IMG/VR virus record: IMGVR_UViG_3300033182_001404
Span: 1-39,112 of that record
Length of the DNA: 39,112 nt
Source: a virus
Direction: 5' to 3' (one strand)
Positions 1 to 39,112 of the stretch are shown one piece after another. Each line of letters starts with the position of its first letter. Positions within the stretch are counted from its first letter, which is position 1. The position numbers were made by a program, and so were the translations under genes. Below the pieces are notes generated by a model. It was given only the letters and a program-made list of their open reading frames with translations. It was not told the origin of the DNA and ran no database searches.

Positions 1-279
1 AACGTGAGCTTTAGTGACCCCTGATACCGTTCCTGTAAAAGACGGATTAGTGAACATCGTTGCTTTGGACTCATTGGTCACATTACCCAAACCAACGTGA
101 GCTTTAGTGACCCCTGATACCGTTCCTGTAAAAGACGGATTAGTGAACATCGTTGCTTTGGACTCATTGGTCACATTACCCAAACCAACGTGAGCTTTAG
201 TGACCCCTGATACCGTTCCTGTAAAAGTCGGATTAGTGAACATCGTTGCTTTGGACTCATTGGTCACATTGCCAAGTCC
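1..279 (-). repeat. 93-bp tandem repeat in the tail fibre gene (3 copies, continues off the edge)
   Basis: Three direct copies with an exact 93-base period lie at 1-93, 94-186 and 187-279. The first two appear identical. The third differs by a few bases (aaagtc for aaagac, and gccaagtcc for acccaaacc). Each encodes 31 residues containing VGLGNVTNESKATMF. Near identity at DNA level indicates recent amplification or gene conversion. The array reaches base 1, so the copy number is unknown. Confidence 0.9.
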
Positions 280-1704
280 AACATCAGATGCGGTTATTGT
301 CGCACCATCAACAATTGCCTGCTTTTGCGCAGCACTAGTGGTCAGCGTTCCAGCAGAAACGTCTAGGGTTTTTCCAGCACCGACGGTGATGTCTGTTGCA
401 TTAATTGTACCGCCGTTGATGTCTGCGGTGGTTGCGACTAAACTACCTGAAATGGTCAGGTCAGTTGAAATTCCAATATCACCGCCTGCCTTGATTGTCA
501 AAACATCTGCGCTGTTGTTTGCAAACCGAGCAATGTAAGCATTATTGTTTGCGGTCGAAGACTTGACAAAGAGAGTGGTTCCTCTTGCACTGTCGGCAGT
601 CGAACCTGAAACGATGGAAGCAAGGTTCCCAGTGTGTTCTGCTGAAGATGAAATGTCAACTGCCTGTCCTGTAGTCAGTCCATCCATTGAAACTGCGATA
701 CCTGTTGCTTCTGTTGCACTATCAGCAGTGATATTGAGAATGGTGCCAGTAGTTGCTGCTGTGGTCGTTAAATCGACCATCTTGCCAGAAGTCAATCCAT
801 CCATTGACATTGAAATGCCAGTACCAGTAGTAGCAGAATCGGCAGTGATATCTATGATAGAACCAGTTACTGTACCCGTAGAGGTAAGATCAATCATTTT
901 ACCAGAGGTCAGACTTGGAGCAAGAATTTGCATGACCGTATTTGTAGTCGTTGCAGCATCTATCTTTACAGTACCATTTGCTGCCTGTTCGGCATCAATT
1001 TCAAGAGAATACCCACCTGTTGCGAGATTTGTGTCAATAAACAATCCTCGTCCAGCATCCATCTGTATAGTGAGACCTGTAGTGCCAGTTGCACCAATAT
1101 TGTCTTGAACAATTTTTCCCAATGTTCTCGTAGTAGTATCACTTAGGTCTTGATTGATTACAAATGCCGAACCTGTAGTTAGTGAAGCTGCATTGACATA
1201 CAGAATGTCATTTGTGGTCTGTGAGCCTAAAATTTCTACTAATCTAGCATCTGCATCTGCACCAGTTACCTTGATGCCAGGTTTACCTGCATCACTTTCT
1301 TGCTGGACATCAATCGTGTTGATAAATGCATTTGCCCAATAATATGTCGTATTACCAAGATTATGCGTGGAATCAGTATTTGGAACTACATTTGAGGAAA
1401 TATCAGCATTGAAATTGATGTCGTCTGTATTATCACTACCAAGGGTGAGTGATCCATCTGCTGATATATTACCGTTTGCATGAATGTTACCATGAACAGT
1501 TAGATTCTGACCTATTGTAACACTTTTTGCTACACCCATACCACCAGCAGTGGTAATTGATCCAGTAGTGTTTCCCGTTGAATCTGTAGAATTGGTTAGT
1601 TTTAGAAAGTTTGAAGACCCGTCAACCTGTGTCATCACCAACAGTTCATTGGTCTTTACTCTCCACTGGTCAAAGGTATCTGATAGTGCGACATTGGCAG
1701 ACAT
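1..1704 (-). CDS. Tail fibre protein, C-terminus cut off by window edge
   Basis: The minus-strand frame is open from ATG at 1704 to base 1 (568 codons) with no stop, so the gene continues outside the window. It starts MSANVALSDTFDQWRVKTN, a start common to fibre proteins of marine T4-like phages. The N-terminal third is a head region with HGNIHANGNISADGSL-type beta repeats. The middle holds a 39-residue repeat (912-796 and 795-679, with a partial third copy) built on LTSGKM.DLT and DSAT..TGI..SMDG. The left end is three 31-residue repeats containing VGLGNVTNESKATMFTNP, a motif typical of trimeric fibre shafts. It is the last gene of the baseplate cluster, 3 bases after the small gene upstream, with an AAGGAG ribosome site before the ATG. 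It probably contacts the host surface. The fibre role is firm by motif; receptor specificity is unknown. Confidence 0.8.
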   Translation of the reverse strand, partial: MSANVALSDTFDQWRVKTNELLVMTQVDGSSNFLKLTNSTDSTGNTTGSITTAGGMGVAKSVTIGQNLTVHGNIHANGNISADGSLTLGSDNTDDINFNADISSNVVPNTDSTHNLGNTTYYWANAFINTIDVQQESDAGKPGIKVTGADADARLVEILGSQTTNDILYVNAASLTTGSAFVINQDLSDTTTRTLGKIVQDNIGATGTTGLTIQMDAGRGLFIDTNLATGGYSLEIDAEQAANGTVKIDAATTTNTVMQILAPSLTSGKMIDLTSTGTVTGSIIDITADSATTGTGISMSMDGLTSGKMVDLTTTAATTGTILNITADSATEATGIAVSMDGLTTGQAVDISSSAEHTGNLASIVSGSTADSARGTTLFVKSSTANNNAYIARFANNSADVLTIKAGGDIGISTDLTISGSLVATTADINGGTINATDITVGAGKTLDVSAGTLTTSAAQKQAIVDGATITASDVGLGNVTNESKATMFTNPTFTGTVSGVTKAHVGLGNVTNESKATMFTNPSFTGTVSGVTKAHVGLGNVTNESKATMFTNPSFTGTVSGVTKAHV

Positions 1705-1707
1705 TTA

Positions 1708-1953
1708 TTATAACTCCTTATTGGTAACAATCTGATGGAGAAGACTTTTTATTTCTTGAAGTTCAATCTTCATATTATTTAGTTCTTCAATCTTCTGTTT
1801 CATCTCCTGCCATTCTTGTGATGCTTGGGATTGGTGTTTTTTTCTTTGCCGATGATTTTCTAAAGCCACTCTATCTGTATTGAGTAGGGCCTTAGAGTGT
1901 AAATCTCTTACAAATGAACGGTCTTCTGTTTGGACTTTTTCCATATTAGTCAT
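1708..1953 (-). CDS. Small coiled-coil hypothetical protein
   Basis: Encodes about 81 residues beginning MTNMEKVQTEDRSF. The body is rich in K, E and Q with heptad-like spacing (QEWQEMKQKIEELNNMKIELQEI), so a coiled coil is likely. Translation may start at ATG 1953, overlapping the upstream stop by 8 bases, or at ATG 1944, directly after it. Neither start has a strong Shine-Dalgarno site, so coupling to the large upstream gene is likely. It sits between the DUF4815 protein and the tail fibre, the position where T4-like phages often keep fibre attachment or folding factors. That role is only inferred from position; I do not recognise the family. Confidence 0.65.
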   Translation of the reverse strand: MTNMEKVQTEDRSFVRDLHSKALLNTDRVALENHRQRKKHQSQASQEWQEMKQKIEELNNMKIELQEIKSLLHQIVTNKEL

Positions 1954-4900
1954 CCAGTGCAATTGCTCTCATGTCTCTGACCTTCGGAACCACAGTTGCA
2001 TTATTTGAGGTCATCACAATCTTGACCGCAAAAGTCTTGAATTTGTCATAGGTAACATTTTGTGATGTATAGGTGATAGAATCGGTTGAAGTCTTATAAA
2101 TAAACTCACGAATATCCCCTTCAGCACCAGAGTAAACTGAAGAAGGTGTTTCTTGTGTCATAAGAACATAATTCTTGTCATCAAAGTCTTGTGGATCTTC
2201 ATCAGATTTGACTTTGTAATACACATGAACACCTGTACCGAGTGGTTTATACGCATTGATAATAACTTTGAGATCTGATGCATCAAAGCCATCTTCAAGA
2301 GTCACTCTTCTTGAGATGTATTTTGCATTGATATTTCCCCCTCTTGCAGAATCTTCACCCACTACATTTGCAACAGCAGTGATACCATTGACACCATCAC
2401 TTGGTGCTGAAATTGTAATAGTTGGTGTGGTCAAATAACCAGAACCTGCATTGACAGGAACCACATTTGCAACAAACCCACTAACAGTGCCGACTTTGAA
2501 GAAGGTATTTGATCCAGTTGCCAATGTATTGGTATGGGCCGCATCTTGTGCAATACTACTTGAGATGACACAAGTTCCGTTTGTAAAGACACCACTGTTG
2601 AACAATGAAGTATTTGCACTAGTCCTAATGGTAATTGTAGCCGTATTCTTACTGTCATCACTTCCAACAAATGTTTGACTCGTAATGACCCCATACGCAG
2701 CATTGTCTGTCTGTCCTCCATCATTAGTAACAGTTCCACTAGCATTATTGGCAACAACTATCACACCCTCACCAACTACAAATTGGCCTGGATTTGAAGG
2801 TCCGACAGTATAGTCAGCATTTGCTGATTCTAAGCCAGACCCTACAGTCATAGTTACTTCTACGAAGACATTAGTTGTTGCTGTAGCCCCAGTAGTCAAA
2901 TCTGGTGCTGAAACTGTTGCTGTATATGCTGTTGGTGATACATTTGTATAACCAGCACCAGTGGTTGTGACCACAATATCATTTGCGGAAAGACCAGCAT
3001 TATCAACATTATTCTCTACTACAATCAAATTCAATCTATCCACATCAATAACAGGAGATACATGCCCATTTGAAGTGGACATTGTTGCATTGATATTGAA
3101 CATACCATTTGTACTTGCTGTCAATTGTCTTGTACTAGTCAAATTGATATTTTGTTCAAGACTAAATGGTGTAAATCCTAAAGATGTATTTGAAGTATTG
3201 AAAGATTCATATGCAATATTCATTGTAGTATTACTAAACTCAATAGTGGAACCTGATGCTTTGAAGGTTTGGTACTGTACATTGGCAGTGTTACCAGATG
3301 CCCCATTTGCATGAGTGATAAACTTAGCGTAGTTATTTGCTCCACCTGTTCCAGTAAAATTACATCTATTCATTCGGAACATCAAGAACTCTTCTTTCTT
3401 CGCTTCCCAGACACCAGCATTCTGTGGTCTGAAGAAAGACCCAATAAATGGTTGCTTGGAAATCTTTCTTGTTGTTCCAGTTGAGTTATCACCGTGAGAA
3501 GCAGTGTAGAGTTTGTACTCTGGACTGTTTGAAATCACCACGATTGCATATTCATCAGGAGTCAAGTACACTGGTGAATCAAACGTGAAGGTGGTTGAAG
3601 TAGTCGTGTTACTTGATGTTGCATTGGCCACAGAAGATGTTTGTACTTTATCAGGATTCAATGTAACTTCAGAGAACGGAAGAATCAATGAGCTACTTGG
3701 AAATCCGTTGACTATTGGCCGAATCTGAACGGTCACAGGGAGATAAGTATCTTTTGCACTAAAGAACAAAGTTACATCTCTCATGAATACACCCATAGGG
3801 TAAGTACTTCCATCAACAGTGAATGATTGTGCCATTGGATTGACCCAATTTGTCTGAGAAGTCTGCCGAGTGGTAGTGTCAGTAACGATCTCTTCACTGC
3901 CTAAAGATTCTCTTCGGACAATTGGTTCTCTGGTTGAGATCAATAATTTTTCTCTGTTTTGAAGAACACCTTTTGCCTTGAAGAAAGTTTCTGCTACAGT
4001 AGTAGTTGAAGCCAGTTCATTATTTGCCTGATCGGTGATTCTTATAAGACGATCACCAGTTCTAAAAGTTCCTGCTGGGATATCCACATCACCTGCAATA
4101 GTACCGTTGTCGTCTGATTGCATAATTGAAAAACCGCCACTCAAAATACCTCTTGTATTGGCAACAACCGAACCGATAGTTCCATTTGCTCCACTAGTCA
4201 ATCCAGTTACCACATTTGATGTTGCAAAACCAATAGAAGAATTTGAAACTCTATTGTTTTGTGAGGATACAGGAGATACTGCCGTTGCACCACTATTACC
4301 AGAGATATTTGTAATAAAGAGAGTTGCAACATTACTTACCGTGTTTGATGCAATTCTCACAATACCTCTGTTATTAGCAGAGTCCCGAACGATTTCACCC
4401 TCTCTAAATGCTCCATTTGCACTTGATAGAACCAACTTCTTTGCGGGTTCTGTGTTGGCACTCATATGAGTTGAACCAACATAAACATAGACATTGGTCA
4501 GAGGTTTTAGTCCTTTTGCGGAGAATGAGACTCTTTGTGAACGTACATATGGGACTACACTCATGTCAAGTTTTTTATTACCTACTGTCTTGACAATAGT
4601 CTCAACTGGATCATCAGATGTGATACCAAATTTAGATTTATTTTGACTAATTAGTTTGGTACTTCTCGTTCCAACTGAAGTTGATCCTACATTTGAAACA
4701 GAAGTATTTGGTTCTGGATTTATTTGTTTTCCAGACCAATTCACACTCCAATCGTCCCATTGTGTTCCAAATCCTTTTCTACTTTCATCTGTATTTGCAC
4801 TCAACACCCAATTATCATGATGCCCTTCTACATTAGTCGTTACGTCTGGTTTAGTAGTTTCATCAAACCATGTATCAGAAGGTGGATCAAGTTTCATTGC

Positions 4901-7900
4901 TCCAATGAAATTCACAATATTGAACGGATTGATATGAGTAGTATTGCTGGTCAAAGGTTGATCAATAAATGTTGTATTGGTGTATGGAAGTGTCACCAGA
5001 TCGCCTGTTTTGACCACGTTGTTACTAGATGCTGTATCAAGAGTAAATCTGAAGTTATCATAGTAGAATGGAGGCCTCAGTTGTTTCTCTGCAAAATGAA
5101 CTGATGCATTATAATCTTCAGATGTGACATCGCCAATAGAATGACCAGCAAATGGATCTACCAAAATACCACTTTTGAATCTTGAACCCGTTGTATTGAA
5201 TAGAGTGTCTATTGCACCTTCAGAAGTAATGTCTCTGGCTGCAGTTTCTTTCTCAAGAATATTGAGAGAGGTAAAGTATTCTAATCTCTCTATTCTCTTC
5301 TCCAATTTACCAATATCTCGCATGGTAAATCGTTTGTTGTCAATATACCGTGTTTCAATATCAGTCAAGGTAAAAGTATAGGCAGGAATCTTCAAGGTAT
5401 AAAGAGTCATTGAATCTTCATCATCTGGCGGAGCAACTGGAATAGTTGCAGACTTACCTCTAACTACCTTGAACTGACGATCTCTTGAAAGAACTAATTT
5501 ATCTATTCTAGGTAGATAATATGAATAATCAAGAGTTGATGTAGTATCCGAATCAGGAAGAAGAATACTACTATTGGCAATTGCATCTGTGTTTGCCGCA
5601 ACGTCGTGTGTAGTTCCTACTTCATTTGACAACACATAAGGTCTAAAATCTAATACATCAGACAATCTGTAAGAATCCCCACTTACAGGACTTGTATAAG
5701 AAGGAATATTTGAATACGAAAAAGTGTTTTGTCCGTTGTTGAAATATCCAGATGTTGGATATGAATTTACAGTCAGATATCCTTTTCCTGAATGAGTAAA
5801 TTTATCAAAAACGATAACAATTTTACCACTTGGAGGAGTTTGGCCAGGCTTGAGATAGACTGAAGAGTGGCCGTAATAGTTGTCTGTCTGTCCCGTGTCT
5901 AATGCATATCTTGTTGTGATATTATTAGCAGAAGTGGTCATCATTGTATTAGTAACATCTACAGAAAGATCACCAGAATCTACAATTTTTACGATATTGA
6001 AAACATCAGATACTGGTAATTCAATTTTTTGTCCGATTACTCTAGTCGGTGCATCTACAAAATATTGTCCTTTTTCAATTTGACTGTTGAGCGTGTTAGC
6101 CCCAACATTGTAAGCGGTATTACCATCACCTGCCGTAATAGTTTTGGTTCTAATAGTACCAGTAGCTGCAGTTCTTTTTGCCGTATAGGTTACAGCAACA
6201 TTTACTGAACCTGCAGTATTACAATCAATTATAGCTTGTTGATTGGTAACCACTATATTACGAGCAACTCCGTCAGTATTACTAAAACTTAAATACTGGC
6301 CATTTGATACAGGTGTGTATACTGCATTTGCAGTATCAGTCCCACTATTTTCAACCACAATGATAAAGTTTTCTTCTGCTTGTGATTCTGAAATAGGAGA
6401 ACCTGTTACTGGGAAAATGTCTGTACCACTCAAGTTTATAACAATTTTTCCATTCTCATCTGTTTGTCTATTATCTACCCCTGTAACTGTTTTATAAGTA
6501 AAGTTTATATTGTTTGCTAAAGCAAGAGGTTGATCTGGAAGTGGGAAAATTAGTTTATTGAACTGAGTCTCTTTCAGAGATGTGATACCATCAGGTAAAA
6601 AGTTGAATTTAGATAATTCATCTACGTCAGCACTAGCTTTTCTAAGACCACTTTCATCTCTTGAAATTGATTTAGTGTCTTTGACTTGGAATTTGACATC
6701 AAATGTGGTTACTTGATTTGCAACTGCACCACCTGTTGAGTTAGCAATGAAATATGCTCTATCAGTCAAATCAGAGTCAAGTACAAGAGTAGCAACTGTA
6801 GAATTTGCAATATAGTCTACAACATTTCTAGTGTAAGTCGTTGTTGTTATCGTATTTTGTTGTTCAGTAACAAGAACACCCCCACCACCAGCATCAAATG
6901 CTGTATTGGCAGGATTCTCTAATGCTATATTGAAGATACCATCTGTATTGTCATCTATTCCAATTATTTTTTCTGGATTTGGAGATGTGATGGTTACAGT
7001 TGCTCCGATATATGCGGCATTGGTTACTGATAGAGTACCAAAGGATGAATTAGAGGTTGAACCATCTCCAATAAGGTAAGAAGTAGAATTCAGATGCCCA
7101 GTAGTTGATATGCCAATTGTCAATACATCTTTACGTAATTCAAATGTACTGGATGTTGGATTAGTAGAAAGTACCCAAGGTTTCCCTGTACTATCTCTAG
7201 CTACATCAGCAACATTACCTGATTTATTGTTTGATGTCCTTACATCATACAAATATAAAACATAATCTGAGTGAGAATGTGAAACGTTTGCTGTATTACT
7301 AGAAGAAGAATGGTAATCAATATCTCTTATTCTTGCAGTTCCAATTTTAGTCTGTGAAATGTTGGTAGCAGAACCTGTTCCTTGTGATGATACATTGACA
7401 CAGTGTAAGTCAATAATTTGATGTCTAGAAATATCAAAGAACCCATTAGCATTCTTGATATACATCTTGTTACCATAAGAAGTACTCAATCCAAAATTAT
7501 TGACCGTTGCAGTGTCTCTACCTTTATCTACTGTAACATATTTGGTGGAAATGTTTTCATATTCAAAACCTTTGACATATGCTTTACCTGGCTCAAGTCC
7601 AGAAGATAACTTACTCTCAAAATGTATAACTTGTCCTGAAGTTGCAGTATCAAGGGAACCGTCTAATGTGGCAAAGGTAGAATTGGAGATAGAGTCAATA
7701 GTAGCCGTTGCCGCAGTATTACCCGACAAATAAATTACATCACCGATGGCTAAATCATTTACAAAATCTGTACCCACCCCTACCAAGTCACTGGTTTGTC
7801 CTGATACACCAGTTCTTCCAGTTATTCCTTGATGTGTTGTAAGTTGAAGATTGAAAGGAGTAACTGTGTAATCACCAGATTCATCATAAGTTCTTCTTGC

Positions 7901-8770
7901 AAGAGTTTTTTCAAGTTCTGTATAAACTGGATATTTGGTTTCTTCCAGTTTAGTTCCATTACTAATTTTCAGGAGTTGAAAAAAGTTCTCATCAGCATTT
8001 GCTTCAACTGGATCTGTAGAGGAGAAAGATTTTTTACTCAAATTCAGGTCAATTTTATAACGAGTTGCACCTTGAGCAGCATAGTTATATGCACCCTGAG
8101 CAGGGTCCAACAAAGTCGTATCTGTATCTGAAGAAACTATAGTCTCAGTAACTTGTATGCCAACACGATATGATGGTGTATTGGAATACTTCTCTAGAGT
8201 GAGAGTTTCAGCATCTTTGAATACAAAAAAACCACCAACGTAGAATACACCTGAATTGATACTGACAACTGATCCATTTGATACAGAACCAGAAATCCCA
8301 GAAGCTCCTGTAGAACTTACGGTATTTGCCTGAGTAGTAGTGCCAACTACTGTAATAGTTTCACCATCTTCAAAAGTATTATTGTTCAGATAATGGAACA
8401 TCAATGTGGGCTGCTCTGTTGCTGTAGAAGCTTCTGTTGAAACCACTCTTGCTCTAGCATTAGAAGACCCACCAGTAATAATACCATTTGCAAAATTAGA
8501 AACCGTAATATCTGATCCAGAAAAGGATGTTTCAAGTTTGAGGGAATTTACCTCATTATCATAGTTTAGCTCACAACCCAAAACAACACTACCATCTTCA
8601 AAAAGATGGTTACCATGCCTTTCAATTTGTTTTTGCAATATGGTTTGAAGTTGTGTTACTTCCCTTGCTTGTAACGCATATCCAGGCCTGAATAGTACAC
8701 GATAATATCCTTTATTTTCATCATAATCGTCATAATAAGGATCAGCATTGAAATTTGTTGTAAGTGCCAT
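1946..8770 (-). CDS. Giant DUF4815-type baseplate/tail-fibre structural protein
   Basis: 2274 residues. The N-terminus (FNADPYYDDYDENKGYYRV, then LFRPGYALQAREVTQLQ and RHGNHLFEDGSVV) matches the DUF4815 signature of large virion proteins in marine T4-like phages. A second recognisable block lies near residues 1500-1530 (VRSQRVSFSAKGLKPLTNVY). A third lies near 1635-1805 (NPMAQSFTVDGSTYPMGVF, IRPIVNGFPSS, ISKQPFIGSFF), which is conserved in the same proteins. The remainder is Asn/Thr/Ser-rich beta sequence with repeated HFTS- and VTTTGAGY-like motifs typical of surface-exposed phage proteins. It lies between gp8 and the fibre gene, so it probably forms the outer baseplate or connects fibres, in the place of T4 gp9-gp12. 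Its exact T4 equivalent is uncertain. Confidence 0.75.
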   Translation of the reverse strand: MALTTNFNADPYYDDYDENKGYYRVLFRPGYALQAREVTQLQTILQKQIERHGNHLFEDGSVVLGCELNYDNEVNSLKLETSFSGSDITVSNFANGIITGGSSNARARVVSTEASTATEQPTLMFHYLNNNTFEDGETITVVGTTTQANTVSSTGASGISGSVSNGSVVSINSGVFYVGGFFVFKDAETLTLEKYSNTPSYRVGIQVTETIVSSDTDTTLLDPAQGAYNYAAQGATRYKIDLNLSKKSFSSTDPVEANADENFFQLLKISNGTKLEETKYPVYTELEKTLARRTYDESGDYTVTPFNLQLTTHQGITGRTGVSGQTSDLVGVGTDFVNDLAIGDVIYLSGNTAATATIDSISNSTFATLDGSLDTATSGQVIHFESKLSSGLEPGKAYVKGFEYENISTKYVTVDKGRDTATVNNFGLSTSYGNKMYIKNANGFFDISRHQIIDLHCVNVSSQGTGSATNISQTKIGTARIRDIDYHSSSSNTANVSHSHSDYVLYLYDVRTSNNKSGNVADVARDSTGKPWVLSTNPTSSTFELRKDVLTIGISTTGHLNSTSYLIGDGSTSNSSFGTLSVTNAAYIGATVTITSPNPEKIIGIDDNTDGIFNIALENPANTAFDAGGGGVLVTEQQNTITTTTYTRNVVDYIANSTVATLVLDSDLTDRAYFIANSTGGAVANQVTTFDVKFQVKDTKSISRDESGLRKASADVDELSKFNFLPDGITSLKETQFNKLIFPLPDQPLALANNINFTYKTVTGVDNRQTDENGKIVINLSGTDIFPVTGSPISESQAEENFIIVVENSGTDTANAVYTPVSNGQYLSFSNTDGVARNIVVTNQQAIIDCNTAGSVNVAVTYTAKRTAATGTIRTKTITAGDGNTAYNVGANTLNSQIEKGQYFVDAPTRVIGQKIELPVSDVFNIVKIVDSGDLSVDVTNTMMTTSANNITTRYALDTGQTDNYYGHSSVYLKPGQTPPSGKIVIVFDKFTHSGKGYLTVNSYPTSGYFNNGQNTFSYSNIPSYTSPVSGDSYRLSDVLDFRPYVLSNEVGTTHDVAANTDAIANSSILLPDSDTTSTLDYSYYLPRIDKLVLSRDRQFKVVRGKSATIPVAPPDDEDSMTLYTLKIPAYTFTLTDIETRYIDNKRFTMRDIGKLEKRIERLEYFTSLNILEKETAARDITSEGAIDTLFNTTGSRFKSGILVDPFAGHSIGDVTSEDYNASVHFAEKQLRPPFYYDNFRFTLDTASSNNVVKTGDLVTLPYTNTTFIDQPLTSNTTHINPFNIVNFIGAMKLDPPSDTWFDETTKPDVTTNVEGHHDNWVLSANTDESRKGFGTQWDDWSVNWSGKQINPEPNTSVSNVGSTSVGTRSTKLISQNKSKFGITSDDPVETIVKTVGNKKLDMSVVPYVRSQRVSFSAKGLKPLTNVYVYVGSTHMSANTEPAKKLVLSSANGAFREGEIVRDSANNRGIVRIASNTVSNVATLFITNISGNSGATAVSPVSSQNNRVSNSSIGFATSNVVTGLTSGANGTIGSVVANTRGILSGGFSIMQSDDNGTIAGDVDIPAGTFRTGDRLIRITDQANNELASTTTVAETFFKAKGVLQNREKLLISTREPIVRRESLGSEEIVTDTTTRQTSQTNWVNPMAQSFTVDGSTYPMGVFMRDVTLFFSAKDTYLPVTVQIRPIVNGFPSSSLILPFSEVTLNPDKVQTSSVANATSSNTTTSTTFTFDSPVYLTPDEYAIVVISNSPEYKLYTASHGDNSTGTTRKISKQPFIGSFFRPQNAGVWEAKKEEFLMFRMNRCNFTGTGGANNYAKFITHANGASGNTANVQYQTFKASGSTIEFSNTTMNIAYESFNTSNTSLGFTPFSLEQNINLTSTRQLTASTNGMFNINATMSTSNGHVSPVIDVDRLNLIVVENNVDNAGLSANDIVVTTTGAGYTNVSPTAYTATVSAPDLTTGATATTNVFVEVTMTVGSGLESANADYTVGPSNPGQFVVGEGVIVVANNASGTVTNDGGQTDNAAYGVITSQTFVGSDDSKNTATITIRTSANTSLFNSGVFTNGTCVISSSIAQDAAHTNTLATGSNTFFKVGTVSGFVANVVPVNAGSGYLTTPTITISAPSDGVNGITAVANVVGEDSARGGNINAKYISRRVTLEDGFDASDLKVIINAYKPLGTGVHVYYKVKSDEDPQDFDDKNYVLMTQETPSSVYSGAEGDIREFIYKTSTDSITYTSQNVTYDKFKTFAVKIVMTSNNATVVPKVRDMRAIALDD

Positions 8771-8821
8771 CTACGGTATCCTAAATTTGTGTGATCTTGT
8801 AAAATAAAATTCAAAGAACAG

Positions 8822-10537
8822 TCAAAATTCTATTATAAGCTTCACATCCTCTAACTGATCATTTGCTCTAGTCACAGGAGAACGATTCTCAATGTAAAGA
8901 ATATCACCACTATAACTTCTAAGGTCACCTCCAGTTATTGCTCCACTCCCATTTGCTGTAGCAGATGCACCAGATCCACCGTTACCAGAAGTGTTTGCTG
9001 CAATCACTTCTGTATTAGTGAAATATCCATAGATGCCATTATATCCTGAAGTGGTTGAATTTCCTGCGGGTGTTACATCAGATAATCTTAGAGTATTATT
9101 TCCTGTGAAGTCAATCACTCTACCAGTACAACCAGATACAGCTCCAGTAACCAATTCGTCTTGAGCAAATGCAGTACCGTTCCATGTGGTTAGAACCACG
9201 GTAGTTGCTTGATCTATCACTGACGCCGTAGAAAAGTCGCCGTTTGCAAACTTAGGTTGTGCAAGAAGACCGACTTTTCGGAAATCGTTATTCGTAGTGA
9301 AGTTATTAGATTCAGAATATTCAAGTCTTGCATTGGTGAGAACATAATAACCACCAAGTTCTTTGATTGCATCTGATCCATGCCCACCTACTGGACCAAT
9401 AATGGGAGTCAAAGTAGCAGCTGATGGATTGTATGAATTAGATTGTGCTCCATTTGACACAATACTAATTGTTGCATTAGAATAATTGTTTCCACCAGTA
9501 ATAACTGTCACAGCATTGATTGATCCAGTAGAATTCACAGTTGCTCTCACATTTGCACCTTGACCGTCGCCCGAAATAACAATCTTTGGTCCAATTGCAT
9601 AACCATCAGTTGAGCCAGGTGCGGTAGAAACTGCTGGAGTAAAAGTAACCACTTTAGTCGTAGCATTGAAATCGGTAATGGTTCCACCCTCACCAGCAGC
9701 TGAACCACTAGTGAAATAAATATCACAATTTACGATACAATCATCTGCTGAGAAAGTAGCACCAGAAATGGTTACTGTAGTCGTGTTTGTAACTGAGGCA
9801 AGATTACCTGTTTCACCAAGATACTGTGAACCTCTAGTGGTTAGATGTACCACCTCAATAGCACCATTACCGCCACCTGACGCAGCTGCTGCGACTTCAA
9901 CATCGTACTGAACCTGTGCAGGAGAGCTGTCATATGTGTTAGCAAGATAACCATTTGCTCTTCTAACCGTATTCACTGGAATATAATTTGGAGTAACAAA
10001 TTTCAAAGCATCTGAAGCTGAAATCTGATACATGAACTTCCACTTATATCCATCGGTAGTTGAGATGATACTTGTACCTGTACCAGTCGGTTTTACAGTA
10101 GAAGTAGTACCAACAGCACCACTTGAAGTAGTGTTATTATTTGCTAGACACTTATAAACATTATAGTCATCAGTCATCACATAAAAGTCTTGACTAAAAA
10201 GATTATTCTCTTGATGTGTATAAGCAAAATATGAAGTATTGTTGGTCCAATTCTTCCTTGGAATTACATGAGACACATCAGAAGAAGTGATCTTCTTGGC
10301 GGCAATCATGTCTCTCCAATGACTATACTCTGTATTGGCGGTAGAATCAGTCGGAGTAGGTGGGGCAGTGTCATCGTTCCATGCAGTGGATTTTCCGATG
10401 AATAGATACATAATGGTATTCAGAGCACCATTGGAGTCCGTAATGGATTCTCCTGAAGTCTGACCGACTTCGTTGAATGCCTCCACGAACTGTTTGGCAT
10501 TGTGAATACGAAACTTGTTAGTTACTATAGCAGGCAT
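8822..10537 (-). CDS. 8: Baseplate wedge subunit, gp8-like
   Basis: 571 residues, starting MPAIVTNKFRIHNAKQFVEA. Motifs shared with gp8 of marine T4-like phages are YLFIGKSTAWNDD (about 45-57), HVIPRKNWTNNTSYFAYTH, YNVYKCLANN, DGYKWKFMYQIS and the C-terminal YSGDILYIENRSPVTRANDQ. T4 gp8 is a 334-residue wedge protein, so this one is longer. The extra length is Gly/Thr/Asn-rich beta sequence near residues 210-400. The gene follows the 1665-aa wedge gene with a 46-base gap that holds a possible late promoter and a GGAGG ribosome site. The wedge role is known for the family; the function of the insert is unknown. Confidence 0.75.
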   Translation of the reverse strand: MPAIVTNKFRIHNAKQFVEAFNEVGQTSGESITDSNGALNTIMYLFIGKSTAWNDDTAPPTPTDSTANTEYSHWRDMIAAKKITSSDVSHVIPRKNWTNNTSYFAYTHQENNLFSQDFYVMTDDYNVYKCLANNNTTSSGAVGTTSTVKPTGTGTSIISTTDGYKWKFMYQISASDALKFVTPNYIPVNTVRRANGYLANTYDSSPAQVQYDVEVAAAASGGGNGAIEVVHLTTRGSQYLGETGNLASVTNTTTVTISGATFSADDCIVNCDIYFTSGSAAGEGGTITDFNATTKVVTFTPAVSTAPGSTDGYAIGPKIVISGDGQGANVRATVNSTGSINAVTVITGGNNYSNATISIVSNGAQSNSYNPSAATLTPIIGPVGGHGSDAIKELGGYYVLTNARLEYSESNNFTTNNDFRKVGLLAQPKFANGDFSTASVIDQATTVVLTTWNGTAFAQDELVTGAVSGCTGRVIDFTGNNTLRLSDVTPAGNSTTSGYNGIYGYFTNTEVIAANTSGNGGSGASATANGSGAITGGDLRSYSGDILYIENRSPVTRANDQLEDVKLIIEF

Positions 10538-10570
10538 TTATGTCCTCCAATGTGATAAAAATTACTGTTC

Positions 10571-10578
10571 TTTTTATA
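10571..10578 (-). promoter_or_regulatory. Possible T4-type late promoter upstream of gp8
   Basis: TATAAAAA on the minus strand, one mismatch from the T4 late consensus TATAAATA, lies 34 bases from the gp8 start. This is nearly the same distance as the perfect late promoter before gp48. The region is AT-rich and chance matches are expected. Confidence 0.3.
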
Positions 10579-10583
10579 TTTAG

Positions 10584-13500
10584 TCATGAAGTTATTCGTT
10601 CTGATCTTTCAATAAAGAAAGTTGCATTTGAATGTGGAGTATGTGTTGATTCTGTAGATGTCAAAGTCATTGAGGTATTGTTTGCAACATTCTTTACCTT
10701 GAATCTTTCACCATCTCTCAGAACAACTCTATTTACAAAATCCCCTTCAAGGAGCATAATATCATTCTCTTCATATGATAATTTAGTAAAACCATCTTCT
10801 AAAAGAATAATATTATCATAAATATCCGTCACTCCTTCTTCCACATAGATTCTATATCCATCTTCAAAAATTATATCATTTCCATGTCTATTCAATAATT
10901 TTGATATAGTTGTCGCACCTACCATACCATTTGGTGTAAACCAATATGCTCTACCAAAATCATTGAAGAAATTTGAATTTGCAGAAAGTTCATTTGCACA
11001 AAGTTCTGCAGAAAGTCGTCTTGTTCTCACCGAAGGTGATGTAGCAGTTATACTCTCATCACGACCATATTCTAATCTATATGTCTCAGGAGTACTTATC
11101 GTTGCACTATTCTGTACAACAAGAGTAGTATTGTCAGCACCTCTAGACACTACATCCGTTACCATTCCATTTGCATAATATAAAATTCCATAAGAATCTG
11201 CTCCGTGGGGGAAAATTGAACCACTCAACGTAATAGTTGTACCAGTTTGAGTAATAGTTCCATCACTCCAACTTCTCATGAGCGAGCCCTCGGATTCGTT
11301 TTCGGTGTAATCTTCCAACAATATTTCACCACCATCCTCATATGCAAGTGTTGGTACAAGATCTTCAATAAGAAAATCATCTCTAGCAATATTGTCTAGA
11401 GGATCTTCCAAAAGAACATGATAATCATCTGCCTCAAGTGCAATGTGTTCTTTCTCTGTTATCAAATCATGTAAATCGTGGAATACTAGTCTAGAAGTCA
11501 GATAATCAACATCGTCCTCAGTGGCAAGTTTTCCAACTACATTTTCAAGTACTATACCATCATAAATTTCATCATTGGTGTTTTCTAAAATAATATTATA
11601 ATCATCAGAAGTATATTGTTCCAAAATAATTACACCAATTTCATTTTCCAGTACGATGAGAGAAGAAAATTCAGATTCAAATAAAGTGTTTTCACCAATA
11701 ACTTCATTCTCCCTTCCATAATCTGCACTGATAAATGCAGCACCTGGCGATGGTACTATACCACCTCCTATAGCTGTGAGATATTCATCCGAATTATGTT
11801 CAAGGACATATTGCCTTGGAGTTGGATCTGCTTCCGTAGTTAGTGTTGCTTGAGTAATGGTAGATTCTGAAACAAATCTATCCCCGTTTTCAGCAAGGAG
11901 TTCGTATTCTTCGGCACCAGTTATTGTTAGTCGTCCAGTACCAGAATACATATACCCTAAACTACTAGAATCACTCCCTAGTTCCACATTGGCAGAATCT
12001 AAATTTATATCCAACTCATAATGAGTCGTTACTTCTTCTTGACCAAAATTTTCATACGCAAGATATTTTGGAGAATACCCTGCTGAATCTTCAAGTAATA
12101 GATAGTCACCTGTTTCAAGGAGCACATCATAAGCAGGACCAAAATCAATTTTTACCGTTCCAGTTTCAGACTCTGGAAATTTTATAATAGGTAGTGAATG
12201 TGCATATTCAATCGTAGCATCAATTGTTTGAGTAGCAGATTCAGGAGAAATTTCTAGTTCTATACTCTTTGAAGATACATTACTTGTTACATTTGATGAT
12301 ACAGTATTTTGATTTGCAATAACAATTTGATGAAATCGGTACTGAGGAACTTGAATACCATGTGTAGTACTTGTAACAGTATCATTTTCATTCCGTGCTG
12401 AATTTGCAAACAATTTTACAGCAGTTTTTGATGTGATTGCAATCTCACCGAACAGTGCCATACCGGCTGGATGAACTAACTGAAGGATAGTGTCTCTATA
12501 TGAAGCAACGTCTACATCAGTCTTGATCACATAAGAAAAGTCCTGATAATAATAGTTGTCTTGCATTTTATTGGTGGTACTCAGAAGACCATAATTTCCA
12601 CCAAAATATCCTGCATATTCTGCGAGAGCACCAAGTTCAGCAGTAAGTGTTGCATTACCATCACCTGCTTGAGAAGCATCAAGTGTTGGTGCTGAAGTAT
12701 AGTTAGCACCAAAGTTATAAATGGTAACCGACCGAATAGCTCCAATTGCAATAGAAGAAACACGGATAACAGCATTATTACCAGCAATACCTGTATTCGC
12801 GTAAACCGAATTGGAGGATGCTGTATTTGCAGTGACTATTCTTCTAGATAAAGCATTTGTAACTGAGGTGGTAGTTGGTGCGGACCCAAGAGTAGCTGTA
12901 AAACTAGAACTATTTGTGACTGTAATAGAATGAGTGTTATTATAGATTGGATCGTCAGCACTAACACCCGTAGAGAGTCCTGTAATAACTACTTTTTGAC
13001 CTGACGATAATCCGTGATCCACTACAGTAAATGTAGCAGTAGTACCTGAAGTTGCAATATTTGCTGTAAAGAAATCACCAATACCAATTGGATTTCCACC
13101 AGCCTCGTTTACATAGGCGGTAAGGGTATCACCTGCTGAAAAATTATTAGCAGTGTTCATCTGTACACGAAGAACCGTGTTACCCGTTGCAACTAAACTT
13201 GTCGGTTTATCAATAAAATCTAAAACTACTCCATTAGCACTGTTATCTTCATTTTTGATTACAGTGTTACTAGTAAATTGATTTGCTATTGCTGATGCTA
13301 AAGTTACGAATACTGAATTAGCACCAGTCTTTTCAATAGCACCACCATAAGATTGAACAATATTATTTGAAACCGAAACTTGTGGTATTAGAACATAACC
13401 TTGACCAGAAGATAAAATCTGAATTGACCGTATAGCACCAATAGGGGTGCCAGTCATAGTCAATGCACCATAATAAGTATTTGATGTTTGTGGTTCTGGT

Positions 13501-15581
13501 GTATTTGATAATGTAAACGTAGAACCTGTAGTGTAAAATACTGCATTATTTCCACTAGCATTTAGTGATGTACCACCAGTAGCTTTGGTCAAATCAAACA
13601 CTGAGATCGTATCACCGTTCTCAAAATTGTTTATGGTTTGAGTACCCGCTCCATCATATTCTATTGACCCAACTGCATACGTTACTGCACTACCATCAAC
13701 TTCAACCACAGTACCAAAGATTGAAGTGTTTGGTGTGTAATTAGAAATAGATTCAGTACCACTAAACACAACAATGAAGTCACCCTTTTTAGGTGCTGTA
13801 CCTGTAAATGAAGCAGTAAAGGTTGTACTCACATTTGAATACAAATGCGTATTACAATTATATGTTGACCAAGGTGAGGTATATGCAGATGCACCAATCT
13901 GATCATCTTTGAATGTACTGATGATTTGTTCTGCAGTAAGTATAGTAGCAGTTGGAATGATAGACTGTACCCTTGCAGAACCCCCACTACCACCTGTATC
14001 TGCATTGACAAAAGAGACAGGATCACCTACTGCGTATCCATCACCTGAATCAATAATGTCAAAAGAACTAATTGTAGCATCGGACACAGATGCTACTTTC
14101 ACAGCACCGTCTTGTCCCCCTCCACCAGAGACAATAATATCATCACCTACTGTATAGTTTGATCCACCAACATCAATTGTTACAGATGAAAGAATACCTG
14201 TAATACTACCTTCAGCATAGTTACCATTATCGTCAGCTGTAGTTGTAATAACAGTCTCACCAACACCAAATGATGTATATTGGGAATTATTTGATGTGGC
14301 ATTTACAGCATTATTTGCATCAATATTTGAAAGGAATAATTCAGTAATCGGTGTCGCACCAATCTGGTAATTCTCAATTCTTTCAACAATTGCCCTCACA
14401 TTACTAGTCTCACCAACAATAACTCTACCGACAAACGAATCAACATTATTTGCTGAAAGTGTTGAAATTTTGACTGATTTATTAAGTCTCCATCTACCAT
14501 CAGAAAGTCTAAGAACATCTGTGCTCGGATAGTAGAAATTGACATTTTCATTACCAAATAAAATTCTAAAAATAAATCTAAATGATTCTTCGTTTCCTTT
14601 TGCTCTATAAAAATCTTTGATATGTTTTAGGACTAATCCCTTATCAGCCAACATGGTTGTTGGAATACCATGTAAGAACTCTTTTCGGAACAGTTCAAGG
14701 AATCCTTGTGGAGCAAGGTCTACATCTTGGAATGGAATTACGTTACGAGAAGCTTGATTGGGTTGTCTTGTCCATAAAGAGACATTTGCAGAAACTCTAG
14801 AGGTCTGACCAACAATGGTTTCACCAACTTGGAAATTGCCATTGTTAGTTTCATGGACATAAATCTGATTATTAGAGTACTTACCTCTAATGACTGCTCT
14901 TGCACCAGAGGTACTACCCTTTACAACCTCACCGCTGTAAAACTGCTCACCCTGCCTGAATGGGTTCTCTAGGTCTAAATAGTCTGTACTGGTATTTGCT
15001 GAATCGGTATTACCGTTTTCAAGAGAAAAGTAGGGTGTAGTATTGGAAATAGTAACATTACCGCCCATGCCAGAGTGGGTATTACAGAAATAATATAAAG
15101 TTGAACCAGCAAGATCAGGGGGAATATAGATTACAGTTTGAGCACCGGCCTCGCCTGGAGTACCATCTACTCTAACATTGTCAGTATAGATTTCTCCACC
15201 TGCAGTGTGGATTCCATTTGGTGTGGTTGAGAAATGAAAGTAGTGATTGTTGGCAAAAGTGTTACTACTCATGTCAAACACATAAGTAGTCCCAGTATTC
15301 AGAGTGAGTGTAGGTGATACATCATCATTCAGATAAAATTTATGAGTTCCGTTTCCATACTCATTACTGCCTAACTGAATAGACACAGTATATGTTACGG
15401 CATCACTTTCCTGAATAATCTTGAATTCGTTGAGCTTGAGGTCTGTGAAGGTGATGAGATTGGTCTCAAGAAATTCATAATACTTCTCAACAAACTTTAC
15501 AAACTTTGGATGGTCGTATTGAATAAATTGAGGAAATTGATCCTCAATCTGCGTGTATATTACACCACCGTCAAGTTTCAT
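10584..15581 (-). CDS. Giant baseplate wedge protein (gp7-like position) with cupredoxin-like domain
   Basis: 1665 residues. The N-terminus (QIEDQFPQFIQYDHPKFVKF) is typical of large baseplate proteins of marine T4-like phages, and the gene sits between gp6 and gp8, the T4 place of gp7 (1032 residues). Residues about 62-180 look like a cupredoxin fold: H113/H116, then C166, H169 and M172 in FCNTHSGMGG. Residues 185-330 hold SGARAVIRGKYSNNQ and RVSANVSLW beta units plus the conserved IPTTMLADKGLVLKHIKDFY and GNEESFRFIFRILFGNENV. The middle is repeated Gly/Thr/Asn beta modules. Residues about 1190-1430 are acidic repeats around LLEDG. Its ATG overlaps the gp6 stop by one base (TAATG). Wedge assignment is by position and N-terminus, not by overall similarity. 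Confidence 0.65.
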   Translation of the reverse strand: MKLDGGVIYTQIEDQFPQFIQYDHPKFVKFVEKYYEFLETNLITFTDLKLNEFKIIQESDAVTYTVSIQLGSNEYGNGTHKFYLNDDVSPTLTLNTGTTYVFDMSSNTFANNHYFHFSTTPNGIHTAGGEIYTDNVRVDGTPGEAGAQTVIYIPPDLAGSTLYYFCNTHSGMGGNVTISNTTPYFSLENGNTDSANTSTDYLDLENPFRQGEQFYSGEVVKGSTSGARAVIRGKYSNNQIYVHETNNGNFQVGETIVGQTSRVSANVSLWTRQPNQASRNVIPFQDVDLAPQGFLELFRKEFLHGIPTTMLADKGLVLKHIKDFYRAKGNEESFRFIFRILFGNENVNFYYPSTDVLRLSDGRWRLNKSVKISTLSANNVDSFVGRVIVGETSNVRAIVERIENYQIGATPITELFLSNIDANNAVNATSNNSQYTSFGVGETVITTTADDNGNYAEGSITGILSSVTIDVGGSNYTVGDDIIVSGGGGQDGAVKVASVSDATISSFDIIDSGDGYAVGDPVSFVNADTGGSGGSARVQSIIPTATILTAEQIISTFKDDQIGASAYTSPWSTYNCNTHLYSNVSTTFTASFTGTAPKKGDFIVVFSGTESISNYTPNTSIFGTVVEVDGSAVTYAVGSIEYDGAGTQTINNFENGDTISVFDLTKATGGTSLNASGNNAVFYTTGSTFTLSNTPEPQTSNTYYGALTMTGTPIGAIRSIQILSSGQGYVLIPQVSVSNNIVQSYGGAIEKTGANSVFVTLASAIANQFTSNTVIKNEDNSANGVVLDFIDKPTSLVATGNTVLRVQMNTANNFSAGDTLTAYVNEAGGNPIGIGDFFTANIATSGTTATFTVVDHGLSSGQKVVITGLSTGVSADDPIYNNTHSITVTNSSSFTATLGSAPTTTSVTNALSRRIVTANTASSNSVYANTGIAGNNAVIRVSSIAIGAIRSVTIYNFGANYTSAPTLDASQAGDGNATLTAELGALAEYAGYFGGNYGLLSTTNKMQDNYYYQDFSYVIKTDVDVASYRDTILQLVHPAGMALFGEIAITSKTAVKLFANSARNENDTVTSTTHGIQVPQYRFHQIVIANQNTVSSNVTSNVSSKSIELEISPESATQTIDATIEYAHSLPIIKFPESETGTVKIDFGPAYDVLLETGDYLLLEDSAGYSPKYLAYENFGQEEVTTHYELDINLDSANVELGSDSSSLGYMYSGTGRLTITGAEEYELLAENGDRFVSESTITQATLTTEADPTPRQYVLEHNSDEYLTAIGGGIVPSPGAAFISADYGRENEVIGENTLFESEFSSLIVLENEIGVIILEQYTSDDYNIILENTNDEIYDGIVLENVVGKLATEDDVDYLTSRLVFHDLHDLITEKEHIALEADDYHVLLEDPLDNIARDDFLIEDLVPTLAYEDGGEILLEDYTENESEGSLMRSWSDGTITQTGTTITLSGSIFPHGADSYGILYYANGMVTDVVSRGADNTTLVVQNSATISTPETYRLEYGRDESITATSPSVRTRRLSAELCANELSANSNFFNDFGRAYWFTPNGMVGATTISKLLNRHGNDIIFEDGYRIYVEEGVTDIYDNIILLEDGFTKLSYEENDIMLLEGDFVNRVVLRDGERFKVKNVANNTSMTLTSTESTHTPHSNATFFIERSERITS

Positions 15582-17470
15582 TAGTAACTACTCCCTGTTG
15601 ATCCACCACTTCCAGCAGAACCACCACTGGTAGAACCACTTGCCGTAGATGAAGGTACTGCTGTGTTTGTTCCTCTTCCACTTGTGTCTATCATAGTGAT
15701 TCTGATATCTGAGTTTGCTATCAACAGGATTTGGTCTCTCACTGGAGTGATGTCACTTGAAGCAAGAGTTGCCGTAACCTGAACATTGGAAGTACCATCT
15801 GCAATTGCTGTTGGTGAAAAAGTTGTCAATGCCATTCTACCAGTAGAATATGTTAGTGTTCCAACATTATTTGCTACAACAACTTTGTCAGCACCAACGG
15901 TTCTAAAAACTTGAATTATACCATTAGAATCTCTTAGAGAACAGCCTGTTCTCAAAGTACCATTGTCATCTACATGAGAAAATTGAGTACTCGTGATTGA
16001 AGTACCGTCTTGAGTTTGAAATATTTCATTGGAAAATTTCAAAATATATGAGGTAGAAAGACCCAAACTAGGAGTGAAAGTCCTTTTCAATTTTACTGTA
16101 GAAAGACTGCTCTCAATTGAGGTCTCAGTCTCATCAATCTTTTTGACCATCGGTGAATATCTAAATTCATTAGAAAACAAACCAAGATTGTCAACACCGT
16201 AATTGTAAATAGTGTTAGAAACTAATGATTTTATTGCATCGGAAGACCGTGTGGTTCTGGAAGAATCATATTTGACTATAGTATTCACAGTCACATAAAG
16301 ATAATCAGGATCTTGTACTTCTGGAGTGATTGAAACGATGTTTCTTTTACCGAGAATGGTTGTTTTGATAGTTTCTTTTGCTGCAGTTGATAGAGTTTGT
16401 CCAACTCGTGGTTTTACTGCAATGTATACCTTACCATAAACAGGTGGATCATTTTCTTCACCACCCCATGCAACAATTGATTCAGCAGCAGGATAATCTC
16501 TTTGAAGAATACGAATATAGTCGTTGATAGTAACTGCTCTGTTTTGTGCTTGAAAATTCTTAGGTGCATTGAATTTGATCTTTGAGATTGTGTCTTTTAC
16601 TGAACCACCAGATGCTGTAGATAGTGTTGCAACAGTTACATTGGCATACCCCCCAACACTACCTACAGGTGTAAATGTCCTAGCTCCATTTGGTGCCTCT
16701 GCATCAGATACCAGAGACGAAAGAATAATAATATTACCATCTACAGGTTTTCTACCAAGAATGCCATCACCAAAAACAACCTCATATCTACCTTCTTCTC
16801 TCTCTTCTAGCCAATAAACATTGGATGTGGAATTGACCGTAGTAGTATCGTTTGCAATAGTGTAAGTATGTAAATTTGAATTCGTAGCAGAAGTTTGAAT
16901 TCTGACCGTTAGAGTGCTTGTATCCGTATTTGCATTAGGTAGTATAAATTTTTGATCTGGGTCTTGAGTATTGGCAGTATACCGATGTGTCAGAGGTATT
17001 CCTTGAGTCAATTCCACATTTGCTACAAGGTAGGTTCCGTTTGAATCTGCATTGACCGTATAAGAATTACTGGTTGCAAAAATATATGCAATACCATCTA
17101 CTGTAGACGAAAATTGAGTATCCTTGTCAATTACAATAGAACTGGGTGTGTCTGCAGGATAAATGGTCAGGTCAACATATGCCTTAGCACCTCTAACCGA
17201 AGTTGGGGTATACCCAAGATGTTTTGCCCTTGAGACAACCGAAGAACGAATTGATGCCGTATCTAAGAACATTTCATTGACAATCATGTTCAAGTAAAAT
17301 GCATTATAATGGGTGTTGTATGCCAAAAGGTCTAACAGAACCGACATGCCTGATGCATCAAAATTATAATCGGCAAATTCGTTCTGATCTCTAAGGAAGT
17401 TCTTGAGATTGGTTTTGATGGCATCAAAGTCTAGTTCAGATACCTTCAACTTTGAAGCATTGTCAGCCAT
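15581..17470 (-). CDS. 6: Baseplate wedge subunit gp6
   Basis: 629 residues, close to T4 gp6 (660). The start MADNASKLKVSELDFDAIK, followed by DFDASGMSVLLDLLAYNTHY and VNEMFLDTASIRSSVVSRAK, is the gp6 hallmark. The central region (RAVTINDYIRILQRDYPAAE, residues about 305-325) matches the gp6/baseplate J-like ring-forming domain. The C-terminus ends in a Gly/Ser-rich tail (GSTSGGSAGSGGSTGSSY). In T4, gp6 dimers form the inner baseplate ring that holds the wedges together. The gene follows gp25 by 3 bases, the same order as in many T4-like phages, and is coupled to the next gene by TAATG. Confidence 0.88.
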   Translation of the reverse strand: MADNASKLKVSELDFDAIKTNLKNFLRDQNEFADYNFDASGMSVLLDLLAYNTHYNAFYLNMIVNEMFLDTASIRSSVVSRAKHLGYTPTSVRGAKAYVDLTIYPADTPSSIVIDKDTQFSSTVDGIAYIFATSNSYTVNADSNGTYLVANVELTQGIPLTHRYTANTQDPDQKFILPNANTDTSTLTVRIQTSATNSNLHTYTIANDTTTVNSTSNVYWLEEREEGRYEVVFGDGILGRKPVDGNIIILSSLVSDAEAPNGARTFTPVGSVGGYANVTVATLSTASGGSVKDTISKIKFNAPKNFQAQNRAVTINDYIRILQRDYPAAESIVAWGGEENDPPVYGKVYIAVKPRVGQTLSTAAKETIKTTILGKRNIVSITPEVQDPDYLYVTVNTIVKYDSSRTTRSSDAIKSLVSNTIYNYGVDNLGLFSNEFRYSPMVKKIDETETSIESSLSTVKLKRTFTPSLGLSTSYILKFSNEIFQTQDGTSITSTQFSHVDDNGTLRTGCSLRDSNGIIQVFRTVGADKVVVANNVGTLTYSTGRMALTTFSPTAIADGTSNVQVTATLASSDITPVRDQILLIANSDIRITMIDTSGRGTNTAVPSSTASGSTSGGSAGSGGSTGSSY

Positions 17471-17473
17471 TCT

Positions 17474-17866
17474 TTATCTCTCTCTGTTTAGGAATAGTTC
17501 CAGTGTCTCTGGTTCTAATTGATTGATGATTCTGAAGGTGATAGCTACTCTATACCGATTATATTCTTCTTCTGGTGTAATAACAATAGAGAGTATTTGT
17601 GCTCTATTTTCCCATGCTTCTACTGCTGATCTGATTTCATTCTCAAGTCTTTGTGCATTCAGATCTGTCATTTGTTCAAATAAAAGATTACGAACATTAG
17701 AACCGAGTTCTGGTTGGAATAACCGTTCTCCATTCTGTGTAAGAAGAATGTTTCGTATTCCCCTCTTTACTGATGTGGAATCAGTAACAGAAACCACATC
17801 ACCAGTAACAGGGTGAGCAGTAAAATCTAGATCTAAGTCCCTATAACTTTTAGAATAAGTAGCCAT
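17474..17866 (-). CDS. 25: Baseplate wedge subunit gp25
   Basis: 130 residues, almost the length of T4 gp25 (132). The sequence contains DLDLDFTAHPVTGDVVSVTD, SVKRGIRNILLTQNGERLF and QPELGSNVRNLLFEQ, the diagnostic gp25/GPW motifs; the loop with QNGERLF and PELGSN is the family core. gp25 joins gp6 and gp53 in the wedge and contacts the first sheath ring. The family has an old lysozyme label but acts structurally. The gene lies directly upstream of gp6 and has an AGAGGT-type ribosome site. Confidence 0.92.
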   Translation of the reverse strand: MATYSKSYRDLDLDFTAHPVTGDVVSVTDSTSVKRGIRNILLTQNGERLFQPELGSNVRNLLFEQMTDLNAQRLENEIRSAVEAWENRAQILSIVITPEEEYNRYRVAITFRIINQLEPETLELFLNRER

Positions 17867-17892
17867 TATTGTACCTCTTTCTATTTATTTAT

Positions 17893-19806
17893 TCAAACTG
17901 ATTGAAACTCCAAACCTAGCACTCCACCTAAAGTAACTAAAGGATCAATACCATTGATTTCTGTAGACATCAGAAGAACACCTGCACTAAGTTTTAGATC
18001 ATTAGGGGGAGCATTATCAGATGAACTTAGTGCTTCCTTGATTGCATCATTACCGCCAGAAGTAGTAATTGGTAGGGCATAAATACCTGCTGAAGGTAAA
18101 GTAATACTGAAGAGTTCTAAAAATTCTGTGATTTTGGCAACGAGATCTTCAAAAAATTCTACAAGATCGTCTATTGCTTCAATCAATGCATCAATGAATG
18201 CCGATGAGTCTTCAGCAAATCCTTTGATACCATTGGCCAACTCTATCAAACCATCAAAAAAGTCACTCCAGCCTGGGAACATTTGTGAAGCTTTGATAGA
18301 AAAGAAATCAGGAGCAACAGAGTTAGGTGCAATTGCATTGATTCCTTTAGCAATACCATACTTTGGTAAAACTGGTGCAGCTGTACCATTTTGTGCAACG
18401 AGAGAACCTTTATTTGCTAGACCTTTTATGACATATTCAATTCTAGGTTTCCCATCAGACCCTGTTCTCGTCACTGCTTTAGCTTCATACACCTTTTCAT
18501 TTGGAGCAAATCTATTAGTTGGATCGCCAAGAGGAGTGTATTCTAGCTTCATATTTTGCCACACACCATTCTCATTGGTATCAAAAGACACCTTCTGAAT
18601 TTGTGTGATATCACCGAAGTCATTCTTGATGAATTTGTATGTGGTTCTTATTCGTTGAGACTGTTTTGTTTCTACAATCTTGGAAATTTTGCCTACAGCA
18701 CCAGAGTCAAATCCTTTGATTATATCACCAACTTGGAATAGACCATAACCACTATTTACCTCAACTGTAAGAGAAACAGGATCGGGTTGAAATATATCTT
18801 TGAACGCCAATTCCAGTTCTTTGAGTTCTGGAAGCCCTTTACCGAGAAATGAGTTGAGAGACTCCAAAGTACTAAGAAATTGTTCTGGATCTGGAGCAGC
18901 AACAACTAAAGCTAATGCACTGATTTTTACACCACTGAAAAGCCCCTCTTCTCCTTCTGAACCTTGATAGCCTGGTTTTCCTGATTTGACCTGTTTAGTG
19001 ATCAAACCTCTGTCTGAGGTTGGTAAATTGGTGTCCGAACTACGATACAATGGGACTCTATAAAGTTGTAATGGATCATAAGTAGATATTGCTGCCCCAC
19101 TTTCAGTAAACGGACCTTTTGAGAAAGTTTCTGTTTTATTGATGATTTCATATTTTGGAATATCTCCCTCATCGTCCAGAGAGTCTGCCATCAATCGTAT
19201 ACATTCTGGGGCTGGTAACGATGGAAAATCATCGGTATCTTCCAAAGTCCCTGTCCAAGTAGCAGGATCATATCCACCAAGAACAAATTTTGGTGGATAA
19301 ACTATTTCAGGAATAGGTGGAGTGAAGCCTGGGTCTCCTTTACCTCTACCCATTCTGTCTTTATACTCATTGTAAGAAAGATTGTCTAAATTGACATTTT
19401 GACGATAATTCTCTGGTACACGGAATCCAAATCCATCAAATTCTGATGATGGATTCCGAACGACAATAGGCTTGAAAAGAATATAACCATTATCATCTCG
19501 CTTCATTTCCAACCCATATTCAGCCGATTTCTTTGCTCCATAGTTCTCATCTAAAGGATTGATGATCAGAGCATAAAAACCTAACTCTTTGTAGTCGCTC
19601 AGAACTTTGATAAGTTCATCAGCAACAGCAGTGATAATGACCAATTGAGGTGATAAGACACCTGAGATAAAAAGTTTTGCAACCTCGGCTCCTGTTTTGA
19701 CCACTTCTAATGCACCCTGAATAGTGCTAATCCCTGTCTGAGCCTGTTTTGCTATATCTTGAATTGGTCCTGCAGGACTTATAGTGAAACTATTCCACTC
19801 GGCCAT
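17893..19806 (-). CDS. Virion structural protein, conserved in marine T4-like phages, function unknown
   Basis: 637 residues starting MAEWNSFTISPAGPIQDIAK. Residues about 15-75 are amphipathic to hydrophobic helices (ISTIQGALEVVKTGAEVAKL, then LSPQLVIITAVADELIKVL). The middle has VGDIIKGFDSGAVGKISKI, a small beta-barrel-like module near 355-375. Residues about 520-590 form another helical stretch (FFDGLIELANGIKGFAEDSS). There is no signal peptide. The gene sits between the PAAR tip/48-aa gene and gp25, so a central baseplate or hub position is likely. I know similar proteins only as structural hypotheticals. Its start overlaps the 48-aa gene by 17 bases. Confidence 0.65.
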   Translation of the reverse strand: MAEWNSFTISPAGPIQDIAKQAQTGISTIQGALEVVKTGAEVAKLFISGVLSPQLVIITAVADELIKVLSDYKELGFYALIINPLDENYGAKKSAEYGLEMKRDDNGYILFKPIVVRNPSSEFDGFGFRVPENYRQNVNLDNLSYNEYKDRMGRGKGDPGFTPPIPEIVYPPKFVLGGYDPATWTGTLEDTDDFPSLPAPECIRLMADSLDDEGDIPKYEIINKTETFSKGPFTESGAAISTYDPLQLYRVPLYRSSDTNLPTSDRGLITKQVKSGKPGYQGSEGEEGLFSGVKISALALVVAAPDPEQFLSTLESLNSFLGKGLPELKELELAFKDIFQPDPVSLTVEVNSGYGLFQVGDIIKGFDSGAVGKISKIVETKQSQRIRTTYKFIKNDFGDITQIQKVSFDTNENGVWQNMKLEYTPLGDPTNRFAPNEKVYEAKAVTRTGSDGKPRIEYVIKGLANKGSLVAQNGTAAPVLPKYGIAKGINAIAPNSVAPDFFSIKASQMFPGWSDFFDGLIELANGIKGFAEDSSAFIDALIEAIDDLVEFFEDLVAKITEFLELFSITLPSAGIYALPITTSGGNDAIKEALSSSDNAPPNDLKLSAGVLLMSTEINGIDPLVTLGGVLGLEFQSV

Positions 19807-19936
19807 CTTTTTCCTTCTCTAGTTTTTCTTTCTGTTCCTTCAACTGTTTTATAGCTTCAAGGGCAGAGTCTTTGAGATTCATAAGAGTTTGCTGTAACTC
19901 AGATATTTTTTTAGTATCGGGTTGTTGCCATTCCAT
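19790..19936 (-). CDS. 48-aa coiled-coil protein
   Basis: A short frame from ATG at 19936 to TAG at 19790 encodes 48 residues: MEWQQPDTKKISELQQTLMN, then a Lys/Glu-rich coiled coil (KQLKEQKEKLEKEKDGRVE). The start follows the PAAR stop directly (TGA-ATG), and a strong Shine-Dalgarno site (TAGGAGG) lies about 5 bases upstream. The 3' end overlaps the 637-aa gene by 17 bases. The ribosome site and tight packing argue that it is translated. Its function is unknown. Its place beside the spike tip suggests a small baseplate or assembly factor. Confidence 0.7.
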   Translation of the reverse strand: MEWQQPDTKKISELQQTLMNLKDSALEAIKQLKEQKEKLEKEKDGRVE

Positions 19937-20227
19937 TCATCCTCCTATCAAAACATTCCCTCTGGACCCCATAATCATAGCTCCACAATTTCCTTTATCC
20001 ATAAGTCTTGCTGCAGGTTTACCAGACATAAATACTGACCCTGATCCTGCAGCAATTGCACCAGCATGAGCAGAGTTTCCAAGTATATGAATTCCAATTG
20101 CATCACCAACAGTATGTGGAGGGGAACCCCCAACTAAAACATTTGCAACACTTGGTGTAATTGGTGATGGTGAAAATCCAGTATGACCTAAAGAAAGATC
20201 ACCTGCTACTGATGCTGGCATAGTCAT
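19937..20227 (-). CDS. PAAR-type spike tip protein
   Basis: 96 residues with the PAAR-family layout: PASVAGDLSLGHTGF at the start, then VANVLVGGSPPHTVGD, GNSAHAGAIAAGSGSVFMSG, KPAARLMDKGNCGAMIMGSR, and the terminal GNVLIGG. The PAAR signature (GKPAARLMDKG) and the His/Cys residues (H15, H38, H47, H53, C79) fit a metal-binding cone. PAAR proteins sharpen the gp5/VgrG spike that pierces the outer membrane. gp5 lies two genes upstream, which supports the role. ATG 20227 has AAGG about 6 bases upstream; ATG 20221 is an alternative start. Confidence 0.88.
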   Translation of the reverse strand: MTMPASVAGDLSLGHTGFSPSPITPSVANVLVGGSPPHTVGDAIGIHILGNSAHAGAIAAGSGSVFMSGKPAARLMDKGNCGAMIMGSRGNVLIGG

Positions 20228-20235
20228 AGTTTACC

Positions 20236-22482
20236 TTATGTTGTTCTAAGAACAGTAAAGTTCCCATTGGAATAATTGTTGGCCAAAAACTCCTGATTAG
20301 TTACAGGTTCTTGGTCTATTTCAAATGCATTATCATTACGATTGAAATCATCACTGGTTTTTACAGCATTATTCTGATCAGAGTATATCTTGATGAAGTT
20401 ATCCCTATCACTGTCGGTAGTAGTGTAAATCCTTACATACAATTCACCATCAGCAAAATTTCCTGAACCATTCTCAAAGGTGCCAAATCCTGAATAAGAA
20501 ACCGTACTAGAAGTAGTACCCAACGCAAGGGCTTGTAAATCTGAAGTCTTCTTCATTGCTCTAATCGTGAAATGCACAGGTGTATTGAACATTTCATGTG
20601 TACCAAGTAATGCTGGTTTAGAATCGTCTAAATCCCTATCATTGAGTGCCAGATTGGAAGTATGTTCAAATGCCCAATATGCAGATGTATTCGGAACAGG
20701 GAATACACGATCCTCATATTTGAGAACAAAACTTTGAGGTTCAGTAATTTGTGTTTCATGATTCACTGTAAATGAATGATCACCCGACCGAAAAGCCACA
20801 TTTGAGGTAAACCCATTTGCATAAGTCAGTGTTTTATAGAATGCCGATGGAGGTAGAACAAAACTACTTCCACTGATAGTCACTGTATCACCAGCACCTT
20901 CACCTACAGGATTTGATTGTGTAATCGTTCCGTTTGATGTTTCCCGATTTAGAGCCTGATCCCTTGCGTGTTTGAATTTGGGGAAAAATCCATCTAATTC
21001 TTTTATACCTTTAGTATAATTCACACCATCAAATACCCCATTACTCGTCACTTGTCCTGTGGTTTCATTCAAGTACAAACCCATTTCATGAAACATGGAT
21101 TTATAAACAGGTCCAAACGTAAAGATCACAGAGGTTATTGGTGTAGACGAAACATCATCTGAATATACGTAATATCGTTTACCTAACTCTATGTTTGGCG
21201 TTCCTCTTAGTAATACCTTATTATTCCCAGCACATCCTCCATGTACTACATTTGCAACTGGACTGCCTGTACCATCTGATGCTATTTTGAGCACGGCTCC
21301 TGTTTTGTCAATCCCGTCAAAAGTGATCAAAGATGCATTAGATACTCCGGCCGACACCGTTCCAGCCGTACTCTTTGGTATCAAAAAAGTAAAGGATGTG
21401 GAGCTTGAGACTGAATGGACATTATGTAATCCATTTACATGAGTCCATCCTGTCGCACCACTAATAATCACTTGATTTTGATTATCAGTCAATTTATGAC
21501 TACCAGTACAAGAAACCGTCACTGATGAATGTGTTGGTGCGGGACCATTTGCTGTTGATGAAGTTATACTTATAGAACTAATTCCAACTGAACTAGTTGT
21601 TGGTGTTGTAGATTTTGATATAGTGTATTCAGAGTCTGGATATACTCTAAACACTATGGACCCTTTTTTTGCAGCAGTCAATGTAGTACTGTTTGATACT
21701 GATTGCCCAGGATACCATATTTCTGGAATGCTAGAATATTCACCAGTGAAATTGGCTGTAGCAGTAATGGTAGTTATAACTCCTGTTTCCTCATCTTCTA
21801 CCTCATAAGAATACTCGCCAGGTATAGTCACAGTAGCGGTAGCCGGGGACAGGTTTACTGTCCCTAAATTTATAGGAGATGCTGTATAATATGGTGAACC
21901 ATTACTATAAGTACCATATGTTAGACTAGCAAATATTACTCCGTTATTGCCTTGTGCTAAATCACCATTTGCATATCCAACTCCAGCAAAGGCTTTCAAT
22001 CTAGAAGATGTCCATGCAGAGTTAGACTCAATATTAGAAAAAGGATTACTTGTATTATACCGTGTTATGATTCCGTATGGTGTTCTTCCATTTGGAATTG
22101 TATACGAGTCTACACCAGTTGTAAACGTTGCATTAGCTATGTTTGCAAAGTCTGTATAGTTGTGACTTGTTCCTGCTCCACTCAGATTTTCTTCAATACC
22201 TACAGGCTCATTTCCAGTATCAAACTCAGATAACTCAAATTGACCTCCTTTCAAAGTGAGAGTACCTCGGTCTCCACGGAATGAATAAGTAGTCGTCTGT
22301 AGAGTGTAATATGATTCACTTGATGAGTTATATTCCTGTGTATAAGAAATATTTCTTACGATATCATAGTCAGTAAATATACTAGTTCCGTCTGGTAATG
22401 TCCCAGATATCTGAGGAACCAAGTTATTTTTTACTTCCCCACCTTCAGCATCAGTTACAAATACAACACTCGGAGAACCCAT
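20236..22482 (-). CDS. Virion structural protein with repeated beta modules
   Basis: 748 residues starting MGSPSVVFVTDAEGGEVKNN. No enzyme motif is visible; the sequence is Ser/Thr/Asn-rich and predicted mostly beta. Residues about 345-400 contain a CTGSHKLTDNQNQVIISG unit followed by a SFTFLIP strand, similar to the HGLSSGQKVVITG unit in the 1665-aa wedge protein. Residues about 510-595 (SNGTITQ, VTISGSSF, LTYANGF) match a second module in that same protein. It lies between gp5 and the PAAR tip and is separated by 11 and 8 bases from them, so it is probably a hub-proximal or tip-associated virion component. I do not recognise a named family. Confidence 0.6.
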   Translation of the reverse strand: MGSPSVVFVTDAEGGEVKNNLVPQISGTLPDGTSIFTDYDIVRNISYTQEYNSSSESYYTLQTTTYSFRGDRGTLTLKGGQFELSEFDTGNEPVGIEENLSGAGTSHNYTDFANIANATFTTGVDSYTIPNGRTPYGIITRYNTSNPFSNIESNSAWTSSRLKAFAGVGYANGDLAQGNNGVIFASLTYGTYSNGSPYYTASPINLGTVNLSPATATVTIPGEYSYEVEDEETGVITTITATANFTGEYSSIPEIWYPGQSVSNSTTLTAAKKGSIVFRVYPDSEYTISKSTTPTTSSVGISSISITSSTANGPAPTHSSVTVSCTGSHKLTDNQNQVIISGATGWTHVNGLHNVHSVSSSTSFTFLIPKSTAGTVSAGVSNASLITFDGIDKTGAVLKIASDGTGSPVANVVHGGCAGNNKVLLRGTPNIELGKRYYVYSDDVSSTPITSVIFTFGPVYKSMFHEMGLYLNETTGQVTSNGVFDGVNYTKGIKELDGFFPKFKHARDQALNRETSNGTITQSNPVGEGAGDTVTISGSSFVLPPSAFYKTLTYANGFTSNVAFRSGDHSFTVNHETQITEPQSFVLKYEDRVFPVPNTSAYWAFEHTSNLALNDRDLDDSKPALLGTHEMFNTPVHFTIRAMKKTSDLQALALGTTSSTVSYSGFGTFENGSGNFADGELYVRIYTTTDSDRDNFIKIYSDQNNAVKTSDDFNRNDNAFEIDQEPVTNQEFLANNYSNGNFTVLRTT

Positions 22483-22493
22483 AATATACCTTT

Positions 22494-24254
22494 CTAATTG
22501 ATTTTCACCAATGCGCCACTGACAGTATTGATACCCTGTGCCTCAATATTCACCAATGCCCCAGTGACTTTAGACTGAACAGTACCATTCAATTCATTTG
22601 TCAAACCACTGATTGATACTCCTGCTGGTCCGATATCAATAGATGATGTAAGATAAGAAAGAGATATTCCCGTTGCACCGAGAGTGATTGATGATAAACC
22701 AAAGCCGCCTTTGATTGTTACCTCTCCAATTTTTGAAACTTCTATGGAAGCAAATAAACCACTTGGACCACAATTCAAATTGATATTACCATTCAATGCT
22801 GTTTCAAATATTATGTCTCCTAATGCTGCTTTGAAACTTCTTGCTGGGGTTCCCAAAACACCACCAATAATATTTGCTGCAGACTCTTGAATATTCTCTG
22901 TTGCAACAAGATTATACCCACCGCCTGTGGTGATACCTGAACTACCTCTTGATGCCATCTGAATAGAACCTGCCCTTAGAGAATACTTACCACCAACCTT
23001 GACGGAAGAATTTCCTTTGGTCTTATCGGTGTTTTCAGCAGTTGCCCGATCAAATATGAACGATCTCCCTTTCAAAGTAATAGTCCCTGTAGATGCATCC
23101 AGAATAATGTTACCCGCATTGACTGAGAATGTAGATGTAGGACTTTCAAAAGAAACGTCACTGGAGGTCTTTACACTGAAAATGTTTGACCGATGAAAAA
23201 AATCACCCGATATATTGACATCTTTTTTCCCACCAATACTTTCATATTTGTTTGCAGCAACACGATGATAATCATTCATCACATTGATTTTGAAATCCTC
23301 GTTGACTACCTTGGTGATTCTTTGGCCAAGGGCTCCAATTTCTTCGTAAGTTCCTGTCCTATGATACCGATGAAGCCTCTCTTTGCCTGGAGTATCGTCA
23401 ATCTCTACGATATGACCACTCTCTGATTGATGGACATGGTTGTATGGATACTGAGCACCATAGATTGCTTGTGGGTCTGGTTCATTCCATTTGTCTGTGG
23501 TATTCTCTGCTACACGATAGCCTTGAGAAGACATATGTGTCCTCCAAGCCAATTTCTGTGCAATAATTCCATCCTTAGCATATGGACTTCCAGTAGGAAA
23601 GTTTCCAAACTTACCTCTTGCCAATCTAGGTGTAGTAGGCTCCTCAAGATAATTTACGTCTGGGTACTTTGATCTTGTGGAAAATTCTTCAAGTATAACC
23701 TGAATGTTTGACGAATCAGAAGTTAGGGTGGAAGTACTACTCAATTCACGAACAGATTCGGTCTCTGGTATGATTGTATTTGCTTTATAGAACCGAATAG
23801 ATTTTGGGGCTCTAGGTACTCTAGCTTCCTCATCAACACCAGTATAACCTAGAAGTTTTTTGTTGGTCAGAACAAATGGATGCTCATCATCAGGCTCAAC
23901 AACTCTTGGATCAGAAAATCCATTGAACTCTGATGCAGGTTCATCAGGAATACCTCCAAGTGTTCCAAAAAAGACAGGTTCCTGTCCATACTCACCATCA
24001 CGAAAAAAACCAACAACCCATGTTCCTTCAACAGGTCCAGTTGGACTGATTCCCACACCCGTTTGAGCAGCAGAGGTAATGGGTTGAACTGGATATGCCC
24101 AAGGTAGAGATTCGGTCGGCATTTCACCCTTATTCTCAGTGTGCCAACCAAGGATTCTTACTCTACATCTGCCAAGGTATAGAGGATCATGCCTGTCTTC
24201 AACAACACCTTGCCACCAGACAAACCCATTTTTCCCCATAAAATTATTCTGCAT
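22494..24254 (-). CDS. 5: Baseplate hub spike protein gp5 (no lysozyme domain seen)
   Basis: 586 residues. Residues about 10-115 form the gp5/VgrG OB-fold: WWQGVVEDRHDPLYLGRCRV, LPWAYPVQPIT and GTWVVGFFRDGEYGQEPVFF. Residues about 270-330 contain SGHIVEIDDTPGKERLHRYH, the family neck before the C-terminal beta-helix, which fills the rest with short repeats (GNIILDASTGTITLKG, INLNCGPSG). The T4 gp5 lysozyme domain is not visible between OB-fold and helix. The first ATG (24254) overlaps the upstream stop by 11 bases and has GGAG upstream, so I prefer it over ATG 24239. The protein should form the trimeric membrane-piercing needle with the PAAR tip. Confidence 0.85.
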   Translation of the reverse strand: MQNNFMGKNGFVWWQGVVEDRHDPLYLGRCRVRILGWHTENKGEMPTESLPWAYPVQPITSAAQTGVGISPTGPVEGTWVVGFFRDGEYGQEPVFFGTLGGIPDEPASEFNGFSDPRVVEPDDEHPFVLTNKKLLGYTGVDEEARVPRAPKSIRFYKANTIIPETESVRELSSTSTLTSDSSNIQVILEEFSTRSKYPDVNYLEEPTTPRLARGKFGNFPTGSPYAKDGIIAQKLAWRTHMSSQGYRVAENTTDKWNEPDPQAIYGAQYPYNHVHQSESGHIVEIDDTPGKERLHRYHRTGTYEEIGALGQRITKVVNEDFKINVMNDYHRVAANKYESIGGKKDVNISGDFFHRSNIFSVKTSSDVSFESPTSTFSVNAGNIILDASTGTITLKGRSFIFDRATAENTDKTKGNSSVKVGGKYSLRAGSIQMASRGSSGITTGGGYNLVATENIQESAANIIGGVLGTPARSFKAALGDIIFETALNGNINLNCGPSGLFASIEVSKIGEVTIKGGFGLSSITLGATGISLSYLTSSIDIGPAGVSISGLTNELNGTVQSKVTGALVNIEAQGINTVSGALVKIN

Positions 24255-26142
24255 CAGTCACTCCAGTTGGATCAAGGGTTCTTGGGTTATTCAGTCCAAA
24301 CCCTGACGAGAGTTGTGACCGATACCCATCCTTGACAGCTTCAATAGTCATTGTATATTCTTCTTTCGTTATCTTATGTCTCAATGCCGTAATCAAGTAT
24401 TTTCCACTAAAGTACTTATGAGGTTCTACTAAACCAGATACCTCCATAGGTTCAGGGTTTTCTGATGGATATTGAAACCAAATCAAATCCCCCACTTCTC
24501 TTGCAGAATCGCCTGGAACAGAGAATTGTAATTTGACTGTATCCAAAAGTTGTCGTTGTGCAATTCTTTGGGCCAACCATTCTTCCACTCGTTTTTCATT
24601 CTCTTTAGGATTTGCTTCAGGATCTGAGCCATTGACTGTTTTTGCAGTAAAATCACCACCAACAGCAAGATCACCATTTTCATCAGTGTATGTGGTTTTA
24701 CGAATACCATCTGCTAATTTTGTGTATATACCCTTATTCGTAGGAAAAAGGCTAATGTGCGATTCAGGTCGTCCCAACATATCAGCACCGTTTGAACACA
24801 CCTTACCAAAATCAGCCTTCACAAAATTATCTGGTAGAACCTCACTGTCTATAGTGGGTTTTTCTTGATTCTCCATCTCTGTTTCAGCACCAGTAGATTG
24901 GTCTATAAAGGACACTACATCTTTTGGTTCAATATAATGGAAGTCACTCTTGGACCATTTCATTCTAATGATATCATGAGTAATGACTCTGTTTGCATAC
25001 ATCCCCATACCTAGACTTTTCAGAGAATCAAAAGTGTGCATCAAATTGAACTGAGTCACTGAATAATATTTTTCTTCCTTACTTAGTCCTTTGATGTTTC
25101 CAGGCCTGAATGTATATACAGCCACATATGGTTTTTTGGTTGGATCTTGATCAACTGGAGTAAAGTTGTTGTCATCATAAACGGGTATGTAGGAATTTTC
25201 TACTCCACTAGCACCCTTTGCTGCCGTTTCCGTAGGAAAATTTTTGTAATGAGGAAACCTTGATTGTTCTGGTGGTAGTAAGTCATACCCCCTAAATCCT
25301 CCCATCATAAGAGTCTCAATAGAAACAAACCTAAACCCCTTTAGAGTTTCATAGAACACAAAATTTGCCCCATTTGACACTTTATTATTTGATAGTGCTC
25401 TTGTGGATAAGAAATTTATAGCTTTGAACGGGTTCCAATTAGGTATTGAGGCATAATATGGTCCTTTGGTAGGTTCTACTAATAAATTTTTTCCTGTTGG
25501 CCGATGATTTTGGGGCTTCTTTTTACCAATAAAACAATCGTAATAAATGTCACGAACCATATCAGCAATAGAATAAGTTTTATCTTCTGCTGGATTTTCT
25601 GGTTTACGAACATCTACTATTTCAGACTGTGGATAATTTTTTTGTACCTTGACCATCATATTCGTGACGGCAATGTCAGAAACAAAGTAGAATTTTATCG
25701 CACGAAAGTTATCATTGACTTTTGTTGGAGGGTCTACTTTATAAATTCTAAATCTATTCGTAATTATTTTTGGTAATTCAGTAACAGGAATGTCATCTTG
25801 TGCCTCTGCAAGACCTATGGGAGACGGTAAAGTACCAGCAGTAGCAAAAGTAACCTCAAGAATCTCTTCTCCTACAATTGGAGTAGATTCAATCAATCCA
25901 ACACCTTCTTGAACAGTCAAATCACCAGATACTGTAGGACTGTAAATATCTTCAAAAAAATTGATCTCAATCCAGTTAGAATCTGGTGTACCAAGATCAA
26001 TAGGTTTATTCAACCCTCTAATCGGTGACAATAATTTCAGTTTGGTGATTTGGAAATCGCCTGGAAACATCAGAGAAGACTTCTCTGTAATCGCAGATTT
26101 CCGTTGACTCTCTTTGAGATTTGGAGTATCAGTTCTTGCCAT
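24244..26142 (-). CDS. 27: Baseplate hub protein, gp27-like
   Basis: 632 residues, longer than T4 gp27 (391). The N-terminus has a domain typical of hub proteins (FQITKLKLLSPIRGLNKPID, then WIEINFFEDIYSPTVSGDLT). The C-terminus has FSVPGDSAREVGDLIWFQYP and YFSGKYLITALRHKITKEEY, the tail-hub/late-control-D-like beta domain that holds the spike. It precedes gp5 with an 11-base overlap and follows gp53 with a TAATG coupling, as expected for the hub that docks the gp5 trimer to the tail tube. The gp27 label rests on motifs and gene order; overall similarity to T4 gp27 would be weak. Confidence 0.7.
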   Translation of the reverse strand: MARTDTPNLKESQRKSAITEKSSLMFPGDFQITKLKLLSPIRGLNKPIDLGTPDSNWIEINFFEDIYSPTVSGDLTVQEGVGLIESTPIVGEEILEVTFATAGTLPSPIGLAEAQDDIPVTELPKIITNRFRIYKVDPPTKVNDNFRAIKFYFVSDIAVTNMMVKVQKNYPQSEIVDVRKPENPAEDKTYSIADMVRDIYYDCFIGKKKPQNHRPTGKNLLVEPTKGPYYASIPNWNPFKAINFLSTRALSNNKVSNGANFVFYETLKGFRFVSIETLMMGGFRGYDLLPPEQSRFPHYKNFPTETAAKGASGVENSYIPVYDDNNFTPVDQDPTKKPYVAVYTFRPGNIKGLSKEEKYYSVTQFNLMHTFDSLKSLGMGMYANRVITHDIIRMKWSKSDFHYIEPKDVVSFIDQSTGAETEMENQEKPTIDSEVLPDNFVKADFGKVCSNGADMLGRPESHISLFPTNKGIYTKLADGIRKTTYTDENGDLAVGGDFTAKTVNGSDPEANPKENEKRVEEWLAQRIAQRQLLDTVKLQFSVPGDSAREVGDLIWFQYPSENPEPMEVSGLVEPHKYFSGKYLITALRHKITKEEYTMTIEAVKDGYRSQLSSGFGLNNPRTLDPTGVTDAE

Positions 26143-26726
26143 TATCTGAATGCCTGTCTAGCTTCATCCATGATTGTTGTAACATAAAGAGGATCAACCA
26201 ACTGAATAGAACGATATGTTTCATTCAAATCTTTTTCATACTCATATGCATAAACTATTCTTTTATCATCTATAGGAATAGTTCTATAAGTGGTATAATC
26301 TATCTCAAGTGTCCGTTCTGGAATAGGGTCAGATGTTCCTGTTGCTTCAACTCTATGATTGATAATTTTTTCATAGTGATGGACGGTAAGCTTTGCCTGT
26401 GACACAGACCCATATTTGTTCTCAATAAACTTACGAAATTTCTTTTCATCCATGGGCCATTGCCAAACAGGATCTAAAATATTATTGATGAGAAATATAA
26501 TCCATGTGTATTTGACATCACCATACACTTGATTGCTAAGTAACTCAGGTCTAGTAATCTCTTCTGGAATGACATATGGATAAAATAGTGTAATGTCGTC
26601 TTCAATAGCTTGTCTAAATTTTTGTCTGACCAATAGATTTACAGCAACAGTATAGTTTGGTGAAGTAGAATTAGTTCCTGAGATGTCATATTGTATTCTA
26701 GGAAAATTTGAAAAATATTCTGACAT
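26142..26726 (-). CDS. 53: Baseplate wedge subunit gp53
   Basis: 194 residues, close to T4 gp53 (196). The diagnostic stretch is SNQVYGDVKYTWIIFLINNI followed by LDPVWQWPMDEKKFRKFIENKY; the pattern of YGD, W-x-I-x-x-L-N and DP-x-x-x-WP identifies Phage_gp53. The N-terminus (YFSNFPRIQYDI) also fits. gp53 binds gp25 and gp6 at the wedge core and connects adjacent wedges. Start and stop both overlap the neighbours by one base, so expression is coupled to gp48 and the gp27-like hub gene. Confidence 0.88.
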   Translation of the reverse strand: MSEYFSNFPRIQYDISGTNSTSPNYTVAVNLLVRQKFRQAIEDDITLFYPYVIPEEITRPELLSNQVYGDVKYTWIIFLINNILDPVWQWPMDEKKFRKFIENKYGSVSQAKLTVHHYEKIINHRVEATGTSDPIPERTLEIDYTTYRTIPIDDKRIVYAYEYEKDLNETYRSIQLVDPLYVTTIMDEARQAFR

Positions 26727-27646
26727 CAGTATCCTTGATCTATATTACTTTTAGTCATGAGTACAGTTTCTTTGAACGACAATGAAATGGTCGTTGTAAC
26801 TGGTGTATCATCGTTTAGAAATGCTGGAGAACCTTGAGTAGAATAATCAACACTAAAAGATTCCAAAAAACATTTATCAATTTTGAAAAGAGGCCTAACA
26901 GTTTGTGGAGTTCCATTTGTTCCCAATAAACCACTTTCACGATTGTTCACTCGCATATCAATCTGAAACTCTTCTGGGTAAGTAAGTGATGCTGAAGAAT
27001 TGATAGACCGAGAACTAGACACTCCGCCAAACTCATCGGCAGAGGATACTGCACCTGGGATGCCTGGATGCATGTGATACTTGAAAAAATATACTATCTT
27101 TGCTATGTTATCAGCCTCTTCTTGACTTCTTGGAGACATTGAAAAATTATATGAGAACGTTCTAAATCCGCCTGGGCCCTGATAGATAATAGCTTTATGT
27201 GGGTTTACTACCCTACCTACTGTTTTAGATAGTGCCTGAAGAGCTGTTTGACTAGCTCCTCCCATACTTCCAGATGCTTTACCCATTACTTCTTTGACTG
27301 TACCACTAATCAGTGCATTCTTTATGTTTGATCCTTCTACATTATTAGCCAGTGTAGTCAGTGCAGCGAGAGGGTTACCCTGTTCCAATTCACTGAATGC
27401 CTGACTTCCAACTCCTCTACCCAAAGAAGAAACAGCAAGACCTGCTGCACCAAATTCCACATCACCGTAACTTTGACTATACGAAGTCTTCAGAGCATCT
27501 GCAGGTAAATATAAAGCAACAGTATTACCAAGTCTTGGAATCTCTGAACTCCTTTGAGGTATCAATGCTGTAAAGGTGATACGATGTGAATACTCGCCAG
27601 TTGCAGTATCTAAATCTATGGGATATTTGTAGAGGTAAGAAGACAT
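26726..27646 (-). CDS. 48: Baseplate/tail tube cap protein gp48
   Basis: 306 residues (T4 gp48 has 364). The middle has NPHKAIIYQGPGGFRTFSYN followed by FSMSPRSQEEADNIAKIVYF and FKYHMHPG, motifs of the tail-tube/baseplate cap fold. A Gly/Ala-rich variable region lies at about 65-140. gp48 sits on the hub and begins the tail tube with gp54. It is the first gene of the minus-strand cluster, behind a perfect late promoter sequence, with CGGAGAG as ribosome site 6-7 bases before ATG. Confidence 0.8.
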   Translation of the reverse strand: MSSYLYKYPIDLDTATGEYSHRITFTALIPQRSSEIPRLGNTVALYLPADALKTSYSQSYGDVEFGAAGLAVSSLGRGVGSQAFSELEQGNPLAALTTLANNVEGSNIKNALISGTVKEVMGKASGSMGGASQTALQALSKTVGRVVNPHKAIIYQGPGGFRTFSYNFSMSPRSQEEADNIAKIVYFFKYHMHPGIPGAVSSADEFGGVSSSRSINSSASLTYPEEFQIDMRVNNRESGLLGTNGTPQTVRPLFKIDKCFLESFSVDYSTQGSPAFLNDDTPVTTTISLSFKETVLMTKSNIDQGY

Positions 27647-27680
27647 AACTCTCCGAGGTAAAATTAGAACTATACTAGAT

Positions 27681-27688
27681 ATTTATAC
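27681..27688 (-). promoter_or_regulatory. T4-type late promoter (TATAAATA) for the gp48 baseplate operon
   Basis: An exact 8/8 match to the T4 late promoter core lies on the minus strand in the 43-base divergent gap between gp4 and gp48, 35 bases from the gp48 start. The gp33 homologue in this window is consistent with T4-style late transcription (gp55/gp33/clamp). It would drive the roughly 27-kb baseplate cluster. Confidence 0.65.
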
Positions 27689-27689
27689 T

Positions 27690-28139
27690 ATGAGTTATAA
27701 AGGAAGATTCAAACCAAAAAATATCAAAAAATATAGAGGCGATCCGACCAAGATTACCTATCGGTCGTTATGGGAACTTCGTTTTATGAGGTACTGTGAT
27801 AACACTGCTGGTGTTTTGATGTGGGCTAGTGAGGAAGTCATTATTCCTTATCGTTCTCCAATAGACGGAAAGATACATCGGTATTTTCCTGACTTTTGGA
27901 TTCGTGTGAAAACAGTAGATGGGCTGATAGAAGAGTCTCTGATTGAAGTCAAACCGAAAGCACAGACTCGTCCTCCAAAGGGTGGACCCCCAAAGGACGG
28001 TAGGAAAAGAAGACGATATATTGCAGAGGTAAAGACTTGGGGAGTAAATGAAGCAAAATGGAAGGCTGCTCAGTCTTTTTGTGACATCAAGGGTTGGAAA
28101 TTCAAAATCCTGACAGAAGATGACCTGACAAAATTTTAG
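27690..28139 (+). CDS. 4: Head completion nuclease-fold protein gp4
   Basis: 149 residues, the length of T4 gp4 (150). Motifs follow the TnsA/PD-(D/E)xK nuclease layout: SLWELRFMRYCD (E29), RYFPDFWIRVK (D68) and LIEVKPK (E86, K88), then WGVNEAKWKAAQSFCDIKGW. T4 gp4 (gp50/65) acts late in head completion, making heads competent for tail joining. All predicted catalytic residues are present. It opens the plus-strand late cluster, divergent from gp48. No strong ribosome site is seen before the ATG, and the start is chosen because the family begins with a SYKGRFKPKN-like sequence. Confidence 0.85.
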   Translation: MSYKGRFKPKNIKKYRGDPTKITYRSLWELRFMRYCDNTAGVLMWASEEVIIPYRSPIDGKIHRYFPDFWIRVKTVDGLIEESLIEVKPKAQTRPPKGGPPKDGRKRRRYIAEVKTWGVNEAKWKAAQSFCDIKGWKFKILTEDDLTKF

Positions 28140-28159
28140 ACTACGAACTAAATAGTTAT

Positions 28160-28759
28160 ATGGCAGAAGAACTAAATGAGGGCTTCCTCAACAAACTCAA
28201 GACATCTATAAAAACCAGTACTGCAGGAGCCAAGGCAAGAGCAGCAGGAGATTGGTTTCGGGAAAAGGTGAAACAAGCTACATCCAGTGCTAAGATGAAA
28301 GCGGTAACACCGACACAGCTCTTGAAAAGACAGGAAGAACAGAACATTATCATGGGAAAGATGTTTTTCTATAAGTATGATCCAAAATGGGCAAAGAAGT
28401 TGCCTTATTGGGATATGTACCCATTAGTCTTTCCATATGAAAAAGCAAAGGGTGGTTTTTATGGATTGAATTTACATTACATACCACCGCGAGATCGTGC
28501 AATACTCATGGATCAACTAAAACAGTACGCCTCAAATAAAAAATTTGACAAAACAACCGAGTTGAGTTTGACTTATAATTTATTGAAACGGTACGGCAGG
28601 GCAGTACCATGTGTGAAAAGATATTTGTTTGATCACGTAGTATCAAACACGGTCACCATTGATGCCGATGAATGGGAAATTGCAATCTTCCTTCCAGTTG
28701 AAAGATTCCAAAAACAATCATCCTCTGTAGTTTACAGAGACAGTAAGAGATATTACTAA
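28160..28759 (+). CDS. Conserved T4-like phage structural/assembly protein, function not assigned
   Basis: 199 residues. The first 60 are basic and helical (KLKTSIKTSTAGAKARAAGD). The rest has motifs I associate with a protein conserved in marine T4-like phages: MGKMFFYKYDPKWAKKLPYW, DMYPLVFPYEKAKGGFYGLN, LHYIPPRDRAILMDQL, then DEWEIAIFLPVERFQK. Its location between gp4 and a tail-tube-fold protein suggests a head- or tail-completion role such as end protection (gp2-like), but this is positional inference only. Its stop overlaps the next start by one base (TAATG). Confidence 0.65.
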   Translation: MAEELNEGFLNKLKTSIKTSTAGAKARAAGDWFREKVKQATSSAKMKAVTPTQLLKRQEEQNIIMGKMFFYKYDPKWAKKLPYWDMYPLVFPYEKAKGGFYGLNLHYIPPRDRAILMDQLKQYASNKKFDKTTELSLTYNLLKRYGRAVPCVKRYLFDHVVSNTVTIDADEWEIAIFLPVERFQKQSSSVVYRDSKRYY

Positions 28760-29307
28760 TGTCTAATTTTTCTCCCGACACACTTAGATCAGCTGTTACT
28801 CCAAAGGGTGGATTTGCTCTAAACAATAAGTATGTGATAGATTTCTCTCCACCTGTAGGTGGTGTCCCTTGGGATAATACAATCGTAAATAGATTACGAA
28901 TTATGGCAGAAACAGCTGCTATGCCACCTAAGAGTCTAGCAACATCAGAAAAAAACATATATGGTCCTGTGTTTCAAATACCCTATCGCTCTACTTTCGT
29001 TGAAGTTGCAATAAACTTTATACTCACTGATAGTATGGAAGAAAAGAAATTCTTTGACTCATGGCAGAATTTTATTTTAGATCCTGTAACAGGAAATCTA
29101 AATTACCATTCAGATTATGTTTGTGACCTCACTATTTCTAAATTTTCTACTAGTGCAGTAGATTTCAATGATCCCCCAACCTATAAAATAAAACTTATAG
29201 ATGCTTGGCCAAGTATAGTAGGTGAAGTGGGCCTCACATTTTCTGGTGGTGAAAATCATGTCACCTTACCTGTAACATTCCAATATAAAAAATGGATATC
29301 TTTATAA
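28759..29307 (+). CDS. Tail-tube-fold protein, probably gp54-like tube initiator
   Basis: 182 residues. The pattern NKYVIDFSPPVGGVPWDN, LRIMAETAAMPPKSLATSEK, NIYGPVFQIPYRSTFVEVAI and KKFFDSWQNFILDPVTGNLN is that of the gp19/gp54 tail-tube family (first strand, the ETAAMPP turn, the Y-G-x-x-x-x-I-P hairpin, then the E-x-F-x-x-W helix). T4 gp19 has 163 residues and gp54 has 320. Because gp26/51 and the tape measure follow, a baseplate tube-initiator role (gp54) seems more likely than the main tube (gp19). I cannot separate the two from sequence alone. Confidence 0.65.
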   Translation: MSNFSPDTLRSAVTPKGGFALNNKYVIDFSPPVGGVPWDNTIVNRLRIMAETAAMPPKSLATSEKNIYGPVFQIPYRSTFVEVAINFILTDSMEEKKFFDSWQNFILDPVTGNLNYHSDYVCDLTISKFSTSAVDFNDPPTYKIKLIDAWPSIVGEVGLTFSGGENHVTLPVTFQYKKWISL

Positions 29308-29329
29308 TTTCATAATTTAGGAGATTATT

Positions 29330-30064
29330 ATGGCTTTGCCGAAACTCAATGTAATGACACATACACTCAAACTTCCCTCCACTGGTGAAGAGTTGACCTA
29401 CAGACCATTCTTGGTCAAGGAAGAAAAAATCTTGATGATGGCTATGCAGAGTGGAGAAGCAAAAGATATGATTCGTGCATTGAGAGAGATTATCTCTTCA
29501 TGTATTGAAACTGACATTGATGTGAATTCATTGCCAATGTTTGACATTGAATATATCTTCCTTCAACTGAGAGCAAGATCGGTTGGAGAAGTGATTGACA
29601 TCAATTACTCACTAAAAGAAGATCCCTGTGATAAATTACAAAATGCATCATGCAATTATCAAGTATCTATCAATCTAGATGACATTGAAATAGAAAAAGA
29701 TCCAAAACATAAAGATTTGATTGATTTGAATGATACTATCAAAGTAAAAATGAGATATCCAAAAATTGAACTGACAGCAAGAATGGCAGGACTAACAGGT
29801 GACGAGTTAGTCAATAAAACATTTGAAATGATTGCTGACAGTATAGAATACATTATGGAAGGAGTAGAGATTCATAAATCCTCAGACTATACTCAGAATG
29901 ATATTGAAGAATTTTTGAATTCTCTTTCAACCAATCAATTCAAAAAAATTCAAGAGTTTTTTGAAACAATGCCCAAACTAAGAAAAAACATTGTTGCTAC
30001 ATGCTCATCATGTGGTAAGAAAAATGAAAGAACTCTTGAGGGTATGGCAGATTTTTTCGTATAG
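29330..30064 (+). CDS. 26: gp26-like baseplate hub/tail assembly chaperone (zero-frame product)
   Basis: 244 residues. LPKLNVMTHTLKLPSTGEEL, TYRPFLVKEEKILMMAMQS and FDIEYIFLQLRARSVGEVID are diagnostic of the T4 baseplate protein family of gp26. A C225-x-x-C228 pair (ATCSSCGKK) near the C-terminus and further Cys at 100 and 108 suggest metal binding. The gene has a TAGGAG ribosome site. The stop (TAG 30062-30064) lies 3 bases after a U_UUU_UUC heptamer, so part of translation probably continues in the -1 frame into the gp51-like extension. In T4, gp26 and gp51 are needed for hub assembly; a tape-measure chaperone role is inferred from the layout. Confidence 0.8.
   Translation: MALPKLNVMTHTLKLPSTGEELTYRPFLVKEEKILMMAMQSGEAKDMIRALREIISSCIETDIDVNSLPMFDIEYIFLQLRARSVGEVIDINYSLKEDPCDKLQNASCNYQVSINLDDIEIEKDPKHKDLIDLNDTIKVKMRYPKIELTARMAGLTGDELVNKTFEMIADSIEYIMEGVEIHKSSDYTQNDIEEFLNSLSTNQFKKIQEFFETMPKLRKNIVATCSSCGKKNERTLEGMADFFV
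30052..30058 (+). promoter_or_regulatory. Programmed -1 ribosomal frameshift site U_UUU_UUC
   Basis: In the gp26 frame the codons read GAT TTT TTC GTA TAG, so T-TTT-TTC is a canonical X_XXY_YYZ slippery heptamer. A Shine-Dalgarno-like GAGGG (30038-30042) lies 9 bases upstream, a spacing like that of the dnaX frameshift stimulator. A 12-base palindrome (GAGTCATGACTC, 30069-30080) lies 10 bases downstream and could form a short stem. A -1 slip gives a 307-residue fusion. Confidence 0.7.
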
Positions 30065-30252
30065 GGCTGAGTCATGACTCCTTGGCGAACCACTATACTA
30101 CAAACTTCGCTATGATTCAGCACCATCACTGGAGTCTGACTGAACTTGACGACATGATACCGTTTGAAAGGCACATCTATGTTGAGATGCTTTCAAACTG
30201 GATAAAAGAAGAAAATGAAAGAATTGAAGAACAAAACCGTAAAAGAGGGTAA
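30058..30252 (+). CDS. 51: gp51-like extension read in the -1 frame after gp26
   Basis: After a -1 slip at 30052-30058 the frame reads 64 codons, RIGLSHDSLANHYTTNFAMI followed by QHHHWSLTELDDMIPFERHI and YVEMLSNWIKEENERIEEQN, to TAA at 30250-30252. The LTELDDMIPFERHIYV core is the usual pattern of tail assembly chaperone C-terminal parts and gp51-type proteins (SL-x-ELE-x-MxPWE-x-x-IY). The only in-frame ATG (30112) has no ribosome site and would lose GLSHDSLANHYTTNF, so translation by frameshift is favoured over a separate 46-residue gene. The stop abuts the tape measure ATG (TAA-ATG). Confidence 0.7.
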   Translation, partial: RIGLSHDSLANHYTTNFAMIQHHHWSLTELDDMIPFERHIYVEMLSNWIKEENERIEEQNRKRG

Positions 30253-32757
30253 ATGTCTGAAGAAGTTACTATTGTAAACTCAAAAGATTTAGCTAATAAC
30301 ATTGGAAATTTAGTATCAGTTCAATTTAATAACAGTATCAATAAACTGATAGCAAATCAAAATGCAATATCTTCTACTCAAAAAATATTAGATCTAGAGT
30401 CCTCAAGAGAACAAGCAATTTTGTTTCAAAGGATGTTATCATCTTTAGAAAATTTTAAAGCAAATATTACTTTAGATGCTAAAAAAGATGGTGATACTGG
30501 ACTATTGGGCTATTTGATAAAAGGTCTCGGTCTTCTAGGTAGTGGTATGTTAGCATTCATGGGTGGCTTTGCTTCAGGGTATTTTGAAAACTTCAAAAAA
30601 ATAATCATTGATCCCATATTCAAGGCACTTGAACCAATAATTGATCTGGTGAAAAATGCAGTAACTAAAGTAGGAGATGCATTTAAAGCAGATGTTCTAG
30701 ATCCATTTAGTAAAAAAATTGATGATATTAAAGCATTATTCGGCCCAGATGGATCAATAGGAAAATTCTTCACTAAAGTCAAAGACTTTTTCAACACAAA
30801 ATTACTAGAACCTATAGCAACTAAAATTGATGATATTAAAGCACTATTTGGCCCAGATGGATCAATAGGAAAATTCTTCACTAAAGTCAAAGACTTTTTC
30901 AACACAAAATTACTAGAACCTATTAGTTTGGCAATAGATGATATTAAAGCACTATTTGGCCCAGATGGATCAATAGGAAAATTCTTCACTAAAGTCAAAG
31001 ACTTTTTCAACACAAAATTACTAGAACCTATTAGTTTGGTGATAGATGATATTAAAGCATTATTCGGACCAGATGGATCAATAGGAAAATTCTTCACTAA
31101 AGTCAAAGACTTTTTCAACACAAAATTACTAGAACCTATTAGTTTGGTGATAGATAATATTAAAGCACTGTTTTCAGCAGAAGGTGGAACAACAGTCGGT
31201 AAAACATTAAATAAAATTAAATCATTTTTTACTGGCAGTTTTGGAAACACGATTACTACAGTGATTGATTACTTCAAAGAATTCAAATTTGAAGATTCCT
31301 TTATCGGTAAGACTTTATCTAAAGTCAAAGGATTTTTTGGGACTACTGCAGGTGAAGGTGGTATCTTTTCCAAAATTACTGATTTCATTAGCCCACTGAC
31401 AGATTTCAAACTTCCAGATGGGGTATCTAAAATTTTAGGCGGTATCGGAAAAATATTTGGTAAAGTATTTTTTGTGGTTGATTTGTTTATGGGATTCTTT
31501 GCCGCATTTGAAGCATTTGAAGAAACGGAAGGAAGTCTTGCAGATAAAATTATCGCAGCAATCAAAGCATTTATTGATGAAGTCATATTTGGTCTTCCGA
31601 ACTTTTTGATTGATCTCGTTGGTAAGGGTGCTGCAGCAATCTTCAAATTATTCGGTCAAGAAGATGCAGCAGCCAACATAGAGAAGGTAACTGAAAACTT
31701 TAGTTTAATGGACGTTCTATCAGAAAATTTTGAAATCTTAGTAAATGAACTTCCTAACTGGATTGACAAAATATTTGATTTTGATTTCAAACTCCCAGAT
31801 GGGGTATCTGAAATTTTAGGTGGTATCGGAAAAATTTTCGGTAAAGTATTTTTTGTGGTTGACTTGTTTATGGCATTCTCTACTGCATTTGAAGCATTTA
31901 ATGAAACGGAAGGAAGTTTTGCAGATAAAATTATCGCAGCAATCAAAGCATTTATTGATGAAGTTGTATTTGGTCTTCCAAACTTTTTGATTGATCTTGT
32001 AGGGCAGGGTGCTGCAGCAATCTTCAAATTATTCGGTAAAGAAGATACAGCAGCCAACATAGAGGAAGCAACTAAAGACTTTAGTTTAATGGACGTTCTA
32101 TCAGAAAATTTTGAAAAATTATTAGATGGAATTTCTAAATTTTTTGATAATTTATTCAGTATAGATGTAAATTCAATCATCAAATCTATTCCTGGCGGTG
32201 AAACTTTGATGAAATTATTTGGTGCTGGTGAATCAAGTAAAGCAAGAACTCAATTAGCATCAATCGGTTTAGAACAAGGATCAACTGATTTTGGTAAATG
32301 GGATGTTGATATAGAAGAACTAAGAAATAAAATTCAAGGAATGAATAAAGAACAACTTGAAATGATACAAAATAACATAGCTAGTTTAGCCATGTCAGAT
32401 GAGATTGATAACCTTAAAGAGGTTGAGGAAGTACTTGCAGAAAAAGCAAGAGGGTTTAAAACTGGTGGATTAGTTGAAGGGACGGGATTAGCAGTGCTTC
32501 ACGGGACACCATCTCAACCTGAACTGGTACTAGACAATCAGGCTACTGCCGTATTTATGAAAGCCGCACAATTACTAACAGGTTCTCAAAATATGATAAT
32601 GTCACAATCTTCACAACCAGTGGTTATCAACAACATTGATAACAGTCAGAGAAACCCTGTCATTTCCAACCAGGCAACTCAAATTAAAGTTCCTGACTCT
32701 CCACGACAGGGTGAGACTACTCTGGCCATGATGAACATGGCCTACGCAATGGGTTAA
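30253..32757 (+). CDS. Tail tape measure protein with internal tandem repeats
   Basis: 834 residues. A hydrophobic Gly-rich segment lies at about 83-110 (LLGYLIKGLGLLGSGMLAFM), as in tape measures. Residues 157-300 are four near-identical 36-residue repeats (IDDIKALFGPDGSIGKFF core) plus a diverged fifth. Residues 385-638 are two copies of a 127-residue unit (FKLPDGVSKILGGIGKIFGK start). The C-terminus (FKTGGLVEGTGLAVLHGTPS, then QPELVLDNQA) is typical of marine T4-like tape measures. It follows the gp26/gp51 chaperone frame directly. At about 1.5 angstrom per residue the protein would span roughly 125 nm. It is the functional counterpart of T4 gp29 (590 residues). Confidence 0.85.
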   Translation: MSEEVTIVNSKDLANNIGNLVSVQFNNSINKLIANQNAISSTQKILDLESSREQAILFQRMLSSLENFKANITLDAKKDGDTGLLGYLIKGLGLLGSGMLAFMGGFASGYFENFKKIIIDPIFKALEPIIDLVKNAVTKVGDAFKADVLDPFSKKIDDIKALFGPDGSIGKFFTKVKDFFNTKLLEPIATKIDDIKALFGPDGSIGKFFTKVKDFFNTKLLEPISLAIDDIKALFGPDGSIGKFFTKVKDFFNTKLLEPISLVIDDIKALFGPDGSIGKFFTKVKDFFNTKLLEPISLVIDNIKALFSAEGGTTVGKTLNKIKSFFTGSFGNTITTVIDYFKEFKFEDSFIGKTLSKVKGFFGTTAGEGGIFSKITDFISPLTDFKLPDGVSKILGGIGKIFGKVFFVVDLFMGFFAAFEAFEETEGSLADKIIAAIKAFIDEVIFGLPNFLIDLVGKGAAAIFKLFGQEDAAANIEKVTENFSLMDVLSENFEILVNELPNWIDKIFDFDFKLPDGVSEILGGIGKIFGKVFFVVDLFMAFSTAFEAFNETEGSFADKIIAAIKAFIDEVVFGLPNFLIDLVGQGAAAIFKLFGKEDTAANIEEATKDFSLMDVLSENFEKLLDGISKFFDNLFSIDVNSIIKSIPGGETLMKLFGAGESSKARTQLASIGLEQGSTDFGKWDVDIEELRNKIQGMNKEQLEMIQNNIASLAMSDEIDNLKEVEEVLAEKARGFKTGGLVEGTGLAVLHGTPSQPELVLDNQATAVFMKAAQLLTGSQNMIMSQSSQPVVINNIDNSQRNPVISNQATQIKVPDSPRQGETTLAMMNMAYAMG
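30721..31152 (+). repeat. Four 108-bp direct repeats in the tape measure gene
   Basis: Repeat starts at 30721, 30829, 30937 and 31045 give an exact 108-base period (36 codons); a diverged fifth unit starts at 31153. The first about 90 bases of each copy are almost identical, with changes such as gcattattcgg versus gcactatttgg. The differences cluster in the last 15 bases (atagcaactaaa versus attagtttggca). This indicates recent duplication or conversion. Confidence 0.92.
31405..32166 (+). repeat. Two 381-bp direct repeats in the tape measure gene
   Basis: The unit starting at 31405 is repeated at 31786 (127 codons each). Both copies encode a hydrophobic core with FGKVFFVVDLFM and DKIIAAIKAFIDEV and the end NFSLMDVLSENFE or DFSLMDVLSENFE. 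Copies differ at scattered codons and are older than the 108-bp repeats. The second copy degrades toward its 3' end. Confidence 0.85.
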
Positions 32758-33668
32758 GATTCCTGAGCAAGTTTCTGGAAGTAACTCAAAGTTTCTTCCT
32801 CTTCTTCGTCAGTGTCTTCTGCAGCAGGGGTGGGGGTTGAGGAAGTAAACGGAGTCCCACCTTCAAACGGAACATCCTCTTCTTCAACCACTGTTTTAGA
32901 TTTAGGCTGAGACGGTGGTTGATCACTCAGACCAAGTACCCGATCCAATTTAGCCTTCAGTTCCTCATAGGTCTTGAACTTGTCGGCAGACACCAGCTCC
33001 TTCAGAGAATGTTCTGACTTCCAAATTTCCTCAAGACGATCATCGTCATCAAGAAGAGCCCCAGGCGAATCAAACTCAGACTTGTCATAGTTTGAGTATC
33101 CCTCAACCTTACGAATCTTGAGTTTGAAGTTTGCACCTTCCCACAGATCAAATGGATTGATAGGGTCTTCATCCTCAAACTGAGGGTTCATCAAATCGTT
33201 GATCTTGTCAAAAATCTTCTTACCAAACTTGTAAAGAAAAACTTGACCTTCGTTCTGAGGGTTAGCAGGGTCTTTGACCACATATACATTTGAGATGTAG
33301 GTCAGACGCCGTTTCTGTTTTCGTGCAATCTCTTTGTTGGCCTCAATCCCCGAATTCCAAAGGACCGAGTTGTGTTCAGATACGGGATCTTTTTGCCCAA
33401 GAGTGGTCAGAGAGTTCTCAATGTACCAACCGCCTGGACCCTGAAACCCGTGATTCCAGAGTCGTGCCCAAGGAAGGTCTTCCCCCTCTGGTGCTGGGAG
33501 AAACCGAATAACAGCATAACCATTACCCGCCTTGTCCAACTCTGGACGCCAGTAACGGTTATCATCTTCTCCGTAGGTATTGGGATTTGCAATCTTCTCA
33601 GTCTCTTTGATCAGACTAGAGAGGTTGGATTTTCGTTGTTTCTTCATGTCTGCAAAAGATGAAGCCAT
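32754..33668 (-). CDS. 32: Single-stranded DNA-binding protein gp32, without zinc ligands
   Basis: 304 residues (T4 gp32 has 301). MASSFADMKKQRKSNLSSLI is the basic N-terminal self-association region, and YAVIRFLPAPEGEDLPWARL then WNHGFQGPGGWYIENSLTTL start the OB core. FKLKIRKVEGYSNYDKSEFD is the second core motif. The C-terminal 50 residues are acidic (AAEDTDEEEEETLSYFQKLA), the usual partner-binding tail. The protein has no cysteine: the T4 zinc-binding segment is replaced by QKDPVSEHN, so the zinc site is gone. It is convergent with the tape measure (3-base overlap) and has its own sigma70-like promoter. Confidence 0.93.
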   Translation of the reverse strand: MASSFADMKKQRKSNLSSLIKETEKIANPNTYGEDDNRYWRPELDKAGNGYAVIRFLPAPEGEDLPWARLWNHGFQGPGGWYIENSLTTLGQKDPVSEHNSVLWNSGIEANKEIARKQKRRLTYISNVYVVKDPANPQNEGQVFLYKFGKKIFDKINDLMNPQFEDEDPINPFDLWEGANFKLKIRKVEGYSNYDKSEFDSPGALLDDDDRLEEIWKSEHSLKELVSADKFKTYEELKAKLDRVLGLSDQPPSQPKSKTVVEEEDVPFEGGTPFTSSTPTPAAEDTDEEEEETLSYFQKLAQES

Positions 33669-33706
33669 CGTGTACCTTTCGTATAATTATTTGAACAACT
33701 GATATT

Positions 33707-33735
33707 AGTATAACTTGTATTCGTATGTTTGTCAA
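33707..33735 (-). promoter_or_regulatory. Sigma70-like promoter of gene 32
   Basis: On the minus strand TTGACA (33735-33730) and TATACT (33712-33707) are separated by exactly 17 bases, close to the bacterial sigma70 consensus. The -35 box overlaps the glutaredoxin stop codon. Transcription would start near 33700, about 30 bases before the gp32 ATG, which has AAAGG upstream. It fits early expression by host RNA polymerase. Confidence 0.75.
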
Positions 33736-34007
33736 CTGTGTTTGTCGTCTACCTCCAATCTTTTTTCTAGTTCTGGAAATCCCCCAATGAACTCACCGTC
33801 CATAAAAATCTGGGGTACGGTTTTACTATTTGTGACAGGAAGAACCTTACCAAATAGTTTTTTATCAGCCTGAATATACATGTACTGAATGTTATGTTCT
33901 TTCAACAAAGCCTTTGCTGATTCACAAGCAGGTCATTGTGGAAACATAAAGTGACCAAGTATAATGGTCCCCTTTGAAAAATCAACTTCGTATTTGATAT
34001 CTATCAT
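33732..34007 (-). CDS. Glutaredoxin with in-frame UGA at the first catalytic Cys (candidate selenoprotein)
   Basis: Reading from ATG 34007 gives 24 codons (MIDIKYEVDFSKGTIILGHF, MFPQ), then TGA (33935-33933), then P-A-C-E-S-A-K and 60 more codons to TGA at 33734-33732, 91 residues if UGA is read. The downstream part is plainly glutaredoxin: SKTVPQIFMDGEFIGGFPEL carries the TVP cis-proline and GG motifs, and PACESAKALLKEHNIQYMYI is the active-site helix. UGA stands exactly where the N-terminal Cys of CPxC belongs. The start overlaps the gp33 stop (ATGA), and the gene lies between gp33 and gp32, so it is transcribed with them. Alternatives are a nonsense mutation, a base-call error (one change from TGT/TGC), or readthrough as another residue. 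Glutaredoxins reduce disulfides, including in phage ribonucleotide reductase. Confidence 0.72.
33902..33920 (-). promoter_or_regulatory. Possible bacterial SECIS-like stem-loop after the glutaredoxin UGA
   Basis: RNA from 33920 to 33902 can pair UCAGCAAA with UUUGUUGA (7 Watson-Crick pairs and one G-U) around the loop GGC. The loop starts 20 nt after the UGA and begins with G, within the spacing and loop rules I recall for bacterial selenocysteine insertion elements. The loop is short and the pairing A-U rich, so chance is possible. Confidence 0.4.
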
Positions 34008-34228
34008 AGCGGTAACTTTGTAGTTTTGGGTAGAAAATGTAGTTCCTCAGCTTCATCCCGAATCTGAGCCTTCATCTTCGTATTTATCAGAGGTGCTACA
34101 GCCTCTGGTTCCATCTTGTGCTCATCACAGTAGTATAAGATGGAATCAATATAACTGAGGTTGGTCTTCTCAACAATATCACTAATCTTGTGATAAAATT
34201 CAGAAGCAGTTTGGATTTGTAATGCCAT
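34004..34228 (-). CDS. 33: Late transcription coactivator gp33-like
   Basis: 74 residues, shorter than T4 gp33 (112) but like the short gp33 of marine T4-like phages. The pattern SDIVEKTNLSYIDSILYYCD, then MEPEAVAPLINTKMKAQIRD and EAEELHFLPKTTKLPL, with the terminal LPL, fits that family. In T4, gp33 bridges RNA polymerase, the gp55 sigma and the gp45 clamp to activate late promoters, and TATAAATA sites are present in this window. Start overlaps the ClpP stop by one base; the stop TGA overlaps the glutaredoxin start and is followed in frame by TAG. Confidence 0.7.
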   Translation of the reverse strand: MALQIQTASEFYHKISDIVEKTNLSYIDSILYYCDEHKMEPEAVAPLINTKMKAQIRDEAEELHFLPKTTKLPL

Positions 34229-34782
34229 TAGTTCAACTCCTTTACTTGGTCACAGATTCCGAGTTTCTTTGCATCCTTCGCCGCAATCCAAACATCGTGG
34301 GCGGGCAATAGATACTTCCTGATCTCTTTTTCAGTCAAGCCAGTACATTTCTTGTAGTGTTTGATCATTCTAGAGGTAGTAAGTTCAAACTCTTTCTGTA
34401 CTGCAAAGAGTTCATGCTCTTTACCATATGTCCCCCAAGAGAACTGGTGAGAGAGAATAGAGGTATTGGGAGTCAGTGTCCTGCTCCCTTGTTGACCAGC
34501 CATAAAAATGGCAAGACCTGCAGAGGCTACAACACCGAGTCCAGTGGTCTTGACTGGAATAGATGACCCACGCATCACATCAATTAGTGCAAAGGAAGCT
34601 GAAAGATCTCCACCATATGAGCATATGACCAGATTCAATTCTTTGTGTTTGTTCTCACTTTTGAAATTGTTTTCTAGAATCCACTCAATAGCAGTCCGAC
34701 ATGAACCAATTTCAATGTCATCCATGAGTAGGTGAAAACCAGCATCATCTAAACTGTTGACTTCTTTGTCTTCACTTGACAT
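34228..34782 (-). CDS. clpP: ClpP-like serine protease
   Basis: 184 residues. The ClpP catalytic layout is present: Ser87 in TGLGVVASAGLAIFMAG, His112 in TSILSHQFSW, and an Asp, probably D163, in LPAHDVW; LNLVICSYGGDLSASFALID gives the SYGG oxyanion strand. The ending WIAAKDAKKLGICDQV matches the SAEEAVEYGLVD region of ClpP. Cellular ClpP has about 195-210 residues including a propeptide; here the N-terminus is short. No ClpX or ClpA partner is in the window, so it might use a host ATPase or act alone, for example on capsid or regulatory proteins. It lies in the gp33/gp32 group, not with head genes. Confidence 0.85.
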   Translation of the reverse strand: MSSEDKEVNSLDDAGFHLLMDDIEIGSCRTAIEWILENNFKSENKHKELNLVICSYGGDLSASFALIDVMRGSSIPVKTTGLGVVASAGLAIFMAGQQGSRTLTPNTSILSHQFSWGTYGKEHELFAVQKEFELTTSRMIKHYKKCTGLTEKEIRKYLLPAHDVWIAAKDAKKLGICDQVKELN

Positions 34783-34877
34783 GACGATTTATCTCCATTA
34801 CGATATTTAGCTCTCATGTACCGAGAACACCATGTTGATACCACCATCCATGCAAGGATGAAGTAAATCCAACTCAT
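34749..34877 (-). CDS. 42-aa single-span membrane protein
   Basis: ATG 34877 to TAG 34749 encodes 42 residues: MSWIYFILAWMVVSTWCSRY, then a basic tail (MRAKYRNGDKSSCQVKTKKS). One membrane span (about 4-17) is followed by positive residues, suggesting that the C-terminus is cytoplasmic. The start overlaps the upstream stop by one base (TAATG), and GGAGTG lies 8-13 bases upstream. It overlaps the clpP start by 34 bases. It fills the only gap between two genes. Its function is unknown. Confidence 0.5.
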   Translation of the reverse strand: MSWIYFILAWMVVSTWCSRYMRAKYRNGDKSSCQVKTKKSTV

Positions 34878-35260
34878 TAAAAATCACTCCTTGTTACAGA
34901 TGTAATCTTGTCAATCTGTTTGTTTAAAATGTCTGTACGGTTCGGCCAACGAATCCATTCTCGTTGGTCTCCGTCTTTTGCCAAATTCCTCAGTAAGGGC
35001 AAAACAAGTTCTTCTACCTCGTTCATTCTCTGAGCCCATTTGTCCTTGAGTTCTTCCTTCCGAGTCTCAAGGTCATCCTGTAACACACGTACACTGTCTG
35101 CAAGAGTAGAAATCTTGGAATTCATCTTCTCCAGTTCTGGAGTAATAGATGATGTGGCAGTGGTTACAACTTCCTTAGCAACATCCACCTGTTGTACCTG
35201 TTGTTGCTGGTATTCTTCGGTACTGACTGTGCTGAAACCAAAATCATTGAAATCACTCAT
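34877..35260 (-). CDS. Conserved coiled-coil protein of marine T4-like phages
   Basis: 127 residues from ATG 35260 (MSDFNDFGFSTVSTEEYQQQ). A Gln-rich linker leads into a coiled coil (ELEKMNSKISTLADSVRVLQ, then DDLETRKEELKDKWAQRMNE) and a conserved end, LLRNLAKDGDQREWIRWPNR followed by TDILNKQIDKI; WPNR is a recurrent motif in this family. ATG 35260 overlaps the upstream gene by 8 bases; a longer frame reaching 35377 runs antiparallel to nothing but overlaps that gene and has no support. I do not know the function. Confidence 0.7.
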   Translation of the reverse strand: MSDFNDFGFSTVSTEEYQQQQVQQVDVAKEVVTTATSSITPELEKMNSKISTLADSVRVLQDDLETRKEELKDKWAQRMNEVEELVLPLLRNLAKDGDQREWIRWPNRTDILNKQIDKITSVTRSDF

Positions 35261-35639
35261 CAGGTTCCTCTTTTTTCGGTGGCGGTTGCTTTGAAAGTTC
35301 AGTGTGCTCTTTTGATTCATTGTCATCTGACTTGAACCAATAGTCTCCTGTTTTGGTGACAGTGGCAACGAAGGCACCGATCATAATGTTGACTAAATCA
35401 CGAGAACCTTGGGGTAAATCACCAAAGAACAATAACCAAATAAGAAGAATAAAAATACCAAAGACTACCAATGAAAGGATCATTCTGGCAACCCAGTTGA
35501 GAATCTTTCTCCTCTCTAGTCTTTCAAATTTCAAAGCACTCATTGGATCAATTTCCCATATTTTTTCAGTTTCAATTTCCAATAATTCTTCAGGAGTATT
35601 TATTTTGTCGTCTTCTAACCTTACTTTCTTATTGAACAT
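35253..35639 (-). CDS. Two-span membrane protein (holin-like, tentative)
   Basis: 128 residues. A charged 45-residue N-terminus is followed by a strong membrane span (about 48-72, WVARMILSLVVFGIFILLIW), a short loop (FGDLPQGSRD), a weaker second span (about 82-97, LVNIMIGAFVATVT), TGDYWFK, and a Pro/Glu/Lys-rich tail. A short hairpin membrane protein with a GAF...GDYWF second segment resembles phage holin-type proteins, but no family is certain. It is in a run of small membrane proteins downstream of a tandem promoter; the neighbour before it ends 5 bases upstream. Confidence 0.6.
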   Translation of the reverse strand: MFNKKVRLEDDKINTPEELLEIETEKIWEIDPMSALKFERLERRKILNWVARMILSLVVFGIFILLIWLLFFGDLPQGSRDLVNIMIGAFVATVTKTGDYWFKSDDNESKEHTELSKQPPPKKEEPDE

Positions 35640-35643
35640 GACG

Positions 35644-36048
35644 TTATTTCCTCACGAGTTCTCTTAGAATCTCATCTTTCATTAACATCATCTGCTCCTT
35701 CAATTCTGTCTTCGCGCTATCAATTCTCTTCATCATATCATAATCAGAAGTCTGGTCTGCCTTGACATACTCAAGCAGTTCTTTTCTCATCTCTGCTGAT
35801 TCTTCATCCCATCTCTTCTGTCTCTGATAATACCACCATCCAAGAATGAGTAAGACAAGACCAGTAATGCCGTGGTCAAGAAACATTGCTACTGCTCTGT
35901 CTGTTACGTCAGTGGATTCAGGAAGTTGCGAATACACAGGTGGGGGTGGTGTCTGATAATAGTATTGACCATCCATGTCTTTATCAGCAAATACTGTCTG
36001 TGCTATCATAGACAAAAACATCAAAATACCAACTATAATTTTTGTCAT
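35644..36048 (-). CDS. Signal-peptide plus membrane span plus coiled-coil protein
   Basis: 134 residues. Residues 1-21 (MTKIIVGILMFLSMIAQTVF-A) look like a cleavable signal peptide. Residues 22-55 are Pro/Tyr-rich (YYQTPPPPVYS). A span at 58-74 (DHGITGLVLLILGWWYYQ) is followed by a long charged coiled coil to the end. So a periplasmic N-terminus and cytoplasmic C-terminus are predicted. The span contains HGITGLVLLILG, like HGIVGLSLGFF in the 85-aa protein two genes upstream. Function unknown; a role in lysis timing, exclusion or envelope sensing is possible but not shown. Confidence 0.6.
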   Translation of the reverse strand: MTKIIVGILMFLSMIAQTVFADKDMDGQYYYQTPPPPVYSQLPESTDVTDRAVAMFLDHGITGLVLLILGWWYYQRQKRWDEESAEMRKELLEYVKADQTSDYDMMKRIDSAKTELKEQMMLMKDEILRELVRK

Positions 36049-36054
36049 TTGATT

Positions 36055-36366
36055 CTACTTCAGAATAGAGGTTATACCTGCTGCTACTGCTGATATTGTT
36101 GTAGTGATTACAATCCAAAACATTTTATTCAAACCACTCACAGTTGTCTTTGTTGCTTCCACATCAGCAATGATCTTGGTCAATAACTCATCATGTTTGA
36201 TCATTTTTTCCAATAACAATCTCTTGTCGTTTTCCAGTGCCAAGAGTTTCTCTTCTACTTTTGCGATTTGAACGACAACATCAGATAATTTATCTATCTT
36301 CTGCTCAATTCGGTCTAGGCGAATGGTTTCTTGCTCCATAATGGTTTCAAACTTTCTGTCTTCCAT
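36055..36366 (-). CDS. Coiled-coil protein with C-terminal membrane anchor (XhlA-like topology)
   Basis: 103 residues. Residues about 10-75 form a coiled coil (LDRIEQKIDKLSDVVVQIAK, VEEKLLALENDKRLLLEKMI). Residues 82-101 (MFWIVITTTISAVAAGITSI) are a membrane span at the extreme C-terminus. This topology is that of XhlA-type hemolysin/holin accessory proteins, but I see no sequence signature that proves it. It lies 3 bases after the 85-aa gene stop and 6 bases before the next start, in one operon. Confidence 0.6.
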   Translation of the reverse strand: MEDRKFETIMEQETIRLDRIEQKIDKLSDVVVQIAKVEEKLLALENDKRLLLEKMIKHDELLTKIIADVEATKTTVSGLNKMFWIVITTTISAVAAGITSILK

Positions 36367-36369
36367 AGG

Positions 36370-36627
36370 TTACCTTTGTTTACGAAAACTCTCCATTTGA
36401 ACCATACCACCAACATGTGCAGATTCGCGTTCAACTTCACGAACCGCACTTTCCAATGATTGCAGAGTTTGTTCTACTTGAATTGCGTGAATATGATGCA
36501 TTTCTGCAATCTGTTTATGTAAATTTTTTATAGTTTTTTGTTGATCAAAGCACAGGTAGGCAAAAAAGCCTAATGAGAGACCAACTATTCCATGTGTCTC
36601 TAGAACTGCGATTAATTGGTCTATCAT
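36370..36627 (-). CDS. N-anchored coiled-coil membrane protein (BhlA-like topology)
   Basis: 85 residues. A span at about 13-28 (HGIVGLSLGFFAYLCF) near the N-terminus is followed by a long helical region (QQKTIKNLHKQIAEMHHIHA). BhlA/UviB-type holin-like proteins share this layout, with a short N-terminal anchor and a charged helix. The start overlaps a tiny upstream hydrophobic frame (TAATG). It is the first well-supported gene downstream of the tandem promoter at 36758-36818. Function unknown. Confidence 0.6.
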   Translation of the reverse strand: MIDQLIAVLETHGIVGLSLGFFAYLCFDQQKTIKNLHKQIAEMHHIHAIQVEQTLQSLESAVREVERESAHVGGMVQMESFRKQR

Positions 36628-36683
36628 TAAAGCCTTAGTATGTAGTCAATGACTACGATTAATACGAAAAGATATAGGCCCAT
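36627..36683 (-). CDS. Possible 18-aa hydrophobic leader peptide
   Basis: ATG 36683 to TAA 36627 encodes MGLYLFVLIVVIDYILRL, a single hydrophobic segment. It overlaps the preceding tiny frame by one base (TGATG) and the 85-aa gene by one base (TAATG). No Shine-Dalgarno site is visible. The chain of one-base overlaps is what makes it worth listing; the frame is too short to be sure. Confidence 0.3.
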   Translation of the reverse strand: MGLYLFVLIVVIDYILRL

Positions 36684-36745
36684 CAATTCGCTATAGCATA
36701 TAATAACACTCCCACATTAATCAATAAAAAATAATACAACAACAT
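36683..36745 (-). CDS. Possible 20-aa hydrophobic leader peptide
   Basis: ATG 36745 to TGA 36683 encodes MLLYYFLLINVGVLLYAIAN, a potential membrane segment. Its start is only about 6-7 bases after the start point expected from the sigma70-like promoter, with a weak TAGG before it. It would need the longer late transcript or near-leaderless translation. Low confidence. Confidence 0.25.
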   Translation of the reverse strand: MLLYYFLLINVGVLLYAIAN

Positions 36746-36757
36746 AACCTACTTATT

Positions 36758-36786
36758 AGTATACCATTACATTTCTAATTAGTCAA
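36758..36786 (-). promoter_or_regulatory. Sigma70-like promoter with extended -10
   Basis: Minus strand TTGACT (36786-36781), a 17-base spacer, then TATACT (36763-36758) preceded by TGG, which makes an extended -10 (TGnTATACT). It points into the small membrane-protein operon that continues through clpP, gp33 and glutaredoxin. It shares its TATACT box and 17-base spacing with the gp32 promoter. Confidence 0.75.
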
Positions 36787-36804
36787 GGGGGTGAAACCAC
36801 CCCC
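36787..36804 (-). terminator. GC-rich stem-loop after the PhoH-like gene; terminator or 5' stabilising hairpin
   Basis: GGGGGTG pairs with CACCCCC (7 bp) around a 4-base loop, 10 bases after the PhoH-like stop. It lacks a U-tract on the minus strand (CACCCCC is followed by TTGACT). It lies just after a TATAAATA late promoter, so a late transcript would begin almost at the hairpin. That position fits mRNA 5' protection as well as termination. Confidence 0.5.
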
Positions 36805-36810
36805 GTATAG

Positions 36811-36818
36811 TATTTATA
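36811..36818 (-). promoter_or_regulatory. T4-type late promoter (TATAAATA) overlapping the PhoH-like stop
   Basis: Exact TATAAATA on the minus strand; its TAA is the stop codon of the PhoH-like gene. It lies upstream of the sigma70-like promoter at 36758-36786, giving the small membrane-protein operon both an early-type and a late-type start. Confidence 0.55.
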
Positions 36819-37596
36819 GTTTCAGAGTTTCTTGATTAGTAAAATAATGTTCTCTGGAGATAATATACGATTTGACAAAATCAGATCTAACAATATCAGA
36901 ATAGTCAAATTCTATCATTGCAAAAGAATTCATACGACCAATTATGTCCATAAAAATGGACAAACCAGATTTTTCATGTCTTTTATTGGTCAAGTCATCT
37001 TGATTGGTGTCTCCACTAAAAATAATCTTACAATTAGATCCAATCCTAGTGACAATCGTATGAATCTCCATATCAGACATATTTTGAACTTCATCTACTA
37101 TGACAATAGCATTATCAAAGGTCACACCACGAATAAATGAAGTAGATAGGAATTCAATTTTCCGTTTCTTCTTCATTACTTCATAAGCATCACCCCTGTT
37201 GAACAGTTCATTGGTTATCTGTTTATAAGGTAACTCATATACCTCAATCTTCTTATCAAGATCGCCAGGTAAATGACCGACTTCTCTGGTAGGTACAACA
37301 CTCCGAACTATAACCAGTTTATAATAACCAGTGTTATTGAGTATAGAGTTGAGACCAAGGTACATGGAGATGAAAGTCTTGCCTGTACCAGCGGAACCAT
37401 GAAGTAGAAGATTTTTGTTTTGATGATATGCACTGAAGGTTCTAGCTTGATTATCTGTCTTAGGTTCAACTTCTTTTAGGTGGAAGTTATCCAGTCTTAC
37501 TATATTGTCAAGGTTAGAATTTTTGTGCAATTTGAGGTGGGGTTCAAAAGACTCATAGTATTCAGGGGTGATTGAATTTCGTTTTCTCTTAGCCAT
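36814..37596 (-). CDS. phoH: PhoH-like P-loop ATPase
   Basis: 260 residues from ATG 37596 (MAKRKRNSITPEYY); a TTG three codons earlier is a less likely start. Walker A is GSAGTGKT (about 67-74), the PhoH motif IVRSVVPTREVGHLPGDLDK follows (about 96-115), Walker B is IVIVDEVQNM (about 164-173), and the sensor region is FSGDTNQDDLTN. The PhoH domain fills nearly the entire protein; there is no added RNA-binding KH or PIN domain. PhoH genes are common in marine phages; the cellular role is an ATPase linked to RNA metabolism or phosphate stress, and the phage role is unknown. Confidence 0.92.
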   Translation of the reverse strand: MAKRKRNSITPEYYESFEPHLKLHKNSNLDNIVRLDNFHLKEVEPKTDNQARTFSAYHQNKNLLLHGSAGTGKTFISMYLGLNSILNNTGYYKLVIVRSVVPTREVGHLPGDLDKKIEVYELPYKQITNELFNRGDAYEVMKKKRKIEFLSTSFIRGVTFDNAIVIVDEVQNMSDMEIHTIVTRIGSNCKIIFSGDTNQDDLTNKRHEKSGLSIFMDIIGRMNSFAMIEFDYSDIVRSDFVKSYIISREHYFTNQETLKL

Positions 37597-37664
37597 AAAA
37601 ACCAAATTTGAGGTTAGAAATGAACAAGGGTTGAAAACCGAAATACTCCTTTCTGCTAGAGGTT

Positions 37665-37682
37665 ATTGGTATTACTACCAAT
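37665..37682. repeat. Perfect 7-bp inverted repeat downstream of the basic small gene
   Basis: ATTGGTA and TACCAAT flank a 4-base loop. It sits just after the stop of the minus-strand basic gene and before the PhoH-like gene, overlapping a GATAAATA (37682-37689) that is one base off the late promoter consensus. No U-tract follows, so it may be a processing or stability hairpin or an operator-like site. Confidence 0.35.
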
Positions 37683-37684
37683 AT

Positions 37685-37852
37685 TTATCTTCTTCCCCCC
37701 TGTCCACGATACCTTTTCCAGTTCTTACGCTTTCGTTTATTGTTGGGTCGTGTTTTATTGTGCTTACAACCAATAGAGGTTCGTTTTTGTCTAGAAGCGG
37801 AGATTCTACTTCCTCTCTTACCAAACGAATCATCTTTTACTTGTTTTGCCAT
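37685..37852 (-). CDS. Small very basic conserved protein
   Basis: 55 residues from ATG 37852 (MAKQVKDDSFGKRGSRISAS), which has GGAGTGAGA before it; a longer frame to 37867 lacks such a site. Arg and Lys make up a large share, with RQKRTSIGCKHNKTRPNNKR and KNWKRYRGQG near the end. Similar short basic proteins with QKRTSIG...RPKNK occur in marine T4-like phages. Nucleic-acid binding is likely from charge; the function is unknown. It overlaps the neighbouring 123-aa gene by 23 bases. Confidence 0.65.
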   Translation of the reverse strand: MAKQVKDDSFGKRGSRISASRQKRTSIGCKHNKTRPNNKRKRKNWKRYRGQGGRR

Positions 37853-38201
37853 TCTCACTCCTATCACAAATCCTGAAGTTATAGATGAAATTGTGCAGAT
37901 ATCCTATGCTGTAAATCTCAATGTCTGAACAACCTATAAAATACTCATGTTTATATATCAAAGATTTCTTGATGTAGGTATCAGGAAACCACTCTACTCT
38001 TTGATCTCCTTTTTGCTTGTGCATCACCACAATCTGCTTACAGAAGTCGGGATTGTAATGTGTTGACACACACCAAGATAGAAACTCCTCAGTTGATTGA
38101 AAAGTCTTGAGAGTTTCTACATCCTTGGCGTGGACAAATATAGGAAGCAATAATGATATTAGATATAATATCCAAGTTTTTTGAATTTTCTGTTTTCCCA
38201 T
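37830..38201 (-). CDS. Exported hypothetical protein
   Basis: 123 residues. Residues 1-25 (MGKQKIQKTWILYLISLLLP, then IFVHA-KD) form a signal peptide with a likely Ala-Lys cut. The mature part has four Cys (CVSTHYNPDFC pair, then one in GCSD and one in RICDR), consistent with disulfides in the periplasm. The start lies inside the 106-aa gene (43-base overlap). I do not recognise the family; an envelope role is implied only by export. Confidence 0.6.
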   Translation of the reverse strand: MGKQKIQKTWILYLISLLLPIFVHAKDVETLKTFQSTEEFLSWCVSTHYNPDFCKQIVVMHKQKGDQRVEWFPDTYIKKSLIYKHEYFIGCSDIEIYSIGYLHNFIYNFRICDRSENGKTSKR

Positions 38202-38479
38202 TCTCTTTGCCTTCTTTCAAGGTCTGCATGATCCACTGCTTGAGAAAAGTATGCTTCCATTCTTTCTTTTTCTCGGTCTTTTGTCATAAAGTCTAAAATA
38301 TCATCCCAAACATCGCCAATCCAATCAAGAATATTGAATCGTTTGATACTGTTCAAATAACCTGTCATTGCTGCTTCGGCATCTGACAGATTCTTGAATT
38401 CTATCGCAAAGTGCTTTGCTACTGGATGAGAACCATAGGTGTTCCAGTAGTGAAACTGCTGCCAACGTGAGTTGTGCAT
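38159..38479 (-). CDS. Hypothetical cytoplasmic protein
   Basis: 106 residues starting MHNSRWQQFHYWNTYGSHPV. The ATG follows AAAGGAGAG, a strong ribosome site. The N-terminus is aromatic-rich; the middle has YLNSIKRFNILDWIGDVWDD and the C-terminus is charged and helical (RRQREWENRKFKKLGYYI). No signal peptide or membrane segment is seen. Function unknown. It follows a hairpin and a CA-rich leader. Confidence 0.6.
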   Translation of the reverse strand: MHNSRWQQFHYWNTYGSHPVAKHFAIEFKNLSDAEAAMTGYLNSIKRFNILDWIGDVWDDILDFMTKDREKERMEAYFSQAVDHADLERRQREWENRKFKKLGYYI

Positions 38480-38505
38480 CTCTCTCCTTTATGTGTGTAT
38501 GTGTG

Positions 38506-38530
38506 AACTGGTCGTATTTTACGACCAGTT
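38506..38530. terminator. 11-bp perfect stem-loop between small genes
   Basis: AACTGGTCGTA and TACGACCAGTT flank a 3-base loop. It lies 6 bases after the stop of the 84-aa gene and 26 bases before the next ATG. On the minus strand no U-tract follows, so it is a weak intrinsic terminator or an RNA-processing/stability element. On the plus strand it is followed by TTGATTTT. Confidence 0.5.
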
Positions 38531-38535
38531 TGATT

Positions 38536-38790
38536 TTACTTAGTCTTTCCGTCTTTGCTCTCAACAAATCCGTAGAGTTCTTGTGCCTTTGCCACAATAT
38601 CTTCCATTGTGTAACGTTCAGGCATCAACTTCTTCCAAGTGTCAATAGCAAGTTTTCCTTGTTCTTGTAGTGCTACCATATTTTGCTGGGCAAGAGAATA
38701 TTGCATCTGATATGATGCTTCAAGATAGTCTTTTGCCATGTTCAAAAGTTCAAAGCGAATTTCAAATGGGTTCATTGATTTATTAGTCAT
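38536..38790 (-). CDS. Conserved small helical protein of marine T4-like phages
   Basis: 84 residues from ATG 38790 (MTNKSMNPFEIRFELLNMAK), with GGAG seven bases upstream; the longer frame to 38862 crosses the leader and the upstream stop. The motif NPFEIRFELLNMAKDYLEAS and the later YTMEDIVAKAQELYGFVE are a pairing I associate with a recurring small hypothetical of T4-like marine phages. It is helical and soluble. Function unknown. Confidence 0.7.
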   Translation of the reverse strand: MTNKSMNPFEIRFELLNMAKDYLEASYQMQYSLAQQNMVALQEQGKLAIDTWKKLMPERYTMEDIVAKAQELYGFVESKDGKTK

Positions 38791-38818
38791 TTTTTTCTCC
38801 GTTGTGTGTGTTTTTGTG

Positions 38819-39112
38819 TTAGCGATACAAAGTGTATCTACAATAATAATCACCCAGTTCATTCAGTGCATTCTGCACTTTTTTGAGACTGAGCCACTTA
38901 TCACTGATACCAAATCTCCATTCTGGATATGGTTCCAGCAATAACTCTCTGGCAATTGAATTCTTGGTGTTCAATGTACCACACACCAAAACTCCTTCAG
39001 GAAACCATTCAATATAATGGTCTCTTTTTTTGCCAATTATTCTATTTTTTGTTTCTACTTTTTCAGTTACTTCTTCTAACTCTATAACTGTTTCAGGCTC
39101 TTGTTTGTAAAG
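38819..39112 (-). CDS. Partial hypothetical protein, N-terminus beyond the right edge
   Basis: The minus-strand frame is open from the window edge (39112) to TAA at 38819, 97 codons. The visible part runs from a Glu-rich segment (ETVIELEEVTEKVETKNRII) to GKKRDHYIEWFPEGVLVCGT and LLEPYPEWRFGISDKWLSLK, ending GDYYCRYTLYR. There is no family I recognise. It is upstream of the 84-aa gene and separated from it by a CA-rich leader. Confidence 0.55.
   Translation of the reverse strand, partial: LYKQEPETVIELEEVTEKVETKNRIIGKKRDHYIEWFPEGVLVCGTLNTKNSIARELLLEPYPEWRFGISDKWLSLKKVQNALNELGDYYCRYTLYR

Follow-up and report, generated by a model that had tools for sequence, protein, structure and literature searches.

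Probable -1 frameshifting between gp26 and a gp51-like domain in the tail assembly chaperone gene of an uncultured T4-like marine phage

The gp26 locus and its -1 reading frame

The 39,112 bases of the window that we analyzed are a virus fragment from IMG/VR (IMGVR_UViG_3300033182_001404), for which the direct DNA matches among isolate phages are no more than patchy, in the range of 66-74%. From position 27690 onwards its plus strand carries, in order, genes for a head closure protein (gp4-like), a DNA end protector (gp2-like), a tail tube protein (gp19-like) and gp26, followed by an 834-aa gene in the position of the tape measure. The tail tube gene (28759-29307) was recognized by its matches to phrog_45 (tail tube, E 3e-31) and phrog_3629 (E 4e-24), and directly downstream of it lies gp26 (29330-30064), whose standard translation yields a product of 244 aa that matches PF12322, T4_baseplate (E 5e-64), and phrog_150 (E 5e-70). 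The 834-aa gene (30253-32757) probably encodes the tape measure protein, as judged from its position and a weak similarity to phrog_167 (tape measure, E 0.0013). By these profile matches, the gene order is tail tube, gp26, gp51 and tape measure, which is the location expected of a tail assembly chaperone (TAC) gene.

The last codons of gp26 read GCA GAT TTT TTC GTA TAG, so that a slippery heptamer, T_TTT_TTC (U_UUU_UUC in the message), sits at 30052-30058 in phase for a -1 slip and directly ahead of the TAG stop codon (30062-30064), from which it is separated by one codon, just as the first-pass annotation of this DNA had proposed. That annotation was also correct in describing the -1 frame as open for 64 codons: it runs from 30058 to a TAA at 30250-30252, is translated as RIGLSHDSLANHYTTNFAMIQHHHWSLTELDDMIPFERHIYVEMLSNWIKEENERIEEQNRKRG, and would give a fused product of 307 aa. 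The frame had been said to end one base before the tape-measure ATG, but the TAA in fact abuts the ATG at 30253 with zero bases between them. A chaperone-like, that is gp51-like, identity had been suggested for the -1 frame, and this was borne out by a match (E 2e-27) to phrog_634, the “baseplate hub assembly catalyst” (gp51) profile, in which positions 59-118 of the 121 are covered; in addition, the match of the gp26 profile phrog_150 continues into the -1 frame. The frame is without a ribosome-binding site of its own. It had been credited with a single internal ATG lacking a ribosome site, and the second half of this statement held whereas the first did not, as there are three in-frame ATG codons (30112, 30154 and 30187) and a TTG (30082), none of them with a Shine-Dalgarno-like sequence.

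How distinctive is this heptamer within the window? The genes of the window contain 59 in-phase heptamers of the form X_XXY_YYZ, and the one at 30052 is the only one that opens a long -1 frame (64 codons, with the next longest at 28) and the only one that lies within 15 nt of the stop codon of its own gene.

The junction in relatives and competing explanations

We compared the gp26-gp51 junction first among 97 distinct junctions from IMG/VR, the window included, and then in a set of 266 distinct junctions enlarged by further relatives and isolate records. In the first set, all 97 junctions place gp51 at -1 relative to gp26, carry T_TTT_TTN in phase and have an open fused frame. The enlarged set is equally uniform, with 266/266 for the -1 position of gp51 and likewise 266/266 for the in-phase heptamer (TTTTTTC in 188, TTTTTTT in 66 and TTTTTTA in 12), and the distance from the end of the heptamer to the gp26 stop is 0-24 nt throughout. 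Relatives with an independent gp51 start and without the heptamer were also sought, and there were none among the 266 distinct junctions. The base preceding TTT TTN is T in 97/97 junctions of the first set, though the codon that it completes encodes Asp, Ser, Asn or Ala; background usage would lead one to expect T at the codon end in 38-78% of cases (log10 P about -20 if the junctions are treated as independent). That this T is fixed while the amino acid varies indicates a constraint on the nucleotides beyond that imposed by the protein alone. The same arrangement of heptamer and -1 gp51 is found in the Kyanoviridae isolates S-ShM2, S-WAM1, P-TIM40, Mosig and C48C1, as well as in Schizotequatrovirus ValKK3, Aeh1, Cronobacter phage LPCS28 and Ochrobactrum phage ORM_20. 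This comparative evidence supports the main proposal of the first-pass annotation, namely that a programmed -1 frameshift joins gp26 to a gp51-like domain after the logic of lambda G/GT.

Several observations were made on annotation and on more distant phages. None of the 14 phage records that we examined has an annotated CDS joining gp26 and gp51; gp51 is given in phage records as a separate short ORF, often N-terminally cut, or is missing. Members of the Ackermannviridae (Klebsiella phage T765, 2288-2462, and our loci L415-L433) have a gp51-like domain in the -1 frame after gp26, and their junction has a conserved non-canonical site, ATT TTC ATY TAA, without an X_XXY_YYZ heptamer. A TAATG overlap occurs in just three of the Ackermannviridae loci, so re-initiation cannot account for all of them. 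Vibrio phage D533 likewise has a gp51-like -1 frame (near position 2163), with the sequence CTT TTC AAG TAATGG, no standard heptamer and an ATG that overlaps the gp26 stop. Stenotrophomonas phage IME-SM1 (NC_054952, about 2256-2331) reads GAT TTT TCG, that is five T where its relatives have six, with the result that gp26 reads on in another frame and the gp51 part disappears; the five-T run is probably a homopolymer sequencing error.

Could the split between gp26 and gp51 be explained without a slipping ribosome? One alternative is that an extra base is introduced by RNA polymerase slipping within the run of T, such that some mRNAs carry gp26 and gp51 in one frame. The site is indeed a homopolymer and 63 of the 266 junctions have a run of eight T, but 200 have just six, and the transcriptional slippage described in bacteria concerns runs of about nine A or T (PMC5009743). 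Moreover, slippage by the polymerase predicts neither an in-phase X_XXY_YYZ heptamer, nor a Shine-Dalgarno-like element at 7-9 nt, nor structure beginning 7 nt downstream, and we consider it very unlikely. Slightly less probable still is separate translation of gp51, whether by re-initiation past the gp26 stop or by use of an internal start. Short gp51 ORFs are annotated as separate in public records (e.g., S-ShM2, Mosig, C48C1 and ValKK3) and the window has the three internal ATGs noted above; yet most of the 97 junctions have no start codon before the conserved LSHDS motif, an ATG, GTG or TTG lies within 8 codons of the slip in only 14/97, and initiation at the internal starts, which are mostly without a Shine-Dalgarno sequence, would remove conserved residues. 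Separate translation also leaves the conservation of the heptamer unexplained.

A further possibility is that what is one continuous gene has been split artificially, through an indel introduced into the T-run during sequencing or assembly. Homopolymers are error-prone, and the IME-SM1 record seems to be one T short. For the locus as a whole, however, an indel is improbable in the extreme, given that the 266 distinct junctions come from many independent assemblies, isolate genomes among them, that all of them are -1 and none is an in-frame fusion, and that the heptamer is constrained at the codon level. The reading that we prefer is a -1 slip by the ribosome, and it is in this light that we consider the sequences to either side of the heptamer.

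Elements flanking the slip site

The GAGGG that had been pointed out 9 nt upstream of the heptamer is present at 30038-30042, resembles a Shine-Dalgarno (SD) sequence and is a putative 5′ stimulator. Of the 266 junctions, 250 carry a purine-rich, SD-like run no more than 22 nt 5′ of the heptamer, and in 246 the spacer is 7-9 nt. In the window GAGGG overlaps the Glu-Gly codons of gp26. The Glu codon at the SD-like place is GAG in 51/76 cases, compared to 454/2148 (21%) elsewhere in gp26; because the sequences are related, the P value of this enrichment (Fisher, 5e-17), in which kinship is ignored, is indicative only. Judged by this codon choice, the SD-like element is under selection at the nucleotide level, and it is likely to act as a 5′ stimulator of slippage.

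Downstream of the heptamer, the first-pass annotation had drawn attention to a palindrome at a distance of 10 nt. The palindrome, GAGTCATGACTC, is there (30069-30080) but is not itself the conserved element: it arises from the LSHDS codons and is broken in relatives (e.g., GAGTCACGATTC) in which the pairing of the two stems described below is kept, and we therefore rejected it as a conserved stimulator. What it does cover is most of the 5′ arms of two predicted helices. Stem S1 would form between GCUGAGUC (30066-30073), which begins 7 nt past the heptamer, and GAUUCAGC (30114-30121); S2, the pseudoknot helix, between GACUCC (30076-30081) and GGAGUC (30131-30136); and an inner hairpin, S3, between GCGAA (30085-30089) and UUCGC (30106-30110). 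With S1 at 8-9 bp, S2 at 6 bp and crossing S1, and S3 within, the predicted element would be an H-type pseudoknot with a spacer of 7 nt, a first loop of 2 nt and a last loop of 9 nt.

Comparison with related phages argues for this structure in the clade of the window. The 75 nt past the heptamer fold more stably than synonymous-codon shuffles, with a mean z of -3.2 among the nearest relatives (27 sequences, each below -1) and of -1.4 among 70 others. In 60 relatives, the helices pair in 96% of cells (94-98% by helix, with S1 at 98%), as against 29-45% when the partners are slid. Full pairing also exceeds what synonymous resampling gives, for S1 (82% of clade members vs 3-7%), for S2 (71% vs 9-19%) and for S3 (76% vs 34-39%). 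Double changes from GC to AU occur at two pairs of S3, in 7 and 12 sequences, and compensatory variants of S2 are found in neighbours (GATTCC:GGAATC, AACTCC:GGAGTT and GAGAGT:ACTCTC). Within the clade of the window itself double changes are few. As most S1 pairs are invariant, we rate the pseudoknot as likely in this clade rather than as shown. Single-strand folding of the window alone favoured an alternative, S2-extended hairpin, and an Rfam scan of the window returned no family.

Consensus folding of 88 wider relatives recovered no common structure, and the pseudoknot is thus not family-wide; the S1/S2/S3 element is restricted to the clade of the window and other elements occur in the wider family. 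A group with the heptamer T_TTT_TTA (loci L146, L157, L136 and L134) has, in place of the pseudoknot, a perfect 6-bp hairpin, ACTATC-TCAC-GATAGT (or with GCAT as the loop), 8-23 nt past the heptamer. It is conceivable, and to our minds an evenly balanced proposition, that the site in the window's clade is driven by a three-helix pseudoknot inside the gp51 frame together with the SD-like element, and that in sister clades a heptamer of this type is combined with different elements downstream, so that the slip site would have stayed fixed as its stimulators were replaced.

Products of the gene and their counterparts in known phages

What are the two products? The older literature regards gp26 and gp51 as two distinct proteins, hub components or chaperones (PMC3004832), and names T4 as the exception to G/GT frameshifting (PMC5009743). 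In T4-type phages (teqskov and Maestro), unlike the window, gp26 is without a -1 extension and the long form has its own gene, gp51, of 249-251 aa on the opposite strand. This T4-type gp51 aligns with the frameshift product from residue 14 to residue 245, across the junction (hhalign probability 98.6, E 1e-15; HMMER E 3e-13), and more weakly with its own gp26 (hhalign E 2e-8). Since the alignment with the frameshift product is end to end, the long product has its counterpart in T4 gp51, and T4 gp26 is the homolog of the short one.

A second line of evidence comes from an AlphaFold model of gp26 (pLDDT 87), for which the alignment rows were drawn from IMG/VR only. In a comparison with 564 solved chains by VIA-align, residues 1-94 of the model were matched best by 3fgx (Z 8.0) and by 2ob9, which is the tail assembly chaperone of HK97 (Z 7.7), with the next at 4.8. 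The superposition on 2ob9 (rmsd 3.6 over 84 aligned residues) is a moderate one, as a Z below 8 can reflect a common arrangement. A Foldseek search of the PDB with the gp26 model gave no significant E-value, and sequence searches of the PDB with the gp26 and gp51 profiles found no match. The model is thus suggestive of a resemblance between the N-terminal domain of gp26, of about 90 residues, and the HK97 chaperone fold. Both parts of the frameshift product are homologous to TAC families (PF12322 and phrog_150 for gp26, phrog_634 for gp51). Taken together, the end-to-end homology of gp51 and the suggested likeness of the N-terminal domain to the HK97 chaperone lead us to regard gp26 as TAC-N and the gp26-gp51 fusion as TAC-NC, in the manner of lambda G and GT.

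We are highly confident that 29330-30252 is a TAC gene, in this case from a marine phage of the T4-like kind, and encodes a short TAC-N and a -1 frameshifted gp26-gp51 TAC-NC. From its sequence, the phage very probably makes these two versions of a chaperone from one gene by a -1 slip on six T's. Most ribosomes would read gp26 through to the TAG and produce the short chaperone, TAC-N, of 244 aa. A minority would be held on U_UUU_UUC, with the SD-like GAGGG behind them and folded RNA from 7 nt ahead, would slip one base back on the two Phe codons, and in so doing would bypass the stop and append the 64-residue gp51 domain, giving TAC-NC of 307 residues. We infer that the slip takes place on the ribosome and at a low efficiency of this kind, and that the RNA structure has a part in it. 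By analogy with lambda gpG and gpGT, TAC-N, in many copies, would coat the product of the next gene, the tape measure protein, TAC-NC, in a few, would recruit tail tube subunits, and both would depart before the tail is completed; binding to tape measure and tube is accordingly a property that we would expect of the products from the lambda case. Such a lambda-like mode of working is suggested by the position of the gene, by its products and, less firmly, by the fold.

The slip site of lambda differs from the U_UUU_UUC of the window. Otherwise lambda G/GT and the TACs of other long-tailed phages (Xu, Hendrix and Duda, 2004; Atkins et al., 2016, PMC5009743) share with the window the place before the tape measure. 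In lambda there is also a -1 slip near the end of the first ORF, with a short product in excess and a rare long one, as is proposed for the window; the two lambda products act on the tape measure ahead of the polymerisation of the tube (PMC5009743). We found no sequence similarity between gp26 of the window and the lambda TAC, and gp26, unlike the latter, has an extra C-terminal part that is beta-rich and contains cysteines. The TACs of the Vandenendeviridae and Andersonviridae share a conserved -1 T-run site at the 3′ end of TAC-N and a mis-annotated downstream ORF, but differ in their motif, GTTTTT, and belong to different phage families (PMC12846349).

The abstract of a study by Vladimirov and colleagues is said to describe frameshifting as conserved in several T4-like groups and T4 as using genes 26 and 51. 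PMC12846349 credits Vladimirov et al. (2022, Virology 566:9-15) with poly-T -1 frameshift signals in the TAC-N genes of T4-like phages, and the PRFect paper (PMC10885494) cites Vladimirov, Gautam and Davidson (2022) for T4-like phages in which the genes for the short and long chaperones are separate. By these citations, the genes and the poly-T -1 signal are the same as in the window, as is the division into groups that frameshift and a T4 group whose genes are separate (PMC10885494); the phage of the window differs in being an uncultured marine relative. Because the poly-T frameshift had already been so attributed, the mechanism is not new here, and the window provides a well-documented further example from an uncultured phage. 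To this we add the SD-like statistics and the clade-specific stem and pseudoknot, for which we found no description in the literature covered, and which may or may not be contained in Vladimirov et al. (2022).

Our comparisons, which span several hundred uncultured and isolate genomes, indicate that T4-like marine phages are built for making their tail chaperone by -1 frameshifting. These phages are among the commonest viruses of the sea. The gp51 that is called as a separate short gene, or missed, in cyanophage and pelagiphage records would accordingly be the C-terminal half of a gp26-gp51 protein. In addition, the aligned stimulators offer ready material for testing how exchangeable RNA elements may tune a slip site that stays fixed.

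Follow-up and report, generated by a model that had tools for sequence, protein, structure and literature searches.

A candidate selenoprotein glutaredoxin with an in-frame UGA at its catalytic cysteine codon in T4-like phages

Glutaredoxins with selenocysteine (Sec) in a UxxC motif have been described in a limited set of bacteria, according to the available passages of a review of prokaryotic selenoproteins (PMC13188914), and glutaredoxin is listed among the selenoproteins of ocean metagenomes in the part of that study at hand (PMC2398784). Among viruses, poxviruses have Sec glutathione peroxidases (excerpts of PMC8310308); these are likewise viral selenoprotein genes relying on the host Sec machinery, in eukaryotic viruses, with a different enzyme family and a eukaryotic SECIS. 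Earlier hints of phages touching the Sec pathway are the tRNASec genes of Basilisk-like phages (PMC6145125) and of huge wastewater phages (PMC10747093), both taken from excerpts of these papers. Those phages have tRNA genes, whereas the phages described here instead have a candidate selenoprotein gene, grxU, with no tRNA gene found in the two contigs scanned for them. The words 'phage', 'virus' and 'viral' are absent from the examined text of two reviews of prokaryotic selenoproteins (PMC13188914, PMC9312934). Rare viral selenoprotein copies may have been seen yet left undescribed, because the GOS study reports, in the passages available, no or very few viral sequences for other metalloprotein and selenoprotein families (PMC9402790). 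No phage selenoprotein was among the literature matches listed, mostly open-access papers, and priority is therefore not proven; as far as the literature searched shows, grxU would be the first gene of this kind to be described from a bacteriophage.

The bacterial selenoprotein glutaredoxin of the review excerpts (PF00462; PMC13188914) and the grxU product are alike in family, in having Sec first in UxxC and in a hairpin downstream of the UGA, a likeness that rests on descriptions rather than on direct sequence comparison. They differ in that grxU is carried by T4-like phages and in that the gene set of the five contigs other than the window contains a class II ribonucleotide reductase and IscU/IscA. 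Phage CPxC glutaredoxins belong to the same protein family, and the closest Cys relatives share the gene order; unlike grxU, they have Cys in place of Sec (90 of the 92 loci compared) and lack a hairpin at the SECIS position (none in 23 rows). Another 293 phage glutaredoxin records were found besides, and the codon comparison rests on the 92 loci. The gene is best classed as that of a candidate selenoprotein glutaredoxin whose carrier is of a new kind, and we hold it highly likely that grxU encodes a phage selenoprotein of the UxxC type. This reading draws on the reading frame, the predicted fold, the repeated occurrence of the UGA, the existence of Cys relatives with matching gene order, a shared hairpin and the gene context.

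The window, that is, the whole stretch of DNA that was analysed, is an IMG/VR record of 39,112 bases with a T4-like gene content (gp32, gp33, baseplate wedge, tail tube, head closure and DNA end protector families; T4-type genes by PHROG: phrog_224, 254, 438, 232, 230, 218, 429, 45 and 150). grxU (33732..34007, minus strand) lies between the genes for a gp33-like late-transcription regulator (34004..34228, minus strand; phrog_254) and a gp32-like single-strand DNA-binding protein, its downstream neighbour (32754..33668, minus strand; phrog_224), unlike its Sec relatives, which lie close to a ribonucleotide reductase gene. Upstream of gp33 is a protease-like gene (34228..34782, minus strand) with a head maturation protease as best PHROG, which ATP-dependent protease families match too. 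Retention of a glutaredoxin gene by gp32 relatives was considered and rejected, with none in the 80 best gp32 loci, 54 of them with gp33 (flanks of up to 3 kb). A promoter-like TTGACA-17-TATACT site (11/12; 33707-33735, minus strand) overlaps the grxU stop and faces gp32, and sites of this kind numbered 3 in the region against 1.8 expected. Elsewhere, among the T4-like structural genes, an 834-residue ORF (30253-32757, plus strand) had no PHROG match at 1e-5.

The preliminary description had presented this gene as one glutaredoxin on both sides of a TGA, with UGA-Pro-Ala-Cys in place of CPAC and a 4-base ATGA overlap with gp33, and each of these points was borne out. A single glutaredoxin frame runs on the minus strand from 34007 to 33732 through the UGA at 33935-33933, which occupies the first catalytic Cys codon (UPAC for CPAC); two residues separate it from the second Cys of the UxxC motif (TGT, 33924..33926, minus strand). 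The start codon ATG 34007-34005 shares bases with the gp33 stop TGA 34006-34004, and the final grxU stop is TGA 33734-33732. Translated through the UGA, the window protein scored 51.8 bits against the Pfam family Glutaredoxin (PF00462; cut-off 22.9), compared to 56.4 and 44.3 bits for the Sec proteins of the contigs L001 and L257 described below. An AlphaFold model built with 18 aligned relatives has the glutaredoxin fold (pLDDT 84.9, pTM 0.75), and ranks 1-7 in a comparison with the PDB were all glutaredoxins. In this predicted model residue 25, the UGA position, immediately precedes helix 26-37; we take the residue directly before the first helix to be the usual place of the nucleophile in the glutaredoxin fold.

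The UGA recurs in relatives. A first IMG/VR search for relatives yielded 32 loci, and the contig IMGVR_UViG_3300033182_001315 (L001) carries UGA at the same glutaredoxin codon as the window. Over 92 loci, which include the best 80 of one larger search, the catalytic codon was TGT in 62, TGC in 28, TGA in one and CGT in one, giving Cys codons in 90 of 92 within this part of the family. The same codon is also UGA in a second Sec clade, made up of L257, L350, L353 and L355 and drawn from four IMG/VR datasets, bringing the carriers to six contigs, the window included, in two protein clades. The alignment of homologues at TGA against TGC or TGT thus found both states. The four members of the second clade belong to a single phage group and are 95 to 99.9% alike where they align; per 1600 bases around the UGA, L353 differs from L350 at 5, L355 at 3 and L257 at 104 positions, and the UGA is kept in both L257 and L350 despite those 104 differences. 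On the protein tree the Sec label requires at least two changes, which would correspond either to two Sec gains or to a single gain followed by reversion to Cys. The row L176 is in this tree, for which rows were realigned, and was left out of the synonymous-codon and hairpin comparisons. The scattered stops that the preliminary description had named as a sign against the gene were looked for, and no Sec copy contains a further in-frame stop. In one phage glutaredoxin of the same family (L013:5064-5066) the first catalytic Cys is replaced by Arg (CGT), with the second Cys retained.

Pattern and profile searches of IMG/VR returned these carriers among chance matches. UPxC followed by QADK matched 48 stretches, 47 of them by chance and one being the L001 contig, a pattern too strict to reach the L257 clade; UPAC-E-AK matched five, four by chance and again L001 as the real one; and a profile from the first two Sec proteins found the L001 contig alone. 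With UPxC..PQIF there were at least 120 matches; L257 alone was real among the 80 listed loci that were translated, and the remaining 40 are covered by the pattern count only. TGA followed by 63 N and ADKxxFGK gave nine stretches, five real and four by chance. In the genome contig collection, an exact pattern from part of the 68-nt tract described below had no match, and a profile search found only the Cys relative L169. A search of 393 genomes of the class of the MAG holding L169 found no copy beyond that MAG itself.

The window and L001 genes differ at 51 of 243 compared bases (79% identical), and all 51 differences fall in 175 bases outside a tract of 68 nt (33868..33935, minus strand), which starts with the first base of the UGA and is identical in both. 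Where the two proteins have the same residue, the same codon was used at 20 of 20 positions inside the tract and at 20 of 45 outside (Fisher p 5e-6; Met, Trp and UGA left out). The resulting inside-outside contrast of 0.56 compares with a mean of 0.01 (sd 0.12, maximum 0.30) in 103 Cys control pairs containing neither window nor L001; identical runs in control pairs reached at most 65 nt, in pairs with 92% overall identity. The first 14 nt of the tract are shared without change by both Sec clades. Over the 31 nt after the UGA, the identity excess over the rest of the gene averaged 0.18 in nine Sec-Sec pairs, which are not independent, compared to -0.02 (maximum 0.17) in 138 Sec-Cys pairs and -0.06 (maximum 0.09) in 190 Cys-Cys pairs; the best Sec-Cys pairs reach the level of most cross-clade Sec pairs. 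Cross-clade pairs used the same codon at 6 of 8 positions inside and at 14 of 36 to 19 of 37 outside, a synonymous excess no higher than the maximum of 0.36 among 193 control pairs. Strong conservation is therefore seen between window and L001, whereas across the Sec clades the signal appears only suggestive, because the synonymous excess stays within the control maximum and the nine Sec pairs are not independent.

Rather than SECIS constraint, the 68-nt identity could reflect a recent short recombination patch, with the UGA possibly still read as Sec. The identity continues about 34 nt past the hairpin, to nt 68, which is more than a SECIS needs, and within the 10.2-kb L001 locus only this gene aligns to the window by blastn, a few other genes matching weakly at the protein level. 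The part beyond the hairpin may have come from recombination. For the tract as a whole we think such an origin rather unlikely, as its left edge lies exactly at the UGA and the far-diverged second clade has retained both the first 14 nt and the hairpin at an unchanged spacing.

The bacterial SECIS model, in the passages available, sets the apical loop at 3-9 nt and the upper stem at 4-16 bp, requires a G in the first two positions of the loop, places the loop 16-37 nt after the UGA and limits the minimum free energy (MFE) to -7.5 kcal/mol or lower (PMC13188914). Window and L001 share a hairpin of 8 bp with loop GGC, 20 nt from the UGA (window 33902..33920, minus strand; loop 33912-33910), and the L257 clade has one of 6 bp with loop GGA, also 20 nt from the UGA. 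All six Sec rows lie within the model's ranges for loop, stem, G and spacing. None of the 23 non-Sec rows (22 Cys, 1 Arg) has a hairpin at the SECIS position; L019, a non-Sec row, has a weaker one at another place. MFE values were borderline against the -7.5 limit, for which the model passages state no folding length: -7.2 (48 nt) and -8.2 (55 nt) for the window, -7.0 and -7.4 for L257 and -9.6 for L350. Some Cys rows reach equal or lower values in other folds (L009 -10.6, L005 -9.1). Among the three distinct Sec sequences, two pairs changed on one side yet still pair, four are invariant and none changed on both sides; the L257 clade lacks the two lowest pairs. Sliding the partner strand by 1-3 columns lowered the paired cells from 83% to 50% or less, and a shuffle control of the pairing was uninformative with only three distinct rows. 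The tract was no more stable than its dinucleotide shuffles (z -0.26, -0.09, 0.02), synonymous-codon resampling reached the window hairpin in 329 of 20,000 trials, and equally stable hairpins occur at 372 of 9,913 codons of the window genes. Near grxU, Rfam gave nothing above cut-offs and eight weak matches, none of them SECIS. The hairpin alone is modest evidence; its fixed place, its GG loop and its restriction to UGA copies, taken with the rest, make it persuasive. If it acts as a SECIS, the host Sec machinery (SelB with Sec-tRNASec) would bind it during infection just downstream of the UGA, and selenocysteine would be inserted at the nucleophilic position, with the second Cys two residues on.

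The UGA might be read as Trp, Gly or Cys through a suppressor or opal tRNA, or be passed by leaky read-through without Sec. Points for this are that an opal tRNACys could possibly be supplied by the host and that UGA followed by C, the context in the window, is a leaky stop. Set against them is the ordinary use of TGA in the window: as had been noted at the outset, TGA serves as a normal stop elsewhere, ending 7 of the 26 genes examined, gp33 included (TAA 15, TAG 4). General UGA recoding shows no sign in the window, because TGA is an ordinary stop, TGG is used (81 of 11,517 codons) and neither the window nor the L001 contig yielded a tRNA gene. A scan of TGA sites in five phage sequences gave 237 sites with open flanks, of which 87 were judgeable (at least two spanning hits). 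Eight of the 87 were flagged as Cys/UGA, five being the glutaredoxin UGAs and the other three falling in shadow frames of grx or in frames antisense to iscU or iscA; the unfiltered scan is noisy because frames shadowing conserved genes also align. UGA at a redox Cys was thus confined to grxU among judgeable sites, and general read-through needs no conserved hairpin limited to UGA copies. We regard decoding as another residue as improbable.

Still less probable is that a nonsense mutation or sequencing error produced the UGA in a dying or misread gene. The window is a single contig known from assembly, and the CGT codon of L013 indicates that the catalytic Cys can be lost; yet the same UGA codon stands in six contigs of two clades, with the remaining frame intact in each, and the synonymous sites after the UGA are more conserved between window and L001 than elsewhere, the opposite of decay. 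Hardly credible at all is a regulatory device in which a short leader peptide stops at the UGA and a truncated product is made from a second start: there are an in-frame downstream ATG (M43) and a terminator-like stem upstream of the UGA (33969-33953; 1 found, 0.4 expected), but the M43 product would, on the predicted model, begin only past the first strand, active site and first helix, and the frame is open throughout in the Cys relatives. The candidate selenoprotein reading put forward in the preliminary description is supported, through the recurrence of the UGA, the Cys relatives and a hairpin confined to UGA copies, beyond what a single UGA would allow.

In L350 the gene order is ThyX, class II ribonucleotide reductase (NrdJ), grxU, a small ORF, a RuvC-like gene, an ORF, a permuted tmRNA, an ORF, IscU, IscA and IscA; these names are our reading of the sequences, with NrdJ and IscU supported by annotated phage matches. 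The grxU start overlaps the NrdJ stop (TAATG). The contigs of L257, L353 and L355 start within NrdJ and then follow the L350 order as far as they extend. The L001 contig has the L350 gene set (NrdJ 81% and IscU 80% to L350), with two ORFs separating NrdJ and grxU. Many Cys relatives share the L350 order, among them L025, a Cys copy (TGT) whose NrdJ is 89% like that of L350. What looks like a single locus holds Sec in some phages and Cys in others, as Cys relatives such as L025 share the gene order of the Sec phage. In the Sec relatives the gene adjoins, or is two genes after, the class II ribonucleotide reductase, so the grxU product probably acts as a thiol-disulfide reductant in phage dNTP synthesis; the enzyme may serve this reductase in phage DNA synthesis, and the gene may move between phages. 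We infer Sec insertion, a Sec-using host and the ribonucleotide reductase as partner. IscU and two IscA-like genes occur in T4-like phages (L350, minus strand, 3485-4574; L086:16986-18567) downstream of the ribonucleotide reductase and glutaredoxin genes. Permuted tmRNAs are likewise phage-borne (L257:2383-2799; L350:4940-5356, minus strand; L086:19563-19841; further Cys relatives), and their tag peptides, e.g. ANNDDYSSAQVALAA, differ among relatives.

Three hints at the host disagree, and no assignment was retained. The permuted tmRNA of the L001 contig also passes alpha_tmRNA (52 bits, cut-off 50), and the phage NrdJ is nearest to that of Puniceispirillum phage HMO-2011 (65%). The Cys relative L169 is on the phage contig PAAV01000031.1, binned in the MAG of Chloroflexi bacterium NAT137 (G007), in which SelA (532.6 bits), SelB (318.5) and tRNASec (61.8, cut-off 47) are above cut-off, the tRNASec model also passing in 5 of 14 control genomes. 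A Sec-positive MAG with a binned phage contig that carries a Cys relative is a weak hint at the host.

With Sec at the catalytic Cys, these phages would need a host that reads one stop codon as selenocysteine. If this is true, the phage depends on the host pathway for the 21st amino acid for a catalytic residue, and the UGA would be a translational lock, the enzyme being made only in hosts with the Sec pathway. Tentatively, and at somewhat less than even chances, lytic T4-like phages may support their nucleotide synthesis with a selenoprotein reductant of their own and exchange Sec for Cys at one locus when passing between Sec-using and Sec-less hosts. L350 and L025, a Sec/Cys pair in the same gene order, offer material for the study of Sec gain and loss, and phages are a possible source of some ocean-metagenome glutaredoxin selenoproteins. 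The grxU codon would then allow host physiology to be read from phage DNA alone, as a marker.
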